64,000 bases of DNA from Nitrosopumilus oxyclinae. Lineage in GTDB: Archaea > Thermoproteota > Nitrososphaeria > Nitrososphaerales > Nitrosopumilaceae. The stretch spans positions 310,001 to 374,000 of the forward strand of contig NZ_CP026994.1 of the NCBI RefSeq assembly GCF_013407165.1, written 5' to 3'. Position numbers and translations under genes: made by a program. Positions 1-64,000 of the stretch are shown piece by piece; within the stretch, counting starts at the first letter, position 1; each line of letters starts with the position of its first letter. Below the pieces are notes generated by a model, which was not told the DNA's origin, made no database searches, and saw only the letters and a program-made list of their open reading frames with translations.

Positions 1-1
1 G

Positions 2-64
2 TATATTGCAGCACCAGCATTAATTGGATTCAAAGTTAATCAAATCATTAAATCTAGAAAATAA
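2..64 (+). CDS. C-terminal tail of a protein that starts before the window
   Basis: An open frame runs from the window edge to a TAA at 62-64. It encodes about 20 residues: a hydrophobic stretch (IAAPALIGF) followed by a basic end (IIKSRK). That pattern fits the last membrane segment and cytoplasmic tail of a membrane protein. Nothing more can be said because the rest lies outside the window. Confidence 0.4.
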   Translation, partial: YIAAPALIGFKVNQIIKSRK

Positions 65-111
65 TCTTATTTCACTCTAGGTTATTATACTTAAACCTCA
101 TTTGATATTTC

Positions 112-435
112 ATGCATATTGAGTATGAAGAATTTGAATCCATTGAAGATTTTCTAATGTATATGGCATCAGCTGCACCGCCAATGAAAAACACCTTGCC
201 AATTAATTCTTACAAAGGATATGTGATGTCTTTTATTCCATTAAGTCCTGCTACTGGAGAAACATATCTTATGCTTTATGCAAAGGGTTCACTTGAACCT
301 GGAATTTATGAATTTGATATAGCATCAAAGTCATTTAAAAAAGTTGAAGCAGTAGAACGAGCAGACAAAGTTTACTTTATTTCTTTAACACCAATAAGAA
401 ACACTATAGCTGATATTGCTATTGAAAATCTATAG
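112..435 (+). CDS. Small conserved-looking hypothetical protein (107 aa)
   Basis: I do not recognise this family. The 107-residue product has no signal peptide or membrane segment and looks like a small soluble alpha/beta protein, acidic at the N-terminus (EYEEFESIEDF). A TATA-like stretch (TTATTATACTTAAA, about 82-95) lies 17-30 bp before the ATG, which fits a leaderless archaeal mRNA and supports this start. The stop codon overlaps the end of the convergent radical SAM gene by 6 nt, typical of a compact genome. It could be lineage-specific; the function is unknown. Confidence 0.7.
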   Translation: MHIEYEEFESIEDFLMYMASAAPPMKNTLPINSYKGYVMSFIPLSPATGETYLMLYAKGSLEPGIYEFDIASKSFKKVEAVERADKVYFISLTPIRNTIADIAIENL

Positions 436-2010
436 TTTTTTTGTCTGAATTTTAGGAGCAGATACAGATCTACTTCTTGCATATTTGTCGATAATTTGAT
501 CTGGAGTTCGTCCATTGAACAGATCTTTACATAATCCTCGCAAATATCTCATAATTGCCCATGTACCTGCTTTGAGAATTCCATACATGAATACCTTCAT
601 TGGTGGACCATATGTCTTGTTTCTAAGAATAATAGGAATGATATCATTGATGACTCGTAAGTTATTCTCCCAACATTTCCAAAATAATGTAAATTGTGCT
701 TCATTTAGATTTCCAAAGTGCATTGAATTCTTTTCACTAAAGTCTTGGTAAAGTAATGGTGCTACTAATCCTCTGAAATCCATTTCTCTAAAGTCACTCA
801 TCATATCTATTGTATATTGAACATCATCTGGAGTTTCGTCAGGCCAGCCAATTATGATTGTGGCAGCTGGGAACCAGTGATTTTCATTTAAAATTTTTGC
901 TCCTTCTCTTACAACACTTCCCCATTCTTCAGGAGCAAATGGTTTCGTTTTTACTCCGAGGTGTTTTTTTACCATTGCTGGTGATACTGTCTCAATCCCA
1001 AGATTAGTTGCAAGCCATCTGCCTGTTTTATCTTGTTCATTAACATGGGAAATTTGCTGCATCAATATAGGATCTGCAGCAACTGCTGAAAATGTCATAT
1101 GTGTGGTTCCAATAAAGTTTGCACCTAATCCTTTGAGCCCTTTCCATAAATCAACAATTGCATCTCTGTTTGGAACAAAGTCTCTATTATCACATCCATA
1201 TAGTAACATTTCATCAGAATGCAACCAAATAGAATCAAATCCGTAATCTAAGTTAGTTTTAGCTTCATGTTGTAATCTCTCTAATGGAAGATCTTTCTTT
1301 GATCTTTTGTTAACATCACAAAAGTCACATCCTCTTCCGCAACCTCTCATTGCTTCAATCAATGAATTGATTGTTGGACCTTCAATAACTGGGATGTTTT
1401 CAAGATTTCTTACAAAACAATGCATTAGTTCTGGGGCATCATTTTTTTCCAAATCTTGGAACAAGTCTACTGCTAGCTCATCTGCTTCTCCAACAACAAC
1501 GGTATCAATTCCATGTATTTTCATTCTATCTGACTTTGCTAATTCCCATGCCCCGTTGCCTCCTACTACAACTTTGAAATCATATTTCTTTTTTAATTGA
1601 ATAATACTTGCACACATTTTTTTAAATTTCATTGCAACATAGGATAATTTTTCTGGAGACATGGTGGTAGTAACTGGTGCCATTCCTAATGGATCCATTA
1701 CGTTAATTCCAACAACTTTGGTATCTGGTCCAATTGATTTACTTAGCATTTCTGGGTGTGCCATGAATACATCTTCTCTTTTGTATCCGCCTTGAATCAA
1801 GGAACTCTCAATTCTTCTTAATCCTACTTGAGCAACTTTTACCTCTCCTGTTATTGGGTCTGTTTCAACTGAAGGACAAAATACTTTATCAAAAACCCAT
1901 TCTGGTAGAACCTCATATGGTCCACATGCAATAAATCCATAAAGAAAATTTCCTCTATAATTTGTCATTAAACTACGATCAGCAGTAAGTACAACACGTT
2001 TGCCAGCCAA
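430..2010 (-). CDS. B12-binding-domain radical SAM protein
   Basis: The 526-residue protein has an N-terminal region with a cobalamin-binding-like Rossmann layout (VVVGGNGAWEL near 147, VVVGEADELA near 171). A radical SAM core follows, whose [4Fe-4S] ligands are Cys224, Cys228 and Cys231 (CGRGCDFC, the CX3CX2C motif). Such enzymes use S-adenosylmethionine to start radical reactions, often methylations or ring rearrangements; the substrate cannot be read from the sequence. The start is a TTG. It lies 57 bp downstream of larB on the same strand, after mdh, so it may be the third gene of an mdh-larB-rSAM transcript. A link to nickel-pincer cofactor chemistry is only an inference from position. 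Confidence 0.85.
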   Translation of the reverse strand: MAGKRVVLTADRSLMTNYRGNFLYGFIACGPYEVLPEWVFDKVFCPSVETDPITGEVKVAQVGLRRIESSLIQGGYKREDVFMAHPEMLSKSIGPDTKVVGINVMDPLGMAPVTTTMSPEKLSYVAMKFKKMCASIIQLKKKYDFKVVVGGNGAWELAKSDRMKIHGIDTVVVGEADELAVDLFQDLEKNDAPELMHCFVRNLENIPVIEGPTINSLIEAMRGCGRGCDFCDVNKRSKKDLPLERLQHEAKTNLDYGFDSIWLHSDEMLLYGCDNRDFVPNRDAIVDLWKGLKGLGANFIGTTHMTFSAVAADPILMQQISHVNEQDKTGRWLATNLGIETVSPAMVKKHLGVKTKPFAPEEWGSVVREGAKILNENHWFPAATIIIGWPDETPDDVQYTIDMMSDFREMDFRGLVAPLLYQDFSEKNSMHFGNLNEAQFTLFWKCWENNLRVINDIIPIILRNKTYGPPMKVFMYGILKAGTWAIMRYLRGLCKDLFNGRTPDQIIDKYARSRSVSAPKIQTKKL

Positions 2011-2067
2011 TTACCCAACTTCTTTTAGGTATGTTATATATCATTTACGAGATGGTAGTCTAAAATT

Positions 2068-2850
2068 CTAACTAGAATGATTTTTTCTTATTGCTCTATT
2101 TGCGATATTGGCAGCTATACCCCCAGCTGCTATCCCATTGTCGATATTTACAACTGATAATCCAAGAGAACAACTTTGGAGCATTGATGCAAGTGCTGCT
2201 ATCCCTTTCCCTCCATACCCATATCCTACAGATGTTGGAATTCCTATAATTGGAATATCTACCATTGTGGAAACAAGTGTGGCCAAGGCCCCTTCCATTC
2301 CTGCTGCAACTATGATACAATCTACATCTTCATTTATCATTTTTTTTAAAATTGGAAACACTCTTTGAATTCCAGCTACTCCTACGTCATAACTTGTAAT
2401 GCACTTACAATTCATTGCTTCACACATTAATCTAGATTCTTCTGCAACTCCAATATCTGATGTACCTGCAGTCATTATTCCAACTTTCCCTCCATGGAAT
2501 TTAATTGGTTTTTTAAACAATAACAATGATGATGAATTTTTTCCAGTTTTAATTTTCACTTTTAATTTCTTAGAAAAAGATAACATTTTTGCATAATCTT
2601 CTTTTTTAATTCTCGATATTATTACTGAATTTGTTTTCTCTATTGTTTTTTTAACAATTTTTTTAATTTCATCTAATTCTTTAGTTTCTGCAAAAATTAC
2701 TTCTGGAATTCCTCTTCTGTTTCTTCTGTTAATATCAATTTTGGCAAAGCCTTCGACCTCTTCAATTGAATAAAGTGACAAAAGCTTTTTTGCATTATTT
2801 GCTGATATTTTTCCTTTCTCTAATGATTGTAAAATTTCATGAATTTCCAT
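2068..2850 (-). CDS. larB: LarB, nickel-pincer cofactor biosynthesis (PurE-like carboxylase)
   Basis: LarB carboxylates nicotinic acid adenine dinucleotide and hydrolyses its phosphoanhydride bond. This is the first step in making the nickel-pincer nucleotide of lactate racemase-type enzymes. The 260-residue length is normal for the family. The C-terminal half is PurE (AIR carboxylase)-like and carries the typical TAGTSDIGVAEES segment (about 128-140), followed by a Gly-rich stretch (SVGYGYGGKGIAAL). The N-terminal helical domain contains NRRNRRGIPEVIFAETK, also typical of LarB. It sits 33 bp downstream of mdh on the same strand. larC and larE are transcribed divergently from the other side of mdh, so the pathway is split over two transcripts. 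Confidence 0.9.
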   Translation of the reverse strand: MEIHEILQSLEKGKISANNAKKLLSLYSIEEVEGFAKIDINRRNRRGIPEVIFAETKELDEIKKIVKKTIEKTNSVIISRIKKEDYAKMLSFSKKLKVKIKTGKNSSSLLLFKKPIKFHGGKVGIMTAGTSDIGVAEESRLMCEAMNCKCITSYDVGVAGIQRVFPILKKMINEDVDCIIVAAGMEGALATLVSTMVDIPIIGIPTSVGYGYGGKGIAALASMLQSCSLGLSVVNIDNGIAAGGIAANIANRAIRKNHSS

Positions 2851-2883
2851 TGATAAATTTTATTTGTTATTCTAAAAAAATGC

Positions 2884-3798
2884 TTAGATTTTAATACCTG
2901 AGATGGCATTCTTTACGCTTGCAACTGCCTTGTCAAAGACTTGTTTTTCTTCTTCATTTAGGTCCAATTCAATAATTTTCTCTACACCTTTCTTTCCTAT
3001 GATTGCGGGAACTCCAATTGTAACATCTGAATGACCGTATTCTCCATCAAGATAAGTTGCAACTGGAATGACTTGTTTTCTATCTCTTACTACTGCTTCA
3101 ACAATTGCAGAAATTGCATTACCTGGAGCGTGAACTGTAGCGCCTTTCAATTCAATAACTTTTGCTGCTACTTGTTTTGTATTTAGAACTAGTTCATCTA
3201 ATTTCTCTTTTGGAAGAAAAGATGACAAAGGAATTCCAGATACTGACGAAAATCTTGGCAATGGTAACATGTTTTCACCGTGTTCGCCAATTACTAATGC
3301 TCTAATGGAATCTCGTGAATGTCCAGTTGCCTCGTGAATAAATTGTCTAAATCTTGATAAATCTAACATTCCACCCATGCCAAATACTCTACTTCTATCA
3401 AATCCTGAAACTTTGTAAGTGATGTACGCCATAGGGTCTAACGGATTAGTTACTGGAATTATCATGGAATCATCTGCATACTTTTTTACATTCTCTACAA
3501 CGCTTTTTACAATTGTTGCATTGATTTTCAATAGATCCATTCTTGTCATTCCAGGTTTTCTTCCAGAACCTGCAACTACTACAACTACGTTTGATCCCCT
3601 CATATCTTCAAAATTGTTTGAACCTTTTACTTCTACATCAATTCCTTGTTCAGATAGCATATGATTGATATCCATTGCTTCCCCTTGAGGGAGCCCTTCT
3701 GCAACATCAAGTAATAAAATTTGATCATCTAATCGTTTTAAAGCTGAAAATAATGCTGCATCTCCGCCTACTTTGCCTGAACCGATTATTGTAATCAT
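2884..3798 (-). CDS. mdh: Malate dehydrogenase (LDH/MDH family)
   Basis: Interconverts malate and oxaloacetate with NAD(P)H in central carbon metabolism. The 304-residue protein begins with the Rossmann motif IIGSGKVGG (4-12). Asp31 at the end of the second strand suggests NAD preference. The substrate loop GRKPGMTR (Arg80, Arg86) has the arginine expected of malate rather than lactate enzymes. Arg149 and catalytic His173 (GEHGENMLP) are present. It is the first gene of a leftward set mdh-larB-radical SAM. It faces larC across an 89-bp divergent promoter region, so it sits inside the Lar cluster. That placement suggests the pathway's target acts on malate or a related hydroxyacid, which is an inference only. 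Confidence 0.92.
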
Positions 3799-3856
3799 GA
3801 AAATTGGTCTTGATTTTGAATAATTAAATCTAGTGAAATTCGTGAAATATTAGTCG

Positions 3857-3866
3857 AATTTATAAG
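3857..3866 (+). promoter_or_regulatory. TATA box of larC
   Basis: AATTTATAAG ends 21 bp before the larC ATG at 3888, the spacing expected for a leaderless archaeal transcript. It lies in the 89-bp gap shared with the divergent mdh gene. Confidence 0.6.
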
Positions 3867-3887
3867 CATTTTTGATAATTTTTAATC

Positions 3888-5111
3888 ATGGTTCTAGTTA
3901 TTGATCCTCAAATTGCTGGTATATCTGGAGATATGCTTCTTTGCTCTTTAGTAGATCTTGGTGCTGATAAAGATAAGATCATTTCAGGAATTAGAAAATC
4001 TGAAAAATTCTTTTCTAATTCTTCTATAAAAAAAATTGATTTTGAAAAAACCCAAAAACATGGGATTGATTCTATTTGTTTAGTTTTGGAAATTAATGAG
4101 AATGTTCATGAAAGAAAAGGTTCTGAAATAAAAAATGCAATTTCTAAATCTGCTCAAGAAATTAACTTGTCTCCAAAAGCAACATCTTTTGCAGAATCAT
4201 GTATTGATACACTAATTTCTTCAGAATCTAAAATACACGGTGTTCCTGAAGAATCTGTTCATTTTCACGAGGCATCAAGTATAGATACTTTGGTGGATAT
4301 TGTAGGAATAACCATTGCATTAGAAGACTTGGGATTGTTTGATGAAAAAATTGTTTGTTTGCCTATTGCCGTTGGAGGTGGTTCTGTGACTTTTTCACAT
4401 GGTACAATGTCTAACCCTGCAAGCGCTATTCTTGAGATCTTTAAAAATTCAAATCTTGAAATTAAAGGAAATGACGCTAATGAGGAACTTACAACTCCCA
4501 CTGGAGCCTGTATTTTGGTAAATTTAGCCGATGAATCTGTAAAACACTATCCTCAACTAAAGTTGGAATCTATTGGTTATGGGGCAGGACAAAAAGATTT
4601 TGAGACTTTTTCAAATGTTTTAAAAATTGTAAGGGGAACAGGGAATAATTTTGAAATGGATTCTGTAAAAATACTTGAAACTAATGTTGATGATATTTCA
4701 GGTGAAATTTTAGGAAATTTAATTGAGAAAATTATGGAAAAAGGAGCAAAAGATGTTTCAATTTATCATGGAATTACAAAGAAAGGTAGACCGACAAATC
4801 TTGTATCTGTAATTTGTACTGATGACACTGTTGATGAAATAATTGATTCACTAATTTTAGAAACTGGAACTTTGGGAATTAGAATTTCAGATTCTAATAG
4901 ATTCATTGTTCCTAGAACAAAACATGATGTTTCAATTAATCTAAATGGTCAATCTTTTAAAGTCCATTACAAAAAATCATCATTTAAAGGGAAAACTGAT
5001 TTCAAAATAGAATTTGATGACCTGAAAAAAATTTCTAATATTGTTGATAAATCAATTAAAGAAACAGATGTTTTATTGAGAAAAGAAATTGAAAAATTGG
5101 AGATTAATTAA
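3888..5111 (+). CDS. larC: LarC, nickel insertion into the pincer cofactor
   Basis: LarC is the CTP-dependent cyclometallase that inserts nickel into the bis-thiocarboxylated nucleotide. The family signature near the N-terminus is clear (DPQIAGISGDML, 6-17), and the HFHEASSIDTLVDIVG segment matches the conserved LarC HFHE motif. At 407 residues it is one uninterrupted frame, unlike Lactiplantibacillus plantarum, where larC1/larC2 are joined by frameshifting. Its stop shares one base with the larE ATG (TAATG at 5109-5113), so larC, larE and the following desulfurase are translationally coupled. A TATA box at 3857-3866 fits a leaderless start. Confidence 0.92.
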   Translation: MVLVIDPQIAGISGDMLLCSLVDLGADKDKIISGIRKSEKFFSNSSIKKIDFEKTQKHGIDSICLVLEINENVHERKGSEIKNAISKSAQEINLSPKATSFAESCIDTLISSESKIHGVPEESVHFHEASSIDTLVDIVGITIALEDLGLFDEKIVCLPIAVGGGSVTFSHGTMSNPASAILEIFKNSNLEIKGNDANEELTTPTGACILVNLADESVKHYPQLKLESIGYGAGQKDFETFSNVLKIVRGTGNNFEMDSVKILETNVDDISGEILGNLIEKIMEKGAKDVSIYHGITKKGRPTNLVSVICTDDTVDEIIDSLILETGTLGIRISDSNRFIVPRTKHDVSINLNGQSFKVHYKKSSFKGKTDFKIEFDDLKKISNIVDKSIKETDVLLRKEIEKLEIN

Positions 5112-5908
5112 TGACAAAACTTGATGATCTTGTAAATTGGTTTGAGGGTAAAAATAAAGTGATGATTGCACTTTCAGGTGGAGTTGATAGTGCACTTGTT
5201 GCATATGCTGCATTTCAAAAACTTGGATCTTCTGCTATTGCAGTAACTGCTGATTACAAGACTTTGTCTGCTGAAGAACTTGGTACTGCTAAACAAGTAT
5301 GTACTGAAATTGGCATAAAGCAACTACTTTTGGATTATAATGAACTTGAGAATGAAGATTTTGTAAAAAATGATTCTGATAGGTGTTTTCACTGTAGGAT
5401 GGAATTGGGAGACCGTTTGATCAAATTGGCAAAAGATTACGATGTGGGGATAATTGTAGATGGGACCAATCTTGATGATTTAGGTGATTACAGACCTGGA
5501 ATTGAGGCATTGAAAAAAAATGGAATTAGAAGCCCCCTTGTAGAAACTAATTTTTCAAAATCTCAAATCCGCGAATCTGCTAAATTAGTTGGATTATCTG
5601 TATTTGACAAGCCATCAAATTCATGTTTAGCTTCACGAATTCCATGGGGTCAAAGAGTAACTGCTGAGAAATTAACTCGAATCGAATATGGTGAGAATAT
5701 AGTAAAACAACTTACACAGGTAAAACAAGTTAGAGTTCGAGATATTGATGGTTTAGCAAAAATTGAAGTTGAGAAACAAATGTTATCTAAATTTGATAAA
5801 GTAATTTTGAAACAAATCACTGAAAAATTACAGATGATTGGTTTTACTTCTGTTGAAGTTGATCCGGAAGGCTATAAACCTGGAAAAATCAATGTGATTG
5901 CAGATTGA
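5111..5908 (+). CDS. larE: LarE, sulfur transferase of the nickel-pincer pathway
   Basis: LarE adenylates the carboxylates of the pincer precursor and replaces oxygen with sulfur. The 265-residue protein has the PP-loop ATP-binding motif SGGVDS (22-27). It also has the LarE segment NSCLASRIPWG, whose Cys172 corresponds to the sulfur-donating cysteine of the family. It additionally has a CXXC pair, Cys92 and Cys95 (RCFHCRMELG). Family members with three cysteines have been reported to bind a [4Fe-4S] cluster and act catalytically rather than by sacrificing a cysteine; this gene appears to be that type. It overlaps the next gene, a cysteine desulfurase, by 4 nt (TTGA), consistent with a dedicated sulfur supply. 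Confidence 0.92.
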   Translation: MTKLDDLVNWFEGKNKVMIALSGGVDSALVAYAAFQKLGSSAIAVTADYKTLSAEELGTAKQVCTEIGIKQLLLDYNELENEDFVKNDSDRCFHCRMELGDRLIKLAKDYDVGIIVDGTNLDDLGDYRPGIEALKKNGIRSPLVETNFSKSQIRESAKLVGLSVFDKPSNSCLASRIPWGQRVTAEKLTRIEYGENIVKQLTQVKQVRVRDIDGLAKIEVEKQMLSKFDKVILKQITEKLQMIGFTSVEVDPEGYKPGKINVIAD

Positions 5909-7074
5909 TATATCTCGATAATGCAGCATCTACTCAAATTCATGAAGATGTTTTAACTTCAATGCTACCCTATCTTAAAGAACAATATGGCAATGCCTCA
6001 TCCATTCATAGATATGGTAGGATGTCTCGTAAAGCAATTGAAAAAGCTAGAAAACAAATTGCATTTTTAATTAATGCAGAACCTTCAGAAATTTTACTCA
6101 CTTCTGGCGGTACAGAGTCAAACAATACTGTATTGAGTGGAATACCTGTGAAAAATATACCCTGTAACATTGTCACTTCTTCAATCGAGCATGATGCAAT
6201 TTTAGAACCTTGTAAAAAATTATCTCAAAATGGATTGGAAATTAAGTATTTACCTGTTGATAAATCTGGAATGATAGATCCAACTGAACTCAAAAACAAT
6301 ATCTCTGATAACACGTGTCTTGTTTCAATAATGTTTGGAAATAATGAAGTTGGCACTGTTCAAAAAATTTCAGAAATATCTCAAATTTGTCATGAAAAAA
6401 AAGTCCCTTTCCATACTGATGCAGTTCAGGCTATTGGTAAGATCCCTATCGATGTTAAAGAATTAGGCATAGATTTACTCTCTATTTCTTCTCATAAACT
6501 TCATGGTCCTAAGGGTATAGGTGCATTATACATCAAAAACGGTATCCATATTGATCCTGTGATTTTAGGAGGTGGTCAAGAACGTGGATTACGTTCAGGT
6601 ACTGAAAATGTGGCAAATATTGTGGGGTTTGGTAAAGCATGTGAAATTGCAAAAAATAATTTATCTGAGAATTTGGCATATGTCACAAAACTTCGTGATC
6701 TTTTAATTGATAAAGTCTTAGATGAAATCCCTGAAGTTACTCTAAATGGAGATTCTAAATCTAGGTTGCCTAACAATGCTCATTTTACATTTCTTGGTGT
6801 CAATGGTGAGGATCTAATTATCAAACTAGATGAATATGGAATTGCTGCATCTACGGGTTCAGCATGTTCTGTAAATACTCAAAGGGCCTCACATGTTTTA
6901 CAGGCAATGGGGTTTTCTCATGAACAGATTACTGGTTCTTTGAGATTGACTCTTGGAATTTTTAATAATGAAAAAGAAATTGAAGAAACTGTAAATTCGC
7001 TTAAAAAAATTGTTGAAGAACTAAGATCTGTTTCGCCCTTTAAAGAAAAATATTCTTTTTCGTCTAAAAATTAA
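5905..7074 (+). CDS. Cysteine desulfurase (NifS/IscS family)
   Basis: A PLP enzyme that takes sulfur from cysteine as a protein persulfide. The 389-residue product starts at TTG (MIYLDNAAST), the usual first residues of NifS/IscS proteins, and the TTG overlaps the larE stop. The PLP lysine is Lys198 (SSHKLHGPKG). The mobile-loop persulfide cysteine is Cys321 (STGSACSVNTQRASHVL). Lysine-pocket residues (GGTESNN at 68-74) and TDAVQ (171-175) are present. It may serve Fe-S cluster or tRNA sulfuration generally. Its translational coupling to larE suggests it also feeds LarE. The 3' end overlaps the convergent PEFG gene by 4 nt. Confidence 0.92.
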   Translation: MIYLDNAASTQIHEDVLTSMLPYLKEQYGNASSIHRYGRMSRKAIEKARKQIAFLINAEPSEILLTSGGTESNNTVLSGIPVKNIPCNIVTSSIEHDAILEPCKKLSQNGLEIKYLPVDKSGMIDPTELKNNISDNTCLVSIMFGNNEVGTVQKISEISQICHEKKVPFHTDAVQAIGKIPIDVKELGIDLLSISSHKLHGPKGIGALYIKNGIHIDPVILGGGQERGLRSGTENVANIVGFGKACEIAKNNLSENLAYVTKLRDLLIDKVLDEIPEVTLNGDSKSRLPNNAHFTFLGVNGEDLIIKLDEYGIAASTGSACSVNTQRASHVLQAMGFSHEQITGSLRLTLGIFNNEKEIEETVNSLKKIVEELRSVSPFKEKYSFSSKN

Positions 7075-7874
7075 GTTCTAATTGCTAATCTATTTCTTGA
7101 AATAAGTATGGTAGTCATTATTCCAATCATCAATATTATCATGACAATACTTCCAAATTCCGGAATCACATAAGTTCCAATTATTTCAATATCTGAATCA
7201 CCTTGCTCAAAATTAATGGTAATTACTCTAGAATCTGCAAGTACTACTGATTCTTGATATTCAACCTCTATTCCATCTATTAAAATAATGAATGTGTCGT
7301 CTTTACCATCTTGTTTTTCAGCCCCTATGAATTCTCTAGGTAAATCTAACGTAATTGACCCTTCATCAAAAGCATCAATTTGAACTATTATTGCAAAGAT
7401 GTTTGAATCTACTACGATATTTGTAATTGTACCGCCATTAATGGTATATTCTACATCAAATGTTCCATGACTACCAGCGTCTACTTCGTAGTTTGTTGAA
7501 GTTGAAATTATTTCTGATTTGGGTGAATAACTAAATTCAGATTCTGCAATGTTCCCTTCTCCATATGAGGCTCTAACTGTATATTCTCCACTTTTTTTCC
7601 ACAATGGACCTTCTGCAATAACTGTATGAGAATAACTTCCATCTTGTGCTATTGTAATTTGTGCAATATCTACTAGATTTCCATCTGAAAAGAGTTGCAA
7701 TGTTGCTGGTGTACTACCTACTATAGTAGTTACAGTTCCTGAAATTACTATGGTATCTCCTTCATCATAGTGATTATCATCTGTTTGAACTGAAATTAGA
7801 GATTCTTGAGCAAATGCTGTTCCAGTAGAAATTATCAATAATAATATGAGACCATAAAATATTTTCAAGCTCAC
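7071..7874 (-). CDS. Exported PEFG-CTERM protein, paralogue 1
   Basis: A secreted beta-rich protein of about 267 residues. I place the start at the GTG at 7874 (reads SLKIFYGLILLLIISTGTAFAQ, a clear signal peptide). A TATAC element at 7896-7900 sits at the same distance as in the next paralogue. The longer frame to 7964 would overlap the neighbouring gene. The mature part has an Ig-like domain (DEGDTIVISGTV ... WKKSGEYTVRASYG) and a second domain ending in DDTFIILIDGIEVEY and EIIGTYV. The C-terminus is IPEFGS, a hydrophobic helix and a basic tail, the thaumarchaeal PEFG sorting signal. It is the most diverged of the four copies. A surface-layer or adhesion role is possible but not shown. Confidence 0.85.
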   Translation of the reverse strand: MSLKIFYGLILLLIISTGTAFAQESLISVQTDDNHYDEGDTIVISGTVTTIVGSTPATLQLFSDGNLVDIAQITIAQDGSYSHTVIAEGPLWKKSGEYTVRASYGEGNIAESEFSYSPKSEIISTSTNYEVDAGSHGTFDVEYTINGGTITNIVVDSNIFAIIVQIDAFDEGSITLDLPREFIGAEKQDGKDDTFIILIDGIEVEYQESVVLADSRVITINFEQGDSDIEIIGTYVIPEFGSIVMIILMIGIMTTILISRNRLAIRT

Positions 7875-7947
7875 AAACTTTTGAGTACTCGTTTGTATAT
7901 TTCCTTTACTATTAAAAAATGAAAAAATGAAAAAAGTTGTGTAACTT

Positions 7948-8835
7948 TTAGTATCTTGGAACAATACTCAGTCTTGATTTTGCAGAAACTGCAATTATTG
8001 AGATAATTGCTACTGCAAGAATCATAGCTGCTATTGTACCAAATTCTGGAATCACATGGGTACCGATGATTTCAATTTTCTCAGCGCCTGCTAGGAACTT
8101 GACTGTTACTTTGTTTGCAACAATTTCAACATCATCCCATTCTTGTCCGTCAACTAGTACCATGAAGATACCGTCAATGGTTGTTTTTGTTGGGGTTACT
8201 GTTAGTGTTCCATCATTTTTAGCGTTGATCATAATGACAATTGAGTTGTCATTAGTATTGAGACTTGCACCAGTTACCATTCCACCTGAAATTGTAAATG
8301 GTATACATTGACCATTTGCAGAGAATTCATTACCGCCACATTGTTTTGTTTTGGTTGGTGTGTTGTAATTTGGTGAATATGCTTCTCCACCAGTTAGTTC
8401 AACTTTGGCACTGTTACTTTTTTCAGTACTACCATAGTTTACTTTAATGGTGTAGGTACCATCGTATTTCCACATAGCACCTGCTGTATTTAGTGTCGTC
8501 TCAAAAGTTCCATCTTGTGTTACACTGACTTGATCAATTGTAACAATGGAGTTCAAGGGACTAACAACAGTTACTGTAACTGGATATCCAGAGGCTACAT
8601 TTGCTACTTGGCCTGTTACCTTAATCATGTCATTATGTCCATAATCTGCTTTGTCTGTCCAAACAGATACTGGAAGGGCTTTTTGCAGCATTCTGTTTGC
8701 TGTTGCTTTAGCATCTTCCATAGAACATCCTACACATGCTTCTGGAATTTCTCCAGCAGCATATGCTGATGACATAGTTAAAGTACCGACTGCAGTCATA
8801 AAGGCTAGTAGCGCGAACGACGTTCGGTTGTTCAT
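7948..8835 (-). CDS. Exported PEFG-CTERM protein, paralogue 2
   Basis: This 295-residue protein has a signal peptide ending near AYAAG (about residue 28). An Ig-like domain follows (HNDMIKVTGQVANV ... YDGTYTIKVNYG), then the second domain type shared with copies 1 and 4, then the PEFG signal (VIPEFGT, hydrophobic helix, KSRL tail). Unlike its neighbours it carries four cysteines in two pairs: CVGC at 34-37 and a second pair around CGGNEFSANGQC, which could form disulfides outside the cell. The start ATG at 8835 lies 24 bp from a 24-bp promoter block repeated before copy 3. The last ~100 bp of coding DNA are nearly identical to copies 3 and 4. Confidence 0.87.
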   Translation of the reverse strand: MNNRTSFALLAFMTAVGTLTMSSAYAAGEIPEACVGCSMEDAKATANRMLQKALPVSVWTDKADYGHNDMIKVTGQVANVASGYPVTVTVVSPLNSIVTIDQVSVTQDGTFETTLNTAGAMWKYDGTYTIKVNYGSTEKSNSAKVELTGGEAYSPNYNTPTKTKQCGGNEFSANGQCIPFTISGGMVTGASLNTNDNSIVIMINAKNDGTLTVTPTKTTIDGIFMVLVDGQEWDDVEIVANKVTVKFLAGAEKIEIIGTHVIPEFGTIAAMILAVAIISIIAVSAKSRLSIVPRY

Positions 8836-8858
8836 CTTATTGCGATTTGCACCTGTCT

Positions 8859-8882
8859 CTATTTATGTATACTTAAAAATAG
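8859..8882 (-). promoter_or_regulatory. TATA promoter block of PEFG paralogue 2
   Basis: On the minus strand this reads CTATTTTTAAGTATAC followed by ATAAATAG. All but one position match the block before paralogue 3, and the distance to the start codon is the same. It contains the probable TATA box and the upstream A/T-rich recognition element. Confidence 0.6.
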
Positions 8883-8898
8883 AAAAAAAGTTGTGAAC

Positions 8899-9762
8899 TT
8901 AGTATCTTGGAACAATGCTGAGTCTTGATTTTGCAGAAACTGCAATTATTGAGATAATTGCTACTGCTAGAATCATAGCTGCTATTGTACCAAACTCTGG
9001 GACTACAACTCCGTCCATGATATCTACTTGTGCTGAAGCAGAATATTTTGGATCATCGAATTGTTTTACCATTACAGTGTAAAGTCCATCTTGTTTCCAT
9101 AGCGGTCCTCCTACTGTAACTTTAGTTGCAAATTCTCCATCGAGCATTGGTGTTATCTGAGCTACTTTTACCACATTTCCATTTGGTGCGATTACTTTCA
9201 GAGTAATATCTTGACTAACTCTGTCTGTTTTTCCAGTAACTTCAAACATTGTAGAACCATTTTCGACAATTATTGCATCAAGCATGATTCCTGCGTCTTT
9301 TGAAACATTTGTTGTATTTGGTGTGAAAATTCCTGTCTCTAGATTAGATTGAGTTTCAGAAGTTCTTTTAGTCATACCGTCTGCTACTTCAACAAACACA
9401 TTCAAAGTATACAATGAATTTGCTCCTGCACCTTGCATTGCTTTAATCTTGTAAAATCCATTCTCAGTCCATGTTGGTCCGACTTTGAATGTTTTTGCAA
9501 AAATCCCTTCAGCGTCTGGAGATACTTGGTCAATTGCGACCACATTACTTCCACTTGGAGATGTTACAGTAAATGTAACGTCATTAAGCTTTGAAACTGT
9601 TTTACCTGTTAGAGTAATTGTATCTGAGCCTTTATCGGCTGTAGCTGTAATGGACATTCCAAGAGTTTGAGCAAAAGCATCTTGCTGAATAGAGGTCATT
9701 GAAACTAATGACAGTGCCAGAAGGGCTATTGCCATTGATGTTGTAGAACGTTTTACATTCAT
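8899..9762 (-). CDS. Exported PEFG-CTERM protein, paralogue 3
   Basis: About 287 residues starting at the ATG at 9762 (MNVKRSTTSMAIALLAL), which opens a standard signal peptide ending near DAFAQ. An upstream in-frame ATG at 9780 is less likely: the 9762 start has exactly the same spacing to its promoter block as paralogue 2. This copy differs in architecture. It carries two successive Ig-like domains of the first type (TADKGSDTITLTGKT and IVENGSTMFEVTGKT) and lacks the second domain type. The C-terminus (VVPEFGT plus hydrophobic helix and KSRLSIVPRY) is almost identical to copies 2 and 4. Presumably processed and anchored by an archaeosortase-like enzyme, none of which is in this window. Confidence 0.87.
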   Translation of the reverse strand: MNVKRSTTSMAIALLALSLVSMTSIQQDAFAQTLGMSITATADKGSDTITLTGKTVSKLNDVTFTVTSPSGSNVVAIDQVSPDAEGIFAKTFKVGPTWTENGFYKIKAMQGAGANSLYTLNVFVEVADGMTKRTSETQSNLETGIFTPNTTNVSKDAGIMLDAIIVENGSTMFEVTGKTDRVSQDITLKVIAPNGNVVKVAQITPMLDGEFATKVTVGGPLWKQDGLYTVMVKQFDDPKYSASAQVDIMDGVVVPEFGTIAAMILAVAIISIIAVSAKSRLSIVPRY

Positions 9763-9785
9763 CTTATTTTCATCCAGCATTATTG

Positions 9786-9809
9786 CTATTTATGTATATT
9801 TAAAAATAG
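9786..9809 (-). promoter_or_regulatory. TATA promoter block of PEFG paralogue 3
   Basis: Minus-strand CTATTTTTAAATATAC followed by ATAAATAG; it differs from the paralogue 2 block at one base. It ends 23 bp before the ATG at 9762, which is the main reason to prefer that start. Confidence 0.6.
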
Positions 9810-9817
9810 GATTTTGT

Positions 9818-9841
9818 CATCTAATCGGCACCGATCAGATG
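9818..9841. repeat. 24-bp inverted repeat between PEFG paralogues 3 and 4
   Basis: The arms CATCT-A-ATCGG and CCGAT-C-AGATG are separated by CA, giving 10 of 11 paired positions. It lies 30 bp past the stop of paralogue 4 and just upstream of the promoter of paralogue 3. It could therefore be a terminator hairpin or an operator. No long T-run follows it directly on the minus strand; the T-runs precede it, which slightly favours a protein-binding site. Confidence 0.5.
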
Positions 9842-9870
9842 AATTCCTAAAAATAGAAAAAAGATGAGAT

Positions 9871-10698
9871 TTAGTATCTTGGTATAATACTAAGTCTTGA
9901 TTTTGCAGAAACTGCAATTATTGAAATAATTGCTACTGCTAGAATCATAGCTGCTATTGTACCAAATTCTGGGACTACAAATGTACCGATTATTTCGATC
10001 TCTTCTGCTCCAACTGGGAATGCTATTGTAAGTATTCTATTTGTTGATGATGTTGTTTCATCAAAGTCTACTTCTTCTCCATCAATTAAGACGAAAAAGT
10101 CATCATCTTCACCACCGATTGTTGCATCTAATACCGATCTAGGAATTGTAAGAGTCAATGAACCATCGCTTGTAGCAGAAATAGAGACTATGAGTGAATT
10201 TGCATCCACGTCAGGTAAGATACTTAGTAGTTTTCCACCTGTAATTTCATATCCTATTAAATCACTTGAACCTTCAATTGATACTGTTTTGTCAGTAACT
10301 TTGGAAGGGGTTGGTGGAGTTGTTGTAGATCCACTAAATTCAAATGATGCTGTTGCTGTTCTATTCTCTGTTCCATATTGAACTGTAACTGTGTATGTAC
10401 CAGTTGCTTTCATCAATGAACCACCTGCAGTAACTTCAGTACTGAATGTTTTATCAGGACTAACTGTCACTTGTGCTATTGATACCAAGTTCCCATTAGG
10501 AGCTTTAACTATTACACTCACTGGAACGCCATACAGATCTTTTACTGTTCCTGTTACTAGAATTGTATCACCTTCTGAATATGATGACATATCTGTAGTA
10601 ACAGTAATCGAGCTTTGTATTTGTCCAAATGCTGGTGCTACACCAATACTTGCAATTAAAATTGCAGATATGGCAAACACCGATAGATGAGCTTTCAT
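9871..10698 (-). CDS. Exported PEFG-CTERM protein, paralogue 4
   Basis: About 275 residues from the ATG at 10698 (MKAHLSVFAISAILIASIGVAP, signal peptide ending near AFGQ). A TTG-started frame to 10752 exists, but a TATA-like CTTAAATAG lies about 22 bp before the ATG and argues for the shorter form. Domains follow the copy 2 layout: an Ig-like domain with EGDTILVTGTVKDL and TGTYTVTVQYG, a Pro/Thr linker (STTTPPTPSK), then the second domain with DDDFFVLIDGEEVDF. The PEFG C-terminus is nearly identical to copies 2 and 3. It is divergent from rpoH, with a perfect 7-bp-arm dyad between them. Confidence 0.87.
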   Translation of the reverse strand: MKAHLSVFAISAILIASIGVAPAFGQIQSSITVTTDMSSYSEGDTILVTGTVKDLYGVPVSVIVKAPNGNLVSIAQVTVSPDKTFSTEVTAGGSLMKATGTYTVTVQYGTENRTATASFEFSGSTTTPPTPSKVTDKTVSIEGSSDLIGYEITGGKLLSILPDVDANSLIVSISATSDGSLTLTIPRSVLDATIGGEDDDFFVLIDGEEVDFDETTSSTNRILTIAFPVGAEEIEIIGTFVVPEFGTIAAMILAVAIISIIAVSAKSRLSIIPRY

Positions 10699-10762
10699 CA
10701 ATTTTACGCCCAGATTTGGACTATTTAAGGTTGTGATAAAATTTATTGACAAAATAGAAAAA

Positions 10763-10778
10763 AGACCGTTTACGGTCT
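10763..10778. promoter_or_regulatory. Palindromic operator-like dyad between PEFG4 and rpoH
   Basis: AGACCGT-TT-ACGGTCT is a perfect 7-bp-arm inverted repeat. It lies about 40 bp upstream of the paralogue 4 TATA element and 12-20 bp upstream of the rpoH TATA region. Its GC content stands out in an A/T-rich gap. It could bind a dimeric regulator of either gene, or act as a short hairpin. Confidence 0.5.
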
Positions 10779-10790
10779 AGTTTCAAATTA

Positions 10791-10800
10791 CATATATATT
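10791..10800 (+). promoter_or_regulatory. TATA box of the rpoH-rpoB-rpoA operon
   Basis: CATATATATT followed by AACC is the strongest TATA-like site in the gap. It predicts a leader of about 55 nt. A good Shine-Dalgarno sequence (GGAGG, 10865-10869) lies 8 bp before the rpoH ATG, so this operon appears leadered rather than leaderless. Confidence 0.55.
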
Positions 10801-10877
10801 AACCCGAGCGTGAATTTTTGACAGTTTGTGTGTTTTGATTACTGTTACATTTAATGTTCGATTTGGAGGAATTCTAA

Positions 10878-11129
10878 ATGGCTGCTAAGAAAAATCAAGT
10901 ACTAGTACCAGATCATGTCTATGTTCCAAAACATGAGATCATTACAAAACAAGAAGCTGAAGAAGTTTTAAAAAAATACAATTGTAAACCAACTGAATTA
11001 CCATTAATCTTTGTAAACGATCCTGCAATTTTAGGACTTGGTGTAAAACCAGGGGATATGATAAAAATTACAAGAAAAAGTCCAACTGCCGGTGAAAGTC
11101 TCTATTATCGATATGTGGTGGAAATCTAG
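10878..11129 (+). CDS. rpoH: RNA polymerase subunit H (Rpb5 homologue)
   Basis: The 83-residue subunit H corresponds to the C-terminal domain of eukaryotic Rpb5 and sits at the polymerase jaw. Conserved features are the HEIITKQEAEEVLKKY start, the LPLIFVNDPAI turn and the VKPGDMIKITRKSPTAGES segment. The GGAGG ribosome-binding site supports the ATG. Its stop codon abuts the rpoB ATG with no gap, the normal archaeal H-B-A order. Confidence 0.95.
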   Translation: MAAKKNQVLVPDHVYVPKHEIITKQEAEEVLKKYNCKPTELPLIFVNDPAILGLGVKPGDMIKITRKSPTAGESLYYRYVVEI

Positions 11130-14100
11130 ATGGCAGATCCTTCAACTAAAAGATGGCCCGTAATTCAAGACATCTTAAAACGTGAAGGAATTGCACGTCA
11201 ACATCTAAACTCATTTGATGAATTTTTAGAACGAGGACTACAAAGTATCATAAATGAAGTTGGACAAATTGATATTGAAAATGCAGAGTACCCTTACAAA
11301 ATTCAACTAGGAAAAGTAAAACTTCAACAACCAAGAATGATGGAACTTGACGGTTCAATCACTCACATTACTCCAGCTGAAGCAAGATTGAGAAATGTTT
11401 CTTATTCTGCACCAGTGATGATGGAGGCCAGTGTTGTAGAAGATGGAAAAATATTAGAATCTAGATTTGTTCATATTGGAGACGTACCAGTAATGGCAAA
11501 ATCCAATGCATGCATTTTACATAATTTCTCTTCTCAAAAATTAATTGAACATGGTGAAGATCCACAAGACCCAGGTGGTTACTTTATCATCAATGGTTCA
11601 GAACGTGTAATTGTTGGATTGGAAGATCTTTCCTACAACAAAATAATTGTTGATAGAGAAACTGTTGGTGGCAATATTGTTTTCAAAGCTAAAGTATATT
11701 CTTCAATTGTTGGCTATCGTGCAAAACTAGAACTTGTCATGAAAAATGATGGTTTGATTGTAGCCCGAATCCCTGGTTCCCCTGTTGATATCCCAGTTGT
11801 CACATTAATGAGAGCACTTGGATTAGAATCTGATAGAGAAATTGCATCTGTAGTTTCACTAGTTGATGATATCCAAGATGAATTAGAAGGCTCTTTTGAA
11901 AAGGCAGGAGATGTTCCAACATCAAAAGATGCCATTGTCTATATCAGTAAAAGAATTGCACCTGGAATGTTAGAGGAGTTCCAGATTAAACGTGCTGAAA
12001 CATTACTTGATTGGGGACTCTTACCACACTTGGGTAAACATCCAGAAAACAGAAAAGAAAAAGCCCAGTTCTTAGGTGAAGCAGCTTGTAAATTATTAGA
12101 ATTAAAACTTGGATGGATTACTCCTGATGATAAAGATCATTATGGAAATAAAGTAATCAAATTTGCAGGACAAATGTTAGCAGATTTATTCAGAACTGCA
12201 TTTAGAAATTTGGTTAGAGATATGAAATATCAACTCGAACGCTCTGGTCAAAAACGTGGAATTAATGCAGTTGCTGCAGCAATACGTCCGGGAATTATTA
12301 CTGATAAATTAAACAATGCAATTGCAACTGGAAACTGGGGACGAGGTCGTGTCGGTGTCACTCAATTACTTGATAGAACAAATTATCTTTCAACAATCAG
12401 TCATCTTAGAAGAATTCAATCACCCCTAAGTAGAACTCAGCCAAATTTCGAAGCAAGAGATTTGCATGCAACACACTTTGGAAGAATCTGTCCTAGTGAA
12501 ACTCCTGAAGGCTCAAACTGTGGTTTGGTTAAGAACTTGGCATTATCTGGAATCATTTCAGTAAACGTACCAAATGAGGAAATTGTAGAAAAACTCTATG
12601 ATTTAGGAACTGTTCATTTCTTTGATGCAAAAGAAGATTTGAAGAAAGACGGAGCTAGAATATTTGTAGATGGTAAATTAATTGGATATTACAAAGATGG
12701 TGGAGAACTAGCAGAATCACTCAGAGAACTAAGAAGAAACTCAAAGATTCATCCACACGTTGGAGTATCATTCCACAAATCTGAAATCGAAGGATCAACA
12801 AAAAGACTGTATGTCAATTGCAATGCCGGTAGAGTTCTTCGTCCGTTAATTATTATCAAAGATAACAAACCACTACTAACTACAGAATTATTAGATAAAA
12901 TTTCAAAGAAATTACTTTCTTGGACTGATCTTTTGCGAATGGGTGTCTTGGAAATGATTGATGCAAATGAAGAAGAGAACTGTTATGTTACTTTGGATGA
13001 AAAAGATGCCAAGAAACATACTCACTTGGAAGTTTTCCCACCATCAATTCTAGGTGCAGGAGCTTCTATTATTCCATATCCTGAACATAACCAATCTCCA
13101 AGAAATACATACGAATCTGCAATGGCAAAACAGAGTTTAGGATTTTCAACACCTATGATGAATACTAGTACATATGTTAGACAACACTTTATGCTATATC
13201 CTCAAGTTCCAATTGTCAATACAAAAGCAATGAAACTTTTAGGATTAGAAGACAGACCAGCAGGACAAAATTGTGTTGTTGCAGTATTACCATTTGATGG
13301 TTACAACATTGAAGACGCTATCGTATTGAGTCAATCATCTGTTGACCGAGGTCTTGGTAGAACATTCTTCTTTAGAATTTATGATGCTGAAGCAAAACAG
13401 TACCCTGGTGGAATGCGTGATAGCTTTGAAATTCCAAATGCTGAGGATAACATTAGAGGTTACAAAGGAGAACGTGCATACAGATTACTTGAAGACGATG
13501 GTGTAGTTGCATCAGAATCTCCAGTAAAAGGTGGAGATATTTTGATTGGAAAAACTAGCCCTCCAAGATTCATGGAAGAGTATAGAGAATTCGAATCTTC
13601 TGGTCCATACAGACGAGATACCTCAATTGGTGTAAGACCATCTGAAACTGGAGTAATTGACACTGTAGTTATGACTCAATCAAATGAAGGCGGAAAAATG
13701 TATAAAATTAGAGCAAGAGACATGAGAGTTCCTGAAATTGGTGATAAATTTGCATCAAGACATGGACAAAAAGGTGTACTTGGAATTTTAGCTAAAGCAG
13801 AAGATTTACCATACACTGCAAGTGGAATGTCTCCTGATGTTTTGATTAACCCACATGCATTCCCTTCAAGAATGACAGTTGGAATGATGATGGAATCTAT
13901 CTGTGGTAAAGCAGCTGCATTACGTGGAAAAAGATTTGATGGTTCTGCATTTGTTGGTGAGAAGATGCCTGAAGTTAAAGAAGTAATGGATGCACACGGT
14001 TTTGAATATTCTGGTAAAGAAACAATGTATGATGGAAGAACTGGAAAATCTTTCCCAGTAGATGTCTTTATTGGAGTTGTATATTATCAAAAATTACACC

Positions 14101-14477
14101 ACATGGTTGCAGACAAAATCCATGCAAGAGCTCGTGGACAAGTTCAGATGTTAACTAAACAACCAACTGAAGGAAGAGCAAGAGGTGGTGGATTAAGATT
14201 TGGTGAAATGGAGAGAGATTGTTTGATTGCTTATGGTGCTTCAATGATTCTTAAAGATAGATTGCTTGACGAGTCTGACAAATCTGATATCTTTGTATGT
14301 GAGAGATGTGGTCTAGTTGCTTATCATGATGTTAAACAAAGAAAATATGTTTGCAGAGTATGTGGAGATAAAGCCAAAGTATCTTCTGTATCTGTTGCAT
14401 ATGCATTCAAACTATTATTACAAGAAATGCAAAGTCTTAACGTTGCACCAAGATTGTTAATCAAGGAGAAAATCTAG
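11130..14477 (+). CDS. rpoB: RNA polymerase subunit B (single chain)
   Basis: Second-largest subunit of archaeal RNA polymerase, forming one side of the cleft and part of the active centre. At 1115 residues it is one chain rather than split B''/B'. Recognisable blocks are the RHLNSFDEF N-terminal segment, the fork/rif-like region around LRRIQSPLSRTQPNFEARDL (near 430), the GYNIEDAIVLSQ segment, the GDKFASRHGQKGV motif (near 870) and the C-terminal zinc site CERCGLVAYH...CRVCGDK. rpoA follows one base after the stop codon. Confidence 0.97.
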   Translation: MADPSTKRWPVIQDILKREGIARQHLNSFDEFLERGLQSIINEVGQIDIENAEYPYKIQLGKVKLQQPRMMELDGSITHITPAEARLRNVSYSAPVMMEASVVEDGKILESRFVHIGDVPVMAKSNACILHNFSSQKLIEHGEDPQDPGGYFIINGSERVIVGLEDLSYNKIIVDRETVGGNIVFKAKVYSSIVGYRAKLELVMKNDGLIVARIPGSPVDIPVVTLMRALGLESDREIASVVSLVDDIQDELEGSFEKAGDVPTSKDAIVYISKRIAPGMLEEFQIKRAETLLDWGLLPHLGKHPENRKEKAQFLGEAACKLLELKLGWITPDDKDHYGNKVIKFAGQMLADLFRTAFRNLVRDMKYQLERSGQKRGINAVAAAIRPGIITDKLNNAIATGNWGRGRVGVTQLLDRTNYLSTISHLRRIQSPLSRTQPNFEARDLHATHFGRICPSETPEGSNCGLVKNLALSGIISVNVPNEEIVEKLYDLGTVHFFDAKEDLKKDGARIFVDGKLIGYYKDGGELAESLRELRRNSKIHPHVGVSFHKSEIEGSTKRLYVNCNAGRVLRPLIIIKDNKPLLTTELLDKISKKLLSWTDLLRMGVLEMIDANEEENCYVTLDEKDAKKHTHLEVFPPSILGAGASIIPYPEHNQSPRNTYESAMAKQSLGFSTPMMNTSTYVRQHFMLYPQVPIVNTKAMKLLGLEDRPAGQNCVVAVLPFDGYNIEDAIVLSQSSVDRGLGRTFFFRIYDAEAKQYPGGMRDSFEIPNAEDNIRGYKGERAYRLLEDDGVVASESPVKGGDILIGKTSPPRFMEEYREFESSGPYRRDTSIGVRPSETGVIDTVVMTQSNEGGKMYKIRARDMRVPEIGDKFASRHGQKGVLGILAKAEDLPYTASGMSPDVLINPHAFPSRMTVGMMMESICGKAAALRGKRFDGSAFVGEKMPEVKEVMDAHGFEYSGKETMYDGRTGKSFPVDVFIGVVYYQKLHHMVADKIHARARGQVQMLTKQPTEGRARGGGLRFGEMERDCLIAYGASMILKDRLLDESDKSDIFVCERCGLVAYHDVKQRKYVCRVCGDKAKVSSVSVAYAFKLLLQEMQSLNVAPRLLIKEKI

Positions 14478-14478
14478 G

Positions 14479-17400
14479 ATGTCTGTTCAAGCAATTAAAG
14501 CAATTGACGGAATTCGATTTTCAGTATGGTCTCCAACTGAAATTAGAAAATATTCAGTAGCTGAAATCACTGCCCCTGAAACATACGATGAAGATGGAAT
14601 GCCAGTACAAGGGGGTCTTATGGATGGACGATTAGGAACACTTGAGCCTGGACAAAAATGTCTTACATGTGGAAATACTGCAGCAAGATGTCCTGGACAC
14701 TTTGGACACATTGAACTTGCAGAACCAATTTTACACATTGCCTTTATTGATAATATTTACAAATTATTACAATCCACATGTCGTTCTTGTGCAAGACTCA
14801 AAGTCCCTCAAGATGATCTAAATGCATTCCAGAAAATTAAAGATAAACACGCAGCATACACTGTAGTTTCACAAAAACGTATTCCAGAACAAATTATTGA
14901 AAAAGCAAAGAAAGCAAAAGAGTGCCCTCATTGTGGAAAAACCCAATACGAGCTAGTCTTTACAAAACCAACAATCTTTGTAGAAAAAACTGAAATTGGT
15001 GAACACAGATTATTACCAATTACAATTAGAGAAAGATTTACACAAATTCTTGATGAAGATTTAACATTACTAAATTATGATCCAATCACTGCAAGACCAG
15101 AATGGTTTATTCTTCAAGCATTACCTGTTCCTCCAGTAACTGTTAGACCTTCAATTATTCTTGAAACTGGAATTCGTTCTGAAGATGACTTGACACACAA
15201 AATGGTAGATATCATCAGAGTTAATCAAAGACTAAAGGAAAGTAAAGAAGCAGGTACTCCTCCGTTAATTGTTCAAGATTTAGTTGACCTGTTACAATAT
15301 CACTCTACAACATACTTTGATAATGAGGTCTCTGGAATTCCACAAGCTCATCATCGTTCTGGACGTCCACTCAAAACTTTAACTCAAAGACTAAAGGGTA
15401 AAGAGGGAAGATTTAGAGGATCACTGTCTGGAAAGAGAGTCGATTTTTCTAGTAGAACTGTAATTTCACCTGATCCTAACTTGGATTTGTCTGAAGTTGG
15501 AGTTCCTGAACAAGTTGCAATGAAACTTACTATTCCTGAAATTGTCACTGAATGGAATATTGAAAGAATGAGAAAATTAGTAATTAACGGACCTGAACAA
15601 TTCCCTGGTGTAAACTATATTGTAAGACCAGACGGTGTAAAGATTAGATTAGATTTCGTAGAAGACCGCTCTACTATTGCTGAAACCCTTGAGATTGGAT
15701 ATTTGATTGAAAGACATCTTGCAGACGGTGATATTGTCATGTTTAACAGACAACCATCACTCCACCAGATGTCAATTATGGCTCACTATGTGAGAGTACT
15801 TCCAGGTAAAACATTCAGATTACACCCATCTGTATGTCCGCCATACAACGCAGACTTTGATGGTGATGAGATGAACCTTCACGTACCTCAAAGTGAGGAA
15901 GCAAGAGCAGAAGCAATTCTTTTGATGAGAGTTCAAGATCAATTAATCTCTCCAAGATATGGTGGTCCAATTATTGGGGCACTAAGAGACTTTGTAACTG
16001 GTGCATATCTTCTAACTAAAGACGATACTACATTATCCGTTCAAGAATTTTCAAACTATGCAATGCTTGGTGGTTATACTGATGCACTTCCAAAACCTGG
16101 TACCAAAACAAAAGATGGTCCTGCATATACTGGTAAACAACTATTCTCATTATTCCTTCCAAAAGACTTCAACTATGTTCTTACTTCAAAATGGTCAAAG
16201 GGAACAAAAGGTCCAGAAAAAGATGTTGTAATTAAAAACGGTGAATTAATCAGCGGTGTAATTGACAAAACATCAATCGGTGCAGAAGAACCTGAAAGTG
16301 TCTTACACAGAATTACAAAAGACTATGGAAATGCAGCTGGTAAGACTTTCTTAAACTCTATTCTAATTATGGTAAAACAATTCATCACACACTATGGATT
16401 CAGTTATGGTTATGGTGATCTTGAAGTACCAGAAAAGAATGTGCAACAAATCTTAGATGAAATCAAAGAAACTTATGATACTGTAGCTGACCTAACTGAT
16501 CAATATAACAAAGGAACTCTAAAGCTAACAAGAGGTATGAAGGCTGAAGAGGCCTTAGAGGCATACATCGTCAATGAGCTAGGTAAAGCAAGAGAGAAAG
16601 CAGGAGCTACTGCAAATGATTCTCTAGATGATAATAACGCTGGAAAAATCATGGCCACAACTGGTGCCAGAGGTTCAGCACTTAACGTAGGTCAGATGGC
16701 AGGTGCATTAGGCCAACAATCAAGACGAGGAAATAGAATGAGTTTTGGTTATAGTAATCGTGCATTAACACATTATTTAGAAAATGATAGTAATCCTGAT
16801 GCACATGGATTTGTAAAATCAAATTACAGAACAGGTCTTACAGCTTTAGAATTCTTCTTCCACGCAATGGGTGGGCGTGAAGGATTAGTAGATACTGCAG
16901 TTAGAACCCAACAAAGTGGTTACATGCAGCGTAGATTGATTAACGCATTAGAGCACATTAGATTAGAATATGATGGAACCGTAAGAGACCCACACGGACA
17001 CATCGTTCAATTCCTTTATGGTGAAGATGGAATTGATGTGCAGAAAAGTGATCATGGTGAGGCATTTAATGCAAGTAGATTGGCAGAATCTCAAACCATT
17101 ATTGATTCTGGAAAGAAAGCAACCAAAGATGAAATTGATACATTGGCTAAAAAATACACAAAGATATTCAATCCAAGATTAACTCAACTTGTAACTGATG
17201 CTTTACAGAAATCTAACTTGAGTAAAGAAGGTGTTGAAGCAGTATGTAAGAAAGGACTTTCCCTTTACAAAAATGCACAAGTTGAACCTGGTCAAGCAGT
17301 AGGAATTGTCACGGCACAATCTATTGGTGAACCTGGTACTCAGATGACTTTGAGAACATTCCACTTTGCAGGAATTAAAGAAAGAAACGTAACTTTGGGT

Positions 17401-18282
17401 CTTCCAAGATTAATTGAATTAGTTGATGCTAGAAAGAAACCAGTTACTCCAACTATGGATATCTATCTTGACAAGGAATCAAAGAATTCTCGAGAAAAAG
17501 CAATCGAAGTTGCACGAAACGTATTGCAAACTAACGTCAGTGCATTGATTGCTAATACTGAAACTGATTACTCTACAAATATCAAATTAATCATGAGTCC
17601 TAACAGACTAAAAGAGAGAGGATGTTCGATGGCCGAAGTAGAAGCCGCACTTTCATCTAATAAGAAATTCAAGATGGAAGTTACAGGCGAATTAATCACT
17701 TTGAATTTGGTAGATGAGGCAGATACTGCATCTGCAATTGCAATTAGAAATAAAGTTCTCAAGACTATTGTTAAAGGAGTTCCAGATGTTGAGCGAGTTA
17801 CACTTGTTCAAAAGAATGATGAATGGATTATTCAGACAACTGGTTCAAACATTGCTAAAGTACTTGCAGTAAAAGGCATTGACAAAAGAAATGTTAGAAC
17901 AAACAATGTCTTTGAAATTGCAGGAACCTTGGGAATTGAGGCTGCCAGAAATTCATTAATCAATGAACTTAACCATACTTTGGGTGACCAGGGATTAGAA
18001 GTTGATAATCGATACATCATGTTGGTATCTGACTTGATGTGTTCTAGAGGTTACATGCAACAAATTGGTAGACATGGAATTGCAGGTACTAAAGATAGTG
18101 TTCTTGCAAGGGCCGCATTCGAAATTACAGTCCCAACAATTGCACATGCTGCACTACAGGGTGAAGTTGAACAACTCAAAGGTATTACAGAAAACGTTAT
18201 TGTTGGAAGTAATATTCCAATTGGAAGTGGTACTGTTGACTTGTACATGCAAGTAAGCAAGAAAAACAAGAAAACTGAGTAA
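14479..18282 (+). CDS. rpoA: RNA polymerase subunit A (fused A' and A'')
   Basis: Largest RNA polymerase subunit. It carries the catalytic metal-binding motif NADFDGDEMNLH (near 457-468). N-terminal zinc-binding motifs are present (CLTCGNTAARCPGHFGH near 60, CRSC, CPHCGK). At 1267 residues it combines what most archaea encode as separate rpoA1 and rpoA2 genes; the A''-like part begins roughly where EPGQAVGIVTAQSIGEPGTQ appears. An unsplit rpoA is a known thaumarchaeal feature and is one of the best taxonomic clues here. There is no intein or frameshift. lsm follows 5 bp downstream. Confidence 0.97.
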   Translation: MSVQAIKAIDGIRFSVWSPTEIRKYSVAEITAPETYDEDGMPVQGGLMDGRLGTLEPGQKCLTCGNTAARCPGHFGHIELAEPILHIAFIDNIYKLLQSTCRSCARLKVPQDDLNAFQKIKDKHAAYTVVSQKRIPEQIIEKAKKAKECPHCGKTQYELVFTKPTIFVEKTEIGEHRLLPITIRERFTQILDEDLTLLNYDPITARPEWFILQALPVPPVTVRPSIILETGIRSEDDLTHKMVDIIRVNQRLKESKEAGTPPLIVQDLVDLLQYHSTTYFDNEVSGIPQAHHRSGRPLKTLTQRLKGKEGRFRGSLSGKRVDFSSRTVISPDPNLDLSEVGVPEQVAMKLTIPEIVTEWNIERMRKLVINGPEQFPGVNYIVRPDGVKIRLDFVEDRSTIAETLEIGYLIERHLADGDIVMFNRQPSLHQMSIMAHYVRVLPGKTFRLHPSVCPPYNADFDGDEMNLHVPQSEEARAEAILLMRVQDQLISPRYGGPIIGALRDFVTGAYLLTKDDTTLSVQEFSNYAMLGGYTDALPKPGTKTKDGPAYTGKQLFSLFLPKDFNYVLTSKWSKGTKGPEKDVVIKNGELISGVIDKTSIGAEEPESVLHRITKDYGNAAGKTFLNSILIMVKQFITHYGFSYGYGDLEVPEKNVQQILDEIKETYDTVADLTDQYNKGTLKLTRGMKAEEALEAYIVNELGKAREKAGATANDSLDDNNAGKIMATTGARGSALNVGQMAGALGQQSRRGNRMSFGYSNRALTHYLENDSNPDAHGFVKSNYRTGLTALEFFFHAMGGREGLVDTAVRTQQSGYMQRRLINALEHIRLEYDGTVRDPHGHIVQFLYGEDGIDVQKSDHGEAFNASRLAESQTIIDSGKKATKDEIDTLAKKYTKIFNPRLTQLVTDALQKSNLSKEGVEAVCKKGLSLYKNAQVEPGQAVGIVTAQSIGEPGTQMTLRTFHFAGIKERNVTLGLPRLIELVDARKKPVTPTMDIYLDKESKNSREKAIEVARNVLQTNVSALIANTETDYSTNIKLIMSPNRLKERGCSMAEVEAALSSNKKFKMEVTGELITLNLVDEADTASAIAIRNKVLKTIVKGVPDVERVTLVQKNDEWIIQTTGSNIAKVLAVKGIDKRNVRTNNVFEIAGTLGIEAARNSLINELNHTLGDQGLEVDNRYIMLVSDLMCSRGYMQQIGRHGIAGTKDSVLARAAFEITVPTIAHAALQGEVEQLKGITENVIVGSNIPIGSGTVDLYMQVSKKNKKTE

Positions 18283-18287
18283 TAATT

Positions 18288-18518
18288 ATGGCCGATGAAA
18301 TTTCTACATTAATGAGTAACAGTAAAGGTAAAGTCGTTTTACTTCGATTGAGAAATACTCAAACTATACAGGGGCTTTTACAAGACTTTGATATTCATAT
18401 GAATCTCACATTGGAGGATGCTGAAGATGTTACAGAAGAAAAACATCAAAAACTTGGAAAAATCTTACTCCGAGGAGATAACATCTTGGCAGTTTCATTG
18501 CCTGAAGAAGACAAATAG
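18288..18518 (+). CDS. Sm-like RNA-binding protein (LSM)
   Basis: The 76-residue protein has both Sm motifs. Sm1 is around GKVVLLRLRNTQTIQGLLQDFD and the MNLTLEDAEDV strand; Sm2 is KILLRGDNILAVSL. Archaeal LSM proteins form heptameric rings that bind U-rich RNA. It starts 5 bp after rpoA and is probably co-transcribed with it. The next genes downstream are exported proteins, so the classic rpoA to L30e run is interrupted after this gene. Confidence 0.92.
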   Translation: MADEISTLMSNSKGKVVLLRLRNTQTIQGLLQDFDIHMNLTLEDAEDVTEEKHQKLGKILLRGDNILAVSLPEEDK

Positions 18519-18564
18519 AAAATTACTCATCAAACAATAAATTCAATAATTGTAAATTTTTATC

Positions 18565-19743
18565 ATGTTTGAATTTCTTTTACTGACACTGTTTTTGTTT
18601 CCTGCATTTGGAGAATCTGCTCCTGATTACAATAATCCATACTCTCCAATTTTTACTGACAAGCCTGTTTATTCGTGGACTGATAAAATGAAGATAACAA
18701 TAATCTCTCCTAGCTGGAATTCTGATAGACATTTGATTGACTCAATTGGAGGTACTGATGATCATCCAATTAAAATTACAACTTCTGAGAATTCACTTGA
18801 ATCATATCGATTCACTGAGACAGATGTTAATTCTGGAATTTTTACTGCAGAAGTAATTCTTACTGGATTTGCTCATGATGCTGATGGGGATGGAAATTCT
18901 GACACAACTCCAAGAACATCTGGGAGTGGTCCTACTAGTGGATTTTTAGAAGTTGATAGGGATTCGGCAATCACCATTTCTTTTGAGTTTGCAGATGGGG
19001 TAGTGCTAGTTGAATCCGTTCCTGTAAGGTGGAATATTGGTACAATTGATTTTGTGCAGGATGTTTTCTTTCTAAAAGATGCTGTAGTGGTTAGGGTAGT
19101 TGATCTAGATATGAATCTGAATCCTGAGGCCTTGGATAACTTACCAATTCAGATATTTTCAGATTCTGATGTTGCAGGTGTTACAGTAAATGCTGTTGAA
19201 ACATCTGAGAGTTCTGGTATGTTTGTTGCAACAATTCCATTATCCCAAAACTCCCCTTCAAGTGGAAATAGGCTTTATGCTGTGGCAGGAGATGAAATTT
19301 TTGCAAAATACGATGACTATACCTTGCCTAAACCCTATTCCGTAAATGATAACTTGGAGATCAAAACTTTTGCTAAAGTTGATTCATCGATTCCATCAAT
19401 TGAAAGAATCCAAAATTCTGCCATCACTTTTTCTGATGGACTAGGGAATCCAATCCAATCCTTTACTGAAAATTCCCAATTGCAAATAGTTGGGACCATT
19501 TCAAATGATCATGATCTGAAACAAAAATTTGTGTATTTTTTTCAGATAAAAAATGACAAAAACTTTGTAGAATCTCTATCCTGGATTCAAGGCGAAATTT
19601 CATCTCAGCAAATACTAGATGTTTCTCAATCTTGGATTCCAAATGAATCTGGAACATATGAAATTGAAACATTTGTTTGGAATTCAATTAGTGAATCAAC
19701 TGCTCTTTCTCCAACAATGTCTACTTTGATTACTGTGAAATGA
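18565..19743 (+). CDS. Exported beta-rich surface protein
   Basis: The 392-residue protein begins with a signal peptide (MFEFLLLTLFLFPAFGES). Two similar blocks follow, each with the pattern seen in thaumarchaeal surface proteins: SGIFTAEVIL (first) and SGMFVATIPL (second), with acidic turns such as DADGDGNSDT and DLDMNLNPEALD that could bind calcium. There is no C-terminal PEFG or membrane anchor, so it is probably released or associated with the S-layer. A TATA-like AATAAATTCAATAATTG stretch precedes the ATG. No enzymatic motif is visible. It interrupts the transcription/translation operon. Confidence 0.75.
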   Translation: MFEFLLLTLFLFPAFGESAPDYNNPYSPIFTDKPVYSWTDKMKITIISPSWNSDRHLIDSIGGTDDHPIKITTSENSLESYRFTETDVNSGIFTAEVILTGFAHDADGDGNSDTTPRTSGSGPTSGFLEVDRDSAITISFEFADGVVLVESVPVRWNIGTIDFVQDVFFLKDAVVVRVVDLDMNLNPEALDNLPIQIFSDSDVAGVTVNAVETSESSGMFVATIPLSQNSPSSGNRLYAVAGDEIFAKYDDYTLPKPYSVNDNLEIKTFAKVDSSIPSIERIQNSAITFSDGLGNPIQSFTENSQLQIVGTISNDHDLKQKFVYFFQIKNDKNFVESLSWIQGEISSQQILDVSQSWIPNESGTYEIETFVWNSISESTALSPTMSTLITVK

Positions 19744-19794
19744 AAAGTAGAATTTCTACGTGAGTGTTAAATAGAAAAATACGTTTTTTTTGTT

Positions 19795-21402
19795 GTGTTA
19801 GGATATGTTTTAGGAATAACCTTAGTGTTAGCCGTATTTTCTCCTGTGGTTTTCCTTGATGTTTTTGCTGATTCAATAATTGTAGACTTTGATAAACCAC
19901 TTTACGAACTAGGTGACTCTCTAACTATATCTGGCGAAATTTTAGAAGTTGGAATGCCTGTAATTGCCATGAGCATTTATGATCCTGATGGGAAGGTCTT
20001 ATCTGCAAATAATTTAGAAATATCCTCTGAGAGCACTTTTTCTAAAACAATTAGCCTTGATTCTCCGTTTTATGAGAAACCTGGTGAATATTTGGTAAAA
20101 TTAGATTATGGCCAAATTTCTGAGAATCATTATTTTCTAATGGATGGGGAGTTATCTGCTCCTGAAATTATCATAGAAGAAGAACCTGAAATTATTCTAC
20201 TATACACAGAAAAAAATCAATACACTGACAATGAAATTATTGAAATTGTTGGTCTTGTATCCTCAGTTGATTCTCCAACTGCACTAATTGGAATTTATGA
20301 TCCGTTTGGAATGCCTGCTGGATTTTATTTTGGTTCCATTGATTCGAATATGGAATTTAGTACAAGCTTTCTTGCAAAAGATGGTGTGAATTTTAGAGTG
20401 GATGGAACATACTCTGTCAAAGCACACTATGCCGATTCTGAAGTAACATCTTATTTTGATTATTATGGTGTATTGCCAGAAACTGAAGAAACTTTTCCGG
20501 ATGATCAAATAGATGACACTACAACTGAAATTGATTCAACTATTGATACAACAACTGACACTACAACTGAAATTGATTCAACAATTGATATTGCAGATGA
20601 TGCAACACCCGAAACTAATTCAACAGATGAAACCACTTCTGAACAACCATCTAACCCTGTAGTAAACCCTACACCAACTCAAACAAAGAGTCCTGAAAAA
20701 AATAATAAAGAAATTACAAATACTGTTTTAGAAAGCAAACCAATTAAAAAAACAAATGATAAACCAACTAAAGATACTAAAGTTCACAAAGAAAATAATC
20801 TTACAGTGGAAGATATTGAATTAGGAAAATTACTTAATGAAATTAAATTGGAATGTGATTCTAGTACTTATGATGATACAATTTCTTATTATGATGGAAT
20901 GGGACCTGCACTGTATCGATTGTGTAATTTTGATAGTTCATTGGATTTTTTCAATGAATCTTTAATCAACAATCCAAATGACGTTGAAATCCTTGTCAAT
21001 AAGGGCTCAACCTTAGGTAAATTGGGCTATTATTCTGAGGCTTTGATATTCTACGATCATGCAATTAGACTGGACCCAAGTTTCCTTCCTGCAAAAAACA
21101 ATAAGGCAAATGCTCTTGCTAATATGGGAAATTTAGATGATGCAATTCTTTTGTATATTGAAGTTTTAAAACAAAATCCAAATTATTACACAGCTCAGAA
21201 AAATCTTCAAATTGCTTTAGCTGCAAATATAGTTTCATCTGAAACTGTTGATATCTCTACTGATGAAAATAATTATGATGAAAATTCATCATCTAAAACT
21301 ATCTTAATGACCGAGTCTGAAAAGCAAACATCTCCTAATTTCTTTGATGAAGTGGGTATTGCATTTTCCACTTTGGGGTCTCTCTTTGGTTTTCTAAACT
21401 AA
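19795..21402 (+). CDS. Exported Ig-like / Thr-rich / TPR protein
   Basis: The 535-residue product starts at GTG with a signal peptide ending near VFLDVFADS. Two Ig-like domains follow, similar to those in the PEFG proteins (YELGDSLTISGEIL and YTDNEIIEIVGLV). A low-complexity linker rich in Thr, Asp and Glu (about 240-280) carries an exact 14-residue duplication. A basic Lys-rich segment and then TPR repeats (VEILVNKGSTLGKLGYYSEA, AKNNKANALANMGNLDDA, about 400-460) lead to the C-terminus. It looks like a cell-surface scaffold with a protein-binding end. There is no PEFG motif. Confidence 0.75.
   Translation: MLGYVLGITLVLAVFSPVVFLDVFADSIIVDFDKPLYELGDSLTISGEILEVGMPVIAMSIYDPDGKVLSANNLEISSESTFSKTISLDSPFYEKPGEYLVKLDYGQISENHYFLMDGELSAPEIIIEEEPEIILLYTEKNQYTDNEIIEIVGLVSSVDSPTALIGIYDPFGMPAGFYFGSIDSNMEFSTSFLAKDGVNFRVDGTYSVKAHYADSEVTSYFDYYGVLPETEETFPDDQIDDTTTEIDSTIDTTTDTTTEIDSTIDIADDATPETNSTDETTSEQPSNPVVNPTPTQTKSPEKNNKEITNTVLESKPIKKTNDKPTKDTKVHKENNLTVEDIELGKLLNEIKLECDSSTYDDTISYYDGMGPALYRLCNFDSSLDFFNESLINNPNDVEILVNKGSTLGKLGYYSEALIFYDHAIRLDPSFLPAKNNKANALANMGNLDDAILLYIEVLKQNPNYYTAQKNLQIALAANIVSSETVDISTDENNYDENSSSKTILMTESEKQTSPNFFDEVGIAFSTLGSLFGFLN
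20515..20590 (+). repeat. In-frame 42-bp-offset duplication in the Thr/Asp-rich linker
   Basis: GACACTACAACTGAAATTG and the next ~14 bases occur at 20515-20548 and again at 20557-20590 with one mismatch. The shift is 42 bp, so it adds exactly 14 residues. Such repeats can expand or contract by slippage and change linker length. Confidence 0.7.
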
Positions 21403-21476
21403 TTCTCTTATACTCTACGCTTAATTTTTCAATAAACCTATAAAGCCCTGTCAAGACGATCGTCATAAGGTAAAAC

Positions 21477-21806
21477 ATGAGTAAGATACTTGAGAAATCA
21501 TTACGGGATGCTCGTAAAGAAGATAAATTAACAATGGGCACAAAGCAAGTTTTAAGCTCTATAAAAAATTCGAAACTTATTGTGTTGTCTCAATCAATAA
21601 AAAAAGAAATGGTTGAGCAAATTGAATTAGATGCAAAAAAAGAAAAAATACCTTTGGTCAACTTTCAAGGAACATCAGTCGCATTAGGTAGACTATGTGG
21701 CTTACAATTTAGAATCTCGACAATTTCATTTACTTCAATAGACGATGCTAGCATCAAATCAATTTTAAAAGACACAGAAGTTGAGGATAAAAATGAATCA
21801 TCGTAG
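21477..21806 (+). CDS. rpl30e: Ribosomal protein L30e
   Basis: The 109-residue protein belongs to the L7Ae/L30e RNA-binding family of the large subunit. Key parts are GTKQVLSSIKNSKLIVLSQS (38-57) and the LGRLCGL segment (near 79), typical of L30e. In archaea the gene usually lies between rpoA and nusA, as here, although three extra genes now separate it from rpoA. A TATA-like CCTATAAAG around 21438 suggests its own promoter. Confidence 0.92.
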   Translation: MSKILEKSLRDARKEDKLTMGTKQVLSSIKNSKLIVLSQSIKKEMVEQIELDAKKEKIPLVNFQGTSVALGRLCGLQFRISTISFTSIDDASIKSILKDTEVEDKNESS

Positions 21807-21864
21807 TTTCTTTAACCTAAGTTTAAATGAGACTTTTTGGGTTCGGAGATAAAAAGGAATTCTT

Positions 21865-22329
21865 ATGGCACAATCAATTAAACTCACAACTGATCAAATG
21901 CGATTGATGTCGCTTTTCCAAAATGTTACTGGTGCAACAGCACGTGATTGTATAGAAGATGAAAAACAAGACAGAGTAATTTTTGTAGTTAATACTGGAA
22001 AAATGGGACTAGCAATTGGTAAGGGTGGTATCCATATCAAATCATTACAAAATATTGTAAAGAGAAATGTTGAATTGGTTGAATTTGATGAAGATCCGGC
22101 CAAATTCTTGTCTAGTTTGCTTAATTCTAAACTAGTTTCTGAAGTAAAAATAAATAAACGAGCTGATGGAACGAAACAGGCAATAGTTATGGTAGATCCA
22201 AGAAAGAAAGGAATTGTAGTTGGAAGAGACGGTAGAAATGCTGAAAAGGCAAGACTACTTGCAAAACGATATTTTGATATTAGCAGTGTGTTGATTAATA
22301 GTCCTGAACGGGCAACTTTGGAGATGTAG
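21865..22329 (+). CDS. nusA: Archaeal NusA-like KH-domain protein
   Basis: The 154-residue protein consists of two KH RNA-binding domains (motifs VGKGG-like AIGKGGIHIKSLQ near 54 and VVGRDGRNAEKARL near 120). It lacks the N-terminal and S1 domains of bacterial NusA, as is normal in archaea. An AAGGAAT ribosome-binding site precedes the ATG. It forms an L30e-nusA-S12-S7 unit with 3-bp and 2-bp gaps to the following genes. Confidence 0.93.
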   Translation: MAQSIKLTTDQMRLMSLFQNVTGATARDCIEDEKQDRVIFVVNTGKMGLAIGKGGIHIKSLQNIVKRNVELVEFDEDPAKFLSSLLNSKLVSEVKINKRADGTKQAIVMVDPRKKGIVVGRDGRNAEKARLLAKRYFDISSVLINSPERATLEM

Positions 22330-22332
22330 AAG

Positions 22333-22770
22333 ATGAGAAAATCACCACTTGGATTATTTGCTGGCAGAGTTCTTACAACTAAAAAGAAGAAACAACGATG
22401 GGCAATCTCCACTTTCAAAAGAAGAAAATTAGGTATTGATAAAAAGGCTGATCCTCTTGGAGGAGCACCACAAGGACGTGGTATTGTTTTAGAAAAAGTA
22501 GGTATTGCTGCAAAACAGCCAAACTCTGCTATTAGAAAATGTGTTAGAGTTCAATTAATTAGAAATGGTAAATCCGTAACTGCATTTTTGCCAAGAGATG
22601 GTGCAATGAACTTCATTGATGAACACGATGAGGTTACAATTGAAGGAATGGGTGCAACACAAGGTGGTGCAATGGGAGATATTCCTGGAGTTAGATTCAA
22701 AGTTTCTAAAGTTAACGGTACATCATTGCATGAATTAGTAATTGGAAAGAAGGAGAAACCAAGGAGATAG
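22333..22770 (+). CDS. rps12: Ribosomal protein S12
   Basis: The 145-residue small-subunit protein of the decoding centre. The conserved loop [15 protein letters not shown] (about 59-73) and the basic segment [17 protein letters not shown] are clear. It lies 3 bp after nusA and 2 bp before S7, the universal S12-S7 pair. Confidence 0.95.
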
Positions 22771-22772
22771 AT

Positions 22773-23372
22773 ATGGCACAAACTAAAAATTTACTATTAT
22801 TTAGAAAATGGGATTTATCTGATATTGAGATTAAAGATCCTGGATTAAAGACTGCCATCTCTTTGAGGAAACAAATCTTACCTTACACTTATGGTCGCTC
22901 TGCATTAAAGCGATTCAACAAAGCAGATGTTAACATTGTTGAGAGATTAATCAACAAATCAATGCACTTTGGAAAAAAATATGCAAAGAACACTGGTAGA
23001 ATGACTGGTAAAAAAACAAAACTTCTCAATACTGTAAAAGTAGCTTTTGATATTATTGCATTAAAAACCGGACAAAATCCTGTCGAAGTACTAGTTAGAG
23101 CAATAGAATATTCTGCTCCAACTGAAGATACTACAAGAATTGTTTACGGTGGTACTACATACCATGTATCAGTTGATGTTGCACCAATTAGACGAGTTGA
23201 TTTGGCTTTGAAGTTTATCGCAGATGCTGTAAAAGAGGCAACTTTCTCAAATCCAAAACCAATTGAGGAACACATGGCAGAGCAACTAATGCTTGCAGCA
23301 GCAAATGATTCCAATGCTCCTTCTGTAAAGAAGAGACATGAGTTGGAACGTATCGCTCAAGCATCAAGATAG
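22773..23372 (+). CDS. rps7: Ribosomal protein S7
   Basis: The 199-residue archaeal S7 nucleates the 30S head. Conserved stretches include VNIVERLINKSMHFGKKYAKN (55-75), GQNPVEVLVRAIEYSAP and the C-terminal KRHELERIAQASR. It is the last gene of this operon. A tRNA gene on the other strand follows 24 bp downstream. Confidence 0.95.
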   Translation: MAQTKNLLLFRKWDLSDIEIKDPGLKTAISLRKQILPYTYGRSALKRFNKADVNIVERLINKSMHFGKKYAKNTGRMTGKKTKLLNTVKVAFDIIALKTGQNPVEVLVRAIEYSAPTEDTTRIVYGGTTYHVSVDVAPIRRVDLALKFIADAVKEATFSNPKPIEEHMAEQLMLAAANDSNAPSVKKRHELERIAQASR

Positions 23373-23396
23373 TAAGTTTATTTTAGAAATTTTAGG

Positions 23397-23484
23397 TAGC
23401 CCGAGGCAGATTCGAACTGCCGTCCCCGCCTATCCACTCTTGAGATCCAGAGGGCAGAATCCTTGACCACTAGACTATCGGGCT
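23397..23484 (-). tRNA. tRNA-Gln (CUG) with a 15-nt intron
   Basis: Read on the minus strand. The acceptor stem is AGCCCGA/TCGGGCT (7 bp) with discriminator A. The D arm is GTC/GAT and the anticodon stem is CTGCC/GGCGG. The loop CTCTGG+A has U33 before anticodon CTG. The T arm is GGCAG-TTCGAAT-CTGCC. The anticodon stem only closes if 15 nt (23432-23446) are removed after position 37, the canonical archaeal intron site. The A1:U72 pair fits an archaeal tRNA-Gln. CCA is not encoded. Reading it as a long-variable-arm Leu or Ser tRNA failed because no anticodon stem forms. Confidence 0.9.
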
Positions 23485-23529
23485 ACTGAAAGAAATTTTG
23501 ATGGTTTAGAATATATTCATTTGTTGTAA

Positions 23530-23847
23530 TTATTTTAGTCTGACTTCATGAATTGCAGTTGCATAATTGCAATCAGCTTTTAACCGCATGTATGGGATTA
23601 ATCTATAATGAATAGAGTATAGTTTCCCTTCTTTTCTGATAATTCCTTTTTGCATTAGAGATACTAGACCCCTTGATGGAATGTTGATTGAAATATTTTT
23701 TTCAATGCATACTTTTTCTCGTTTTTCTTGAAATTGTTTTAATGTAAATGCTACATCATTAATTTGTAAAATTAAGGGCCAAATTATTTCACTCCATACC
23801 CATCTTCTATTTTCTGTGGCTGAGGCATATTTTCCTTTTTCACTCAA
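23530..23847 (-). CDS. Hypothetical protein, possibly winged-helix (105 aa)
   Basis: Not recognised. The TTG-started 105-residue protein contains PSRGLVSLMQKGIIRKEGKLYSI, which looks like the recognition-helix and wing part of a winged-helix DNA-binding domain; the call is tentative. It is divergent from the YkgJ-like gene with only 36 bp between the starts, so the two may share a control region. No membrane segment or signal peptide. Confidence 0.6.
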   Translation of the reverse strand: MSEKGKYASATENRRWVWSEIIWPLILQINDVAFTLKQFQEKREKVCIEKNISINIPSRGLVSLMQKGIIRKEGKLYSIHYRLIPYMRLKADCNYATAIHEVRLK

Positions 23848-23883
23848 ACATTAATAACATCTGCAAAAGATGTTATAACTTGA

Positions 23884-24588
23884 TTGTCTCAAAAGGAAAT
23901 TGAAGAGTCCCTTGATTTATTAGAAAAAGACTGGGATGTTGATCCAGTTATTAGAAAATTTGTGTTAGGTAAAATTACAGATGTATCAGACTATGCCATT
24001 AAAGTAAAAGATGTGGTGTTTCATGTTCCTTATTTGAATTCAGAAAAAAAATACATCTTGTGGAAATGTTTCTGGCCTGATTGTCACAATTGTTGTGACA
24101 GACAAGGAAGACTGCCACTAACCTCTGATGATTTGATTACAATTGGAAAGGGTTTGAAATACAAAAGCACATCAGAGTTTATCAAAAAAGAAACTCTTAC
24201 TGTTACGTATCAGGAACCGGGTCCTGCAGGGCAAATGACTACAATGACTACAATTAATCTGAAAAGAAAAAATGACGAGACTGCAGAAGAGGATGGAACT
24301 CACATCTCATGTAGGTTCTTAGATGACAAGGGAGGATGCAGCATGCATCCAGACCGTCCCGGAGTCTGTTACTTGTATCCATTTGCAAGCTGGCTTGAAA
24401 ATGAGAAAGGCAAGGCACGAGTTCATGCAACGTACCAATTTACCGGTGATTGCCCTGGATTTTACTTGGCTGACAATCTAGACCAAATGAAAGACGAACT
24501 CAAAGCATACTCTACTACAATCTATGACTATAACATGGCATCAAATAGAACAAATCGAGAAGGGTTTGGTTCTGTAAGTTTTAGTTAG
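23884..24588 (+). CDS. YkgJ-type cysteine-cluster protein
   Basis: The 234-residue protein carries the conserved cysteines of the YkgJ/UPF0153 family: a CHNCCDRQGRLPLT block (near 64-77), then CRFLDDKGGCSMHPDRPGVCYLYPF (near 142-166) and a later CPGF. These residues probably bind an Fe-S cluster or zinc; the biochemical role of the family is not settled. The start is TTG. The 3' end overlaps the convergent flavoprotein gene by 4 nt. Confidence 0.82.
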   Translation: MSQKEIEESLDLLEKDWDVDPVIRKFVLGKITDVSDYAIKVKDVVFHVPYLNSEKKYILWKCFWPDCHNCCDRQGRLPLTSDDLITIGKGLKYKSTSEFIKKETLTVTYQEPGPAGQMTTMTTINLKRKNDETAEEDGTHISCRFLDDKGGCSMHPDRPGVCYLYPFASWLENEKGKARVHATYQFTGDCPGFYLADNLDQMKDELKAYSTTIYDYNMASNRTNREGFGSVSFS

Positions 24589-25598
24589 GCTTTTGCAACT
24601 TTCATCAGATCTGCAACTTTGATATTCATTCCAAATCTGTCTTCGTTCTTTTTCATGTAAAGAAATATTGAAATAAAATCTGGCAGTGCTTTGAGGAAAC
24701 TAAAGTTCTTCTGAATCTTTGCATGCACAAAATTAAACACCTTTGCATAGACTTTGAAATGTTTCTCTACTGCTTTCTCATACGCTTTGAAATCATTCAT
24801 GTTCTCTAAAAATATCTCAACGCATTGCATTGATGGAATGATTCCCTCCCCTAACAATGCATAAACTGTTCCAATTGATTCGCCAACTCCGACTACCTTA
24901 CCTGAATAGTATGGCTTGCATCTATCCGGTGTTGCAAGTCTGATTGGGCGACCCTTTGTTTGTAAAACCTTTCCTCCGTGTTTCTTTAGGAAATCATCTG
25001 TTGCCTTCATGTGTTGTTTATTGTAATCACCTGCACCAATGTGTGCCCATCTCTCCCCTAGTGGGAAATACCAAAAGTATCCTGACATTCCAGGAAATGG
25101 TTCAATGTAAAAGTCATCATATGGAACCTTGTCTGGATACTCTACTTTGTATTCATATGTTGGTAAAAAGAAATCTTGTTTTAATTTTGGCAAGTATACT
25201 CTGTGAAATCCTGTACAGTCAACTATCATGTCATACTCTTTTTCTAACTCTTCGATACTTGGTGGTGGGCCGTAGATAATTTTAGAATCTTTGATGAAAT
25301 CTTTGATTAGTGCTAGTTTGTTATAGGTACATAGTCCTTTGAGGCCGATATCAAATTTTACATCGTCGTTCATTTTGACATGCATCTTTTTGCCGTCATG
25401 AATTAGAAAATCATTAAAATCTCTGCCTGTTTTTTTGCAAAATTCTGCCAAAGTTGGCTTTATCGTACCCCATGCGCAAATGGAATCATGTCTTTCTTCA
25501 ACCATTCTTTCATATCCGACAACTTCGTGGTCAGAGTCCTTTAGTCTGGCCATAAGATAAGAGCCTGCTACACCCATTCCCATTACTGCTATCTTCAA
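24585..25598 (-). CDS. Geranylgeranyl reductase-like FAD oxidoreductase
   Basis: The 337-residue protein starts with the FAD-binding motif MGMGVAGSYL (GXGXXG, Gly7-Gly12). Mid-protein blocks typical of the geranylgeranyl reductase group follow: DCTGFHRVYLP, then GYFWYFPLGERWAHIGAGD and VVGVGESIGTVYALLGEGI. Members saturate prenyl chains of archaeal lipids or quinones, or act on related substrates. It is shorter than some archaeal lipid reductases, so the exact substrate is open. It faces the hairpin array and the nitroreductase on its 5' side. Confidence 0.8.
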   Translation of the reverse strand: MKIAVMGMGVAGSYLMARLKDSDHEVVGYERMVEERHDSICAWGTIKPTLAEFCKKTGRDFNDFLIHDGKKMHVKMNDDVKFDIGLKGLCTYNKLALIKDFIKDSKIIYGPPPSIEELEKEYDMIVDCTGFHRVYLPKLKQDFFLPTYEYKVEYPDKVPYDDFYIEPFPGMSGYFWYFPLGERWAHIGAGDYNKQHMKATDDFLKKHGGKVLQTKGRPIRLATPDRCKPYYSGKVVGVGESIGTVYALLGEGIIPSMQCVEIFLENMNDFKAYEKAVEKHFKVYAKVFNFVHAKIQKNFSFLKALPDFISIFLYMKKNEDRFGMNIKVADLMKVAKA

Positions 25599-25720
25599 GA
25601 TGATTTCAATGAACTAGAGGTGTAATAAATAGACTATCGGAATTTGTTTTGATTAAAACCCCAATAGTATCAAAAGATAGTGCGGGTTAAATAAGAAATT
25701 CTCATAATACAATCAGAAAA

Positions 25721-25844
25721 GGTGAGTCGCTCGTCTGAGTACAATCGTTTCAGACCTTAAGACAAGTCACTGTCATCAGAAAACACTAGTTTCTGATCTT
25801 AAGTGGTGAGCTGTCATCTGCATCTTTTGGATGCTGATCTTAAG
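25721..25844 (+). ncRNA. Tandem array of three hairpins each followed by CTTAAG
   Basis: Three units of 41-42 bp. Stems: GTCTGA/TCAGAC (25733-25755); ATCAGAAA/TTTCTGAT (25775-25797); ATC-T-GCATC/GATGC-T-GAT (25816-25838). Each stem is followed at once by CTTAAG (25756, 25798, 25839) and preceded by a GTGAGTC/GTGAGCTGTC-like segment. Stem sequences differ while pairing is kept. A TATA-like GGTTAAATAAG (about 25685-25695) lies about 25 bp upstream of the first unit. It sits between divergent genes and could be a small RNA, the leader of the nitroreductase mRNA, or a protein-binding array at four-helical-turn spacing. Not a family I recognise. Confidence 0.5.
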
Positions 25845-25895
25845 CTCAATTACCTTTTCATTTCAATTAAATTTGGGAAAAATTTCTCTTTTATC

Positions 25896-26498
25896 ATGGA
25901 TACTTTTGATGCGATAAAGACTCGCCGAGCTATAAAGAAATTTGATAGCTCACACAAAATGTCCTCTGAAGATGTTAAACTAATACAAGAGTTGACAATA
26001 CTTTCTCCAACTAGTTACAACCAACAAAACTGGAGATTCGTCTACGTTACTGATCAATCTGTCAAAGAGAAAATATCAAAGGCAGCTCGTGATCAGGCCC
26101 AGCCAAAAGATGGCTCTCTGGTAATTGTTCTTTGTGGAAATCTTGATGCATGGAAAGAAGATCCACTACGTTACTGGAAAAATAACACTCCAGAAAAACA
26201 AGAGATGGTAAAAAATGCACTAGCTCGAAAATATGAAGATCATCCTGAGAACCGTCGTGATGAGGCAATGCGCTCTTGCGGATTTGCAGCTCAGACCATA
26301 ATGCTTGCTGCTCGACAGATGGGTCTTGACTCTTGTCCTATGGTCGGCTTTGAGTATGATGAACTAGCAGAGATAATCAAATTGCCTGAAAACCACATGA
26401 TAGTCATGATGGTAGTAGTTGGCAAACGTGCAGAGGATGCTGCACCAAGAGGTGGGCAGTTGTCTGTGAATGAGGTATTCTTTGAGAACCACTTTTGA
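25896..26498 (+). CDS. Nitroreductase family protein
   Basis: A 200-residue FMN-dependent nitroreductase-fold protein. The start is the ATG at 25896 (MDTFDAIKTRRAIKKFD, the usual N-terminal RRS/RRA FMN-contact motif). The longer frame from 25803 would run through the hairpin array and is rejected. Further motifs are LSPTSYNQQNWRFVYV (FMN phosphate region), FAAQTIMLAARQMGLDSCPM and the C-terminal VVVGKRAEDAAPR. The substrate is unknown; such enzymes reduce nitro groups, quinones or flavins. An AATTAAATTT stretch about 25-30 bp before the ATG could be its TATA box. Confidence 0.88.
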   Translation: MDTFDAIKTRRAIKKFDSSHKMSSEDVKLIQELTILSPTSYNQQNWRFVYVTDQSVKEKISKAARDQAQPKDGSLVIVLCGNLDAWKEDPLRYWKNNTPEKQEMVKNALARKYEDHPENRRDEAMRSCGFAAQTIMLAARQMGLDSCPMVGFEYDELAEIIKLPENHMIVMMVVVGKRAEDAAPRGGQLSVNEVFFENHF

Positions 26499-26557
26499 AA
26501 AGATGTAACATTGTAAAATGATCTGCATTTATTATCTATGATTCCCTAATACTTTAC

Positions 26558-26770
26558 ATGGGCATAGATGAGGCCATCAAGAAGCTAGAGGTATCTAACC
26601 AGGGATTAGAGGTAATTTTAGGGAATTTAGATGAGCAGCTAGCTGATATCCGCGCTGACCCTAGATTGGAAGGATTGGTAGATGACTTGGAGAATCTGTT
26701 TTATGCGTATTTGAAAACTTGGATGAAGAGTAATACCGAAGTTATTGATCTTTTAAAGAAAGAGAAATAG
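26558..26770 (+). CDS. Small coiled-coil hypothetical protein (70 aa)
   Basis: A 70-residue acidic protein, predicted almost entirely helical (IDEAIKKLEVSNQGLEVIL...LADIRADPRLEGLVDDLENL), with heptad-like spacing suggesting a coiled coil. No motif points to a function. It is convergent with a 49-residue minus-strand ORF that ends 15 bp downstream. Confidence 0.6.
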   Translation: MGIDEAIKKLEVSNQGLEVILGNLDEQLADIRADPRLEGLVDDLENLFYAYLKTWMKSNTEVIDLLKKEK

Positions 26771-26784
26771 GTTTTTTCTCTAAG

Positions 26785-26934
26785 TTATTTTTCAGTATTT
26801 GCAGTTATCTTTTTTAATTCAGATAGAATGAGAACTAGAATTTCCTTCTCTGTTAGCTTTAGTAGTTCTATTGTTTCCTCTTCTGTAAATCTAATGTCTT
26901 CATTTATTTTTTCATATGTTTTAAGATCAGCCAT
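26785..26934 (-). CDS. Small hypothetical protein (49 aa)
   Basis: An ATG-started frame of 49 residues beginning MADLKTYEKINEDIRFTEEE, helical and acidic, then basic (LILSELKKITANTEK). It has no close alternative frame on the other strand and shows a normal amino-acid balance, so it looks like a real small gene. Unknown function. It lies just downstream of the 27-residue membrane peptide on the same strand. Confidence 0.5.
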   Translation of the reverse strand: MADLKTYEKINEDIRFTEEETIELLKLTEKEILVLILSELKKITANTEK

Positions 26935-26980
26935 ATTACCATCTGATTATACCGTTGATTAAAACTTTCATAAACTGAGA

Positions 26981-27064
26981 CTATTTGAAAACTAAAACTA
27001 GCACACCTATTGCTACCAATATGCCTACAAAAATTAACAATTTAGAGTTCCTTGAAAAACTCAT
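26981..27064 (-). CDS. Single-span membrane micropeptide (27 aa)
   Basis: Starts at the ATG of an ATGA overlap with the stop of the upstream broken gene and encodes MSFSRNSKLL then a hydrophobic helix (IFVGILVAIGVLVLVF) and a final Lys. One positively charged N-terminal part plus one transmembrane helix is a coherent small membrane protein. Translational coupling to the upstream frame supports expression. Function unknown. Confidence 0.45.
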   Translation of the reverse strand: MSFSRNSKLLIFVGILVAIGVLVLVFK

Positions 27065-27330
27065 CTAGTTGCAATCTTTGCAGTGGGGGTCTCTGCAAAC
27101 AGGATTACTGTTCCCATCCCTTGTTGGGTATTTTGTATCTCTTCTTCTATATGTTCTAGTCAAGTTTTAGTATCTCCTTTTTTGCGTAGTGCAAGTAAAG
27201 TTTTTGCAAATGGGATTTTTTCTAGTTTGATCTTTTTTTGCAATTTTTGTTTTTCACTAAATGTGGATAGTACTTCTTCTGTCAACTTGTCAAACTGTGA
27301 TGCAAAGTATAATGCGTTTGAATATACCAT
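27061..27330 (-). pseudogene. Small gene interrupted by an in-frame TGA
   Basis: One frame of 90 codons from the ATG at 27330 (MVYSNALYFASQFDKLTEE) continues past a TGA at 27160-27162 with equally protein-like sequence (LEHIEEEIQNTQQGMGTVIL) to a stop at 27061. The overlapping ATGA with the next gene shows that the second half is the natural end of the gene. The simplest reading is a nonsense mutation in an 88-90-residue protein; two separate short peptides or read-through are alternatives. The opposite-strand frame here is a shadow. Confidence 0.6.
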
Positions 27331-27522
27331 GATACAATTACGTGAAACTAATACAAGAGTAGTGTCATGACAATTCTAAACATTTGTTTGGTTTTTGTAT
27401 AGAAATGATCAGAAAAACAAAGAGTTGTGAATTAATTGTAATGTCAAAAAATAATGGAAAAATCAAACAGATTTTCATGTTTGCTGCAGAGTCCTTTTTA
27501 TTTTATTATGACTAGTATGATC

Positions 27523-27610
27523 AAGGCAGTAATCCATCAAAGTAACATCGAATGAAAGAGTCGATGGTGTTGATCAATGGATCAGTTCTGATTACTGCCT
27601 TTGTTTTTTC
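27523..27610 (+). ncRNA. Structured RNA candidate: three-way junction with T-run end
   Basis: Outer stem of 12 perfect pairs: AAGGCAGTAATC (27523-27534) with GATTACTGCCTT (27590-27601). Inside are two hairpins: CATCGA/TCGATG (27546-27566, loop ATGAAAGAG) and TGATC/GATCA (27571-27584, loop AATG). A T-run (27604-27609) follows, and a T/A-rich TATA-like element (about 27496-27507) lies 20-25 bp before the outer stem. No coding frame covers it. Together this looks like a free-standing ~80-nt RNA with its own promoter and terminator. It is not a tRNA, 5S, SRP or RNase P RNA, and I do not recognise the family. Confidence 0.55.
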
Positions 27611-27639
27611 CGGTATTTTGTAAAATGTATGATTGTGAG

Positions 27640-27744
27640 TTATTCTTCTGCAAGTATTGCCTTTACTTCTTTTTTGTGGGTGGTGCAGTAGGGCGGGGAG
27701 TTTTTACAATCTGGACAGTTTAGATACTTTCTGAAATCTAGCAT
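27640..27744 (-). CDS. Mini zinc-binding-like protein (34 aa)
   Basis: An ATG-started frame of 34 residues, MLDFRKYLNCPDCKNSPPYC then TTHKKEVKAILAEE. Cys10, Cys13, Cys20 and His23 form a CX2CX6CX2H set that could hold one zinc ion. The cysteine density in so short a frame, in an otherwise cysteine-poor proteome, argues against chance. Function unknown; nucleic-acid or protein binding is possible. Confidence 0.45.
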   Translation of the reverse strand: MLDFRKYLNCPDCKNSPPYCTTHKKEVKAILAEE

Positions 27745-28014
27745 GATGAAAGTTTGGTTTTTACTTTAAAGATCTTTCGTAGTAATGCTTCGTTTTGTTT
27801 TATTGTTATTTTGTATATTGTATTTCATGGAAGAGAATTCATGGGAAGAGATGCGCGGTTTGTCCTGGGTCTTTTACGAGTTTGATGACTAGATTCTAAA
27901 TTCCTACATTGATTTTTATCTCTTTAGCAGTATTGTTGTTTGTGGGCTAGATGGGTACTACTTACCTGTCAAGTCCACATTTACATTTTAGAAAAATATC
28001 TAAACTCCAATAGG
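27745..28014. other. Intergenic stretch with only very short frames
   Basis: About 270 bp before the metzincin gene. It contains one 21-codon plus-strand frame (ATG at 27827, MEENSWEEMRGLSWVFYEFD, stop at 27892) preceded by a TTGTATATTG TATA-like element. A second 20-codon frame starts at 27951. I cannot support either as a gene. The end holds the TCTAAACTCCAATA element (27999-28012) of the next promoter. Nothing else stands out. Confidence 0.35.
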
Positions 28015-28020
28015 CTTAAG
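27999..28020 (+). promoter_or_regulatory. Promoter of the metzincin gene
   Basis: TCTAAACTCCAATA, then GG, then CTTAAG (28015-28020), ending 23 bp before the ATG at 28044. The 14-bp first part recurs exactly at 29026-29039. The CTTAAG box recurs before the small gene at 29478. It reads as a recognition element plus TATA-type box for leaderless mRNAs. Confidence 0.55.
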
Positions 28021-28043
28021 TCTATAATTATTTCAAAAAATTT

Positions 28044-29018
28044 ATGAAGTTCAGTGGTGTATCTTCAAGTAAATTTCCTCTAGTAATAATTGGAGTTGTG
28101 GTATTGTTTGCACTTTATTTAATTCCAGCATATGCTGCAGCACCTCAAGTATGTCTTGAGGAGTTTCCAGCCGATTCCAGTTTATCTAAAACAAAAAAGG
28201 AACTCTACATCAAAGAGATCAAGGCAGGAATTACTGAATGGCAAAACATGCTAAAGGAACAGTCCACATTCCCAAGGGCAGAAAATTGGAAATGGGATAT
28301 TGATGTGGTGAATTATTCTGATTCTATAAAGTGTGATGTCATTGTAAAGTTTAAAGACAAACCAGAAAATGAAAACAAAAAGCTAACTCTGGGAACTTTT
28401 CAAAATGCTGGAGGCATTGGAATAATTAACATGTATTATTTTACTCCCTACTCTTGTGAGACTGGTAGAGACTCTCAGTACATCTACTATGGGATTTGTA
28501 GAGACCCAATTGATCTTGCCACTACTGTAGAGTTTGGTTCAATATTTCGCCACGAGTTCGGACATGCACTTGGGTTGCCCCACGTTGATATCAACACATC
28601 ACTGATGCATCCAACTTTTGAGTTGATCAGCTACAAGGGAAAAATTACCACTGGAGATGTAAAAAATGTCATTGAGATGTATCCTAATGGATTTTATTCT
28701 CAAGAACCAGTATCAGAACCTGAAATTATAGAGTTAACTCCAGATGTTATACAACCCATTCCTGATTGGATTCGAAGCAATGCATTGTGGTGGTCTACTG
28801 GTGAGATTAATGATGAGACATTTGTTGTAGGGATAAAATATTTGATAACACAGGATATTCTAGTCATTCCTGCAACTGAAACCATTCATGATAGTACAGG
28901 GATTCCATCATGGATTAAGGACAATGCCAGATGGTGGGCAGCAGGTGAGATTAATGATGAGACATTTGTTCTCGGGATACAGTACTTGATTCAGCAAGGA
29001 ATAATCTTAGTAGACTAG
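28044..29018 (+). CDS. Secreted metzincin-type metalloprotease with C-terminal repeats
   Basis: The 324-residue protein has an N-terminal signal or anchor helix (FPLVIIGVVVLFALYLIPAYA). The zinc-protease motif is HEFGHALGLPH (His170, Glu171, His174, His180), with a Met-turn candidate SLMHP (Met188). These are the marks of the metzincin/matrixin clan. Two C-terminal repeats follow (about 240-280 and 285-324). Each has the form IPxWIKxNAxWW, GEINDETFV, GIxYLI, a module often seen in thaumarchaeal exported proteins. Cysteines at 37, 97, 138 and 152 may form disulfides. It is probably an extracellular protease; the target is unknown. Confidence 0.85.
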   Translation: MKFSGVSSSKFPLVIIGVVVLFALYLIPAYAAAPQVCLEEFPADSSLSKTKKELYIKEIKAGITEWQNMLKEQSTFPRAENWKWDIDVVNYSDSIKCDVIVKFKDKPENENKKLTLGTFQNAGGIGIINMYYFTPYSCETGRDSQYIYYGICRDPIDLATTVEFGSIFRHEFGHALGLPHVDINTSLMHPTFELISYKGKITTGDVKNVIEMYPNGFYSQEPVSEPEIIELTPDVIQPIPDWIRSNALWWSTGEINDETFVVGIKYLITQDILVIPATETIHDSTGIPSWIKDNARWWAAGEINDETFVLGIQYLIQQGIILVD

Positions 29019-29047
29019 ACTCGACTCTAAACTCCAATATTCCTATA

Positions 29048-29431
29048 TTGACAAAATTACAACATCATTCATTGACTGTAAATCATCCTAAAATTATTGG
29101 AATCAATCTATTTGAAATAATTCAAACACTACACTCTAACAAAGAAAAACCCATGTATCTCAACGAACTATGTCGAATTATCCATAGGGATTACAAAGAT
29201 GTCAAAGTTGATGTGATGTATCTAGCTAGTTTGAAATATGCCGAATCTGATTTTATTGAAGATACCATTAATCAAAGAGTAGCCTCACTTACTCCAAAAT
29301 CTATGAGTGTAATGGATAGAGGGACGCCTCCAAAAGACTATGATGAATTTATTGAAATGTTTCAAAATCCTGAGGATTCTGGTATTTCTGAGAAGAAAAG
29401 CCTATTCACTAGATTTGGATTTGGGAAATAA
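29048..29431 (+). CDS. Hypothetical protein, possibly winged-helix (127 aa)
   Basis: Not recognised. The 127-residue frame starts with TTG. A second in-frame TTG at 29072 is the better leaderless start if CCTATATTG (29042-29050) is the TATA box. The region INLFEIIQTLHSN...YLNELCRIIHRDYKDVKVDVMYLASL resembles a winged-helix fold, and the C-terminus is basic (RFGFGK). It is preceded by an exact copy of the TCTAAACTCCAATA promoter element of the metzincin gene, so the two may be co-regulated. Confidence 0.6.
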   Translation: MTKLQHHSLTVNHPKIIGINLFEIIQTLHSNKEKPMYLNELCRIIHRDYKDVKVDVMYLASLKYAESDFIEDTINQRVASLTPKSMSVMDRGTPPKDYDEFIEMFQNPEDSGISEKKSLFTRFGFGK

Positions 29432-29445
29432 CTCCATCCAATACG

Positions 29446-29451
29446 CTTAAG
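29446..29451 (+). promoter_or_regulatory. CTTAAG box before the 29-aa gene
   Basis: CTTAAG preceded by ACTCCATCCAATACG resembles the promoter at 27999-28020. It ends 26 bp before the ATG at 29478, the expected TATA-to-start distance for a leaderless mRNA. Confidence 0.5.
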
Positions 29452-29477
29452 TCAATTAAAGTCTCAGTTATCAGACA

Positions 29478-29567
29478 ATGGTGTTTGCATTCAAATTTGC
29501 ATTTTTGAAAAAGAAAAAAAATCAAACCATTGAAGATGATGAGATTAATCCAGACGATAAAGACTAG
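29478..29567 (+). CDS. Small charged peptide gene (29 aa)
   Basis: ATG-started frame of 29 residues: MVFAFKFAFLKKKKNQTIED then DEINPDDKD. The N-terminus is aromatic and basic, the C-terminus strongly acidic. A CTTAAG box at the right distance upstream supports transcription from this point. It is too short for domain assignment. It could be a peptide regulator or a small ribosome- or membrane-associated protein; I cannot say which. Confidence 0.45.
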   Translation: MVFAFKFAFLKKKKNQTIEDDEINPDDKD

Positions 29568-29621
29568 ATCTAACTTATGATTTTATGAACTATTTATTAC
29601 AAAGTATTTTCTGTAAATGAC

Positions 29622-29996
29622 ATGTCAACTGCAGTAAGACCAACTGGTGTTACAATTCTTGCAATACTTGAGATAATTTCAGGTGCACTTGCAATTGGTT
29701 TTGGCATTTCACTTAGTGTGCTGTGGGGAGTTTCCGGAATGGGAATGATGGATATTGGAGCAGGTGCGATGGCTGCAATTGGTGGCATCATGGTAGCACT
29801 TGGTGCAATATCATTTGTTATGGCATGGGGATTGCTAAAGGGGAAACCGTGGGCATGGACTATTACTTTGATTTTGACAATAATCAGTTTAATCTTTGAT
29901 TTACCATCCTTCAACATCATTGGTTTGATAATTGATGTGGTGATTTTGTATTATTTGTTCAGACCACATGTCAAGGCATACTTTGGCAAAAACTAA
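29622..29996 (+). CDS. Small integral membrane protein (124 aa)
   Basis: The 124-residue protein has about four hydrophobic segments (TILAILEIISGALAIGFGIS, GAGAMAAIGGIMVALGAISFVM, WAWTITLILTIISLIF, FNIIGLIIDVVILYYL) and a short basic tail. Such proteins are common in archaea (DUF-type four-helix membrane proteins). No transport or catalytic motif is seen. The start at MSTAVRPTGVTILA is well placed. Confidence 0.7.
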   Translation: MSTAVRPTGVTILAILEIISGALAIGFGISLSVLWGVSGMGMMDIGAGAMAAIGGIMVALGAISFVMAWGLLKGKPWAWTITLILTIISLIFDLPSFNIIGLIIDVVILYYLFRPHVKAYFGKN

Positions 29997-30020
29997 GTAA
30001 GAGATACATCTGTTGTTTGT

Positions 30021-30287
30021 ATGAACAAGTCAGACATTATCTCTGAAATAGAATACAGAGTAAGTAAATCAAAAAATTCTGATTACACTGGATGTACTAT
30101 AGGCATTACTGACAAACCCAAAACAAAAAAAGACAAGCATGCAAATGACGGTAAAAATGTCCAGTACTGGAAGGACTGGTCTGTTGGTGAGAAAGACGGA
30201 CTAGAGATTGAAGAGTATTTTCTTGCCAAAGGAATGAAGGGGGACAAAGGCAGTGGGGATTATTCCGGGTTTGTTTACATTTTTTAA
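30021..30287 (+). CDS. Small hypothetical protein, GIY-YIG-like resemblance (88 aa)
   Basis: The 88-residue protein has a TGCTIGITDKPKTKKDKHA segment and a later IEEYFLAKGMKGDKGSGDYS segment. The spacing is reminiscent of small GIY-YIG-superfamily proteins (a GIT turn, a conserved His, then a Glu before YFL). The resemblance is weak and catalytic residues are not certain, so it is best treated as hypothetical. Convergent with the DnaJ-TPR gene 21 bp away. Confidence 0.55.
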   Translation: MNKSDIISEIEYRVSKSKNSDYTGCTIGITDKPKTKKDKHANDGKNVQYWKDWSVGEKDGLEIEEYFLAKGMKGDKGSGDYSGFVYIF

Positions 30288-30308
30288 AATTTAGATTATA
30301 CGATTTTG

Positions 30309-30896
30309 TTATACGTCTAACTCTATAGATTTCTCATAGCATCTCTTTGCCTCTTCAGTTTTACCAAGTGCAGTTAACGCTAATCCTTTGTTGTTCCACG
30401 CATCAGCATCTTGTGGATCAATTTCTATTACTTTGTCGTAACATGCTATAGCTTCTTTGTATTTGCCCAATGAATTTAGTGCCAATCCTTTGTTGTACCA
30501 TACTACTGTACTGTTAGGATCAACCTCTATTGCTTTGTCATAGCATTCTATTGCCTCATCGTATCTGCCCTGAGAATACAAAGTACCACCTTTGTTGCGC
30601 CATCCCCATACATCATTAGGATCAAATCCTGCACCGTTACTGCGAAAAATATCTTCACTGGTGTATCTTTGGTTTACTCCTGCATGTCCGTATCTGTCAT
30701 AGACTAGTTTCTTTTCTGGATTTGAGATAACAGAATATGCTTCAGAGATTTCTTTGAAATGCTCTTCAGAATCTTTGTACTGGTTTCTGTCTGGATGAAA
30801 CTTTAATGCTAATTTTCTATACTGTGCTTTTACTTCTTGATTAGTTGATGATTTTGTGACGCCTAGAACTTCATAATAATCACGTTTTGCACTCAA
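30309..30896 (-). CDS. DnaJ-domain / TPR co-chaperone-like protein
   Basis: The 195-residue protein has an N-terminal J-domain ([13 protein letters not shown]...) with the HPD motif at 34-36 that stimulates Hsp70 ATPase. Three TPR repeats follow (about 93-195: [54 protein letters not shown]). It lacks the Gly/Phe region, zinc centre and C-terminal domains of full DnaJ. It is therefore a specialised J-protein that probably recruits Hsp70 to particular clients through its TPR part. Confidence 0.85.
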
Positions 30897-30989
30897 GAGG
30901 GTGAGATTTGTTCTGGTAATTGTATAAATGATTGAATTTGAGTATGTGCAATCAATTAGATTCTAAACTGGAATCATTATTGTTATAAT

Positions 30990-31055
30990 CTTGTTTTTGG
31001 TTATTATCCAACTTGTTTTTGGTTATTATCCAACTTGTTTTTGGTTATTATCCAA
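30990..31055. repeat. Three perfect 22-bp tandem repeats upstream of cdc6
   Basis: CTTGTTTTTGG plus TTATTATCCAA repeats exactly at 30990-31011, 31012-31033 and 31034-31055, with a partial fourth copy (CTTGTTTTT) after. Each unit holds the dyad TTGG-N7-CCAA. The array is 120 bp before the Orc1/Cdc6 start in a T-rich gap. It looks like origin iterons or an autoregulatory operator. There are no spacers between copies, so it is not a CRISPR array. Confidence 0.85.
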
Positions 31056-31175
31056 CTTGTTTTTTTGCAAAATAACATTGGGGTAATTTCAGTGTTTGCA
31101 ATTCTACAAAGCAATTTTTGTGCCAATTTTTTTTATTCGCTATTTTGAAATTGTTTTGTGTTTCTAGTAGAACAA

Positions 31176-32495
31176 ATGCACAAACGAAAATTCCAGAAAT
31201 TATTAAAAAAAGAAATTGATCGGATGACTGCATTTAAAGATCAGTCTTATTTTGATACTCTTTCTGCCCCAAAGAAAATTTTAGGAAGAGAGGATAAAAT
31301 TCAAGAACTTCTTGGCATGATAGTAGGATACAAAAAGAATTTTGTCCCGCCACTCGTGTCAGTATATGGAAGAAGCGGTTCTGGAAAATCCACACTGGTA
31401 AAATTTGTACTGGATAACCTTCCTGACATATCTACATGTATAGTGAATTTGAGGAAAAGCAAGACAATTTTTGGAGCATCAAATCTGATTTTAGAGGAAT
31501 TACAAGGCAAAACTATTACGAATTCTAACGGACTAAACAAGGCAATAGAGAATGTTGAATCTGCAATTGTACAGAAACTAGAACATGAAAAGAAAAACAC
31601 TCTCTTCATACTTTTAGACGAGGCAGATTCCATTTTAAATGACAAACGAGGTAATCCGTCAGACTTTTTCTACAAATTGCTCACGATAATTGAGGATCTA
31701 AAAAAACAAAATTATCTGGTCTCAATTATTACCATATCGAACAATCTCTTTGATCAATACAATCTTGATGATAGAGTAAAATCAAGAATTGGGAATAATC
31801 ATATCTTATTTGATCCGTATTCTAAAGATGAAATTGTTGATATTTTAAAAGAAATTTCTGATAAAGCACTTCATGAAAAAGTAGATCTGCCTATTTTACA
31901 ACAATGTGCTCATCTTAGCTCGTCTATTCATGGCGATGCAAGGCGGGCCATTGATTTACTCCATTCTGCAGCAAAACTGGCAATAAAGGAAAATCAACCC
32001 ATATCAAAAGACCATGTTGCCCAAGCCAATGATTTATTGGACTCTGATTTTGTTTTACAATTCCTAAAAACTGCACCATATCACATGAAAGTAATCTGCT
32101 ATGTAATTGGTCAGAGTACCTTTGTATCTGGTAAACAGTGGCACTATACCTCGGCAATAGAGAAAGTGTATTCTAATGTTCTACCTGAAGACAAAAAAAA
32201 TCTGGGCTATCGTCGTGTATCTGACTTACTAAACGAATTGGCTCAGGCAGGAATTTTAGAATCATCTACAAAGACATTGGGTAGATATGGATCAGGCAAA
32301 ATGTATCGTCTGAAATTCCCTGCAGATATTATAGGAAAATATTTTCCTGAAAAATTTGTCTTATGGGAACAAATGAAGAATGAATACTATTCTGTTAATC
32401 ATGATCCAGATGTCAAGTACAATCGGGACCCCCGACTGAAATTTGATAGATTTGAAGGCATTAAGAAATATCAGGAATTGTTGGGACAGTTTTAG
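31176..32495 (+). CDS. cdc6: Orc1/Cdc6-family replication initiator
   Basis: AAA+ ATPase that binds origins and helps load the MCM helicase. I chose the ATG at 31176 (about 439 residues); a GTG at 31158 would add six residues. Relative to that longer form, Walker A is GRSGSGKST (71-79) and Walker B is DEAD (154-157). GDARRAID is the sensor-2-type segment, and a C-terminal winged-helix domain follows (YTSAIEKVYS...YRRVSDLLNELAQAGILES). The 5' gap contains three 22-bp repeats. The gene sits next to a restriction-modification island, so it may be a secondary, element-linked initiator rather than the main one. Confidence 0.85.
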   Translation: MHKRKFQKLLKKEIDRMTAFKDQSYFDTLSAPKKILGREDKIQELLGMIVGYKKNFVPPLVSVYGRSGSGKSTLVKFVLDNLPDISTCIVNLRKSKTIFGASNLILEELQGKTITNSNGLNKAIENVESAIVQKLEHEKKNTLFILLDEADSILNDKRGNPSDFFYKLLTIIEDLKKQNYLVSIITISNNLFDQYNLDDRVKSRIGNNHILFDPYSKDEIVDILKEISDKALHEKVDLPILQQCAHLSSSIHGDARRAIDLLHSAAKLAIKENQPISKDHVAQANDLLDSDFVLQFLKTAPYHMKVICYVIGQSTFVSGKQWHYTSAIEKVYSNVLPEDKKNLGYRRVSDLLNELAQAGILESSTKTLGRYGSGKMYRLKFPADIIGKYFPEKFVLWEQMKNEYYSVNHDPDVKYNRDPRLKFDRFEGIKKYQELLGQF

Positions 32496-32612
32496 GATGT
32501 CTAGGATGGGGGTACTATACACTTTCAAAAATCTCTGTTGAATAATGAGTGAATAATTTAGTTTTTTCATTAAATTCGTAACAATTAAGACATTAGAAAA
32601 AATAAAATTATT

Positions 32613-34754
32613 GTGAGTGAAGAATTACAGAATAATAGAGTGGTAAAGATTGGTAAATATGAATATTGGGATATTGGGAGTACTACATTAAATCAACTAG
32701 TATCTGCAAAAGCTATTCCTAACAAAGATTATGGTGATTATTCTGAACGAAAACCTGATGGATTAATCATAGAAAAAAATGGTGATGTAATTAAAGTTCA
32801 TTGTGTTATAGAACGTAAAATCCCTACAAAATTTAAAACTAAAAAATTAAAAAAAGATACAGTTGAACAATGCAATGATCTTGCTCAGGAATTAAATGCA
32901 AATATGGGTATTGCAACAGATGGATCTAAATTCATATGGTTTAATCCTAAACATTCTGATTCTGAAAATGATTACACTGATTCAAAAGGAAAAGATCGTT
33001 CATATTCCATAATTTTTGATGAAAACAAAAAGCCATTTGTAAAGGAATTTACAATATCTCAAAAAAATGATGAAACTATTCTTGATAATTGTGATGCAAT
33101 AACCAAGACATCTGTACAAAATATAGAACATGTTGAACAAAGTATTAGTATTACTAGTTCAATACTTGTGAGTCCGGTGACTCAAGATCCTACAAGTTTG
33201 GCCAGACAAATATGGCAAGATCTTTATTCGATTAGTAGTGAGACTCCTGAGAAATGTTTGGCAACATTCATGGAATTATTAATTTTCAAACATCTAAGCG
33301 ATTTAGAAATTTTAATTGATGATGAAAATGGTAACACAATAAATTTTGATCATATTTTCAAATTAGGTACATTGACAGCACTGAAAAATTATCATCAAAA
33401 TGTTCGACCACATCTAAAGAAAATGTTCCCTCTCTCAACTGAAGATGATACTTCTATCATCAACGGATTCATTCTAAGTAGCGATGTTTCTGATCATGGA
33501 CAACATTTTATGACAATTCTAAAAAGATTCAAAAAATTTGGAGAAATTAAAAATATTGATCCTGGGTTCAAATCAAAAATATTTGAAGAATTTATGAAAA
33601 AAAGTGGAACTCAAAAAAATTCTGGGAAGCACTTCACTCCTAGAAATATCATTGATTCGATGATACACATGTCAAATATTGAAGAATTGGACTCTGGCTC
33701 TCAAATCTGTGATCCTGCATGTGGTGTGGGTGGTTTCATTTTAGAGCCTATGAAACTTTGTAAAGATGGTGTAGATTTCTATTATGAAATTTCTGGAAAC
33801 GAAATAAATCCTAGATTTGTCTTTTCTGGATTTGATAGAGGAGTGCCAACATCTGATGATTCAAAATTAATCATCACTCTTGCTAAATCTAATATGCTAA
33901 TTTTTCTGAGTGATTTACTAAAGAAAAATACTTTGATGCATCTTAAATTTGCAAATCTTTTCCATTCTACTTTTAAATTAATTACAAACACCACTCTTGG
34001 AACTCTATCAAAATCTGAATATGAAAAATATGATTTAATTTTAACAAATCCTCCTTACATTGTAAGTGGTAGTTCAAATCTGAAAAAAACAATTAGTCAT
34101 AATGCCACACTAAAAAAATATTACAAAACAGGTGGTTTGGGAATAGAAAGTTTGTTTATTGAATGGATAATTAACAGTCTCAAAAATGGAAAGAAAGCAT
34201 TTGTTGTTATCCCGGATGGATTGCTCTACCGAAATGATAATTCTATACGTGAATTAATTACTGATGAATGCTATATTGATGCAATTATCTCATTACCTGT
34301 TGGTACATTTTATAATACTCCTAAGAAAACTTTCATTTTAGCAATTACCAAAAAACCTTGGAAGAAAGCTTCTGATAGGAAAAGCCATCCCCAAACAGAT
34401 CCTGTATTTACATATCTAGTAAGTGAAATAGGTGAGTCATTAGATAAAAACAGATTTTCTGAATCTGAGAAGAATGATTTGAATGAAATGGTTTCTTTGT
34501 TTAATTCATTCAAAAATAATAAAACAATGAAAGAACCTGATTCTGAACGATGTAAAATTCAACCCTTTGAAAAATTTTCTTCTGAGCCATTTGGAAAATG
34601 GCCTGTAGATAGGTGGTGGACGAATGAAGAAAAAATTTCTCTGGGAATTGAAAAAGAAGAAGTTGTCATGGATATGCCTGAATTTAATGAAAAAATTAAT
34701 GATTTGATTACATCTATGGAAAATTACAAGACGGAATTGGCGAAGTTTTCATGA
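32613..34754 (+). CDS. N6-adenine methylase fused to N-terminal nuclease (BcgI-A-like)
   Basis: The 713-residue GTG-started protein has an N-terminal PD-(D/E)XK-like domain (Asp49, then Glu67-x-Lys69 in VIERK). An N6-adenine methyltransferase follows. It has the HsdM-type start KHFTPRNIIDSMI, the SAM motif DPACGVGGF (about 367-375) and catalytic NPPY (about 478-481). Nuclease plus methylase on one chain with a separate S subunit is the layout of BcgI-type IIB enzymes, which cut on both sides of their site. The specificity gene overlaps by ATGA. DNA is noticeably more A-rich than surrounding housekeeping genes. Confidence 0.82.
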   Translation: MSEELQNNRVVKIGKYEYWDIGSTTLNQLVSAKAIPNKDYGDYSERKPDGLIIEKNGDVIKVHCVIERKIPTKFKTKKLKKDTVEQCNDLAQELNANMGIATDGSKFIWFNPKHSDSENDYTDSKGKDRSYSIIFDENKKPFVKEFTISQKNDETILDNCDAITKTSVQNIEHVEQSISITSSILVSPVTQDPTSLARQIWQDLYSISSETPEKCLATFMELLIFKHLSDLEILIDDENGNTINFDHIFKLGTLTALKNYHQNVRPHLKKMFPLSTEDDTSIINGFILSSDVSDHGQHFMTILKRFKKFGEIKNIDPGFKSKIFEEFMKKSGTQKNSGKHFTPRNIIDSMIHMSNIEELDSGSQICDPACGVGGFILEPMKLCKDGVDFYYEISGNEINPRFVFSGFDRGVPTSDDSKLIITLAKSNMLIFLSDLLKKNTLMHLKFANLFHSTFKLITNTTLGTLSKSEYEKYDLILTNPPYIVSGSSNLKKTISHNATLKKYYKTGGLGIESLFIEWIINSLKNGKKAFVVIPDGLLYRNDNSIRELITDECYIDAIISLPVGTFYNTPKKTFILAITKKPWKKASDRKSHPQTDPVFTYLVSEIGESLDKNRFSESEKNDLNEMVSLFNSFKNNKTMKEPDSERCKIQPFEKFSSEPFGKWPVDRWWTNEEKISLGIEKEEVVMDMPEFNEKINDLITSMENYKTELAKFS

Positions 34755-35836
34755 CCAAAATAATTCAACTTACAGACACAAAATATTTTCGGTATGATCA
34801 GGGTGTTAGAGTTACAGATAAAGATGAACGTGAAAAGAAAGGAAATATTCCAATTTACAGTGCAAATGTATTCAAACCAAGATATTTTTTAAAAGAATCA
34901 AATCTTAAAAATTTTGATTATCCAAGTGTCTTGTATGGAATAGACAGTTATTTTGATTTGAATTTTATACCTGCAAAGCAAATTTTTGGAAATACTGATC
35001 ATTGTGGAAGGATAGAAATTCTTGATGATGCTATTTTTCCTGAATATCTTATACATCAATTAGAAATAAAAAAATCTGAATTGGGATTTGGTAGAACCTT
35101 ACGAGCAAACTTGGGTAATATGGGTACTATTACAATTGAAATTCCAGAAAAAGAAGACGGAACTTTTGATATCGATAAACAAAAAGAATTATCAAAAAAA
35201 TATGTGTTTTTAAAAAAAATGAAAGAAAACTTAGAATCTGAAAGAAAAGAATTAGATGAAATATCTATAGAAATACCTACTGATGGTAAGACAATTTCAA
35301 AAACTATTTCAGAAATTTATGAATTTGAAAAAACACAATCTAAAATGACGAAAGAACTTTGTAATTCTCATAAAGGTACTATCCCTGTTTATGGTTGTTC
35401 GTATTCTGAAACTGAAGTATTGGGACATATTAAAAAAGATGTAAAAAATGTAAAATATTTCAAAGATGCACTAACATGGAATAGAAACGGTTCTGTGGGG
35501 AAGTTTTTTGTCAGAAAAGGAGTTTTTTGTACAAACGAGGATCATCGAGTTTTAAAATTAAAACGAGGATATGGAAAAAAAATCCATGCGCCATTTATGA
35601 AATATTTGCTTGAAAATGAAGTAAAAAAACTTGGATTTACATTTACCCAAAAACTTGGAGCGACTAATTTAGAAACTATATCGATAAATATCCCTGTTGA
35701 TAAATCGGGCAAATTTGATATTAAAAAACAAAAAGAACTTGCTAAACAATATAATAAGATTTATGAAATTAAAAATAAGATGATTCAGGAAATAGACGAC
35801 ATCTGTTCAATTACTGTCCATCTGTCATCTGAATAA
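34751..35836 (+). CDS. DNA specificity (S) subunit of the BcgI-like system
   Basis: The 361-residue protein has two half-repeats typical of HsdS target-recognition modules. The first has GNIPIYSANVFKPRYFLKE and IDKQKELSKKY; the second has GTIPVYGCSYSETEVLGHI and DIKKQKELAKQY. Each ends in a helix that would form the central coiled coil. It starts at the ATG that overlaps the preceding methylase-nuclease stop, so the two are translationally coupled. The size matches BcgI-B-type subunits (~340 aa). It should recognise a bipartite site. Confidence 0.82.
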   Translation: MTKIIQLTDTKYFRYDQGVRVTDKDEREKKGNIPIYSANVFKPRYFLKESNLKNFDYPSVLYGIDSYFDLNFIPAKQIFGNTDHCGRIEILDDAIFPEYLIHQLEIKKSELGFGRTLRANLGNMGTITIEIPEKEDGTFDIDKQKELSKKYVFLKKMKENLESERKELDEISIEIPTDGKTISKTISEIYEFEKTQSKMTKELCNSHKGTIPVYGCSYSETEVLGHIKKDVKNVKYFKDALTWNRNGSVGKFFVRKGVFCTNEDHRVLKLKRGYGKKIHAPFMKYLLENEVKKLGFTFTQKLGATNLETISINIPVDKSGKFDIKKQKELAKQYNKIYEIKNKMIQEIDDICSITVHLSSE

Positions 35837-35897
35837 TGTAAAATTAAATGAAATACTTTACAATCTGAATAAATACATGAAATGAAATGATTACCTT

Positions 35898-38642
35898 ATG
35901 AATCCTGAAGACCAAGCACGTCAAGATATTGACAAAATGTTGACTGATTCAGGCTGGATTATTCAAGATTATGATGATCGAAATCTTAGCGAATCCTTGG
36001 GAGTGGCAGTTAGAGAATATCCTTTAAGTAAAGACAATGCAGATTATGCATTATTCATTGATTCCCAACCTGTAGGGGTAGTGGAGGCAAAAAAATATGG
36101 TCATACACTTAGTGGAGTTGTCGAACAATCAGAAAAATATCTTGATGGGTTACATGAAAAATTCACTTCCACTGATATGCGACCACCATTTTCATATGAA
36201 ACAACTGGAATTGAAACCACATTTGCAGATAGACGTGATCCTAATCATCGTTCTCGTCATGTCTTTACATTTCATAGACCCGAATTATTGCAAACATGGC
36301 TTAATGAAGAAACAACATTACGTGCAAGACTAAAAGCTATCCCAAAATTAAATTTTGATAAACTTCGGGATTGTCAATCAGAAGCAATTACAAATCTTGA
36401 GGATTCATTTTCACAAAACAAACCACGTGCACTAATTCAAATGGCAACAGGTTCTGGTAAAACATTCGCAGCAGTCACCGCAATTTATAGACTGATCAAA
36501 TTCGCAAAGGCAAAAAAGATTTTATTTTTAGTGGATAGATCTAATTTAGGACGACAAGCATTACGTGAATTTCAACAATATACAACTCCTGATGATGGTA
36601 GAAAATTTACAGACTTGTATAATGTGCAACTATTACAATCTCACACAATAGATCCTGTTCCCAAAGTTGTAATATCTACAATTCAAAGAATGTTCTCCGT
36701 TCTAAAGGGTGAGAAAGAATATGAAGAAGAAAATGACGAGTTTTCAGCATTTGAAGGAGGTATAGATGAAACTCCTGTTGATGTAAAATATAATGCAAAT
36801 ATTCCGATAGGCGAATTTGATTTCATAGTTATTGATGAATGTCATAGATCAATTTACAATAAATGGAAGCAGGTGCTTGATTACTTTGATTCCTTTTTGA
36901 TAGGATTAACTGCAACTCCTTCAAATGATACGATTGGATTTTTCCATAACAATCAGGTAATGAGGTATACTCATGAGCGTGCAGTAGTAGATGAGGTAAA
37001 CGTAGGATATCACGTATACAAAATTCGTACAAAAATCACTGAGGAAGGTAGTTCTGTAGATGCAGGACAATTTGTTGAAAAACGAGATAGACTTACACGT
37101 AAACAAGAGGCAGAACAGCTAGATCAAGACCTAATTTACGCACAAAATGAACTAGATAGATCAGTAGTATCAAAGGACAGAATAAGGCTAATCATTCGAA
37201 CATTCAAAGAAAGACTACCTGAAATATTTCCAAACAGAACTAATGTTCCAAAAACTCTGATTTTTGCAAAAGATGATTCACATGCAGAAGACATTACAGA
37301 AATTGTAAAGGAAGAGTTTGGTTTAGGAAATGAGTTTTGTAAAAAAATTACATACCGCACTAAAGAAAAGCCTGAAGAATTGATTTCTAGTTTTAGAAAT
37401 TCACCCATGCCCCGAATTGCCGTATCAGTAGATATGATTGCAACTGGAACTGACATCAAGCCACTAGAATGTATAATCTTTATGCGTGATGTAAGAACCA
37501 AAAATTACTTTGATCAAATGAAAGGTCGTGGAACTAGAACAATTAAAGATGATGATTTGATTGCAGTAACGCCTGATGCAAAATCAAAAACTCACTTTGT
37601 AATAGTTGATGCAGTTGGTGTATGTGAGCATACTATGGGGGATACACACTCTCTATCTAAAAACCCAAATGTATCATTTAAGGTGTTATTGGACAAGGCA
37701 ACTGATAAAAATGCCAATACAGATGATGTTGAAAGTTTGATTTATCGTTTATCAAGAATAAACAAAAAATTAAGTCAAGACGACAAAGATGAGATAGCTA
37801 GTGTAAATGATGGAAAAACACTTGTTGATATTGAAAGAACTTTACTTGATGGAATTAACGCTGATAAAAAAATGGAAATAGCAAAAGAGCAATTTAAAAC
37901 TAAAGAACCAACAAATGAACAAATTAGAACTGTATCAAAGCAAATGATTGATGAGGCATGCAAAGTATTTGATTCTGCAAAATTACGTAAAACAATTCTT
38001 GATATAAAATCTAAAAATGAGCAAATCATTGATGATGTATCCATTGATGAACTGTTAGAGACAGGATTTACAGATAAAGTACAAAGTTATGATAATAAAA
38101 CAATTGAAAACTGGACAGAATTTGTAGAGAAAAATAAAGATCAGATTACTGCACTTGACATTATCTATTCCAAACCATATAGAATGAGGGAGATTACCTT
38201 TGCAGATATCAAAAATTTGGCAAATACCATAAAGAAACCCCCATACAATTTAACACCTGAAATGCTCTGGAGTGCCTACCAAAGACTGGATAAATCAAAG
38301 GTAAAGAGCAACCCTGCTAAAATGCTGACTGATTTGATATCTATTATAAGATATTCTGCAGGTAAACAAGACTTACTTTTGCCATTTTCAGAACTAGTTA
38401 CTGAGAAGTTTGAAAAGTGGTTGCAAACACAAGAGTCTTCGGATAGAACATTCACACCAGAGCAAAAAGAATGGCTAGTAATGATCAAAGATACTATTGC
38501 AAGTTCTGTTTCAATTGGAATTGACGCATTAGATGATGTTCCATTTAATCAAAAAGGTGGTAGAGTAAAGTTTTACAAATTATTTGGAGACGATTATGAA
38601 AAAATATTAGACGAATTACATGAGGTGTTGATTAATTCATGA
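35898..38642 (+). CDS. hsdR: Type I restriction enzyme R subunit
   Basis: The 914-residue protein combines an N-terminal nuclease and an SF2 translocase. The nuclease residues are Asp49 and Glu63-x-Lys65 (VVEAKK). The helicase has Walker A QMATGSGKT (about 180-188), DECH box (about 312-315) and motif VI QMKGRGTRT (about 540). The C-terminal helical part ends GGRVKFYKLFGDDYEKIL, typical of HsdR/EcoEI-type R proteins. It translocates and cuts unmodified DNA together with M and S. The next gene (S) overlaps by ATGA. There is no frameshift, so it appears intact. Confidence 0.92.
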   Translation: MNPEDQARQDIDKMLTDSGWIIQDYDDRNLSESLGVAVREYPLSKDNADYALFIDSQPVGVVEAKKYGHTLSGVVEQSEKYLDGLHEKFTSTDMRPPFSYETTGIETTFADRRDPNHRSRHVFTFHRPELLQTWLNEETTLRARLKAIPKLNFDKLRDCQSEAITNLEDSFSQNKPRALIQMATGSGKTFAAVTAIYRLIKFAKAKKILFLVDRSNLGRQALREFQQYTTPDDGRKFTDLYNVQLLQSHTIDPVPKVVISTIQRMFSVLKGEKEYEEENDEFSAFEGGIDETPVDVKYNANIPIGEFDFIVIDECHRSIYNKWKQVLDYFDSFLIGLTATPSNDTIGFFHNNQVMRYTHERAVVDEVNVGYHVYKIRTKITEEGSSVDAGQFVEKRDRLTRKQEAEQLDQDLIYAQNELDRSVVSKDRIRLIIRTFKERLPEIFPNRTNVPKTLIFAKDDSHAEDITEIVKEEFGLGNEFCKKITYRTKEKPEELISSFRNSPMPRIAVSVDMIATGTDIKPLECIIFMRDVRTKNYFDQMKGRGTRTIKDDDLIAVTPDAKSKTHFVIVDAVGVCEHTMGDTHSLSKNPNVSFKVLLDKATDKNANTDDVESLIYRLSRINKKLSQDDKDEIASVNDGKTLVDIERTLLDGINADKKMEIAKEQFKTKEPTNEQIRTVSKQMIDEACKVFDSAKLRKTILDIKSKNEQIIDDVSIDELLETGFTDKVQSYDNKTIENWTEFVEKNKDQITALDIIYSKPYRMREITFADIKNLANTIKKPPYNLTPEMLWSAYQRLDKSKVKSNPAKMLTDLISIIRYSAGKQDLLLPFSELVTEKFEKWLQTQESSDRTFTPEQKEWLVMIKDTIASSVSIGIDALDDVPFNQKGGRVKFYKLFGDDYEKILDELHEVLINS

Positions 38643-40012
38643 GTAAAATTATTTTAGAAAATATTAGTGAACTTCCAAAGGGCTGGATATGGGTTAAAAT
38701 TCAAGATGTTACTGATGTAATTCGTGGAGGTTCTCCAAGACCTAAAGGAGATCCTAGATATTTTGGTGGAACCATTCCGTGGATAATGATTCGAGATATT
38801 AGTAAAGAAAAAGGTAAATTTCTTACAAAAACTAAAGATACAGTTACTGAAGAGGGTGCTAAAAAAAGCCGATTATTAAAAAAAGGCTCTTTGATTTTGT
38901 CAAATAGTGGAACTGTATGTGTTCCAAAAATTTTAAAAGTTGATGGTTGTATTCATGATGGATTTCTAACTTTCCCAGATATTCCTAAAAATATGAATAT
39001 TGATTATGCATACTATTGGTTTGAAAAAATTCGAGCAAAAATTCGTCAAGAAAATCAACAGGGAGTAACACAAGTAAATTTAAACATTGCAATTGTAAAA
39101 GACATAGATGTTCCAATTCCTTCATTAAATGAACAAAAAAGAATTATAGATAAAATTGAAGAGTTATTTTCTTTAGTTGATTCTATTGAACAAATTTTAA
39201 TTCAAACAAAAAAACAATTAAAATTTCATTACCAATCAATTTTAAAATTTTATTTTGATTCTGATTATGAAATATTACAATTAAATGATGTTTGTGATTT
39301 ATTATCTGGAAGGGCATTTAAAAAAAGTGAATATTCAACAAAAGGCGTTAGACTATTTCAAATAGCAAATGTTTCCTTTGGCAAAATTATTTGGAATGAT
39401 ATTGCATATCTCCCGTATGAGTATTTAAAAAAATACCCTGAATTAGAATTAAAAGAAGGAGATGTGATCATGGCGTTAAATCGCCCAATTATAAATAGAC
39501 AAATCAAAGTTGGAATGCTCAATCCATGTGATGTACCCTCAATTCTTTATCAACGTGTAGGTAAATTCATTTTAAATGATAATATCAATTCAAAATTTCT
39601 TTTTTATTTTTTACAATTTTCTATGTTTATCAAACAATTAGAATCTTCTCTACAAGGTATTGATATCCCATTTATCAACAAGTCCAAATTAATGTCGTTT
39701 TCAATCCCAGTACCTTCATTAAAAGAACAAAAAATAATTATCCAAAAAATTGAAGAGGAATTTTTACTTGTTCACAACACTGAAAATTCTATCAATCTAT
39801 TATTGTTAAAAATCCCATTAATAAAAAATACAATATTAAAACAAGCATTTGAAGGAAAACTAATTCCCCAAGATCCAAATGATGAACATCCAGAAATTTT
39901 ACTACAAAAAATAAAACAAGAGAAAGAAAAATATGAAGCAAAAATCAAACAAGAAAAACAACAGTTAATACAAAAACAAAAAGCATCAAGGAAGAAGAAA
40001 AATGTCAAATGA
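38639..40012 (+). CDS. hsdS: Type I S subunit (first of two)
   Basis: The 457-residue protein has two target-recognition domains. The first opens with GWIWVKIQDVTDVIRGGSPRPKG, and each is followed by a coiled-coil helix (LNEQKRIIDKIEELFSLVD; LKEQKIIIQKIEEEFLLV). The C-terminus is a long charged coiled coil (KQEKEKYEAKIKQEKQQ) with a Lys-rich end, longer than in its partner. It overlaps hsdR by 4 nt and hsdM by 11 nt. It shares the ILKQAFEGKL motif with the second S subunit, so both can probably pair with the same M protein. Confidence 0.9.
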   Translation: MSKIILENISELPKGWIWVKIQDVTDVIRGGSPRPKGDPRYFGGTIPWIMIRDISKEKGKFLTKTKDTVTEEGAKKSRLLKKGSLILSNSGTVCVPKILKVDGCIHDGFLTFPDIPKNMNIDYAYYWFEKIRAKIRQENQQGVTQVNLNIAIVKDIDVPIPSLNEQKRIIDKIEELFSLVDSIEQILIQTKKQLKFHYQSILKFYFDSDYEILQLNDVCDLLSGRAFKKSEYSTKGVRLFQIANVSFGKIIWNDIAYLPYEYLKKYPELELKEGDVIMALNRPIINRQIKVGMLNPCDVPSILYQRVGKFILNDNINSKFLFYFLQFSMFIKQLESSLQGIDIPFINKSKLMSFSIPVPSLKEQKIIIQKIEEEFLLVHNTENSINLLLLKIPLIKNTILKQAFEGKLIPQDPNDEHPEILLQKIKQEKEKYEAKIKQEKQQLIQKQKASRKKKNVK

Positions 40013-41486
40013 AGCATCAGCAATTGTAGCAAAACTATGGAATTTTTGTAACGTACTAAGAGATGATGGAGTTTCTTATGGTGATTATGTACAACAATTA
40101 ACTAATTTACTATTTTTGAAAATGGCAGACGAACAAACAAAGCCACCCTTTAAGAAAAAATCATTTATTCCAAAAAAATATGATTGGACTACGTTAAACT
40201 CCAAAAACGGTGATGATTTAGAAAAACATTACCGACATGTTTTAGAAAATTTATCCCAAGAAAAGGGATTACTAGGCGTAATATTTCGAAAATCTCAGAA
40301 CAAAATCCAAGACCCTGCAAAACTAGAACGACTAATCAAACTAATTGATGGCGATACTAAAGACAAAGATAGAATTCTTTGGACTGGAATGGACATTGAT
40401 GTTAAAGGTGAAATATATGAAGGACTACTGGAGAAAAACGCAGAAGATGTAAAGTCCGGTGCAGGACAATACTTTACACCTAGAGCCCTAATTTCTGCAA
40501 TGGTTGATATAATACACCCAAAACCAAAAGAGACAATTGGTGATCCTGCATGTGGAACTGGTGGATTTTTCTTATCTGCTCACAAGTATCTTACAGAAAA
40601 TTACAATTTAGATCCTGATGAGAAAAAATTTCTTAAAGAAAAAACATTCAAGGGCTGGGATATTGTAACTGAAGTTGTAAGACTGTGTGCAATGAGTATG
40701 TTCTTGCATGGAATTGGAGATAAAGAAAGTCAAATTACATCAGCTGACTCGTTAATTTCTGATTCTGGTGATAGATTTGATATTATAATGACTAATCCCC
40801 CATTTGGAAAAAAATCAAGCACTATGATATTTTCTGAATCGGGCAAAGCAGAACGCGAAACATTATCTTATGAGCGAGATGACTTTTGGGCAACTACATC
40901 AAACAAGCAATTAAATTTCTTACAACATGTAAAGACAATTCTCAAAGTAAATGGTAGGTGTAGTATAGTAGTTCCTGATAATGTTCTCTTTGAGGGAGGG
41001 GCAGGTGAAACTGTGAGAAGAAAAATGTTAGAACAAATGAACTGTCATACATTACTCAGATTACCTACTGGAATATTTTATGCGGGTGGTGTTAAAGCTA
41101 ATGTATTATTCTTTGATAAAAAACCAGCAAGAACAGACGGTAAAGCATGGACTGAAAAAATGTGGATTTATGATTTTAGAACAAATCAACACTTTACACT
41201 AAAAGAAAATACATTGAGTAGGGACCATCTTGATGACTTTGTAAAATGCTATAATTCTAAAAATATCTTAAAAAGAAAGGAAACTGACAAATTTCATGCC
41301 TATGCTTATGATGAAATCATCAAAAGAGACAAGGTATCCTGGGATATTTTCTGGCTAAAAGATGATTCACTAGAAGACATTGAGAATTTACCTGCACCTG
41401 AAATAATTGCTGATGAAATTAAAGAGAATTTAGAATCTGCACTTGATTCAATAAATGAATTAATTGATAATCTTGGAAAAAAATAA
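40002..41486 (+). CDS. hsdM: Type I modification methylase (M subunit)
   Basis: The 494-residue N6-adenine methyltransferase has an HsdM N-terminal helical domain (YVQQLTNLLFLKMADEQ). The GQYFTPRALISAMVD segment is followed by SAM motif DPACGTGGF (about 181-189) and catalytic NPPF (about 265-268). It protects host DNA at the sites read by the S subunit. The gene lies between two hsdS genes and overlaps both (11 nt before, 23 nt after). It is clearly distinct from the methylase-nuclease fusion upstream. Confidence 0.92.
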   Translation: MSNEASAIVAKLWNFCNVLRDDGVSYGDYVQQLTNLLFLKMADEQTKPPFKKKSFIPKKYDWTTLNSKNGDDLEKHYRHVLENLSQEKGLLGVIFRKSQNKIQDPAKLERLIKLIDGDTKDKDRILWTGMDIDVKGEIYEGLLEKNAEDVKSGAGQYFTPRALISAMVDIIHPKPKETIGDPACGTGGFFLSAHKYLTENYNLDPDEKKFLKEKTFKGWDIVTEVVRLCAMSMFLHGIGDKESQITSADSLISDSGDRFDIIMTNPPFGKKSSTMIFSESGKAERETLSYERDDFWATTSNKQLNFLQHVKTILKVNGRCSIVVPDNVLFEGGAGETVRRKMLEQMNCHTLLRLPTGIFYAGGVKANVLFFDKKPARTDGKAWTEKMWIYDFRTNQHFTLKENTLSRDHLDDFVKCYNSKNILKRKETDKFHAYAYDEIIKRDKVSWDIFWLKDDSLEDIENLPAPEIIADEIKENLESALDSINELIDNLGKK

Positions 41487-42783
41487 ACTTCCTGAGGGAT
41501 GGACTAGTTTCCGATACGATGAATACCTGACATTACATTATGGCAAAGGATTAACCAAAAGAACTAGAAATAGTCATGGAAAAATTCCAGTTTATGGTTC
41601 TAGTGGGATGATTGGATACCATGATGAACCTTTAGTTTCTAACTCTTCTTTGATAATAGGACGTAAGGGTAATGTTGGTGAAATCTACTATGAAGAAAAT
41701 CCTTCTTGGGCAATTGATACTGCATATTTTCTAAGTGAATATCCTATGTATGATCTAAAGTTTCTTTATTTTTTATTAAAACATATGAAATTAAATCGCC
41801 TAAACACTTCTACTGCCGTTCCTTCTCTTAGACGTGATGATGTGTATAAGTCTCAAATGCTTTTACCTCCATTAAATGAACAAAAAAGAATTGTAAAAAA
41901 AATTGAAGAACTTTATTTAAAAACTGAATCTATACTCAAACTTCTTTATGATATAAAATCACAATTAATGTTTAATCGTAAATCTTTATTAAATTCTGCA
42001 TTTAATGGATTATTAACTAAAAAATGGAGAGAAAGAAATTCAAAAACTGAATCTATCTCTATTTTATTAAAACAGATTAATCCTACATGGGAAAAATTGA
42101 CAAAAAAGATTCTAGAAAATTCTAAAAAAATTCCAAATACTTGGGAATATGTAAAAATTGATGATATTGCAGAACTTGTCGGTGGTGGTACCCCATCAAG
42201 AAAAAATCTTGAATATTTTGGTGGGAAAATAACTTGGTTAACTCCCACTGAAATCCCACGAGATAAAATCACATTTGTAAATTCCTCAAAAGAAACAATT
42301 ACTGAACTAGGTTTGAAAAAAAGTTCTGCCAAAATCATTCCTAAAAATTCTGTATTATTGACATCTCGTGCTACAATAGGTAATATTGCAATATCTACTG
42401 CAGATGTGACTACAAATCAGGGATTTGCATCATTTGTTTGTTCTAAAATAATTGATAATAGATACCTTGCATATTGGTTATTTGCAAATCGTAAACTGCT
42501 TCAAGATACTGCAAAAGGAACAACATTCAAAGAAATTTCAAAATCAAAGATTAAAGAATTGTTTCTTCCTCTTGCTCCCTTAATTGAACAAAAATTAATT
42601 ACTGAAATTGTTGATGAAGAAATTTCATTAATTGAAAAAAATGAAAATACAATTGAACAATCTATTAAATTAATTTCTGCGTTTAAAAGTTCTATTTTAA
42701 AACAGGCCTTTGAGGGAAAACTAGTCTCACAAGATCCTGGTGATGAATCTGTAGAAATTTTACTAGAAAAAATTAAATCCTGA
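41464..42783 (+). CDS. hsdS: Type I S subunit (second of two)
   Basis: A 439-residue S subunit. The frame opens at TTG 41464; a TTG at 41473 (EKNKLPEGWTSFRYDEYL) is an equally good start. The first recognition domain begins at GWTSFRYDEYLTLHYGKGL and the second at WEYVKIDDIAELVGGGTPSRK. Each is followed by a helix (LNEQKRIVKKIEELYLK; LIEQKLITEIVDEEISLIE). The end ILKQAFEGKLVSQDPGDE parallels the first S subunit. Having two intact S genes around one M gene would give the cell two sequence specificities. Confidence 0.88.
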   Translation: MIILEKNKLPEGWTSFRYDEYLTLHYGKGLTKRTRNSHGKIPVYGSSGMIGYHDEPLVSNSSLIIGRKGNVGEIYYEENPSWAIDTAYFLSEYPMYDLKFLYFLLKHMKLNRLNTSTAVPSLRRDDVYKSQMLLPPLNEQKRIVKKIEELYLKTESILKLLYDIKSQLMFNRKSLLNSAFNGLLTKKWRERNSKTESISILLKQINPTWEKLTKKILENSKKIPNTWEYVKIDDIAELVGGGTPSRKNLEYFGGKITWLTPTEIPRDKITFVNSSKETITELGLKKSSAKIIPKNSVLLTSRATIGNIAISTADVTTNQGFASFVCSKIIDNRYLAYWLFANRKLLQDTAKGTTFKEISKSKIKELFLPLAPLIEQKLITEIVDEEISLIEKNENTIEQSIKLISAFKSSILKQAFEGKLVSQDPGDESVEILLEKIKS

Positions 42784-42851
42784 TATTTGATTAGAAATAA
42801 AATCAAAATTATCATGTTTTAATTTTTATAACGACAGTCTCGAAATGATAT

Positions 42852-43679
42852 ATGGAAATTTCTGTAGGTCATACTCCTGATTCAGATGACGCATTCATGT
42901 TTTATGGGATGTTCACAGGTAAAGTTCCATCTCCAGATTTTAAGGTAAATCATGTTATTGAAGATATTGAGAAATTAAATCGTAAAGCAACAGATCCGGA
43001 ACTAGATGTAACTGCAGTTTCAGTTCATGCATGTGCGTTTATCCCAGGATATACAATATTGAGAAGCGGTGGAAGTTTTGGGATAAACTACGGCCCAATT
43101 GTTACGGCTAAAAAACAAATGACAATTGATGAAATTAAAAAATGTAAAATCGCCATCCCTGGAAAAATGACATCTGCATTTTTGTTACTACAATTAATGA
43201 TTGGAAAGTTCGATTATGTTGAAATGAACTTCAGCGATATTCCAGAAGCTGTAAAGTCAGGCAAAGTTGATGTCGGATTGGTAATTCATGAGACTCAACT
43301 ATCATATGAACAAGAAGGAAATGTCAAAATTTTAGATGTTGGCGAATGGTGGGATAAAACTACAAACGGCCTACCAGTGCCTCTAGGAATCAATGTTATG
43401 AGAACAGACCTAGGCATGGAGACAATAGTAAAGTTTGACAGATATCTTCAGGCATCCATAGAATTCGGAATAGAGCATTTTGATGATGCAATAAAATATG
43501 CAATGCAGTATGCTAGAGGTAAAGAACAAAGTCTAATTGAAAAATTTGTAAAAATGTATGTAAACAAAGTAACTGTAAACATGGGGGATTCAGGGGAGGA
43601 ATCCATCAGAAGATTATTTGAAATGGCAAAAGAGAAAGGACTTGTTCCAGACTTTGAAATTAGTATTGCCAGTAAGTAG
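42852..43679 (+). CDS. MqnA/MqnD-family protein (menaquinone pathway or binding protein)
   Basis: The 275-residue protein has the periplasmic-binding-like fold of MqnA/MqnD. The N-terminus GHTPDSDDAFMFYGMF resembles the MqnD start, the VSVHACAFIPGYTILRSGGSFG region follows, and the C-terminal part carries GLPVPLGINVM. In the futalosine route these enzymes make chorismate-derived or 1,4-dihydroxy-6-naphthoate intermediates of menaquinone, which ammonia-oxidising archaea use. MqnD is my best guess. No other menaquinone genes are nearby, so the exact reaction stays uncertain. It has no signal peptide. Confidence 0.75.
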   Translation: MEISVGHTPDSDDAFMFYGMFTGKVPSPDFKVNHVIEDIEKLNRKATDPELDVTAVSVHACAFIPGYTILRSGGSFGINYGPIVTAKKQMTIDEIKKCKIAIPGKMTSAFLLLQLMIGKFDYVEMNFSDIPEAVKSGKVDVGLVIHETQLSYEQEGNVKILDVGEWWDKTTNGLPVPLGINVMRTDLGMETIVKFDRYLQASIEFGIEHFDDAIKYAMQYARGKEQSLIEKFVKMYVNKVTVNMGDSGEESIRRLFEMAKEKGLVPDFEISIASK

Positions 43680-43764
43680 TGCATTTATCTATCAAAAATA
43701 TCTTTAACAACAATTTTTGAAATGTGAAATCATAATTCATAATTTAATAACTTCTAGTTTCTTA

Positions 43765-46700
43765 ATGAGATATTTGATTCTTAATCCTTCACAAAAACAG
43801 GCAGCAGAACATCTGGACGGGCCACTTTTGGTCTCTGCAGGACCTGGAAGTGGAAAAACACGCGTGATTGTTGAAAGAATAAGGTTTCTTGTAGAAAACG
43901 GCCATGCAAAAAAATCCGAAATTCTATGTTTGACATTTTCTGAAAAGGCAGCACAGGTAATGTCAGACAGACTGGAGGAAATTTTTGGAGATGTTTCAGA
44001 AATGCATATCAGTACATTTCACTCATTTTGTCATGATATCCTAGGAGATAATGTACTGGAAACAGGGATTGGAATTACAGATGTAATTGACAGAGCAAGT
44101 TTGTTAGTATGGGGTCTGAAAAACATTGATGATTTTAAATTTGAACATATTGAAATTGGAAATAATGCTGCAGAAGTAATTGAATCACTAATTGATGGTA
44201 TCAGTACATTCAAAGATGAACTAGTTGATGCAGAAGAACTAAGAGCATATCTAGATAAAAAACTAAGTCAAGAAGACATCCACCCTGAAGAAAGAGATTA
44301 CCTGTACAAACTTGATGACATGTACAAAGTCTATGTTAAACATGTAGAATTCTTGAGGAGTGCTAAACTTATTGATTTTGATGACATGATCGTACTAACT
44401 AATGAAAAACTACAAGAAAAGCCAAACATGTTAAAAAATTATCAAAATAAATTCAAATACGTTCTAGTTGATGAATTTCAGGATAATAACTTTGCACAAT
44501 TCCAACTTGTGAGACAACTCACACCAGAAGGAAATCTTACAGTGGTGGGAGATTCAGATCAAAGTATTTACAAATTCCAAGGTGCATATGATAGAATTTT
44601 CCAGCATTTCAAAGAGGCATATCCTAAAGCAACTGAAGTAATTCTTCCTGAAAATTATCGTAGCCCAAAAAATCTAGTTGAACTCGCAGGAAAATTACTA
44701 GAACCAGTCATTGGCAGAGAGCCAAAAAAATTATTCTCAAACAAGGATGACCAATCAAAAACAATCGTAGTTCGTTGTAACAATGAAATGGGTGAGGTAG
44801 AATATGTTGTGAATCAAATCAAAGAAATTCTAAATGCAAGTCCTGAGTATTCTTTCAAAGACTTTGCAGTATTATCTAGAAAAAGAGCAGACGGTAAGAA
44901 ATTTGCACAATCCTTGAATGCTTTTAACATTCCTGCAAATTATGTTGGAGATACCAAAATTTTCACTTCCTCCACAGGCAAGAATATGCTATCCTACCTG
45001 AAAATTATGGCAAATCCAACTACTTCAGGAAGGCACATCTACCGAGTTTTGAGATTGCATGGGATTTCAGAGCAAAATATCTCAAAAATCATGTATGAAT
45101 CATCAAGAAAGGCAAGAAAATCCGACACTGACAATGATTTTGTCTATGATTCTCTAAATGATGAGATTGCAGGAATTACGCAGAAATCAGAACTTCGGGA
45201 ACTATCTGAATTATTCTCAAGAATAACTAAACTAGAAACTATGCAGAGTGTTAGCGAATCAATTCTCCAAGTAATGATGAAAGAGACTGATTTGTACAAG
45301 AATTTAACAAGAGATGATACTCTGGAGAGTAGAAACCAACAATCAGTCCTTAAAGAAATATTTAAAATTGCACAACAGTTTGAAAATTTAAATCCTGATG
45401 AGACAATTAATGATTTCTTAGGATATTTAGAATCTTTAGATAAATTTGATATTGAAACTGAAGAGGGGCTGGAATCTGATAATACTGTACAGGTATCGAC
45501 AATTCACCAAAGTAAAGGAAAGGAATTTCCATTTGTGTTTGTAGTTGATGTTGCACAAAGAAAGATGCCGCTAAAGTATAACCCAAAAACATTCTATGTT
45601 CCTGATGAACTATCAAAAGGACTGATGATACATGATACTGGTAAAGAAAGTTATATCAAAGAAGAAAGAAGATTGTTATACGTTGCAATGACTAGAGCCA
45701 GCAACCAACTATTCATGATATTTCCAATTAAATATACCCGCAACAAAAGACCAAACAAACCATCTCAATTCTTAGAGGAACTAAAATATGAAGAAAATAA
45801 TTTAATCGAACTTGTCGAATTTAATGGTAAAACACAAGAGTCGATGCTTCAAGAACAAGAACGGCTTGGTATTTTGAAAAACGAATATGCTGGACAGGCA
45901 ATTACACATCTTAATCAGATGCAATTTCAAAGTGCAATTAATAGAATAATTGATCTTGCAAAAATAGATTACTTTGAGAAAAACAAAACACTTGATGGCT
46001 TTTCATTTGAGTCTATTTTACAATCAGAAGACAATATAGAACTTGAAAATCAGTTGTTTGAAAACAAAATTCCTTTGATTAACAAAGAAAAATTACAATT
46101 ATCAAAATCAAAGTTCTCAGTGTATCAAGAATGTCCATTGGAATACAAATTCTCACATATTCTACGTGTACCTACGTCTAAAGGAACTGCACAGTACATG
46201 GGTAATGCATTTCACAAGGTAGTTGAAATCCTTGCAGGAATTGAAAAACAAGGCAGAACACCAACTTATGAGGAGGCACTAAACACGCTTGAGAAAACCT
46301 GGAATTCGAATTCATATCTGAAAAAGCCAAAGAAAAAGGAGGCTGAAGACCGTCAACTAGTAGAAAATATGCTCCAGACATACATTTCATGGTTAGAATC
46401 AAATCCAAATACCGTAGTTGATGTGGAAAAAGAATTCCAACTAGAGTTTGAGGGAGTTAAGGTAACTGGAAACATTGACAGAATAGAGAAAACTCCTGAA
46501 GGAAAATACCATATTGTTGATTTTAAGACAGGCAAGAGCATTCCAAGCGGAATAATGAAAAATATTTCTGAAGATCTTCAAATGAATCTGTATTCGTTAG
46601 GAGTTGAGAAATTATACAATGAATTACCTGAGAGAACATCTCTATACTATATTCGAAATCAAAAAGTAATTCCATATGATGTGGAACAATCCAAAGTTAC

Positions 46701-46830
46701 ACAAGTCAAAAAACAATTAGAAGAAAATACGAAGTCAATTCTAAATGAAGAGTTTGATGCTACACCTGGCCAACCATGTAGGAATTGTAATTACAATGAT
46801 ATTTGTGATTTCAAGGCAACCACATCCTAG
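43765..46830 (+). CDS. UvrD-like helicase fused to Fe-S RecB-type nuclease
   Basis: About 1021 residues from the ATG at 43765 (MRYLILNPSQKQAAEHL); a longer frame from 43717 adds 16 unlikely residues. Motifs of an SF1A helicase are present: Walker A GPGSGKT, LTFSEKAA, VLVDEFQDNNFAQ (II), VVGDSDQSIYKFQGA (III), TIHQSKGKEFPFVF (V) and RRLLYVAMTRA (VI). The C-terminal ~230 residues form a RecB/Cas4-type nuclease: NAFHKVVE, GNIDRIE and VDFKTG. Four cysteines (ECPLEYKF, and CRNCNYNDIC at the end) match the AddB-type [4Fe-4S] clasp. It is probably a single-chain end-resection or repair enzyme. Confidence 0.9.
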   Translation: MRYLILNPSQKQAAEHLDGPLLVSAGPGSGKTRVIVERIRFLVENGHAKKSEILCLTFSEKAAQVMSDRLEEIFGDVSEMHISTFHSFCHDILGDNVLETGIGITDVIDRASLLVWGLKNIDDFKFEHIEIGNNAAEVIESLIDGISTFKDELVDAEELRAYLDKKLSQEDIHPEERDYLYKLDDMYKVYVKHVEFLRSAKLIDFDDMIVLTNEKLQEKPNMLKNYQNKFKYVLVDEFQDNNFAQFQLVRQLTPEGNLTVVGDSDQSIYKFQGAYDRIFQHFKEAYPKATEVILPENYRSPKNLVELAGKLLEPVIGREPKKLFSNKDDQSKTIVVRCNNEMGEVEYVVNQIKEILNASPEYSFKDFAVLSRKRADGKKFAQSLNAFNIPANYVGDTKIFTSSTGKNMLSYLKIMANPTTSGRHIYRVLRLHGISEQNISKIMYESSRKARKSDTDNDFVYDSLNDEIAGITQKSELRELSELFSRITKLETMQSVSESILQVMMKETDLYKNLTRDDTLESRNQQSVLKEIFKIAQQFENLNPDETINDFLGYLESLDKFDIETEEGLESDNTVQVSTIHQSKGKEFPFVFVVDVAQRKMPLKYNPKTFYVPDELSKGLMIHDTGKESYIKEERRLLYVAMTRASNQLFMIFPIKYTRNKRPNKPSQFLEELKYEENNLIELVEFNGKTQESMLQEQERLGILKNEYAGQAITHLNQMQFQSAINRIIDLAKIDYFEKNKTLDGFSFESILQSEDNIELENQLFENKIPLINKEKLQLSKSKFSVYQECPLEYKFSHILRVPTSKGTAQYMGNAFHKVVEILAGIEKQGRTPTYEEALNTLEKTWNSNSYLKKPKKKEAEDRQLVENMLQTYISWLESNPNTVVDVEKEFQLEFEGVKVTGNIDRIEKTPEGKYHIVDFKTGKSIPSGIMKNISEDLQMNLYSLGVEKLYNELPERTSLYYIRNQKVIPYDVEQSKVTQVKKQLEENTKSILNEEFDATPGQPCRNCNYNDICDFKATTS

Positions 46831-46973
46831 GTTAGAAATTCTGATGCATCTATTCCTTCTTGAGCAATTGTTATCCATCTATTTCTTCCAATCTTCTCAA
46901 CATCGATAAACATCCATTGGTCTCGTAATGGCTGTATAATATTTTTACCAAGACTTGCAAATTTGGCTCGCAA
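46827..46973 (-). CDS. Short ORF downstream of the nuclease-like gene (48 aa)
   Basis: A TTG-started frame encodes 48 protein-like residues (RAKFASLGKNIIQPLRDQWM then FIDVEKIGRNRWITIAQEG). It lies directly after the PD-(D/E)XK-like gene on the same strand but in another frame, and its stop overlaps the helicase stop. It may be a separate small gene. It may instead be the displaced C-terminus of the nuclease-like protein after a frameshift. The codons look ordinary; no ATG is available. Confidence 0.35.
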   Translation of the reverse strand: MRAKFASLGKNIIQPLRDQWMFIDVEKIGRNRWITIAQEGIDASEFLT

Positions 46974-46983
46974 GTGTATTTGT

Positions 46984-47457
46984 CTATGATGTTTCTATCA
47001 ACTTTAGAAAATATCTTCGTGCTAATGGTACACTTTTCTTCAAGTCTTTCTTAATTTCTTCATACTTTTCAGCATAGATAACTTTGTTTCCTTTTCGTCT
47101 TAATGTAATATGATCTAATCCTGCATGATTTTCAGGTGTATTTGTAACTCTATCAAAATAAACTCTGAAAGTTTTCTTTACGGTAAGATTGCATTGCTTT
47201 CTGAGTTTTCTAAGGTTGTAGCCATCTGACCATTTAGAAAAAAAGAAATTCTTTTTCTGATTATCTAGCTTTTTCTTTGTACTTACCTCAATTATGAATA
47301 GATAATCTTTGTATTCAAAAAGAGAATCAATTTCCCCTATCTGCATTTCTTTATCTAAAATTATTTCATTAGATAATATTTGTGTAAATCCCAATTTTGT
47401 TAGAAATTTTTCAATCTCTTCTTCATGATGTTTTGTTTCAGGATTTACATTTGTCAA
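46984..47457 (-). CDS. PD-(D/E)XK nuclease-like hypothetical protein (157 aa)
   Basis: The 157-residue protein contains GEIDSLFEYKDYLFIIEVST followed by KKK. This is the Asp then Glu-x-x-Lys arrangement of PD-(D/E)XK nucleases (Asp near 48, Glu near 63). A basic C-terminal half with RVYFDRVTNTPENHAG follows. It is not a family I can name. It is convergent with the helicase-nuclease gene. Candidate roles are repair or restriction, from fold only. It is followed in another frame by a 48-residue ORF, so a frameshifted longer protein is possible. Confidence 0.6.
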   Translation of the reverse strand: MTNVNPETKHHEEEIEKFLTKLGFTQILSNEIILDKEMQIGEIDSLFEYKDYLFIIEVSTKKKLDNQKKNFFFSKWSDGYNLRKLRKQCNLTVKKTFRVYFDRVTNTPENHAGLDHITLRRKGNKVIYAEKYEEIKKDLKKSVPLARRYFLKLIETS

Positions 47458-47701
47458 ATCTATAATCTATTTTTTTAATACTCTAAAAAGGATCTTAACT
47501 ATGCCCATAATGCGTGTAAGTCCAGCTAGACCTGAACCTTGGATAATATTTTTTTAATTGTATTTCATGTCAGGCATGATATTAGTCAAAAAACACTGAA
47601 ACTGGATTTTTTAATGATAAATAATTTATCAAGAGAATCCTAGTGATATTGATTTGATGTTCTAAATAAGAGGAAATGAGTATTCTGATTTAAAAATTCA
47701 A

Positions 47702-47710
47702 AAATATATG
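47702..47710 (+). promoter_or_regulatory. TATA box of the superoxide dismutase gene
   Basis: AAATATATG ends 22 bp before the ATG at 47732, matching leaderless spacing. The 230 bp before it (47458-47700) hold no convincing gene; the longest frame is 18 codons from 47501. Confidence 0.5.
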
Positions 47711-47731
47711 TGGATTATATTGGATTGACTT

Positions 47732-48352
47732 ATGGTTCAATACGAACTTCCAAGATTGCCTTATGGATATGATGAACTGGAACCATTTCTTGATACAGAA
47801 ACAATGAAAATTCATCATCAGAAACATCATCAGGCATATGTTGATGGGTTGAACAAATCTCTTGCAGATGTAGGAAGTGCATCTCATCCGCAATACATTT
47901 CATCTGTACTATCTGATCTAAAATCTATTCCAGAATCTGGAAGAAGTGCGATTAACTTTTTTGGTGGTGGATTTGAAAATCATCGTTTGTTTTGGGAAAC
48001 CATGACCCCAAATAGTGATGGAAAACCAACTGGTCAATTGGAGGATCAAATTGATGTTTATTTTGATAATTTTGATAATTTCAAAAAAGTTTTTTCTGAA
48101 ACCGCCATCAATATTCAGGGTAGTGGTTGGTGTTGGTTAGTTTTTAATTCAACTTATCATAAAATTGAAATCATCACCACTGAAAATCAAACTAGTCCTT
48201 GGACTCTAGGAAAATTCCCGTTACTTGGTTTGGATGTTTGGGAACATGCATATTATTTGAAATATCAAAACAAAAGACCTGATTATGTTAATGCATGGTG
48301 GAATGTTGTTAATTGGGATTATGTTGGAAATAGATTTTCAGAACTTGCTTGA
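47732..48352 (+). CDS. sod: Superoxide dismutase (Fe/Mn family)
   Basis: Converts superoxide to oxygen and hydrogen peroxide in the cytoplasm. The 206-residue length is normal. Metal ligands are His28 (KIHHQKHHQAYVDGLN), His84 (FENHRLFW), Asp168 and His172 (LDVWEHAYYLKYQNKRPDYV). The N-terminus MVQYELPRLPYGYDELEP is typical. Iron or manganese use cannot be decided by eye. Its own leaderless promoter is visible. There is no signal peptide. Confidence 0.95.
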   Translation: MVQYELPRLPYGYDELEPFLDTETMKIHHQKHHQAYVDGLNKSLADVGSASHPQYISSVLSDLKSIPESGRSAINFFGGGFENHRLFWETMTPNSDGKPTGQLEDQIDVYFDNFDNFKKVFSETAINIQGSGWCWLVFNSTYHKIEIITTENQTSPWTLGKFPLLGLDVWEHAYYLKYQNKRPDYVNAWWNVVNWDYVGNRFSELA

Positions 48353-48459
48353 TAAATTATATCTGTTGAAGCTAATACATACGATAATCATGTATTGTTC
48401 TTACAAAACCTGTTTTTTCTATTCCTATCTGCGTCCATTTTTATCCACAAAATGGTGGC

Positions 48460-48477
48460 TGAATCCCCGTGGATTCA
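48460..48477. terminator. Hairpin between convergent sod and leuS
   Basis: TGAATCC-CCGT-GGATTCA has seven pairs and a four-base loop. It is preceded by a weaker CCAC/GTGG pair (48445-48458). The position between two convergent genes suggests a bidirectional terminator or RNA-end stabiliser, but archaeal terminators normally need only T-runs, so this is tentative. Confidence 0.35.
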
Positions 48478-48538
48478 TACCTGAATTAATGGCTTTGAAC
48501 TAATTTGTCAAGTCACCTTCAGATAATTAAACAAAAAA

Positions 48539-51403
48539 TTATTCAATCAATATTGCAGGCTTGAATGGTCTTGCGTGTCTTGCTTTACCTTTTGGATCAT
48601 AAATGTCATTATCTGATTCTGAATATACTGTAATGTCTACTCCAAATTCCTTTTTACCGATACTTGATAGTTCAGATGATAAGAATTCCTTCTCATCAAA
48701 GCTTGAAGATTCATGCTTCATTGATTTAATTTCTTCAGATTCTGAATGCAAATCCTTGATTGTCTTTTGTACAAAGTCTGGCATCTTTTTAGCATCTGTA
48801 GTTTGCGGATCTGCAATGAGTTCTTTCATTACAACTCCCATGTTGTTTTGACCGCCTACCATTATGCCTAACATCTTACGATAGATTTTGGTTTTTGTTT
48901 CATCTGAATTTACATAAAGAACAATTTTCTTTGGAGTTATTTTTGTAACTTTGAGAATATTTGCAATGTCATCTATGGTTCCTTTAAGCAACACTTCAGC
49001 TTGAATGGCAGTAACATCAACATCATCTTTGGAATGTGTAGGCCATGCTGATTTTGACACTTGGGTTTCATTTCCAAGCTTCTCCCACATTTCCTCAGCT
49101 ATGTGTGGTGCAAATGGAGACAACATTGCAACTCGTGCAGAATTTATCTTGTACAAAATTCCTGAAACGTCTTTTCGTCCTTTAGCTTCTACACGTTTTG
49201 CATACCAACTCAAATCAGATTCAAATGAAAACAAAATATCATGTAATGCCTCACGCAATCTCATTTTTTCAACTGCTTCTGTAACATCTCCAATCAAACT
49301 TTGGGTTTTAGATAAAATCCATTTATCTTCAGCTTGCAACTCTGAAATAGGCTCATTTTTGAGCCTAGAGCACTCTTCAAGTAGAGATGTAAGCTTGCTT
49401 TGAATTCCTGAAACTGATTCCATGTTAAAATCTGCATCCTGTAACAATTCTGCTGATGAAATGATAGCCAATCTAATTGGATCTGCACCATGGTCTCTGA
49501 TTGCAGTACGTAACGGAATGATATTTCCCATACTCTTTGACATCTTAGCACCATCCATCATTACACTTCCATTGACTACAATTTCTTGTGGCCATAGTTT
49601 TTTCTCAAATATTGCTACATGATTTAATACAAAAAATGACAAATGATTCTGAACTAAATCTCGTCCTGAATGTCTAGAGTCAACTGGATAGAAATATTGG
49701 AATTCTTTTTTCATTGTATTGATAATATCCTCAGAAAGTTTAGAAGTGCTAGCAGCTAGTGCCACATCTCCTTTGTCAAGCAAAACATAATCGAAAAACT
49801 CGCGAGTTAAATTCTCAGGAGATACTGTTCCATCATTTAGGAATCGTGAAATGGTATAGTATGCCATGTAAATTACACTATCTGATAATGACTCTACAAT
49901 CCAATCCTTGTCCCATGGGAGTTTAGTTCCCAACCCCTGTTGTCTTGCACAAGCTCGCTCGTGTAACCACTCTATCACTTCTTTGAATTCTGTTCTAATG
50001 TTACTAGGTAGAATGTTCATTTCATCAAAACAATTACGAGCAAGCTCCTTCCACTCTTCATCTCCGTAATTGAGAAACCATTGGTTGTTCAATATTTTTA
50101 CAACACATTCAGCTCCGCATCTGCAATGTACCGGAGAGTTTTCAAGCACTGGGAATTTTTCTAGTGTGTTGTTCTCTTGGAGCCATGTTCTGATTTTATC
50201 GCGACCAAACTGCACCTTTTCGTTATTGAAATGTAAACATTTTTCATTTAATTTTCCATCTGTAAACTCTTTGAGGTACAATTCCTTTGTAGCCTCTTCT
50301 AGCTTGGAATCTGTTTGGTCTGAAACTCCTAATTTCTCACAAATCTGTTTTGCAGGATACTCTCCATATCCTTCTGTAACTATGATGGGAATAGGCTCAA
50401 TTTTGGACGCTAATTCGTGATTTTTAGCCTTCAAATCCATCAAAGCTTGGTAATCCTTTGGTGCGTGAGCTGGCACTGACATTACTACACCCGTACCCAT
50501 TCCGGGCTCTACAAAATCTGCAGGTAATACTGGAATCTCTCGTCCATCGTGGTTAGTTGCATATTTTCCAATAATTTCACTACCTGGAATATCGCCAATT
50601 ATTTTTACTTGTTTTTCAAAGAATTCTATTTTATGTGCACACTCTTCAGAAATTATCCATGTTTCATCATCAACTGTTACCTTTTTGTATATAGTATTTG
50701 GATTGACCCAAAGATTCGTAATTCCAAAAATTGTTTCAGGTCGCAGTGTTGTCACTGGGAAAATAAATTCACCTAGCTTGAATTTAATCAAGAAATTCTT
50801 CTCATCAATTTTGGGTTCAACGTCCCCCATTGTATCGTGCTGTGATACAGGATTCTGGTCTTTTGGACACCAACCAACTGGATGACTACCTTGAATAATT
50901 CTACCTCTTTCTTTGAGTATAGTAATCTGCCACTCGATAAATTTCTGATAACCTGGAACTATAGTAGTAAACTCTCGTCTCCAATCAATTGAATAACCCA
51001 TCTCGATCATTCCAGATTTTATCTCTTCATGGAAATAATCTGCAATCTTTATTGGTTCAACAAATGTCTTGATTGCCTCTTCAGGAACATGATACACATT
51101 TCGTAATCCATCAAGAATTTCTTTCTCTCCCTTCTCAATTCTTTTGGCCATGCCTAATACTGGAGTTCCAGTATAGTGGAATCCCATTGGAAACAATACG
51201 TTGTATCCTTGCATTCTATAGAACCTTGCATGAACATCAGCTAGTGTGTATGTTCTGCCATGTCCGATATGTTGCGGAGAGTTTGGATACGGATATGCAA
51301 CTGTAATGAATTTTTTTGGTTTATCATTTGGGTTTGTCTCAAAGTCTTTTGATTCTGCCCACTTGTTTCGCCATTTAGTTTCTAGTTCATTCCAGTTTAT
51401 CAT
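48539..51403 (-). CDS. leuS: Leucyl-tRNA synthetase (archaeal type)
   Basis: The 954-residue class I synthetase charges tRNA-Leu. The HIGH motif reads HIGH (45-48, SPQHIGHGRTYTLAD) and KMSKS is intact (about 624-628, GAKMSKSMGNIIPL). The CP1 editing domain holds TLRPETIFG and the VMSVPAHAPKDYQAL segment. The length and the C-terminal domain are of archaeal/eukaryotic type. It lies 4 bp after alaS on the same strand, so alaS-leuS form an operon. Confidence 0.96.
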   Translation of the reverse strand: MINWNELETKWRNKWAESKDFETNPNDKPKKFITVAYPYPNSPQHIGHGRTYTLADVHARFYRMQGYNVLFPMGFHYTGTPVLGMAKRIEKGEKEILDGLRNVYHVPEEAIKTFVEPIKIADYFHEEIKSGMIEMGYSIDWRREFTTIVPGYQKFIEWQITILKERGRIIQGSHPVGWCPKDQNPVSQHDTMGDVEPKIDEKNFLIKFKLGEFIFPVTTLRPETIFGITNLWVNPNTIYKKVTVDDETWIISEECAHKIEFFEKQVKIIGDIPGSEIIGKYATNHDGREIPVLPADFVEPGMGTGVVMSVPAHAPKDYQALMDLKAKNHELASKIEPIPIIVTEGYGEYPAKQICEKLGVSDQTDSKLEEATKELYLKEFTDGKLNEKCLHFNNEKVQFGRDKIRTWLQENNTLEKFPVLENSPVHCRCGAECVVKILNNQWFLNYGDEEWKELARNCFDEMNILPSNIRTEFKEVIEWLHERACARQQGLGTKLPWDKDWIVESLSDSVIYMAYYTISRFLNDGTVSPENLTREFFDYVLLDKGDVALAASTSKLSEDIINTMKKEFQYFYPVDSRHSGRDLVQNHLSFFVLNHVAIFEKKLWPQEIVVNGSVMMDGAKMSKSMGNIIPLRTAIRDHGADPIRLAIISSAELLQDADFNMESVSGIQSKLTSLLEECSRLKNEPISELQAEDKWILSKTQSLIGDVTEAVEKMRLREALHDILFSFESDLSWYAKRVEAKGRKDVSGILYKINSARVAMLSPFAPHIAEEMWEKLGNETQVSKSAWPTHSKDDVDVTAIQAEVLLKGTIDDIANILKVTKITPKKIVLYVNSDETKTKIYRKMLGIMVGGQNNMGVVMKELIADPQTTDAKKMPDFVQKTIKDLHSESEEIKSMKHESSSFDEKEFLSSELSSIGKKEFGVDITVYSESDNDIYDPKGKARHARPFKPAILIE

Positions 51404-51407
51404 AGTA

Positions 51408-54077
51408 TTATCCTAAAATCATTGATTTTGCTTTGGCTATTGCCTGCTCTTTTTTAGATGTGTCCTTTCCTCCACCTTGAGCAAATTTAGCATCACCACC
51501 ACCAGAACCTCCTAAAATTGAGGCTATCTCCTTGGCAATCTCGCCTGAATTTACGCCTGATTGCTCTCCTGCAAAGACCATTACTCGCACAGTTGGACCA
51601 GCTTCAAAAATTCCACAAAATGCAGCAGTATCATCTTTTGCAACTAGTTTCTTGCCAAAGTTTTGATAAAAATAATCATCATAATTCTCACTGGATGTAA
51701 AACACAATTTCCCCTTCACACTAATTCCATCTGTCTCTACTGATTCTCCTGAAATTATCTTCTCTAGTAGTATTGGAATCTGCTCTCTTGCTTTTTCTTT
51801 ATTCTCTTCTCGTTGTTTTTCTAATTTTTCTTTTGCAATGTTTTCTTCAGCTTGCTTTTTAGATTCCTCTTCTTGGTCTTTTACATATTGGAATGCAGTT
51901 GGACCTGAGACAAACTCTATTCTAACTACACCGTCTTGAATTCGTTTAGTCTTTGTAATTTTGATCAGTTCTATATCTCCAGTCTTTTTGACATGTGTTC
52001 CACCACAAGCTTCAATGTCTTTATCTTCAATTGATACAATTCTAACTGACTTTACTGGAACTACACCGCCTTGATAAATTCTAAATCCATACTTTTGCTC
52101 TGCAGTTCCTCTATCGTAGTAATCTATATTCACTGGATAGTTCTCCTTTACCATTTGGTTTGCTGCATCTTCAATCTGTTTTACTTGCTCATCCGTTAAT
52201 GAGGAATGATGTGTAATGTCTAATCTTGCATGATCATCGTCTTTGAATGCAGAGTGCTGCCAAATCCATGAACCCAAAACACCTCTTGATGATGCATTGA
52301 TGATGTGAGTACTGGTATGGTTTTTGGTTATGTTTGCACGTCTTGTCTCATCAACTTTGCACTGTACAGTTTCTCCTTCTTTTGGAACGCCACCTTCTAG
52401 CTTGTGAACAATAATGTTTGCGTGTTTGTCCACGTTTACAACTTTGAATCCTGCAATGGTTCCCAAGTCCGGTTCTTGTCCTCCACCTCTTGCATAAAAT
52501 GAAGTTCTATCTAATACCACTTGATCATCAAAGACTTTGATTACTTTGGCATCAAACTGCATTGGGTCGTCTTTGTAAAATAGAGTTTCAGTTTCAGGTA
52601 ACTCTTCTAGTGGAAGTTCTGTGATTGCCTTTTTCTTTTCAGACTGGTGCAAATCAGATAGTTTAGAGTAAAATTGTGATGGAATCTCACTAATTGCATC
52701 GACTTCTTTGAGATATTCAGGTGTAATTCCATCTGATTCGTATAAAGTGATTAATTCATCGACTGTTGGCACACCTTTTTCACGAATCTTTTCTGCTTTT
52801 TTCTTCATGTGTACTTTGGAGTCCTCATATCTTGCAGATTCTAGCTTGAGAATTGCCTTGACATCTTCTCTCTTCTCATCAAGCTCAGGATAGGTATCTT
52901 TGAGATAGTCAATGTGAGTATCTATCAAATCATCCATATCTAATTTCAAATTTAATCTGGTAATTGTTCCATTGATTCGTCGCAACATCATTCTGAGATT
53001 ATATCCACCACCAACATTACTTGGCAATGCACCATCTGAAATTGCAAAGATTAGAGTTCTCAGATGATCTGCAATTTGATACACTCCTTCTAGTGGTGTT
53101 ATCATTTTATCTAGCTGAGTATCTGTAATTCCTGCATTCTTTACTGCAATGCGTCTTACCTCATTCAAGTCATCGTAGTGATCAATCTCTTTTGCAATTT
53201 CTGTAAAGTATTTTTTTAAAACTTCAGAGTCTGAATCAACTCCAATCTTTTCAAATAACTTCCCGTTAATTGGACCAAAACAACAGTCGTATGCAGTAGG
53301 TGTACCCATTGTAATCCATGCAAATCTCTCAAGCCCTGCACCCATGTCTATAACTCTCTGGTCAAGTGTAGTGTGATTCCCTAGCTCCCCCTGGAATTCA
53401 GTAAATACTGCATTTCCAAGCTCTAGCCCTCGAACAAAGTATTCTAGTGACGGTCCAAAAGAGCCGCCGCCAGCCCATACGTCCTCTACAAAAACGACTT
53501 CTTCTTTTTTAATTCCAAACTGATCAGTCAATAATCTAAAATCCAAATCAACGCATTCATCTTTCCAGTATCCTCCTAAATCTGGAACACTGTGTTGTCC
53601 AATCATGCAGAAGCTAGAAAAGTGTCTGCCGGTAACTCCTACATTTTCTAAATCTTTGAAACGCAAACAAGTTTGTGGAACTACTAGTGGGTTTGCAGGA
53701 AATTCAAAAACAACTTTGCTTCCCATTATTCTTTGAAAATCAACAACTGATGCAATTGTAAAAAACAGATCATCTCGCCATCTGCACACAACAGGATATC
53801 TTGATACTGATGTGTGATTATTTTTTACAAAAAATTCCTCAACTTGTTTCCAAGCTTGTGTATAATCAAATCTCTTGCTAGTTGGAGGCTCACCGATGAA
53901 CGAATACGTATCCAATCCATCATCTGGACACAAGTTTCTATCGGCATTTAGAGTCCAAAAGAATCTGCCACATTTAGTGCAAGATTTTCTTGTAAATCCT
54001 TGCTCTTGGAAAAGTTTGACGTTATAGTATTTCTCAGGATCTGCTGAAAATTCTTTTAGAATCTCTTTTTTATCCAA
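51408..54077 (-). CDS. alaS: Alanyl-tRNA synthetase (archaeal type)
   Basis: The 889-residue class II synthetase has an archaeal N-terminal extension with a zinc-like CTKCGRFFW...CPDD site. The catalytic core includes FCMIGQHSVPDLGGYWKDE and EYFVRGLELGNAVF. The editing domain has HTSTH (about 583-587) and CGGTH (about 690-694). A Lys/Glu-rich coiled coil precedes the C-terminal DHHA1-type domain ending SGGGDAKFAQGGGKD. All editing-site histidines and the cysteine are present. leuS follows 4 bp downstream. Confidence 0.96.
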   Translation of the reverse strand: MDKKEILKEFSADPEKYYNVKLFQEQGFTRKSCTKCGRFFWTLNADRNLCPDDGLDTYSFIGEPPTSKRFDYTQAWKQVEEFFVKNNHTSVSRYPVVCRWRDDLFFTIASVVDFQRIMGSKVVFEFPANPLVVPQTCLRFKDLENVGVTGRHFSSFCMIGQHSVPDLGGYWKDECVDLDFRLLTDQFGIKKEEVVFVEDVWAGGGSFGPSLEYFVRGLELGNAVFTEFQGELGNHTTLDQRVIDMGAGLERFAWITMGTPTAYDCCFGPINGKLFEKIGVDSDSEVLKKYFTEIAKEIDHYDDLNEVRRIAVKNAGITDTQLDKMITPLEGVYQIADHLRTLIFAISDGALPSNVGGGYNLRMMLRRINGTITRLNLKLDMDDLIDTHIDYLKDTYPELDEKREDVKAILKLESARYEDSKVHMKKKAEKIREKGVPTVDELITLYESDGITPEYLKEVDAISEIPSQFYSKLSDLHQSEKKKAITELPLEELPETETLFYKDDPMQFDAKVIKVFDDQVVLDRTSFYARGGGQEPDLGTIAGFKVVNVDKHANIIVHKLEGGVPKEGETVQCKVDETRRANITKNHTSTHIINASSRGVLGSWIWQHSAFKDDDHARLDITHHSSLTDEQVKQIEDAANQMVKENYPVNIDYYDRGTAEQKYGFRIYQGGVVPVKSVRIVSIEDKDIEACGGTHVKKTGDIELIKITKTKRIQDGVVRIEFVSGPTAFQYVKDQEEESKKQAEENIAKEKLEKQREENKEKAREQIPILLEKIISGESVETDGISVKGKLCFTSSENYDDYFYQNFGKKLVAKDDTAAFCGIFEAGPTVRVMVFAGEQSGVNSGEIAKEIASILGGSGGGDAKFAQGGGKDTSKKEQAIAKAKSMILG

Positions 54078-54155
54078 CGCTGAGACTGCTATATTCCAAT
54101 ATTAAGAATTGTCGATTAATGATACATTAAATACAGAACACAATGTAATCTATTC

Positions 54156-54665
54156 ATGTTTGGAAAGAAACCTGCTCTCAAAGAAGGAACTGCAGTTTTC
54201 TCAGTTAAAAAAAATGGTGAATTTAATGACTTTATTTTTGGAATAGTTACTGGTGTTGATGGACGTAAAGTCGGAGTTAACGGAGTACTAGTAAATGCAA
54301 TTGGATTAAAAAATAAGATTGCTCAAGGAAAGACTGGAGAGCGCTCAAGGGAAATTCTTGAACATCCAACTCCAGATAATGTTGTTTTAGCTTTGGTGTA
54401 TAGAGTTGAACATGAGAATTATGCCGAAGTGCTAGATCTTGATGTTGATAAATGCGATATTCTTCCTCCAAAAATTTATGCAATGCTTGATGGTTGGATT
54501 CGAGAATCAATTCCAGAATTTATCAATACTGTTCTATCATTACCTGAAGGTTCTGAAAGAGATGAGGCAAAACGAGTCTTAAAGCACAGAATGGAAACTT
54601 TGACTGATCCAACTCTAAAGAGAACACTTTATGCTGTTTGCAGAAGTCTGAAAATTCTCAACTAG
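54156..54665 (+). CDS. Conserved-looking hypothetical protein (169 aa)
   Basis: Not recognised. The 169-residue soluble protein starts MFGKKPALKEGTAVFSVKKN. It has a beta-rich first half (FIFGIVTGVDGRKVGVNGV) and a helical second half (AMLDGWIRESIPEFINTVL ... DEAKRVLKHRMETL). A TATA-like TACATTAAATAC lies about 25 bp before the ATG. It is divergent from alaS and upstream of the L12 gene. Codon use and composition are ordinary, so it is probably a real thaumarchaeal core gene. Confidence 0.7.
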   Translation: MFGKKPALKEGTAVFSVKKNGEFNDFIFGIVTGVDGRKVGVNGVLVNAIGLKNKIAQGKTGERSREILEHPTPDNVVLALVYRVEHENYAEVLDLDVDKCDILPPKIYAMLDGWIRESIPEFINTVLSLPEGSERDEAKRVLKHRMETLTDPTLKRTLYAVCRSLKILN

Positions 54666-54697
54666 ATTTCCAATTTCTAGGCGTAACTTCTCCATAG

Positions 54698-54707
54698 TTT
54701 TATATTA
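54698..54707 (+). promoter_or_regulatory. TATA box of the L12 gene
   Basis: TTTTATATTA ends 23 bp before the ATG at 54731, giving a leaderless or near-leaderless mRNA for the stalk protein. Confidence 0.6.
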
Positions 54708-54730
54708 TGCCCTAAGAAAATCTCGATACA

Positions 54731-55030
54731 ATGGAATATGTTTACGCTGCTTTACTTCTTCACAAACTAGACAAAGAAGTTAACGAGGCAAACCTCACAT
54801 CAGTTGTTAAAGCATCTGGTGCTGACGTTAATGAAGCCCAAGTTAAATCACTAGTTGCAGCCTTAGCCGATGTTAACATCGATGAGGCAGTTAAAGCCGC
54901 CCCAGTAGCAGTTGCAGCAGCCGCAGCACCGGCAGCAGACGCAGCAGCACCGGCAGCAGAAGAAAAGAAGAAAGAAGAACCTAAAAACGAAGAAGCAGCC
55001 ATGGAAGGATTGTCTTCCTTATTTGGCTAA
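54731..55030 (+). CDS. rpl12: Ribosomal protein L12 (P1 family)
   Basis: The 99-residue acidic stalk protein recruits translation factors. It has the N-terminal dimerisation helices [20 protein letters not shown], an Ala/Pro-rich hinge ([20 protein letters not shown]) and the conserved factor-binding tail (MEGLSSLFG). It is on the opposite strand from P0/L10 and L1, separated from them by the TRIC-like gene. That departs from the usual L1-L10-L12 order. Confidence 0.95.
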
Positions 55031-55109
55031 GCAACTTTATTTCTATCAAATTTACTTTTGATCTTTATTTTTCAAATCTTAATTAGCAATAGCTCACAAT
55101 TTGCAATAG

Positions 55110-55748
55110 ATGGTTGATTTTTCGTTTCCAATTGATGGATTCATTAGCATTTTAGATTATTTGGGGACGATTGCATTTGCGGTAACTGGAGCTTCAAAAG
55201 CAATATCACACAAGGCAGATATTTTTGGAATTATAGTTTTGGCCTCTGTAGTTGGAGTAGGTGGTGGTGTAACTCGAGATGTAATCTTTGGACGATTCCC
55301 TACAGCGTTTTCAGATCCTATCTATGTAGCAATTACTGTTACAGTTGGTGTTGTAATGTTCTTCTTGTATACAAAATTCAAAAAACAGATGAGCATATGG
55401 CTAGTCTTTGATGCAGTAGGGTTGGGAGTGTTTTCAATTTTAGGTGCATCAATTGCATACCAAGTAGTTGGATTGGAGTTTCTCCCAATGCTCTTTGGTG
55501 GAATGATTACAGCAATTGGTGGTGGAATATTACGAGATGTCTTTGTTCGAGAAATTCCAATTGTATTTGTAAAAGAAGTATATGCAATTGCAAGTATTAT
55601 CGGAATTGTAGTGTTCTATGGAATTTTATCAGCTGGTGTTGATGTACAGATTGCATCAGTAGTTGGAATAGTTACAGGAACTGGAATTAGATTACTTGCA
55701 ATGAAGTTTAATTGGAATCTTCCAAAGGTTCGAGAATCTTTGGACTAG
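55110..55748 (+). CDS. TRIC/UPF0126-type membrane channel protein
   Basis: The 212-residue protein has about seven transmembrane helices and the duplicated motif of the YicG/UPF0126 (trimeric intracellular cation channel-like) family: GVGGGVTRDVIFGRFP in the first half and AIGGGILRDVFVREIP in the second. Members are believed to conduct cations. The start is ATG 55110 (MVDFSFPIDGFISILDYLG). The stop overlaps a short minus-strand ORF. Confidence 0.88.
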   Translation: MVDFSFPIDGFISILDYLGTIAFAVTGASKAISHKADIFGIIVLASVVGVGGGVTRDVIFGRFPTAFSDPIYVAITVTVGVVMFFLYTKFKKQMSIWLVFDAVGLGVFSILGASIAYQVVGLEFLPMLFGGMITAIGGGILRDVFVREIPIVFVKEVYAIASIIGIVVFYGILSAGVDVQIASVVGIVTGTGIRLLAMKFNWNLPKVRESLD

Positions 55749-55843
55749 ATTGCTAGAAAATTAAGCAAACCTGAATACATTAAAACTTCAAAAATTCCAA
55801 ATCCAATTATCCCTAATATGATTAAGATCAGATTTCGATTCAC
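55745..55843 (-). CDS. Putative membrane micropeptide (32 aa)
   Basis: A GTG-started frame of 32 residues is almost one transmembrane helix (NRNLILIILGIIGFGIFEVL then MYSGLLNFLAI). It sits 24 bp after the P0 stop on the same strand and could be co-transcribed. Hydrophobic frames arise easily in A/T-rich DNA, so this is tentative. Confidence 0.3.
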   Translation of the reverse strand: MNRNLILIILGIIGFGIFEVLMYSGLLNFLAI

Positions 55844-55867
55844 AATGATAAATGATATTTCTGAGAT

Positions 55868-56734
55868 TTAAGCAGGAGTGTAATCTTTTGCTTGGCCTGC
55901 AACTGCTTTTGCTTGAGAGTCTGCTTTTTGTAGAATTTGTTCCTTTGTCTCATCAGTCATAAATCCTGATTCAACAGATACAGAACGTGCAGATTGTGCT
56001 GCCTTGCTGAGAATTTGCATAACGTTGTCTGCTGTGATATATCCTGCTTCAATTGATAGTGTAACTGCTTCTTGGTGGAATTGAGCAAATGCATTTCTGA
56101 CTTTTTCAACATCAATTACCATCTCTTCTTCAGCATATACAGTTCCATCCTCTAGTGCAGTGACTAGTGAAATTCCTGCTTCTACTGGTTTGATATCTAA
56201 TTTACCTAAAATGGATGCTAATTTCTCATTGATTGCCTCGCCCTTTTTCACTGGGGTACTATCCTTTGCAATCCAGATTGTTCCTTGATCAATCTTAGTT
56301 GGAATGCCAGCTTCTTTGAATTCTGTAAGCATTGGTCCTGGTGCGATTCCTGTGTTCTTGGCAGGAACTACAATATCAAAACTTGCAAGGTCTCCACCTC
56401 TTGCTGCCATCATTACTTTGTTTTTGGCAAGAAGTACGTTTAGCTTGAATGGTGACATGTCAGTAAACAAGAACATGCATTGTCCAGTTAGATGGTCTGC
56501 AATGTCTTTGATTCCTGGGACATCTAATTTCTCAAATGCTTTTTTTGCAATTTTATCTTTAATGCTGAAAAATTCTACTTGTCCTGCAAGAGTTTTTCTT
56601 AATGGAAGAATTTGTGTAGAACGAACTTTTCTCATTTTAATTACAGCTAGAACTTTGTATTTTTTTGGAAGCTCTTGTAATTGTTGATACATTTGGGATT
56701 TTCTTTTAGGATAAGAAGTTCTATTTTCATGCAT
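55868..56734 (-). CDS. rpl10: Ribosomal protein L10 (P0)
   Basis: The 288-residue base of the ribosomal stalk. It has the L10 RNA-binding core (YKVLAVIKMRKVRSTQILPLR and PGIAPGPMLTEFKEAGIPTK) and a C-terminal archaeal extension with helical spines that bind L12 dimers. The terminal sequence ends AGQAKDYTPA and lacks the acidic P0 GLxxLF tail. The start overlaps the L1 gene by 8 nt. Confidence 0.93.
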   Translation of the reverse strand: MHENRTSYPKRKSQMYQQLQELPKKYKVLAVIKMRKVRSTQILPLRKTLAGQVEFFSIKDKIAKKAFEKLDVPGIKDIADHLTGQCMFLFTDMSPFKLNVLLAKNKVMMAARGGDLASFDIVVPAKNTGIAPGPMLTEFKEAGIPTKIDQGTIWIAKDSTPVKKGEAINEKLASILGKLDIKPVEAGISLVTALEDGTVYAEEEMVIDVEKVRNAFAQFHQEAVTLSIEAGYITADNVMQILSKAAQSARSVSVESGFMTDETKEQILQKADSQAKAVAGQAKDYTPA

Positions 56735-57389
56735 ATTTCTTCTTGACCTCTTGTATTTGTTTTACCGGTTTGCCCATTGTAGTTTTAATTAAAATTTTCT
56801 TTATGTTCTTCTCTCCGTTTGGTAATTTCTTTTCAATTGCAGCTAGGACTGTATGTGCGTTAATTGTTAAATCTGCATCATCCATAGACAAATCTCCAAT
56901 TTTAGATGAGATTGACAATGATGCTCTTGTTCTTACTTTGATGCAAGATCTAAATCTTTGCAAGAATGCTTCAATGGATGCATCAAATGGAACTGGTGTT
57001 GGCATCTTTCCTCTTGGACCTAATAGTTGACCCAAAGTTTTACCAACTTCTGGCATGACTTTGGTATCTGCCAAGAAGAAATCATATTTGTTAATGAATT
57101 TTCTAGATTCTCTTTTGTTTGCACCAAATTTACTTAGTTCTTCTGTTCCAATTACAGAATCTGCTTTTGCAGCTTTTGCTTTTTGATTCATTTCACCTGT
57201 TGCAATAATGCAAACAGTTGCTGGAGAACTAGTCTTTGGAAGTTGAACAACTTCGTTAATTGCAAATCCTTTTTTTACATCAATATCTTTGAAAGTGACG
57301 ATTAATTCTAAAGATTGTTTAAATTTACGCTCTTTTGTAGCTCCTCTTGCTCTTTTAATCAATTCAGTAATCTGAGCATCTGTAATCAT
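56727..57389 (-). CDS. rpl1: Ribosomal protein L1
   Basis: The 220-residue protein of the L1 stalk, which also autoregulates its mRNA in many archaea. Conserved segments are LIVTFKDIDVKKGF, the KYDFFLADTKVMPEVGKTLG block (about 103-122) and LGPRGKMPTPVP. It is the first gene of an L1-L10 pair. In many archaea L11 directly precedes it, but here an Lrp-family gene on the other strand lies between. Confidence 0.95.
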   Translation of the reverse strand: MITDAQITELIKRARGATKERKFKQSLELIVTFKDIDVKKGFAINEVVQLPKTSSPATVCIIATGEMNQKAKAAKADSVIGTEELSKFGANKRESRKFINKYDFFLADTKVMPEVGKTLGQLLGPRGKMPTPVPFDASIEAFLQRFRSCIKVRTRASLSISSKIGDLSMDDADLTINAHTVLAAIEKKLPNGEKNIKKILIKTTMGKPVKQIQEVKKKYA

Positions 57390-57557
57390 TACGAAACAAT
57401 TTCTAGAAAACCTACTTAAAATCGTTTAGAGATTGATGTCTTTTGTCGCTCAATTATTTTAAAAAATTACATTTTTTCACTAAATTTTTTATAATTAAGG
57501 TGAAAATCATGCTGAAAACCTACATATATTAAATCATAATCATGTTTTTCGATTACG

Positions 57558-58013
57558 TTGCATAGATTTGACGAATTAGATATGAAATTACTTTATGAAT
57601 TGACCAATGATGGTTCCATTTCTGTCCCTACTTTATCAAAAAAATTAGGAATCAATGCCTCTGTTCTTTACAGTCGAATTAAGAGACTGATGAAGAAGAA
57701 ACTCATCAAAAAGTTCACAATTGAGATTGATGATTCATTATTAGGGATTGGAGTAAAGGCCTCAGTCGGTATAAACCGAGATCCAAAATTCAAGGATACA
57801 ATTCACAAACAATTCATGGCAACTGCTGAGGTTGTATCCATTTCTGAAATTACAGGAAGATTTGACATTATGATTCAGGTGTATGCAAAGAATCTTGAAG
57901 CTTTACACAGTATAGTAATTGAAAAAATCGGAAAAATAGAAGGTATTCAAAATACTGAAACCTTTGTAGAATTACAAAAAACCGATAAAGATCCGGTATA
58001 TCTTATTCAATAA
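57558..58013 (+). CDS. Lrp/AsnC-family transcription regulator
   Basis: The 151-residue TTG-started protein (MHRFDELDMKLLYELTNDG) has an N-terminal helix-turn-helix (SVPTLSKKLGINASVLYSRIKRLMKKKLI, about 22-50) and a C-terminal RAM/AsnC ligand-binding domain (VVSISEITGRFDIMIQVYAK). Such regulators often sense amino acids. It lies between L11 and L1 on the opposite strand, its stop touching the L11 stop. A TATA-like CATATATTAAAT (57521-57532) precedes the start. Confidence 0.9.
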   Translation: MHRFDELDMKLLYELTNDGSISVPTLSKKLGINASVLYSRIKRLMKKKLIKKFTIEIDDSLLGIGVKASVGINRDPKFKDTIHKQFMATAEVVSISEITGRFDIMIQVYAKNLEALHSIVIEKIGKIEGIQNTETFVELQKTDKDPVYLIQ

Positions 58014-58493
58014 TTATTGAAATTTTGCGTCCCATTTGCCTTCATTGATCTCGGCAGTAATTTCTTTAGGAGTTTTACCTTCTACTTTAACTCCTAATGC
58101 TACACATGTACCAATGATGGTTTTTGCAACTGATTTTAGTGAAGAAGCATAAGATTTGTCAAGTTTTGTATTTGCTACTCTGACAATTGACTCCATTGTT
58201 ACATCCCCTGCCCATTCAGTTCCTGATGCTCCAGAACCTTTTGAGATTCCGGCCTCTTTCATGATTAAAGCAGCAGCTGATGGGATGCCGATTTCAATTT
58301 CATATTTTTTTGTATCTGTATCAACGATTACTGTAACTGGAACTTTCATTCCCTCAAAGTCTTTGGTTTTCTCATTAATAGAATTGATAACTTCCATGAT
58401 GTTGACTCCAAGCGGACCTAGTGCTGGACCTAATGGTGGACCTGCTGATGCTCCTCCGCCTGTTACAAGTGATGATACTTTTTGTTCTCCCAT
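58014..58493 (-). CDS. rpl11: Ribosomal protein L11
   Basis: The 159-residue protein of the GTPase-associated centre. The N-terminal domain has SLVTGGGASAGPPLGPALGP and the GVNIMEVINSINEKT segment. The C-terminal rRNA-binding domain has IVRVANTKLDKSYASSLKS and GTCVALGVKVEGK. It is the third gene of the secE-spt5-L11 run. Confidence 0.95.
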   Translation of the reverse strand: MGEQKVSSLVTGGGASAGPPLGPALGPLGVNIMEVINSINEKTKDFEGMKVPVTVIVDTDTKKYEIEIGIPSAAALIMKEAGISKGSGASGTEWAGDVTMESIVRVANTKLDKSYASSLKSVAKTIIGTCVALGVKVEGKTPKEITAEINEGKWDAKFQ

Positions 58494-58528
58494 GTTAAAT
58501 CAAACTCAAATTGAAAATTTAATCCTTC

Positions 58529-58987
58529 CTAACCCTCAGTAGACAGCTTTAGGTAGTTAGCGTCCACTGTGACTGGTAATTGGTATGATGCATCTAACAA
58601 AACTACAGTTGCCTCTTCTTTGTCGACATCAATTCTAGTAATTGTTGCCTTCATTCCTTTGAATGGTCCACCTGTAATTTCTACTACATTATCTACTGTT
58701 AATTGTGAAACTGTTGATTTCTTGATTAGATATCCTTCAATATCTTTGAATTCTAATTCTCCTCTTAATTGACCTCGGATATGTCTGACTCCTTCTACTG
58801 CAAGATATGCATCACTTGGATTGACTGCTTCAATTACGACATATCCTTTCAAGTCACTTACCCAAAATACTGACTGAATGTTAATTTGATTTGCATTGGC
58901 TTTTGCTTCTAATAATCTCATGACGACTTTTTCCTGTCCTCCAGTAGTTCTAATTGCAAACAAGTGTGATTTTATTTCTTCAGACAT
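58529..58987 (-). CDS. spt5: Transcription elongation factor Spt5 (NusG family)
   Basis: The 152-residue protein has an NGN domain (HLFAIRTTGGQEKVVMRLLE near the start) and a KOW domain (VEITGGPFKGMKATITRID, about 102-120). With Spt4 it clamps RNA polymerase and promotes processivity. It begins 2 bp after the secE stop, the conserved secE-nusG-L11 order. Confidence 0.94.
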   Translation of the reverse strand: MSEEIKSHLFAIRTTGGQEKVVMRLLEAKANANQINIQSVFWVSDLKGYVVIEAVNPSDAYLAVEGVRHIRGQLRGELEFKDIEGYLIKKSTVSQLTVDNVVEITGGPFKGMKATITRIDVDKEEATVVLLDASYQLPVTVDANYLKLSTEG

Positions 58988-58989
58988 TG

Positions 58990-59163
58990 TTATCTACCAA
59001 ACGTAATTACAGAAAAGACAAACTGAATTGTAAAACCAATAGCTCCTACACCTGCTATTCCTAACAAAACGAGTCTAAGGTGTTGTGAATACTCATCTTT
59101 GTCTGGCTTTTTGGCCATTTTCATAGTGTTGGCCATGTTCTTCAAAGTTTGCCTAGGGTTCAT
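58990..59163 (-). CDS. secE: Protein translocase subunit SecE (Sec61 gamma)
   Basis: A 57-residue, single-span protein: a basic amphipathic N-terminus (MNPRQTLKNMANTMKMAKKP) then DKDEYSQHLRLVLLGIAGVG and the hydrophobic helix ending FVFSVITFGR. Length, topology and position just before Spt5 identify it as SecE, which clamps the SecY channel. It is the first gene of the operon and overlaps the rejected upstream extension of dtdA. Confidence 0.9.
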   Translation of the reverse strand: MNPRQTLKNMANTMKMAKKPDKDEYSQHLRLVLLGIAGVGAIGFTIQFVFSVITFGR

Positions 59164-59202
59164 TGCTGGAAATTAATAAGGTGTCCTTATATCTCTTATC
59201 TC

Positions 59203-59979
59203 ATGGAGCTACTAGTTGCGTATCAAGATGACCCGGCAGGTCACAATATGGCAAAGTTTCTTTCAAAAGAAATGACAAAAGACGGTGATGTCTTTCGCGG
59301 AAAATTTTATGATCTTTTAATCATTCCAACCCCTGCAATTTCTGCTGATTGGTTGGAGGAAAAATATGATTATGACGGATTTATTTTTCTCTCAAAACAT
59401 GCAGCAGAGTCTGGAGTTTTAGCTTTGACATGTCACAGTACTGGGAATTTTTCAGATGCAAAGTTTGGTGGAAACGATAGACAAGTGGCAATCCCAAAAC
59501 CTGATTTTCAAAAAACATATCTTCAAACTTTAATGAAAAACCAATCAAAATTCTCAGAATTCCAAATTACTATAGAGGCTACTCACCATGGACCTACTGC
59601 ACTGAAAAAACCCTCAATATTTGTAGAGATTGGCACTACTGAAAAACAATGGACTGATGAGTCTCTGTGTCATTCAGTTGCAAAACTAGTTCACAAAGTA
59701 TTGAGTGAACCGATCAAAGAACATCCAGTAGCGATTTGTTTTGGTGGCACTCACTATCCTTCAAAATTTACTAGTGAACTATTAGATGGAAAATATGCAT
59801 TAGGTACTGTAATTCCTAAACATGCATTAGATGATCTTGATGAGGAATTATTTTCTCACATTATCACTCAAAACAATATGGCAAAATTTGCTTTACTTGA
59901 TTGGCGTGGATTGGGAACAAACAAACAAAAAGTTCTTGAACTTTTAAAATCCACAGACCTTGAGGTCATTAGACTTTGA
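59203..59979 (+). CDS. dtdA: D-aminoacyl-tRNA deacylase, archaeal type
   Basis: A 258-residue hydrolase that removes D-amino acids wrongly attached to tRNA (GEK1/DtdA family). The start is the ATG at 59203 (MELLVAYQDDPAGHNMAKFL); a longer frame from 59149 would run into secE. The conserved EATHHGPTALKKPSIFVEIG block (about 145-164) and the ICFGGTHYPSKFT segment hold the histidines expected for zinc binding. The next gene overlaps its stop (TTGA). Confidence 0.9.
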   Translation: MELLVAYQDDPAGHNMAKFLSKEMTKDGDVFRGKFYDLLIIPTPAISADWLEEKYDYDGFIFLSKHAAESGVLALTCHSTGNFSDAKFGGNDRQVAIPKPDFQKTYLQTLMKNQSKFSEFQITIEATHHGPTALKKPSIFVEIGTTEKQWTDESLCHSVAKLVHKVLSEPIKEHPVAICFGGTHYPSKFTSELLDGKYALGTVIPKHALDDLDEELFSHIITQNNMAKFALLDWRGLGTNKQKVLELLKSTDLEVIRL

Positions 59980-60275
59980 ATCTGCAGCAAAAAGTTTACA
60001 AAAAATTACTACAAGTTCCAAAGGGGCAGATTACCACATATGGAGAATTGGCAAAAGCTGTTGGATTAAAAAATGGTCAGCGTGCAATAGGAAAAATAAT
60101 GAACAAAAATCCATACCCTGTGATCATTCCTTGCCACAGAGTTGTAATGTCTACTGGAAAAATTGGTGGATATGCATATGGAGAACATGTCAAAACAAAG
60201 ATGCTAAGTGATGAAGGAGTTAAAATTGAAAATGGTAAAATTTTAGAATTGGAAAATAAACTTTATCGATTCTAA
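59976..60275 (+). CDS. MGMT/Ogt-type DNA alkyltransferase domain protein
   Basis: The 99-residue TTG-started protein is just the C-terminal DNA-binding domain of O6-alkylguanine-DNA alkyltransferases. It keeps the active-site motif IPCHRVV (Cys53) and the arginine-finger region NGQRAIGKIM. Because the cysteine is present, it is more likely a repair enzyme than an ATL protein lacking it. It has no N-terminal domain, as in some short archaeal forms. It is translationally coupled to dtdA. The stop overlaps the convergent L19e gene by 4 nt. Confidence 0.85.
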   Translation: MNLQQKVYKKLLQVPKGQITTYGELAKAVGLKNGQRAIGKIMNKNPYPVIIPCHRVVMSTGKIGGYAYGEHVKTKMLSDEGVKIENGKILELENKLYRF

Positions 60276-60733
60276 TTTTTGCGTTTTTCTTTAATCTCTT
60301 CCATGAGTAGTCTGAGGTGAGCTTTGTTTCTAACTGTGTTTCCACCTACTTTCTTGTAAAGAGCCCAGAACTCTGGATTAGTCAAATCTTTTCTGTCTTT
60401 TGCAATCTTCAATAATCGTCTTAGTGCTCTAACTTTTGCAACATAGACTTCTTTCTTACCAACTCTTGCACCTTTTCGTCCTTGTTTGGAACCTTGAGTT
60501 GTACCTCTTTTGTTTTTCTGAGCTTTCTTGTCGTGTGCTCTTCCTCTTGAAGTACCGGTAAATGATTTAATTTTAATTGTGTTTGCGGTGATAAGACTAC
60601 GGATATTTTCTCTTGTAATTGCATCTGCAATATCATCTAGATGGTCTGTATCGAATCTAATTCTATGAACTCCAACACCAGTAACTCTGGCTGCAAGTCT
60701 TTTCTTAGCTCTAAGATTTACTACCACTTGCAC
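60272..60733 (-). CDS. rpl19e: Ribosomal protein L19e
   Basis: The 153-residue, very basic protein of the large subunit. Conserved segments: LRAKKRLAARVTGVGVHRIRF (7-27), SRGRAHDKKAQKNKRGTTQG and VRALRRLLKIAKDRK. It overlaps the upstream L32e gene by 23 nt; the pair is normally part of the S10-spc-type cluster. Confidence 0.95.
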   Translation of the reverse strand: MQVVVNLRAKKRLAARVTGVGVHRIRFDTDHLDDIADAITRENIRSLITANTIKIKSFTGTSRGRAHDKKAQKNKRGTTQGSKQGRKGARVGKKEVYVAKVRALRRLLKIAKDRKDLTNPEFWALYKKVGGNTVRNKAHLRLLMEEIKEKRKN

Positions 60734-61115
60734 TCACTCTCGCATTGAAAATTTTGAATTTTTGCTCAATTGCTTTAACTATGATTTCTTTTCTTTTTCT
60801 GGTACCGACACCGTGGGCAAATCGAACTCCATCTTTCTTTGGGTCTAATTTTTCTAAATCGTTCAAGTTGTAAACTAGGTTATCTGTAAATCCTGATGGA
60901 TGTAATCCTCGTGCTTCTTTTGGTCCACCATATCCAATTTTGACAAGACCTGGACGGCCTCTGCTTTTTTGTTTTCTTTGGTGATGATCAATACCTTTTG
61001 GTTTTCTCCAATTGGTTTGAAGTCTAACATAACGCCAACTTTCTGGTCTTACAAAGTCTGGCTTGTTTTCTTTGACCTCTTGTCTCTTTGCAAGCAATTC
61101 TTTGTTGATCGTCAT
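60711..61115 (-). CDS. rpl32e: Ribosomal protein L32e
   Basis: The 134-residue protein shows the L32e core: WRYVRLQTNWRKPKGIDHHQ, RGRPGLVKIGYGGPKEARGL and GTRKRKEIIVKAIEQKFKIF. The start at MTINKELLAKRQEVKE is well supported. It is the first gene of an L32e-L19e pair separated from the rest of the ribosomal cluster. Confidence 0.95.
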   Translation of the reverse strand: MTINKELLAKRQEVKENKPDFVRPESWRYVRLQTNWRKPKGIDHHQRKQKSRGRPGLVKIGYGGPKEARGLHPSGFTDNLVYNLNDLEKLDPKKDGVRFAHGVGTRKRKEIIVKAIEQKFKIFNARVSASGSKS

Positions 61116-61368
61116 GAAATTGAGTCTTGAATTTTGGAATAAATACGTTCCTAGATCATAGAAAATTTTCTTTAAGAAAAAGATAATAAGGAAACCTAGG
61201 TCGGATCGAATATCTCATGACTCAGGCTGGGATTGATCACTGTATTTCTGGAGGCATACTCCTCTGACACTAGTACTAGGTACTGCAGCAACTGAGAAAT
61301 TTTCATCACAATTAACTCAATTTGGAATTAAACCATCCAAAGTCCACAGAAATCTTAGCGTAGATGAG
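61116..61368. other. Gap before pckA, with an open reading frame lacking a normal start
   Basis: The frame of the PEP carboxykinase is open upstream from 61258 to 61368. It encodes protein-like sequence (GIKPSKVHRNLSVDE near the end), but it has no ATG, GTG or TTG. An ATG at 61217 opens a different frame that stops after 16 codons at 61265. A TATA-like AAGATAATAAGG (about 61182-61193) would give a leader. Nothing else is evident. Confidence 0.5.
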
Positions 61369-62868
61369 ATGGTAAAATTGGCAGTTGAGCGAAAGGAGGG
61401 AGTAGTCAACTCTACAGGCTCACTTTCAGTCAATACTGGCAAATATACCGGCAGATCCCCTGATGACCGATTTATCGTATATGATGATAAAACTCATGAC
61501 ACAATTGACTGGGGTCCAATTAACCATCAATTCCCAAGTGGCAAGTTTGAAAAACTATTTGAAAAAATGAAAGACTTTGTTGATAACAAGGAACTCTTTG
61601 TTTTTGATGGATTTGTAGGGGCTGATCCTGAAACCCGCTTACCAATCAGAGTAATCAATGATCATGTTTGGCAGAGTATGTTTTCAAGTAATTTATTCAT
61701 TAGACCAACTAAAGATGAATTAGAAAAACACGAACCTGAATTTACAATTCTTTGTATCAATGACTTTGTTGCAGATCCTGAAATTGATGGAACTAGAACT
61801 GATGTCTTTATCCTAATTGACTTGACTAGAAAAATTGTTTTGATTGGTGGAACTGAATATGCAGGCGAGATGAAAAAATCAATGTTTGGTGTTATGAACT
61901 TCCTTTTACCTGGACGTGGTATTTTCCCAATGCACTGCTCTGCAAATATTGGAGAGAAAGGTGACACTGCCTTGTTCTTTGGTTTATCTGGTACTGGTAA
62001 AACTACACTTTCAGCAGACCCTAATAGAAAATTAATTGGAGACGATGAACATGGATGGTCTGATAATGGTACTTTTAATTTTGAAGGTGGATGTTATGCA
62101 AAGTGCATTGACCTAAGTCAAGAGGCAGAACCTGAAATTTGGAATGCAATCAAACCAGGAGCTCTTTTAGAAAATGTTGTACTAAATGACAATGTTCCAG
62201 ACTATGACGATAATACATTAACTGAAAATACTCGTGTTGGCTATCCACTTGATTTCATCCCAGGTGCTGTAATTCCAAGTGTTGGTGGCAATCCTCGAGT
62301 GATTATATTTTTGACTGCAGATGCATTAGGGGTTTTACCTCCAGTTTCCCGACTTACAAAAGAAGGGGCAATGTATCATTTCATGTCCGGATATACCAGT
62401 AAATTGGCAGGAACTGAGCGAGGAATTAAAGAGCCAAAATCTGTATTTTCTCAGTGTTTTGGAGCCCCATTCATGCCTAGACCAGCCTCAGTTTATGCAA
62501 AACTACTCGGAGAAAAAATTAATCAGCATAATACCGTAGTTTACCTCGTCAACACTGGATGGTCTGGCGGTCCATATGGAGTTGGAAAAAGAATAAAGAT
62601 CAAGTATAGTAGGGCAATGGTAACTGCTGCACTTTCAGGTGCACTTGACATTGTAAAGTATAGACATGATGATTTGTTTAATTTGGATATTCCAACTCAG
62701 GTGGAAGGTGTCCCAGATGAAATTTTGGATCCAAAAAATACTTGGGTTGACAAAGACTCGTATGATCTTTCTGCAAAAAAATTAGCACAAATGTTTGTTG
62801 AAAACTTTGCAAAGTTTGAAGACGTTTCACCTGAAATTATTAATGCTGGTCCTAAAAATCTAAAATAG
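61369..62868 (+). CDS. pckA: Phosphoenolpyruvate carboxykinase (ATP)
   Basis: Converts oxaloacetate and ATP to phosphoenolpyruvate for gluconeogenesis. The 499-residue frame from the first ATG has KYTGRSPDDRFIV (substrate Arg), the kinase-1a P-loop GLSGTGKTTLS (about 204-214), the metal-binding GDDEHGWSD segment, ENTRVGYPLDFIPGAV and NTGWSGGPYGVGKRIK. Family members usually extend 30-40 residues further at the N-terminus. The open frame upstream encodes matching sequence, so the true start is probably upstream at a non-standard codon, or has been lost. Confidence 0.93.
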   Translation: MVKLAVERKEGVVNSTGSLSVNTGKYTGRSPDDRFIVYDDKTHDTIDWGPINHQFPSGKFEKLFEKMKDFVDNKELFVFDGFVGADPETRLPIRVINDHVWQSMFSSNLFIRPTKDELEKHEPEFTILCINDFVADPEIDGTRTDVFILIDLTRKIVLIGGTEYAGEMKKSMFGVMNFLLPGRGIFPMHCSANIGEKGDTALFFGLSGTGKTTLSADPNRKLIGDDEHGWSDNGTFNFEGGCYAKCIDLSQEAEPEIWNAIKPGALLENVVLNDNVPDYDDNTLTENTRVGYPLDFIPGAVIPSVGGNPRVIIFLTADALGVLPPVSRLTKEGAMYHFMSGYTSKLAGTERGIKEPKSVFSQCFGAPFMPRPASVYAKLLGEKINQHNTVVYLVNTGWSGGPYGVGKRIKIKYSRAMVTAALSGALDIVKYRHDDLFNLDIPTQVEGVPDEILDPKNTWVDKDSYDLSAKKLAQMFVENFAKFEDVSPEIINAGPKNLK

Positions 62869-62870
62869 AT

Positions 62871-64000
62871 TTATCTTCTTTTTAAAATTCCAAACATTCC
62901 AATTCCAATTAAAATTATAGCTATTATGCCGATTTGTTTTTCTGGAATGTCTAGTATATCTGGTCTATTGATATTTTCATCTAGTGAGTTAATCTCAATT
63001 GTGTTAAATGCATTTGATGTGTTGCCATTTACTTGAATTTTAGTATCAATCCAATACAGTGAGTTTTCATAAATCTCAATTGATGCTTTTTTCTCAGGAG
63101 TTGTTGTAGTTGTTGTAGTTCTTCCATCTTTACTATTAATTACAGAAATTTTAGCAAAACTCCATTCTTCTGGATGATTAATCTCAAAGAAAAGATCCTG
63201 TTCTTGCTGAGTTACAGAAACTGAACCCTGGGTATAGTGTAGCAGAAATGGAACTCTGTATTGGATACCATCATGACTTATCATAATTAGTCCTTCATGT
63301 TCTCCGAAATTATCTTCTAGCATCTTCATTTTTATTTCTAAAATATTTCCATCTACAAGTTCTCCACTAAATGCAATGAATTCGGGTCCGTCAAAATTTA
63401 CCTCAAATCCGTCCCATGAGCCATCAATTGATTTTAGCTGGAATTGTCTTTCCACAATTTTATCATCAGATGATGCCATGGCAACAAAGTTTGGTGGCTC
63501 TATGATCAATTTTGCATTGTAGGCATTTCCGATATCTAATCTCCCTGCTCCTGCATCATGGATTGAAAACACCTGTCCGTAGGCATCAGATACCTCCTTG
63601 ACAGTAGTCAATAGTATGGATTTGATCTCATGATGGTGCAATTCTGGATTTTTCTGCAATAGTAGAGCCGCTGCACCACTGACATGAGGGGCAGCATAGC
63701 TTGTGCCACTGGTAAAGTTGTATCCTGCATTATTTTGTGTGGTGTTGATGTATGCACCTGGTGCTACAATTTCTGGTTTGATATAAAATGGAGATACTGG
63801 TCCTCTGGAACTAAAATGTGCTACAAAGTCTGGATTGTAAAACAGATGTAGTGTTCCTTCACTGTTGTTTTTTATTGATTTGACAATTTCTAATCCTTCT
63901 TCTCTGTCAATTGACACTACTGGAATCTGCGGTGAATATCCTTCTTCAATAAACTCGTGAATTAATTCACCCAAGAAAATTCCTGACTTGTCATTGTAAA
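62871..64000 (-). CDS. Subtilisin-like serine protease, C-terminal part
   Basis: The frame is open to the window edge (it reads YNDKSGIFLGELIHEF before the first apparent start), so the N-terminus with the catalytic Asp and His lies outside. Visible are the PA-like insert, the FSSRGPVSPFYIKPEIVAPG block and the catalytic serine motif GTSYAAPHVSGAAALL. Beta-rich C-terminal domains follow with a run of Thr (DGRTTTTTTTPEKK). The end is a membrane helix and basic tail (IGIIAIILIGIGMFGILKRR), so the protease is anchored outside the cell. It is not a PEFG protein. Confidence 0.9.
   Translation of the reverse strand, partial: YNDKSGIFLGELIHEFIEEGYSPQIPVVSIDREEGLEIVKSIKNNSEGTLHLFYNPDFVAHFSSRGPVSPFYIKPEIVAPGAYINTTQNNAGYNFTSGTSYAAPHVSGAAALLLQKNPELHHHEIKSILLTTVKEVSDAYGQVFSIHDAGAGRLDIGNAYNAKLIIEPPNFVAMASSDDKIVERQFQLKSIDGSWDGFEVNFDGPEFIAFSGELVDGNILEIKMKMLEDNFGEHEGLIMISHDGIQYRVPFLLHYTQGSVSVTQQEQDLFFEINHPEEWSFAKISVINSKDGRTTTTTTTPEKKASIEIYENSLYWIDTKIQVNGNTSNAFNTIEINSLDENINRPDILDIPEKQIGIIAIILIGIGMFGILKRR

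Follow-up and report, generated by a model that had tools for sequence, protein, structure and literature searches.

A structured RNA family with a dedicated promoter element in marine ammonia-oxidizing archaea, and a subset of copies directly before TFB genes

Background

Few microbes on Earth are as abundant as the ammonia-oxidizing archaea, and their regulatory RNAs are little known. sRNA162 of Methanosarcina mazei, an archaeal intergenic sRNA (PMC3510493), is one of the closest described cases. The likeness to the RNA reported here lies in a small archaeal RNA being tied to the expression of a transcription factor gene. The present family belongs to another lineage, however, and differs in being multi-copy, in its covarying three-way junction, in its dedicated promoter and in lying partly directly before genes for TFB; no sequence or structure comparison between the two was made. 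Tan1 (PMC5069720) is likewise an uncharacterised structured ncRNA of marine archaea, but it is euryarchaeal and 229 nt long; again no direct comparison was made.

Two further kinds of system are relevant. Riboswitch and attenuator leaders with an intrinsic terminator form a general class, and the TFB-linked copies of our family exhibit the same series of promoter, structured leader, U-run and start codon. Unlike such leaders, most copies of the family have no gene behind them, no ligand is known, and the stem closing the junction itself precedes the U-run, without a separate terminator hairpin. Rli55/EutX and CsrB are bacterial decoy sRNAs carrying a riboswitch or a protein-binding motif. By analogy, a single motif would here be used in two ways, in a free RNA and in the leader of an mRNA; those RNAs are bacterial, however, and the comparison is not meant to imply any shared sequence or structure.

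In the literature searched, of which coverage was partial, there is no report of such an RNA in ammonia-oxidizing archaea. An earlier mention of one member is not excluded, and the Nitrosopumilus maritimus genome paper reportedly discusses candidate ncRNAs. We consider the RNA to represent a previously uncatalogued structured family of marine ammonia-oxidizing archaea, of a general kind (small regulatory or leader RNA) that is known, in a double setting that is unusual. For these organisms it provides a structured RNA family that is well supported and comes with a promoter element of its own. In part of the family the RNA is physically linked to genes of the expanded TFB initiation factors. 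What each of these factors does is still open, and can now be tested directly by means of the family, its consensus and its promoter.

Fold of the window RNA

The window is a 64-kb stretch of the Nitrosopumilus oxyclinae genome. The features of the RNA locus within it are as follows.

27457..27476, + strand: upstream promoter element GAAAAATCAAACAGATTTTC (consensus AAAWTAAACAAATNTT), about -62 to -44 from the start of the RNA model
27495..27505, + strand: TATA-like element TTTTTATTTTA; TTTTAW at the same position in family members
27523..27609, + strand: non-coding RNA gene; the transcript is predicted to run from about 27523-27526 to the U-run (fold, models R2 and R3, covariation)
27523..27534, + strand: P1 5' strand, AAGGCAGUAAUC, 12 perfect pairs with 27590-27601; covaries in the family
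27546..27566, + strand: P2 hairpin, CAUCGA/UCGAUG, arms 27546-27551 and 27561-27566; covaries in the family
27570..27585, + strand: P3 hairpin, UUGAUC-AAUG-GAUCAG, arms 27570-27575 and 27580-27585; covaries in the family
27590..27601, + strand: P1 3' strand, GAUUACUGCCUU; covaries in the family
27604..27609, + strand: U6 run preceded by UG, probable transcription terminator (from the sequence and the T-runs in members)

A preliminary description, made from sequence alone, had proposed a perfect 12-bp outer stem enclosing two further hairpins, a T-run at once after the stem, a TATA-like element at promoter distance before it, a gap without coding frame, and no recognisable RNA class. All of these held. 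Folding of 27523-27609 on the + strand gives exactly that three-way junction, followed by the U6 run; the TATA-like element is conserved in register; no ORF of 50 aa or more covers the RNA; and no Rfam family matches it. The further proposal, a stand-alone non-coding RNA, is supported by the conserved fold, the promoter and the U-run, in the absence of expression data.

The minimum free energy of 27523-27609 is -26.0 kcal/mol, against -15.65 ± 2.78 kcal/mol in 200 dinucleotide shuffles (z = -3.72), none of which reaches the native value. The z-score weakens to -2.15 once some flanking sequence is added, so that fold energy alone does not settle the matter. Across the whole window, P1 alone forms a perfect inverted repeat of 12 bp or more when spacers of up to 80 nt are allowed, and a T6 run comes after it. 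The mean number of such repeats in shuffled windows is 1.8, and a repeat followed by T6 occurs in 0 of 20.

A multi-copy family

In a plain DNA search the own genome yields one copy, genome G066 two and genome G068 one, with 78-82% identity over the RNA. Among these four closest copies about 70 bp of upstream sequence are as conserved as the RNA itself, and the downstream flanks differ. The four are too similar to reveal covariation; they were the seed of a covariance model (R1), which added eight more divergent copies. A second model (R2) was made after this 12-sequence stage and a third (R3) was built from 68 members. The window RNA is recovered by both R2 and R3. In all, searching the fetched loci with these covariance models gave 125 members. 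As a control, chance matches to the P1 pattern in bacterial and viral sequences score at most 29.6 bits, versus 62 to 99 bits for the forward-strand matches that this pattern search gave in archaeal records. No convincing member was found in viral contigs, where the best of seven pattern matches (L146:879-972, 27 bits, E = 0.03) is probably due to chance.

With R3, the broadest model, members are detected in 85 of the 400 Nitrososphaeria genomes sampled; these belong to 11 of 82 genera. Carriers include Nitrosopumilus and Nitrosarchaeum, and four genomes from a second family of the same order also carry the RNA. Copies occur in 26 of 39 near-complete Nitrosopumilus genomes, with one to seven in each; the own genome has exactly one. 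The RNA is not essential, since one third of the near-complete Nitrosopumilus genomes are without a detectable copy. Copies inside one genome are very divergent.

Two single loci may be mentioned here. L094 (genome G009) exhibits three divergent copies within about 2 kb, at positions 1501, 2217 and 3367. In L153, from a second-family genome, the RNA seems to come within about 50 nt after a tRNA gene lying just upstream of position 2001.

Covariation

The preliminary description would have been refuted by relatives that lose the stems or break their pairing. The opposite was found: all three stems are kept, with many compensatory changes. Strict synteny is not kept, and the comparison used family members located elsewhere instead of one orthologous gap. 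From a MAFFT alignment of 12 sequences, not fitted to any structure, RNAalifold predicts the three-way junction unprompted. In this alignment two-sided changes occur in 8 of 27 pairs, with a covariation score of 0.264 against 0.199 for shuffled alignments and at most 0.094 for slid partners. In the alignment of 68 members all 27 pairs exhibit two-sided changes, with 264 compensatory cells versus 83.7 ± 7.1 in shuffles; 90.7% of the cells pair, and the score is 0.442 versus 0.197 (shuffled) and at most 0.114 (slid). This larger alignment was fitted to the R2 structure, and its counts are accordingly biased towards that structure. The window RNA is a member of a structured RNA family that conserves a three-armed fold.

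Conserved unpaired positions are an AAA before P2, the P3 loop region UCANNGGA and UUGGUUU before the 3' strand of P1. By the conservation profile, the P3 loop region is the most conserved part of the RNA apart from P1. The AAA and UUU stretches might form a short extra helix at the junction. The window copy represents a short subtype without this AAA/UUU stretch.

An alternative fold, a single long hairpin in which AUCAA (27536-27540) pairs with UUGAU (27570-27574), fitted the four closest copies and was the basis of model R1. It was dropped, as P3 covaries strongly across the wider family.

Promoter and transcript ends

When members are aligned at P1, a TATA-like sequence CTTTTTATTTCA appears at -27 to -15 (box at about -25) and the upstream element AAAWTAAACAAATNTT at -62 to -44. 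Among 124 members, 117 carry TTTTAW at the TATA site, versus 3% at random positions, and both elements together are found in 73 of 124 versus 0.04%. The upstream element is kept in register in Nitrosopumilus and Nitrosarchaeum; in members outside these two genera it is mostly missing and the U-run is often missing as well. The exact composite of upstream element and TATA-like box has one occurrence in the own genome, at the window RNA. A T-run of at least four follows P1 in 93 of 125 members and is often absent in distant genera. Of these elements, the upstream one, at 27457-27476, was not part of the preliminary description, which also did not anticipate the multi-copy family or the TFB-leader role in relatives.

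Archaeal TATA boxes sit about 26 bp before the transcription start. The 5' end of the RNA is therefore predicted at the first base pairs of P1, an inference from archaeal promoter geometry that no RNA data support as yet. A discrete transcript and termination at the U-run are likewise inferred, without expression data.

TFB-linked and stand-alone copies

The distance between the RNA and the start codon of an intact TFB (TFIIB) gene is -2 to +14 nt in at least 13 members. The Pfam TFIIB domain was confirmed in the two TFB-linked genes tested. Two further members, in L003 and L069, have a truncated or frame-broken TFB behind them. By our own estimate, fewer than 0.01 cases at a TFB start would be expected by chance, given some 7-10 TFB genes per genome. 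A single clade holds the main linked TFBs, and the TFB of L061 falls in another, so that the linkage between RNA and TFB arose at least twice. The promoter is in register with P1 alike in stand-alone and TFB-linked copies. The latter retain the U-run and leave no room for a separate TFB promoter.

About 110 of the 125 members (about 88%), the window copy included, are not TFB leaders. No TFB lies behind the window copy, and none of the seven TFB genes of its genome has the RNA as a leader. Several orthologous stand-alone sets persist across genomes; these cannot be leaders, because the gene immediately behind them is on the opposite strand.

Comparison with known classes

Against Rfam 15, neither the window RNA nor eleven relatives match any family at the gathering threshold, and with E-values up to 10 only weak, implausible matches appear (E ≥ 0.18). 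ARAGORN finds no tRNA at the window RNA. None of the 125 members combines a C box close to the 5' end with a D box close to the 3' end, and an ACA in the tail, as in H/ACA RNAs, is present in just 6 of 125. A MITE is not indicated by the extent of the conserved unit, which reaches about 62 bp past P1 on one side only (target duplications were outside the search). Of the marks of an RNA gene with its own promoter, a covarying structure, a promoter at fixed distance and a terminator-like U-run are present, and a discrete transcript is inferred. The position between promoter and start codon that a leader occupies is found in the 13 TFB-linked relatives and not in the window copy or most members.

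Interpretation

On balance we lean towards the view that the window element is a stand-alone gene for a regulatory RNA, or for the RNA of an RNP, that was co-opted at least twice as a leader or attenuator of TFB genes; its transcription, ligand and target are inferred or without data. Given the copies directly before TFB, the family is likely to be part of an unknown gene-control system. According to the model, the two-part promoter would drive transcription from the first pairs of P1 to the U-run just past P1, giving an RNA of about 85 nt closed as a three-way junction. The fold and the promoter register are shown by sequence comparison, and transcription is inferred. The RNA would most likely act in trans, either on its own as a regulatory RNA or within an RNP; this is inference only, with no target or binding protein known. 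The conserved P3 loop UCANNGGA and the A-rich/U-rich junction would be the likely binding surfaces, also without binding data. In those relatives where the unit of promoter, RNA and U-run lies directly before a TFB gene, with no more than 14 nt between U-run and start codon, it would necessarily form the leader of the tfb transcript. We infer that most transcripts there probably stop at the U-run of the RNA and that some continue into tfb.

A bolder version may be entertained, in which these dispersed three-way-junction RNAs with their dedicated promoter control, or are read by, the expanded TFB set, and in which free RNA and attenuating leader both act, helping to select which TFB is used.

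The main rival, which remains possible, is a riboswitch-like cis attenuator of TFB genes. The junction would sense either a ligand or a protein, for which TFB itself is one possibility, and would set read-through past the U-run; orphan copies such as that of the window would be remnants, or decoys titrating the same ligand or protein. In its favour are the 13 members with a TFB start codon right behind the U-run, which is kept with no room for a separate promoter, and the closest relatives of the window copy, in which the RNA is followed by a truncated TFB (L003) or by no TFB (L002, L004). Against it, most members do not precede any same-strand gene, and stand-alone sets are conserved across genomes. 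Moreover, the window copy retains its promoter, its fold and a perfect P1 without a TFB behind it, which argues for a function independent of a gene in cis; this is a single copy, so independence remains possible without being decided.

The other explanations are all very unlikely. A mobile MITE-like repeat, with the 12-bp inverted repeats serving as terminal repeats for a transposase, would account for the 79-bp core bounded by these repeats and for several copies per genome at different places. However, the conserved unit extends about 62 bp on one side, the two internal helices covary, copies within a genome are very divergent, and orthologous loci are conserved. A modification guide of the C/D or H/ACA type, or some other housekeeping RNA already known, would also be small, structured and archaeal, but the lack of a C and D box pair, the rarity of ACA (6 of 125), the absence of an Rfam family and the patchy presence speak against it. 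Finally, a mere strong hairpin terminator of the upstream gene would explain the stem followed by U6, but that gene (27160-27330) faces the opposite way, the RNA has its own promoter in register, and P2 and P3 covary although they are not needed for termination.

Neighbouring genes

Frequent neighbours of family members are RAM-domain proteins (24), TFB (22) and a DUF6659-like family (22). These families are believed to be expanded in such genomes, and the enrichment, which is unmeasured, is for this reason merely suggestive.

In the window, the upstream gene (27160-27330, - strand) points away from the RNA. It is a 56-aa ORF (MVYSNALYF...), homologues of which lie beside family copies in L087, L094 and L172; in these three loci the RNA points towards the ORF, and in the window it points away from it. 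Just behind the RNA, a short ORF on the - strand (27639-27743) exhibits a zinc-ribbon-like CPDC...C pattern, MLDFRKYLNCPDCKNSPPYCTTHKKEVKAILAEE. The next ORF of at least 50 aa behind the RNA on the same strand encodes a matrixin-type metalloprotease (PF00413; 28044-29018, + strand).

A composite similar to the RNA promoter is also found before DUF1059-like genes in three relatives (L065:2519, L092:1039 and L185:326), a possible hint of a shared regulon.
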